DNA from: Candidatus Zhuqueibacterota bacterium
GTDB taxonomy: Bacteria > SM23-31
NCBI GenBank assembly: GCA_022562855.1
Contig: JADFON010000057.1
Location: 1 to 8,414 of the forward strand
DNA: 8,414 nt
Reading direction: 5' to 3'
Part shown: positions 1 through 8,414 of the stretch, one piece after another
How positions within the stretch are numbered: position 1 is the first letter of the stretch
How the letters are laid out: every line of letters begins with the position of its first letter
Program-made: the position numbers and the translations under genes
The notes under the pieces: model-generated
What the model saw: the letters and a program-made list of their open reading frames with translations, nothing else
Database searches by the model: none
What the model was told of the DNA's origin: nothing

Positions 1-436
1 CAGGATAATAGGACTGCGTATATGCGATAGACATCCAGGGAAAACCAAGAACGCCGAGACCTCTTAAGTATTCAATCGCTGTCCAGATAAATGGAAACAT
101 GATAAAAAACAACATGCCGTATCGTTTATACAACCATCGAAAAAGAAGAAGTGTAACCCCGCTGTATAACGGTAAGTACAATAGCGACATTACGCCGCCA
201 AGCGCCGTTCCGATAATAATCCAGTAAAGTCCGGCGGTGTGAAACCCAAACCCCCACCAGTATCCGGTTTTGAATGCTTGTTTTAACGTCCCCGTGCGCG
301 ACCAGTACAGCAAAGGGATAAGACCGAAATATGCGGCAAACCCAAACGGATAGGGAGGAAAAGCAACCGATACAAGTGCACCGGCTATCACAGCGGGCAA
401 ATAGTGGCGAATCAAATCGTAAAAATAATGTTTCAT
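1..436 (-). CDS. lnt: Apolipoprotein N-acyltransferase, N-terminal part (cut by window edge)
   Basis: Lnt is an inner-membrane enzyme that moves an acyl chain from a phospholipid to the N-terminal cysteine of apolipoproteins, the last step of lipoprotein maturation in diderm bacteria. From the ATG at 436 the frame stays open to base 1, giving 145 residues of a family that is usually about 500 long. What is seen is the membrane portion: hydrophobic segments at about residues 13-26, 32-45, 57-78, 83-100 and 107-123. Family-like signatures include FPPYPFG (26-32) followed by GLIPLL (38-43), the aromatic GYWWGFGFH (58-66), and GFPW (131-134). The nitrilase-like catalytic domain lies outside the window. 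The gene starts 17 nt after the ruvX stop, so it is probably cotranscribed with ruvX. No Shine-Dalgarno sequence is visible before the ATG; the leader is AT-rich. Identification rests on these N-terminal motifs alone but they are distinctive. Confidence 0.88.
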   Translation of the reverse strand, partial: MKHYFYDLIRHYLPAVIAGALVSVAFPPYPFGFAAYFGLIPLLYWSRTGTLKQAFKTGYWWGFGFHTAGLYWIIIGTALGGVMSLLYLPLYSGVTLLLFRWLYKRYGMLFFIMFPFIWTAIEYLRGLGVLGFPWMSIAYTQSYYP

Positions 437-453
437 TTTTTTAATTTGAACCG

Positions 454-960
454 TTACTCAATACTATTACTTAGATAAAACACCGCTTTTTTTGCTTCCT
501 GCAAGGCTAAATATCCCTGTAATATAAACACCGCCGATAAGGCGTCGACTTTCTCCTTGTTACGGCTTGGTTTTATGTTCATTTCTCGAAGTGTCCGCTC
601 AGCCTGTTTCGAGGTAAACCGTTCATCAAAATACTCGACAGATATAATGTCGGGGAAATATGATTTTAGCTTTTCACCAAACTGCTTCACTTTTTCGGCA
701 GCCGGACCCTGTTCTCCGTTTACACCAAGCGGTAATCCTAATACAATTGTAACCCCGCTATAATTCCCAATAAATTCGCCGACTCGCTTCACTGCATCTG
801 AAACATCCTTTACGGTTATTGTAGGTTGTGCTTGGGCTGTAATACCCAGTTCATCCGAAACCGCTACACCGATGCGTCGTTCCCCATAGTCGAGGGCTAT
901 AGTCCGGGCGCTTGTTTTTTCAACGGTATCCATATGTTGTTTCGTTGCTAAATTCTCCAT
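454..960 (-). CDS. ruvX: RuvX/YqgF family RNase H-fold protein (putative pre-16S rRNA nuclease / Holliday junction resolvase)
   Basis: Members of this family are small RNase H-fold proteins. E. coli YqgF is implicated in 16S rRNA 5'-end processing, and others were proposed as Holliday junction resolvases. Visible motifs are LDYGERRIGVAVSD (residues 23-36, with the first catalytic Asp at D24), VLGLPLGVNGEQG (73-85), DERFTS (112-117, with acidic D112/E113), and a late acidic residue in KVDALSA (D129). These are the family's conserved blocks in the right order, so the enzyme looks intact. The 168 residues given here exceed the usual 140-150. The excess is an unconserved N-terminus before RTIALDYG plus a short C-terminal tail. 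A second in-frame ATG at 931-933 would give 159 residues, and the possible promoter at 968-995 would leave a near-zero leader for the first ATG, so the inner start is a real alternative. Neither start has a Shine-Dalgarno sequence. The gene lies 59 nt after hup and 17 nt before lnt. Confidence 0.93.
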   Translation of the reverse strand: MENLATKQHMDTVEKTSARTIALDYGERRIGVAVSDELGITAQAQPTITVKDVSDAVKRVGEFIGNYSGVTIVLGLPLGVNGEQGPAAEKVKQFGEKLKSYFPDIISVEYFDERFTSKQAERTLREMNIKPSRNKEKVDALSAVFILQGYLALQEAKKAVFYLSNSIE

Positions 961-967
961 AAATGGT

Positions 968-995
968 ACAATAAAGCCGTTAAAGACATTGTCAA
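968..995 (-). promoter_or_regulatory. Possible sigma70-type promoter for ruvX-lnt
   Basis: On the minus strand a perfect -35 hexamer TTGACA (995-990) is followed after 16 nt by TATTGT (973-968), which matches the TATAAT consensus at four of six positions. Transcription would start near 961, directly before the ruvX ATG at 960 and 28 nt before the alternative ATG at 933. The -35 box sits inside the hairpin at 974-1004, so the same bases may instead serve as RNA structure. This is inferred from consensus matching only; a transcription start has not been shown. Confidence 0.35.
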
Positions 996-1004
996 TAACG
1001 GCTT
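974..1004 (-). terminator. Nested hairpin between hup and ruvX, possible weak terminator or attenuator
   Basis: A 9-bp perfect stem, AAGCCGTTA with TAACGGCTT, encloses a second 4-bp stem (GACA/TGTC) around a single-base loop. The two stems are separated by two mismatches on each side. It begins 15 nt after the hup stop. Downstream in the direction of transcription the RNA reads TATTGTACC, which is only a poor U-tract. It could therefore be a leaky terminator, an mRNA-processing or stabilising hairpin ending the hup transcript, or just the palindromic context of a promoter. The symmetry is directly visible; the role is inferred. Confidence 0.4.
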
Positions 1005-1019
1005 ACTAACAACTTACCC

Positions 1020-1328
1020 TCAATCCTCAAGTGGTTTTTTCAATATCGTCTTAAGCACTTTTCCCGCTTTGAAATGAGTTTTTTTCCGGGCAGGAACCTG
1101 AATAACTTCACCTGTTCGTGGATTCCTGGCATTTGGTTTTGGATTTGTTATCTTTACTTCGAAAACCCCAAAATCCCGTATTTCGATCCGCACTTCAGGG
1201 TTGGCATTTATCATTATTTCCCGCATAGCGTTAAAGACGCCGTCAACGACTGTTTCCGTGGTGGACATTTTTTCGGCTAATAGTATTGCAGTCTTTTTGG
1301 TTACATCTTTTTTTGTAATAGTGCGCAC
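1020..1328 (-). CDS. hup: HU/IHF-family nucleoid DNA-binding protein
   Basis: This is a small dimeric histone-like protein that binds and bends DNA in the nucleoid. The 102 residues cover the whole family fold: N-terminal helices (about 4-42), a turn with EIRDFGVFEV (49-58), the DNA-binding beta-arm carrying ARNPRTGE (67-74) with the intercalating proline at P70, and the C-terminal FKAGK (86-90). The RIEIRDFGVF stretch resembles IHF subunits as much as HU, so the subtype is uncertain. Translation starts at GTG (1328-1326), chosen because the frame and N-terminus fit the family and a GAGGAG lies 5 nt upstream. An ATG overlaps it at 1330-1328 but is in another frame. It has a strong ribosome binding site, unlike its neighbours, in line with an abundant structural protein. 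It is preceded by a 365-nt AT-rich gap holding two inverted repeats and followed by the hairpin before ruvX, so it may be largely its own transcript. Confidence 0.95.
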   Translation of the reverse strand: MRTITKKDVTKKTAILLAEKMSTTETVVDGVFNAMREIMINANPEVRIEIRDFGVFEVKITNPKPNARNPRTGEVIQVPARKKTHFKAGKVLKTILKKPLED

Positions 1329-1333
1329 ATGAT

Positions 1334-1339
1334 CTCCTC
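1334..1339 (-). promoter_or_regulatory. Strong Shine-Dalgarno site of hup
   Basis: GAGGAG lies 5 nt before the GTG start codon of hup. It fixes the unusual GTG start over the overlapping out-of-frame ATG, which would have only a 3-nt spacer. It is the only clear Shine-Dalgarno sequence in front of any gene whose start is inside this window. Confidence 0.75.
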
Positions 1340-1454
1340 AATCACAGTTGCCGATTACGTGATTTCAGATAGTGTAATGCCAAACAAAAGTTACTGCCGG
1401 AAATACTTTCATAAATCCAGTTTGTTGTCATTTTACAGCGTTCCCAGCAATCTT

Positions 1455-1483
1455 AATGTATTAAAAATATTCTATTTATGCAA
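1455..1483 (-). promoter_or_regulatory. Candidate promoter for hup
   Basis: TTGCAT (1483-1478) and TACATT (1460-1455) are separated by 17 nt on the minus strand. The matches are three of six to the -35 consensus and four of six to the -10 consensus, with ideal spacing. The start would be near 1448, leaving about 120 nt of leader before the GTG. In DNA this AT-rich such matches arise by chance, so support is weak. Confidence 0.25.
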
Positions 1484-1509
1484 AGGTGTAATAGGTAACT
1501 AATTTTTCG

Positions 1510-1530
1510 ATTATTTACAAGAGAAATAAT
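1510..1530. repeat. Inverted repeat ATTATTT-N7-AAATAAT
   Basis: Two perfect 7-bp arms (1510-1516 and 1524-1530) flank a 7-nt centre. The arms contain only A and T, so chance occurrence is plausible in this background. It is noted because it lies only 3 nt from a second perfect inverted repeat at 1534-1555, making a tandem pair upstream of hup. Confidence 0.5.
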
Positions 1531-1533
1531 AAA

Positions 1534-1555
1534 TTTCACAATTATTTTTGTGAAA
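1534..1555. promoter_or_regulatory. Perfect palindrome TTTCACAA-N6-TTGTGAAA, possible operator
   Basis: Perfect 8-bp arms (1534-1541 and 1548-1555) flank a 6-nt AT centre, 22 bp in all, the size and symmetry typical of a dimeric regulator's site. It lies about 206 nt upstream of the hup start and just downstream, on the minus strand, of an isolated TTGACA. The half-sites are everted compared with Rex sites (TTGTGAA-N6-TTCACAA) and CRP sites (TGTGA-N6-TCACA), so neither regulator is indicated. There is no T-run consistent with a terminator. The symmetry is seen; operator function is inferred. Confidence 0.4.
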
Positions 1556-1693
1556 ATCGAACATTTAATCATTTGTCAATATTATGGAAACCAAAAAACG
1601 GGGGCGCTGTTCATGATTCTTTGAAAATAAATAACGGAGATATGAAAGTCTATACTCTGCTTCGAATAGCTGTCTGTATTTAGAATAGCGCAC

Positions 1694-3841
1694 TCAACGT
1701 TTTAACTTTTGTATGCCTCTTATTTTCTCCAGTTTATCCATCGCCTTTTTGAGCCAAACTATATCTTTGACTTCAAGGGTTATATCAATAATTGCTACAA
1801 TTCCCTGTACCTCGATGTGGATACCGAGAATGTTTATATCCAGCTTCGAAATCGCAAACGCCATATCTCTCAAGAGGTGTTTTCTATCTGCCCCGACTAC
1901 CTGAAAACTTGCCGGAAATACCCCGTCCAAATCCGGCGCCCAATCGACTTTAACACCATGTTCGTTTGCCGAAAACTGCTTTTGAATACTTTTACATTTT
2001 ACCCGGTGCACGATAACACCTTTATCTTTGTTTGTGAAACCCAGAATTTTGTCACCGGGAATAGGTCTGCAGCATTTGCTCAATTCGATCACGAATCGAT
2101 AGTCCTTTTCGATTACTATATACGACTCCCCTGAATTTTGTTTTTGAGATTTTTTCAAAATTTTTGGAATTCTCTGGAGCAGAGAAGATTTGTGGTCTTC
2201 ATAGATTTTGGGGAACACCCTTCTTGCTATTTCCTCTGCACTTACTATTTGCGTACCCAGACCCTGCCAAAGCGTATCCAAATTGCTATAGCCGGAACGC
2301 TGTTTCAACTGCTCGATGTCCATTTCAGAAAAAGATTGATTGTGGTCGCGCAGTTCTTTTCTGAGCATTTCCATTCCGAGTTTTTTGTATTGAATTTTTC
2401 TGTTCTCACGAAACCATTTGTCGATTTGATTTCGAGCCTTTGAAGTAACAACGAAAGATGTCCAGTATTCCTGCAGGTTTGTTTTTGAAGAGGTCAGTAT
2501 CTCCACTTCATCTCCATTGTGCAGGGTTGTATAAAGAGGAACAACTCTCGAATTAACCTTTGCCCCGATACACTGTAACCCGATTTCGGTGTGAACCGCA
2601 AATGCAAAATCGACCGGCGTGGCATTACTTGGTAAATTTATCAGTCTTCCTTTTGGCGTAAAAACAAATATTTCGTCCTTATACAAATCGAATTTAAAGG
2701 ACTGCATAAATTCATCGGGGTCGGGGTTTTCTTTATTCCAATCCAGTATCTGGCGGACCCATGCAAGCTGATCGTTCAATTGCTTATCTTCCTCTTTTTC
2801 TTTGTACAGCCAGTGTGCCGCTATTCCCATTTCCGCAGAATAATCCATAGCCTTTGTGCGAATTTGCACTTCTATCATCCGACCAAATGGGCTTATTACC
2901 GTTGTGTGAAGAGACTGGTATCCATTGCTTTTTGGCGTGGCAATAAAATCTTTAAACCGGTCTGCAACCGGAGTGTACATCGTATGCACAATGCCCATTG
3001 TTGCATAGCAGTCTTCCTTTTTGTCGGTAATTATCCTCATCGCCAACAGATCGTATATTTCTTCAAAGGGAATATTTTGCTCCTGCATTTTTTTGTATAT
3101 GCTAAAATAACTTTTAGGTCTGCTGATAATTTTTCCCGGAATTTTAAGTTTTTCCATTTCTTTGCTGATGGGCTTTATCATTTTCTCGATATGTTTGACC
3201 CTGTCTTCCCATTTGTCCTTAATTTTCTTATCGAGAAAAGAGTATTTTCTCGGAGCGAGATATTTTAACGCAAGGTCTTCGAATTGCCATCCGAGACTAG
3301 CTATACCAAACCGGTGCGCAAGTGGAGCATATACATCCATTGTTTCCTGGGCTATCCATTTTTGCTTTTTTTTCGGGAGAAATTCCAGAGTTCGCATGTT
3401 ATGAAGCCTATCGGCAAATTTTATCATCACGACCCGGATATCCTTAGCCATCGACATGACCATCTTTCTGAAATTTTCCGCCTGTTTCAATTCTGCTTTT
3501 TTAAACTTTAAGTCTGCTATTTTTGTTACACCGTCGACGAGGTGGGCAATATCTTCTCCGAATTCCTTTTGAACCTCACTCAGTGTAACTCCGGTGTCCT
3601 CGACCACATCATGAAGAAGCCCGGCAGATATGGTAGTAATGTCCATTTTGAGGTCAGCCAAAATGTTTGCAGCCTCAATGCAGTGCTCAAAGTAGGGAAC
3701 CCCGGACCGTCTCGTTTGGTCTTTATGCGCTTCGAAACCAAACCAGAAAGCCTTTCTCAAGATTTTATTCTGACCCTTTGGCATATAATCCAATATCTTG
3801 CGCCGGAGGTCTCTGTATTTTTTTTCAAACGCTTTCTTCAT
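1694..3841 (-). CDS. spoT: Bifunctional (p)ppGpp synthetase/hydrolase, Rel/SpoT type
   Basis: Long RSH proteins set the level of the stringent-response alarmone (p)ppGpp: the HD domain hydrolyses it and the nucleotidyltransferase domain makes it from ATP and GDP/GTP. At 715 residues this is full length. The hydrolase site is complete: H53, H77-D78, E81-D82 in HDVVEDT, D144 and N148 in FADRLHNMR. The synthetase (about 236-345) has R241/K243, D264, RFKD (295-298), GYQSLHT (307-313) and E324 in EVQIRT. RFKD is the basic form of the motif found in bifunctional enzymes. Then come a TGS domain (about 391-451, H417 in FAFAVH), a helical region, the Cys-rich block (CC at 590-591, H612, C616) and a C-terminal ACT domain (about 644-715). 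One oddity: the first synthetase loop reads ISRPKSYFSIY where GRPKHxYSIY is usual, so synthesis could be weakened. It begins 57 nt after its paralogue, probably in the same operon, with an ATG lacking a clear ribosome binding site. It could equally be named rel. Confidence 0.95.
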   Translation of the reverse strand: MKKAFEKKYRDLRRKILDYMPKGQNKILRKAFWFGFEAHKDQTRRSGVPYFEHCIEAANILADLKMDITTISAGLLHDVVEDTGVTLSEVQKEFGEDIAHLVDGVTKIADLKFKKAELKQAENFRKMVMSMAKDIRVVMIKFADRLHNMRTLEFLPKKKQKWIAQETMDVYAPLAHRFGIASLGWQFEDLALKYLAPRKYSFLDKKIKDKWEDRVKHIEKMIKPISKEMEKLKIPGKIISRPKSYFSIYKKMQEQNIPFEEIYDLLAMRIITDKKEDCYATMGIVHTMYTPVADRFKDFIATPKSNGYQSLHTTVISPFGRMIEVQIRTKAMDYSAEMGIAAHWLYKEKEEDKQLNDQLAWVRQILDWNKENPDPDEFMQSFKFDLYKDEIFVFTPKGRLINLPSNATPVDFAFAVHTEIGLQCIGAKVNSRVVPLYTTLHNGDEVEILTSSKTNLQEYWTSFVVTSKARNQIDKWFRENRKIQYKKLGMEMLRKELRDHNQSFSEMDIEQLKQRSGYSNLDTLWQGLGTQIVSAEEIARRVFPKIYEDHKSSLLQRIPKILKKSQKQNSGESYIVIEKDYRFVIELSKCCRPIPGDKILGFTNKDKGVIVHRVKCKSIQKQFSANEHGVKVDWAPDLDGVFPASFQVVGADRKHLLRDMAFAISKLDINILGIHIEVQGIVAIIDITLEVKDIVWLKKAMDKLEKIRGIQKLKR

Positions 3842-3898
3842 GAAAATGTATATTCCAAAAATATTTACAAGAAAAATTCGATCTTACTTTTAACAACT

Positions 3899-6091
3899 TT
3901 ACCCTAAAGCAACCGGCGCCGATTTAAGAAGTGAATTAAACTCCGAATAGTGCATTCTTATCACATTGCCTACTGATTTCATGCTCTTGAACGTATTGAT
4001 AAGTTGCTCCAGCTCTTTTGTACTTGATAATTCGACAACAAGTATACAACTATATTCGTCGGACATATTGTTACTTATTTGATAATTGAGCAGATTTACT
4101 TTTTGTTTTCCGAATACCGGGGTAATGTTTTTAATAAAATCGTCCTGCTTTAACAATGAAACTTTTATGCCCGCTACGTATGTCCTGTCGGCTTCTTGCT
4201 CCCAATCCACTTCAATTTCTCTTTCCGGTTCGTTTTGCAATTGCCTGATGTTTTTACATGTATTACGGTGGACGGTTACTCCCTTTCCCCTGGTTATATA
4301 TCCCATTATCGTATCACCTGGAATTGGGAGGCAGCACTTCCCGAAATGAACCATAAAGCTATCCATACCACCTACTTTGATTCCCATGGGATTTTTTCTT
4401 CCGGAGCTAATTCTTTGTTCGATTGTTTCCTCATGCTGTTCCTCTTTTTCCTCCGGCTTCAATATTTTCTTGATAACCGCCTGCGCGGCGTGTTTTCCGC
4501 TACCGACGGCGTAATATAGATCGTCGATCGAATCAAAAGGATATATTTTGCAGATTTCGTTTAACAACTCATTTGTAATCGCTACTTTGACTTTCCTGAG
4601 GGCACGAATAAAGATCTCTTCGCCCAGCTTTATGCTCAGCAATCGCGTCTGGTTTCTGATCCATTTTCTGATTTCAGCCAATGCTCTTGAGCTTTTTGCG
4701 TATTTTACCCAGTCAGTATTGATCATCGGCTGGTTAGAAGTCATTATTTCGACTCTGTCCCCATTATTTAATGCACGGTCAAACGGTACTATGGCGCCGT
4801 TAACCTTTGCCCCGGAGCAGCGCATTCCAATATCCTTGTGAATCGAGAACGCAAAATCAATCGGTGTTGCCCCCTTCGGGAGTTTTTTCAATTCACCTTT
4901 CGGAGTCAATACAAAAATATCGTTTTTAAACTCCTGCAGATTGAAAAAGTTTTCAAAAGTTTTATCTGCAAATCCGGCACTGCTTTTTGTGGCATGCTCA
5001 CGAAACCATTCGAAAAAAGAATCTGTCCCGCTCTTTTTGCCGCCTTCTTTGTATGCCCAGTGTGCCGCTATACCAATTTCTGAAGTTTTGTGCATTTCTT
5101 CAGTACGAATCTGCAGCTCGAATTTACTTTCTTCTGAATTGCTGTCCTCAAGCAATAAATGGAGAGATTGGTAACCGTTAATCTTCGGCTTCTGGATGTA
5201 ATCATCAAATTCTTCGAGAATCGGATTGAATATTTGCTGTGCGACAGCGAGTACCTTATAACAATCGGGAACGGACTTTACTACAACGCGAACAGCCAAA
5301 ACATCGAAGATCTGGTCGAACGGTCTTCCGGTGCGCTGCATTTTACGGTAGATACTGGTTACATGTTTTGACCTCCCCGTTATTTCCGGAGACAAACGGT
5401 GTTTTTTTAATTCGTACTGCAGTTTCAAAATAACTTTATTCAGATAACGGTCAAACCGGTACTTTTTCTTTGAAATCCTGGAGGATATATCTGCAAATAT
5501 TTCGGGATGTAATACTTCTAACGCCATATCTTCCAGGACAATCTTGTATTTAAAAAGACCCAAACGGTGCGCTAACGGCGCATAAAATGAAAGCGCTCTT
5601 TCAGCCTGCTTTTTCTGTCGTGAAGGGATAAGTTTTTTCCTGTTTAACAATCTTAAATACCTGTTGGCAATAAGCATCAATATTGCACGGAAATCATTCG
5701 CTACTGTTAAAACCATCCTGATATAATCTTCTTCGCTTTCTCCTTTTTTCGCCTTTTTTGCCAACATGCTTATCTTGCCATACTCCTCGACCAATGAACA
5801 TAATTCATTACCGAATTCCTTTCTAATCTTGTCCATCACAACCGGAAACCGGTACAAATCGTGCAAAAATCCTGCTGCGAGAGAAAAGCTGTCCATACCC
5901 AAATCTGAAAGTATGTTTACCGACTGTATGGATTCGTCATGGGTCAACACTAACGGATCGCCGGTGAACTCACTACGCAAATTCTCGGAGAAATCCTTGA
6001 CTGCAAGAACAAAACTCTTTTCGTCCGGTTTCATCCCAACGGTAAATGACTCATCGCTTATTTTTAATTTCTTTTGAATGGCGGTATTCAT
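3899..6091 (-). CDS. relA: RelA-type (p)ppGpp synthetase with degenerate hydrolase domain
   Basis: This second long RSH protein should make (p)ppGpp, probably in response to stalled ribosomes. From the ATG at 6091 it has 730 residues. The HD domain fold is recognisable (about 30-190) but its metal site is broken: E53 replaces the first His, H77-D78 remain, R81-F82 replace the Glu-Asp pair, and N143 stands where the last Asp belongs (IANRYLRLL). The synthetase is intact: GRSKH (239-243), D263, EFDD (294-297), GYQSLH (306-311) and E325 in ELQIRT. The acidic EFDD is the form seen in synthetase-only RelA enzymes. TGS (about 391-452, H418), a helical region, the Cys block (C586-C587, H608, C612) and an ACT-like end follow. 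A longer frame runs to a TTG at 6253, but its extra 54 residues look non-coding; the 6091 start puts H77-D78 at the same positions as in the downstream paralogue. No Shine-Dalgarno sequence is visible. Confidence 0.92.
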   Translation of the reverse strand: MNTAIQKKLKISDESFTVGMKPDEKSFVLAVKDFSENLRSEFTGDPLVLTHDESIQSVNILSDLGMDSFSLAAGFLHDLYRFPVVMDKIRKEFGNELCSLVEEYGKISMLAKKAKKGESEEDYIRMVLTVANDFRAILMLIANRYLRLLNRKKLIPSRQKKQAERALSFYAPLAHRLGLFKYKIVLEDMALEVLHPEIFADISSRISKKKYRFDRYLNKVILKLQYELKKHRLSPEITGRSKHVTSIYRKMQRTGRPFDQIFDVLAVRVVVKSVPDCYKVLAVAQQIFNPILEEFDDYIQKPKINGYQSLHLLLEDSNSEESKFELQIRTEEMHKTSEIGIAAHWAYKEGGKKSGTDSFFEWFREHATKSSAGFADKTFENFFNLQEFKNDIFVLTPKGELKKLPKGATPIDFAFSIHKDIGMRCSGAKVNGAIVPFDRALNNGDRVEIMTSNQPMINTDWVKYAKSSRALAEIRKWIRNQTRLLSIKLGEEIFIRALRKVKVAITNELLNEICKIYPFDSIDDLYYAVGSGKHAAQAVIKKILKPEEKEEQHEETIEQRISSGRKNPMGIKVGGMDSFMVHFGKCCLPIPGDTIMGYITRGKGVTVHRNTCKNIRQLQNEPEREIEVDWEQEADRTYVAGIKVSLLKQDDFIKNITPVFGKQKVNLLNYQISNNMSDEYSCILVVELSSTKELEQLINTFKSMKSVGNVIRMHYSEFNSLLKSAPVALG

Positions 6092-6362
6092 TGTTTTGTG
6101 ACGCCAATCTCGATTTTCGGATTGGAAATTAATTTGACGCCGGTATGTATCTATACAACTAAACGAGCAAATTTCATGATAATAAAATACAACATATTTT
6201 AACTGCTTTGAACTATTTTTTGAGATTTCTGAGTATACAGTGAAAAATATCAAAAAATCGATAATTGAGATTCAATAAATGGAGAGGATTAATTGCGTGG
6301 ATAACCGGATAGTGATTTCAATACTAATTGAATGAGGAAAATAGTTTGATTTTAGAAAATCC
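6092..6362. other. 271-nt AT-rich gap between dnaB and relA-type gene
   Basis: If the relA-type gene starts at 6091, this gap holds no gene. On the minus strand it contains TATACT (6237-6232), five of six to the -10 consensus, but without a matching -35 at 16-19 nt. It also has several short AT-only symmetries, none GC-rich enough to be a convincing terminator of dnaB. It is the natural place for a promoter of the RSH pair. Confidence 0.45.
6232..6237 (-). promoter_or_regulatory. Possible -10 box for the RSH pair
   Basis: TATACT differs from TATAAT at one position. It would start transcription near 6225 and leave about 134 nt of leader before the ATG at 6091. No acceptable -35 hexamer stands at the usual distance; TTGATA occurs upstream but only 10 nt away. 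Weak support. Confidence 0.2.
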
Positions 6363-7733
6363 TTAGACCGGGATATCTTCAAACACGGCGAGGTTTTCAA
6401 ACTTTGCGTGATCTTTTAAAAATGTCAAGTAAACGGTATCGGTCGGTCCGTTACGCTGCTTACCGATGATGATCTCGGCGATGTTTTCGGTTGAGCGTCC
6501 CTTGTCATCCTCCTTGATTCCGTACATTTCAGGACGGTAAATGAAAAGAACTACGTCCGCATCCTGTTCAAGAGCGCCTGATTCACGTAAATCGGAAAGC
6601 ATCGGTCTCCGGTGTTCCCCTCCCCTTATTTCCGGCTGGCGCGAAAGCTGGGACAGGGCGATTACCGGGATATCGAGTTCCTTTGCAACTGCTTTGAGTG
6701 ACCGGGAAATTTCCGAGATCTCCTGCTGCCGGCTTTCTTTTCCCGACGGTCCCTGCATAAGTTGAAGGTAGTCGATAACCAGCAATTGGATATTATGTTC
6801 CAATTTCAATCTGCGCGCTTTAGACCGCAATTCAAAAATGCTCAATGAGGCGGTATCGTCGATGAAAATCGGGGTCTCCGCAAGAGCACCGGCTGCGATT
6901 GTCAGCTTATTCCACTCCTTGTTGTCCATTCTTCCTCTTCTCAGCTTGTTTGAGTCAATTCTCGTTTCACAACTCAACAGGCGGGTGGCAAGTTGAAACT
7001 TCGACATTTCAAGACTAAAGAATCCGACGCCGATTTTGTCCGATACTGCGGCGTTGCGCGCCACGTTTAATACGAAGGCTGTCTTACCCATCGAAGGTCT
7101 CCCGGCAATTATTATCAAATCGGACTTTTGAAATCCTGCAGTAAGTTCGTCCAGCTTTGTAAAACCGCTGGGGACGCCGATGACCTTACCTTTGCGTTTG
7201 CTGTAACTCTCAAGCACTTCCAACGAATCATGGAGTATCGGGCTTATCTTTTCAAAACCGGCTTTTAACCCGATTTCGCTTATGTGGAAAATTTTCTGTT
7301 CAGCTTTGTCCAGCAGAGACCTGGCATCTTCACGCGCTTCATAACTCTCTTTCGTGATTTCACTTGCAATGGAAATCATACTTCTGAGCATAGCTTTTTC
7401 AAGGACAATTTTCGCGTGATATTCCACATTAGCCGTCGAGGTGACCCGGTTCGTGCATTCCGTAAGATAATACGCACCTCCGATTTCCTCGAGTTTTTCG
7501 TCTTTTTTGAGTTGTTCGGTGACGGTGATAAGGTCTATCGCTTCGTTGCGAGTAAAGAGAACATTCATTGAATGGAAGATTCTCTGATGTGCAGTTTTGT
7601 AAAAATGATCCTCCTTCAGCAGTTCCATAGTGCTAAACACAGCGTTGCTTTCCTGCATCATGGCGCCAAGTACAGCCATCTCGATATCAACATCCTGCGG
7701 CGGAATCCGCTCTTTTAAACCGTTGTCTTCCAT
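6363..7733 (-). CDS. dnaB: Replicative DNA helicase DnaB
   Basis: DnaB is the hexameric, ATP-driven 5'-3' helicase that unwinds DNA at the replication fork and binds primase. All 456 residues are present, a usual length. The N-terminal primase-interacting domain (about 10-115) begins with PPQDVDIEMAVLGAMM. A linker leads to the RecA-like motor (about 185-450): GVPSGFTKLDELTAGF (186-201), Walker A GRPSMGKTA (211-219, K217), FFSLEMS (238-244), Walker B LLVIDYLQL (317-325, D321), ALSQLSR (359-365), DLRESGALEQDAD (381-393), and KQRNGP (425-430), whose K425 and R427 match the arginine-finger region. No intein interrupts the gene, although DnaB is a common intein host. Translation starts at ATG 7733, 15 nt after the udg stop and without a visible Shine-Dalgarno sequence. 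The chromosomal setting and full domain set argue against a phage helicase. Confidence 0.97.
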   Translation of the reverse strand: MEDNGLKERIPPQDVDIEMAVLGAMMQESNAVFSTMELLKEDHFYKTAHQRIFHSMNVLFTRNEAIDLITVTEQLKKDEKLEEIGGAYYLTECTNRVTSTANVEYHAKIVLEKAMLRSMISIASEITKESYEAREDARSLLDKAEQKIFHISEIGLKAGFEKISPILHDSLEVLESYSKRKGKVIGVPSGFTKLDELTAGFQKSDLIIIAGRPSMGKTAFVLNVARNAAVSDKIGVGFFSLEMSKFQLATRLLSCETRIDSNKLRRGRMDNKEWNKLTIAAGALAETPIFIDDTASLSIFELRSKARRLKLEHNIQLLVIDYLQLMQGPSGKESRQQEISEISRSLKAVAKELDIPVIALSQLSRQPEIRGGEHRRPMLSDLRESGALEQDADVVLFIYRPEMYGIKEDDKGRSTENIAEIIIGKQRNGPTDTVYLTFLKDHAKFENLAVFEDIPV

Positions 7734-7748
7734 AAATTTAGTATGGTG

Positions 7749-8414
7749 TTAGTTCTTCGATACTTTTCTTTGTTTCAGTTTACTAAGATAGAGTCTTTGA
7801 ATCTCCTGCATATCTTCCCATGTCGGTTTTTTGAAGTTACTGTTTCTAAGCAGCGCTGCGGGATGATATGTCACCATCATATCGGTTCCATGATAATCGT
7901 GCACCTTTCCGCGAAGCGCGCCAAGCGTCGAATCAGTGCGTAAGAGTGTTTGCCCTGCTACCCTGCCCAGCGCAACAATCAGGACGGGATCGATGAGTTT
8001 TATCTGGTGAACCAGGTACGGCTCACAGCAGGCGATTTCACCTGCCTGGGGGTCGCGGTTTTTCGGCGGTCTGCATTTCAGAATATTCGCTATATATACA
8101 TCAGACCGGTCAAGGTTTATCGCATGCAAAATTTTGTTGAGCAGTTGACCGGCGCGTCCGACAAACGGTTCCCCCTGCAGATCCTCGTTTCTGCCAGGCG
8201 CTTCACCGATAAATAACAGGTCTGCTTTCGGATTCCCGACGCCGAAAACAAACTTATTTCTTGTCTTCCCAAGACTGCATTTCTGACACTCTTTTATACG
8301 GTCATAAAACGCGCCGAGTTCAGATATGTTTTGCCAATTTTCGTCTTGAGAATTCGATTTGTCTTCTATCGTCGAAATCCCGCGGGAATTATCCGACGCT
8401 ATTGATACAGCCTG
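7749..8414 (-). CDS. Family 4 (Fe-S) uracil-DNA glycosylase, N-terminus cut by window edge
   Basis: Family 4 UDGs remove uracil from DNA by cleaving the glycosidic bond and begin base-excision repair. The frame is open from the window edge and gives 221 visible residues. Motif 1 is GEAPG (70-74) followed by ED (77-78) and GEPFVGRAG (81-89); motif 2 is HPAALL (184-189). The four Fe-S cysteines fit C43 and C46 (CQKC), C114 (in ILKCRPP) and C129 or C130 (in EIACCEP). [10 protein letters not shown] (113-122) is also typical. The catalytic domain starts near residue 35. The residues before it are polar, low in conservation and probably an N-terminal extension that continues beyond the window, as in members fused to a segment like one from phage DNA polymerases; that part cannot be judged here. 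It lies 15 nt upstream of dnaB, so the two are very likely cotranscribed. Confidence 0.95.

Follow-up and report, generated by a model that had tools for sequence, protein, structure and literature searches.

Tandem RelA-like and bifunctional Rel genes in one family of candidate phylum SM23-31, an apparent recurrence of the division between synthetase and hydrolase of (p)ppGpp

The window analysed here, a stretch of 8,414 nucleotides from contig JADFON010000057.1, belongs to a 2.5 Mb metagenome-assembled genome (MAG; G000) that is 80% complete and, like the genomes whose RSH loci are compared with it below, an incomplete MAG. Its minus strand carries, in reading order, a uracil-DNA glycosylase gene, dnaB (6363–7733), a RelA-like long RelA/SpoT homologue (RSH; P0001, 730 aa, 3899–6091), a gap of 57 nt (3842–3898), a bifunctional Rel (P0002, 715 aa, 1694–3841), an HU/IHF-family gene (1020–1328) and ruvX/yqgF (454–960); both RSH genes are read from the minus strand, and the one upstream therefore has the higher coordinates. 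The start of P0001 is assumed to be the ATG at 6091, leaving 271 nt between it and dnaB (6092–6362), and an in-frame extension reaches a TTG at 6253. An Rfam search of the window gave no match. When it was listed as Candidatus Sonubiota (PMC11382960), the candidate phylum SM23-31 comprised three genomes, recovered from vent, trench and estuarine sediments; it is drawn adjoining phyla of the FCB group (PMC10439189). A MAG from coral skeleton, PL23a_bin.125 (G002, contig JANQEH010000082.1), has also been assigned to it (PMC9868349). The window takes the phylum name from G002, with which G000 shares a family code.

Both RSH products match the whole TIGR00691 model above its cut-off of 499.2 bits (522.7 for P0001, 722.6 for P0002) and contain the full long-RSH set of Pfam domains, HD_4, RelA_SpoT, TGS, RelA_AH_RIS and ACT_4. 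A sequence-only reading of this DNA had described two full-length RSH genes lying head to tail 57 nt apart, the upstream one with an EFDD motif and a broken HD site, the downstream one with RFKD and a complete HD site; the open reading frames and domain matches bear out the coordinates, and the alignment bears out the motifs.

Among the ligand and catalytic residues of the hydrolase (HD) site, P0001 retains only H77 and D78. H53 is replaced by Glu, the E81/D82 pair by Arg/Phe, and D144, N148 and T151 by N143, R147 and N150, respectively, so that the motif read as LLHDVVEDT in the partner has become FLHDLYRFP (5843–5869), and LIANRYLRLLNRKKL (5630–5674), in which a metal-ligand Asp is changed to Asn, stands in place of FADRLHNMRTL. 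The homologue in G002, 50% identical to P0001, is broken at the same positions, with Gln at H53, no Glu-Asp pair and Asn for D144. Both genera have thus lost the catalytic Glu-Asp pair along with two of the four metal ligands, which leaves the hydrolase of P0001 very probably dead. All of the synthetase residues checked (R240, K242, D263, Y307, H311, E325, Q327, H344) are present in P0001 and likewise kept in the G002 homologue, and both reading frames are intact, that of P0001 over 730 codons, so that neither chance nor simple decay explains the loss of the HD site. The TGS His418 and the CC motif of the RIS domain are also found. P0001 thus shares with RelA a degenerate hydrolase site beside an intact synthetase site, as well as the acidic EXDD motif (EFDD in P0001 and G002; EEFDDY, residues 293–298, 5198–5215), but it falls outside the RelA clade in trees and scores 418 bits against PRK10872, the NCBIfam RelA equivalog model, well below the cut-off of 728. 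An AlphaFold model (mean pLDDT 71) shows an RSH fold with RelA (5kpv) as the best structural match, a likeness that has no bearing on activity.

In P0002 the HD site is complete (R44, H53, H77, D78, E81, D82, D144, N148, T151), and includes the motif LLHDVVEDT at 3593–3619. These residues carry identical numbers in RelSeq, and we take their roles to be those of the RelSeq structure. The synthetase site is complete as well and bears the RXKD motif (DRFKDF, residues 294–299, 2945–2962), the combination of a bifunctional Rel. P0002 lies outside the SpoT clade and joins the SM23-31 Rel proteins in trees, in which E. coli and Pseudomonas SpoT branch with Azospirillum Rel. The proposal of a dedicated synthetase beside a hydrolase-competent partner is therefore supported at the level of sequence, by loss of the HD site with the synthetase kept in one protein and by two complete sites in the other. 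A single transcript for both genes is likely, since they share a strand, lie close together in all three genera that have them (57 nt in the window, 97 nt in G001, 9 nt in G002), and have no terminator-like site between them on the minus strand of the window. The 57-nt gap folds only weakly, worse than shuffled sequences (z +1.75), and contains no terminator-like hairpin.

The survey of related genomes that the sequence-only reading proposed found the same adjacency in both other members of the window's family, so that the RelA-like/Rel pair occurs in all three genomes examined, each of a different genus. G002 has the order RelA-like gene, 9 nt, Rel, ruvX, lnt, with dnaB on a separate contig, so that the link between dnaB and the RSH genes is not kept there; the G001 contig begins within the RelA-like gene, which is known without its HD region, and continues with 97 nt, Rel, HU, ruvX and lnt. 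The HU/IHF-family gene downstream is thus common to the window and G001, and ruvX to all three. Three genomes of sister families (G003, G004, G005) possess one bifunctional Rel each, adjoining dnaB as in the window: G003 in the order uracil-DNA glycosylase, dnaB, single Rel with complete HD, and G004 and G005 as dnaB and single Rel with lnt further along. The same adjacency of dnaB and Rel appears in G006, from another phylum. Because the single rel adjoins dnaB in G003–G006, dnaB appears to be the ancestral upstream neighbour of rel, and the extra copy in the window sits between dnaB and the resident rel. Searches with PF04607 and PF13328 gave no further RSH synthetase or hydrolase match in six SM23-31 genomes. 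An assembly artefact was considered and ruled out, as the two copies share 31–32% identity and both G001 and the coral-skeleton MAG have the pair too.

Beyond the family, a survey of 386 genomes, in which all those with at least two matches at E 1e-25 were re-examined, G057 too, found no adjacent long-RSH pair, with the proviso that copies on separate draft contigs may adjoin; in multi-match genomes the copies lay far apart or on different contigs, or the extras were short synthetases. When genome contigs were searched with P0001, matches came only from G002 and an Anaerolineae MAG, while the matches listed from plasmid and phage collections were all Rel, RelA or SpoT of known groups, about 29–34% identical. 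In G150, G287, G332, G241 and G259 (L070–L072, L075–L078, L080–L082), two long RSH-like genes were observed, on separate contigs; those of G150 and G287 have the look of RelA/SpoT pairs of proteobacteria, and the HD residues are missing from G332_a, G241_b and G259_b.

Phylogenetic placement of the RelA-like group depends upon the treatment of its HD domain. A tree including this domain gives the group a lone branch of 1.49 outside the FCB-type Rel, and was set aside for placement because a degenerate HD lengthens the branch. The HD-free tree unites P0001 and its G002 homologue with Rel of SM23-31 and nearby lineages in a clade of 14 rows (99/99), proteobacterial RelA forming a separate clade (100/100), and across the HD-free trees the RelA-like group falls with FCB-type Rel within a starred clade of 18 or 19 rows; none of the trees contained a named Bacteroidia sequence. 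The tree proposed by the sequence-only reading gives a partial answer: in the careful tree one clade of all SM23-31 proteins receives just 48/32, too little to fix the exact position of the RelA-like group, and AU tests do not reject a sister relation to the local Rel (p 0.174 with 30 rows, 0.546 with 49 rows), its likelihood in the 49-row set being 1.66 above that of the free tree. That reading had also left local duplication and convergence on proteobacterial RelA as alternatives, which they need not be, since trees, AU tests and locus favour both in succession. Taken together, the tree results and the locus comparison favour a tandem duplication that took place locally, within the window's family, and a later convergence on RelA that extended to the EFDD motif. 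We consider it probable, with room left for other histories, that in the stem of one SM23-31 family a tandem duplication of a single bifunctional rel adjoining dnaB gave rise to a dedicated synthetase and a bifunctional Rel.

The strongest competitor leaves function unchanged and alters only the history, supposing that the duplication predates the SM23-31 families, or that a neighbouring FCB phylum was the source of the extra copy, with loss in families f2 and f3. P0001 matches the single G003 Rel better (37%, 466 bits) than it matches P0002 (31–32%, about 369 bits), clearly so in the AH-RIS region (41% versus 25%), hence the possibility of a duplication before the family split with later loss elsewhere, and in the free HD-free trees the RelA-like group lies outside the local (f1) Rel clade. 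However, the f1 Rel branch is long (0.66–0.82) and can account for these distances, a tree joining the RelA-like group to f1 Rel is not rejected and is the likelier one in one set, and G003, G004 and G005, although just 70–90% complete, hold no trace of a second copy, leaving the older event an unlikely contender.

Horizontal transfer of a proteobacterial relA, landing beside the resident rel, would explain why EFDD and a like loss of HD are found in both, and the HD-inclusive tree does take the group out of the FCB-type Rel. It is nonetheless highly improbable, considering that the HD-free trees return the group to the starred clade with FCB-type Rel, that joining it to proteobacterial RelA costs 24–37 log units and, although p was 0.073 with 30 rows, is rejected with 49 rows from which the EXDD columns were removed (p 0.018), that the PRK10872 score is far short of its cut-off, and that a position directly beside the resident rel is that expected of a tandem duplicate.

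If tandem duplication of the dnaB-adjacent rel is the correct history, the upstream copy would have lost (p)ppGpp hydrolysis and become a RelA-like dedicated synthetase that kept its ribosome-facing TGS and RIS/ZFD domains, and its product would be predicted to synthesize (p)ppGpp when triggered at the ribosome. The downstream copy would have retained both hydrolysis and synthesis, its product presumably hydrolysing (p)ppGpp in the role of SpoT as the sole RSH able to remove it. The pattern of conservation is consistent with such a division. Judged by the columns that reach 75% conservation or more among 33 Rel of other groups, P0001 retains 34/76 in HD, 50/67 in SYNTH, 31/35 in TGS and 16/17 in RIS, and P0002 keeps 70/76 in HD. 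Between the window and G002, identity of the RelA-like proteins is 37% in HD, 56% in SYNTH, 72% in TGS, 57% in AH-RIS and 41% in ACT, and that of the partner Rel 71%, 65%, 87%, 49% and 62%, respectively. That the upstream protein has neither activity and acts as a regulator, for instance a ribosome-binding decoy or a partner of Rel, would suit its lost hydrolase site and long branch, yet is scarcely credible when the checked synthetase residues are kept in two genera and SYNTH identity between genera is close to that of Rel (56% versus 65%) while HD is relaxed (37% versus 71%).

A more elaborate version of the division, in which the tandem rel split reciprocally, the upstream protein specializing in ribosome sensing and synthesis and the downstream one in hydrolysis with an eroded RIS/ZFD, and in which one transcript would fix the proportion of synthetase to hydrolase, is put forward tentatively, as somewhat short of an even prospect. 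Of 24 RIS/ZFD columns with 60% conservation or more among 33 other Rel, 20, 20 and 19 are retained by the three RelA-like proteins and 14, 14 and 13 by their three Rel partners, compared with 21, 19 and 19 in the single Rel of the sister families, 17 in E. coli SpoT and 15 in Pseudomonas SpoT. The loop ITRGKG is present in the RelA-like proteins and reads TNKDKG, YREDKG or LDESKN in the partners; conversely, 7, 5 and 6 of 17 ACT columns are kept in the RelA-like proteins versus 12, 14 and 12 in the partners, and the AH region is eroded in both. These counts hint at reciprocal wear, the RelA-like proteins losing HD and ACT conservation and the partners losing RIS/ZFD in the direction of SpoT, a hint and no more because the RIS difference nearly vanishes at a 90% conservation threshold and the three genera are not independent.

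The EFDD motif accompanies HD loss in the window's RelA-like protein, in proteobacterial RelA and in the Anaerolineae MAG, but the link is not strict, being broken by G014, G062 and G096_b (RFKD with a broken HD). An acidic motif occurs together with a complete HD site in G014 (L019, SFDD) and G062 (L026, RFDD), so that it is not by itself a mark of a monofunctional synthetase. With the window's family there is a further lineage that combines EXDD with lost hydrolysis, which helps to test whether a dedicated synthetase needs this motif. The Anaerolineae gene (L041:7479-9794, contig CALECP010000137.1) encodes a RelA-like RSH with EFDD and a broken HD (LLYHTVRD) whose long branch joins proteobacterial RelA, so that it may owe its presence to transfer, convergence or mis-binning. 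A seemingly complete split is seen in family f94 (G096, G363; L054, L055, L073, L085), where the two long RSH are unlinked: one combines a complete HD with a damaged synthetase (KFQILT for E-QIRT) and has an in-frame stop in G363, the other has RFKD and a broken HD.

A division between synthetase and bifunctional enzyme is itself already known, and not confined to the gamma- and beta-proteobacteria to which the sequence-only reading had attributed it. In Bacteroidia, many HD residues are missing from Rel, which is predicted to be a monofunctional synthetase and is accompanied by RshB as synthase and hydrolase (PMC6994654), the latter nesting within Bacteroidetes Rel (PMC3153485). Rel (BT0700, PGN_0465) and RshB (BT3998, PGN_1757) resemble the window's pair in being two long RSH of an FCB phylum with the same division, but are unlinked by their locus numbers, whereas the window's genes are adjacent. 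RshA, RshC and RshD are likewise lineage-specific second copies of Rel (PMC3153485), but are classed [HS], are in some cases truncated and are not described as a tandem pair of synthetase and hydrolase; a literature search on adjacent long RSH, or RSH in uncultured phyla, found nothing relevant. What is new here is the lineage, the adjacency and, probably, the separate origin. A single Rel keeps its synthetase and hydrolase domains in equal amounts, a balance that is given up where RelA and SpoT are separate (Atkinson et al. 2011, PMC3153485), and a tandem pair is an intermediate arrangement, of two enzymes on probably one message, for which the direction of change can be read because the sister families have a single rel adjoining dnaB. 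The likeness to RelA/SpoT of the gamma- and beta-proteobacteria extends to the six-domain build of both proteins and to the combination of EXDD with a broken HD in one and of RXKD with a complete HD in the other, but the window's pair is of separate origin by the trees, its genes are adjacent where relA and spoT are unlinked, and the ACT domain of its RelA-like copy is more eroded than that of Salmonella RelA. The maker/eraser split of (p)ppGpp known from E. coli and Bacteroides apparently arose again in SM23-31, and, should the reciprocal-split reading prove true, would there constitute an independent, operon-encoded remake of RelA/SpoT.
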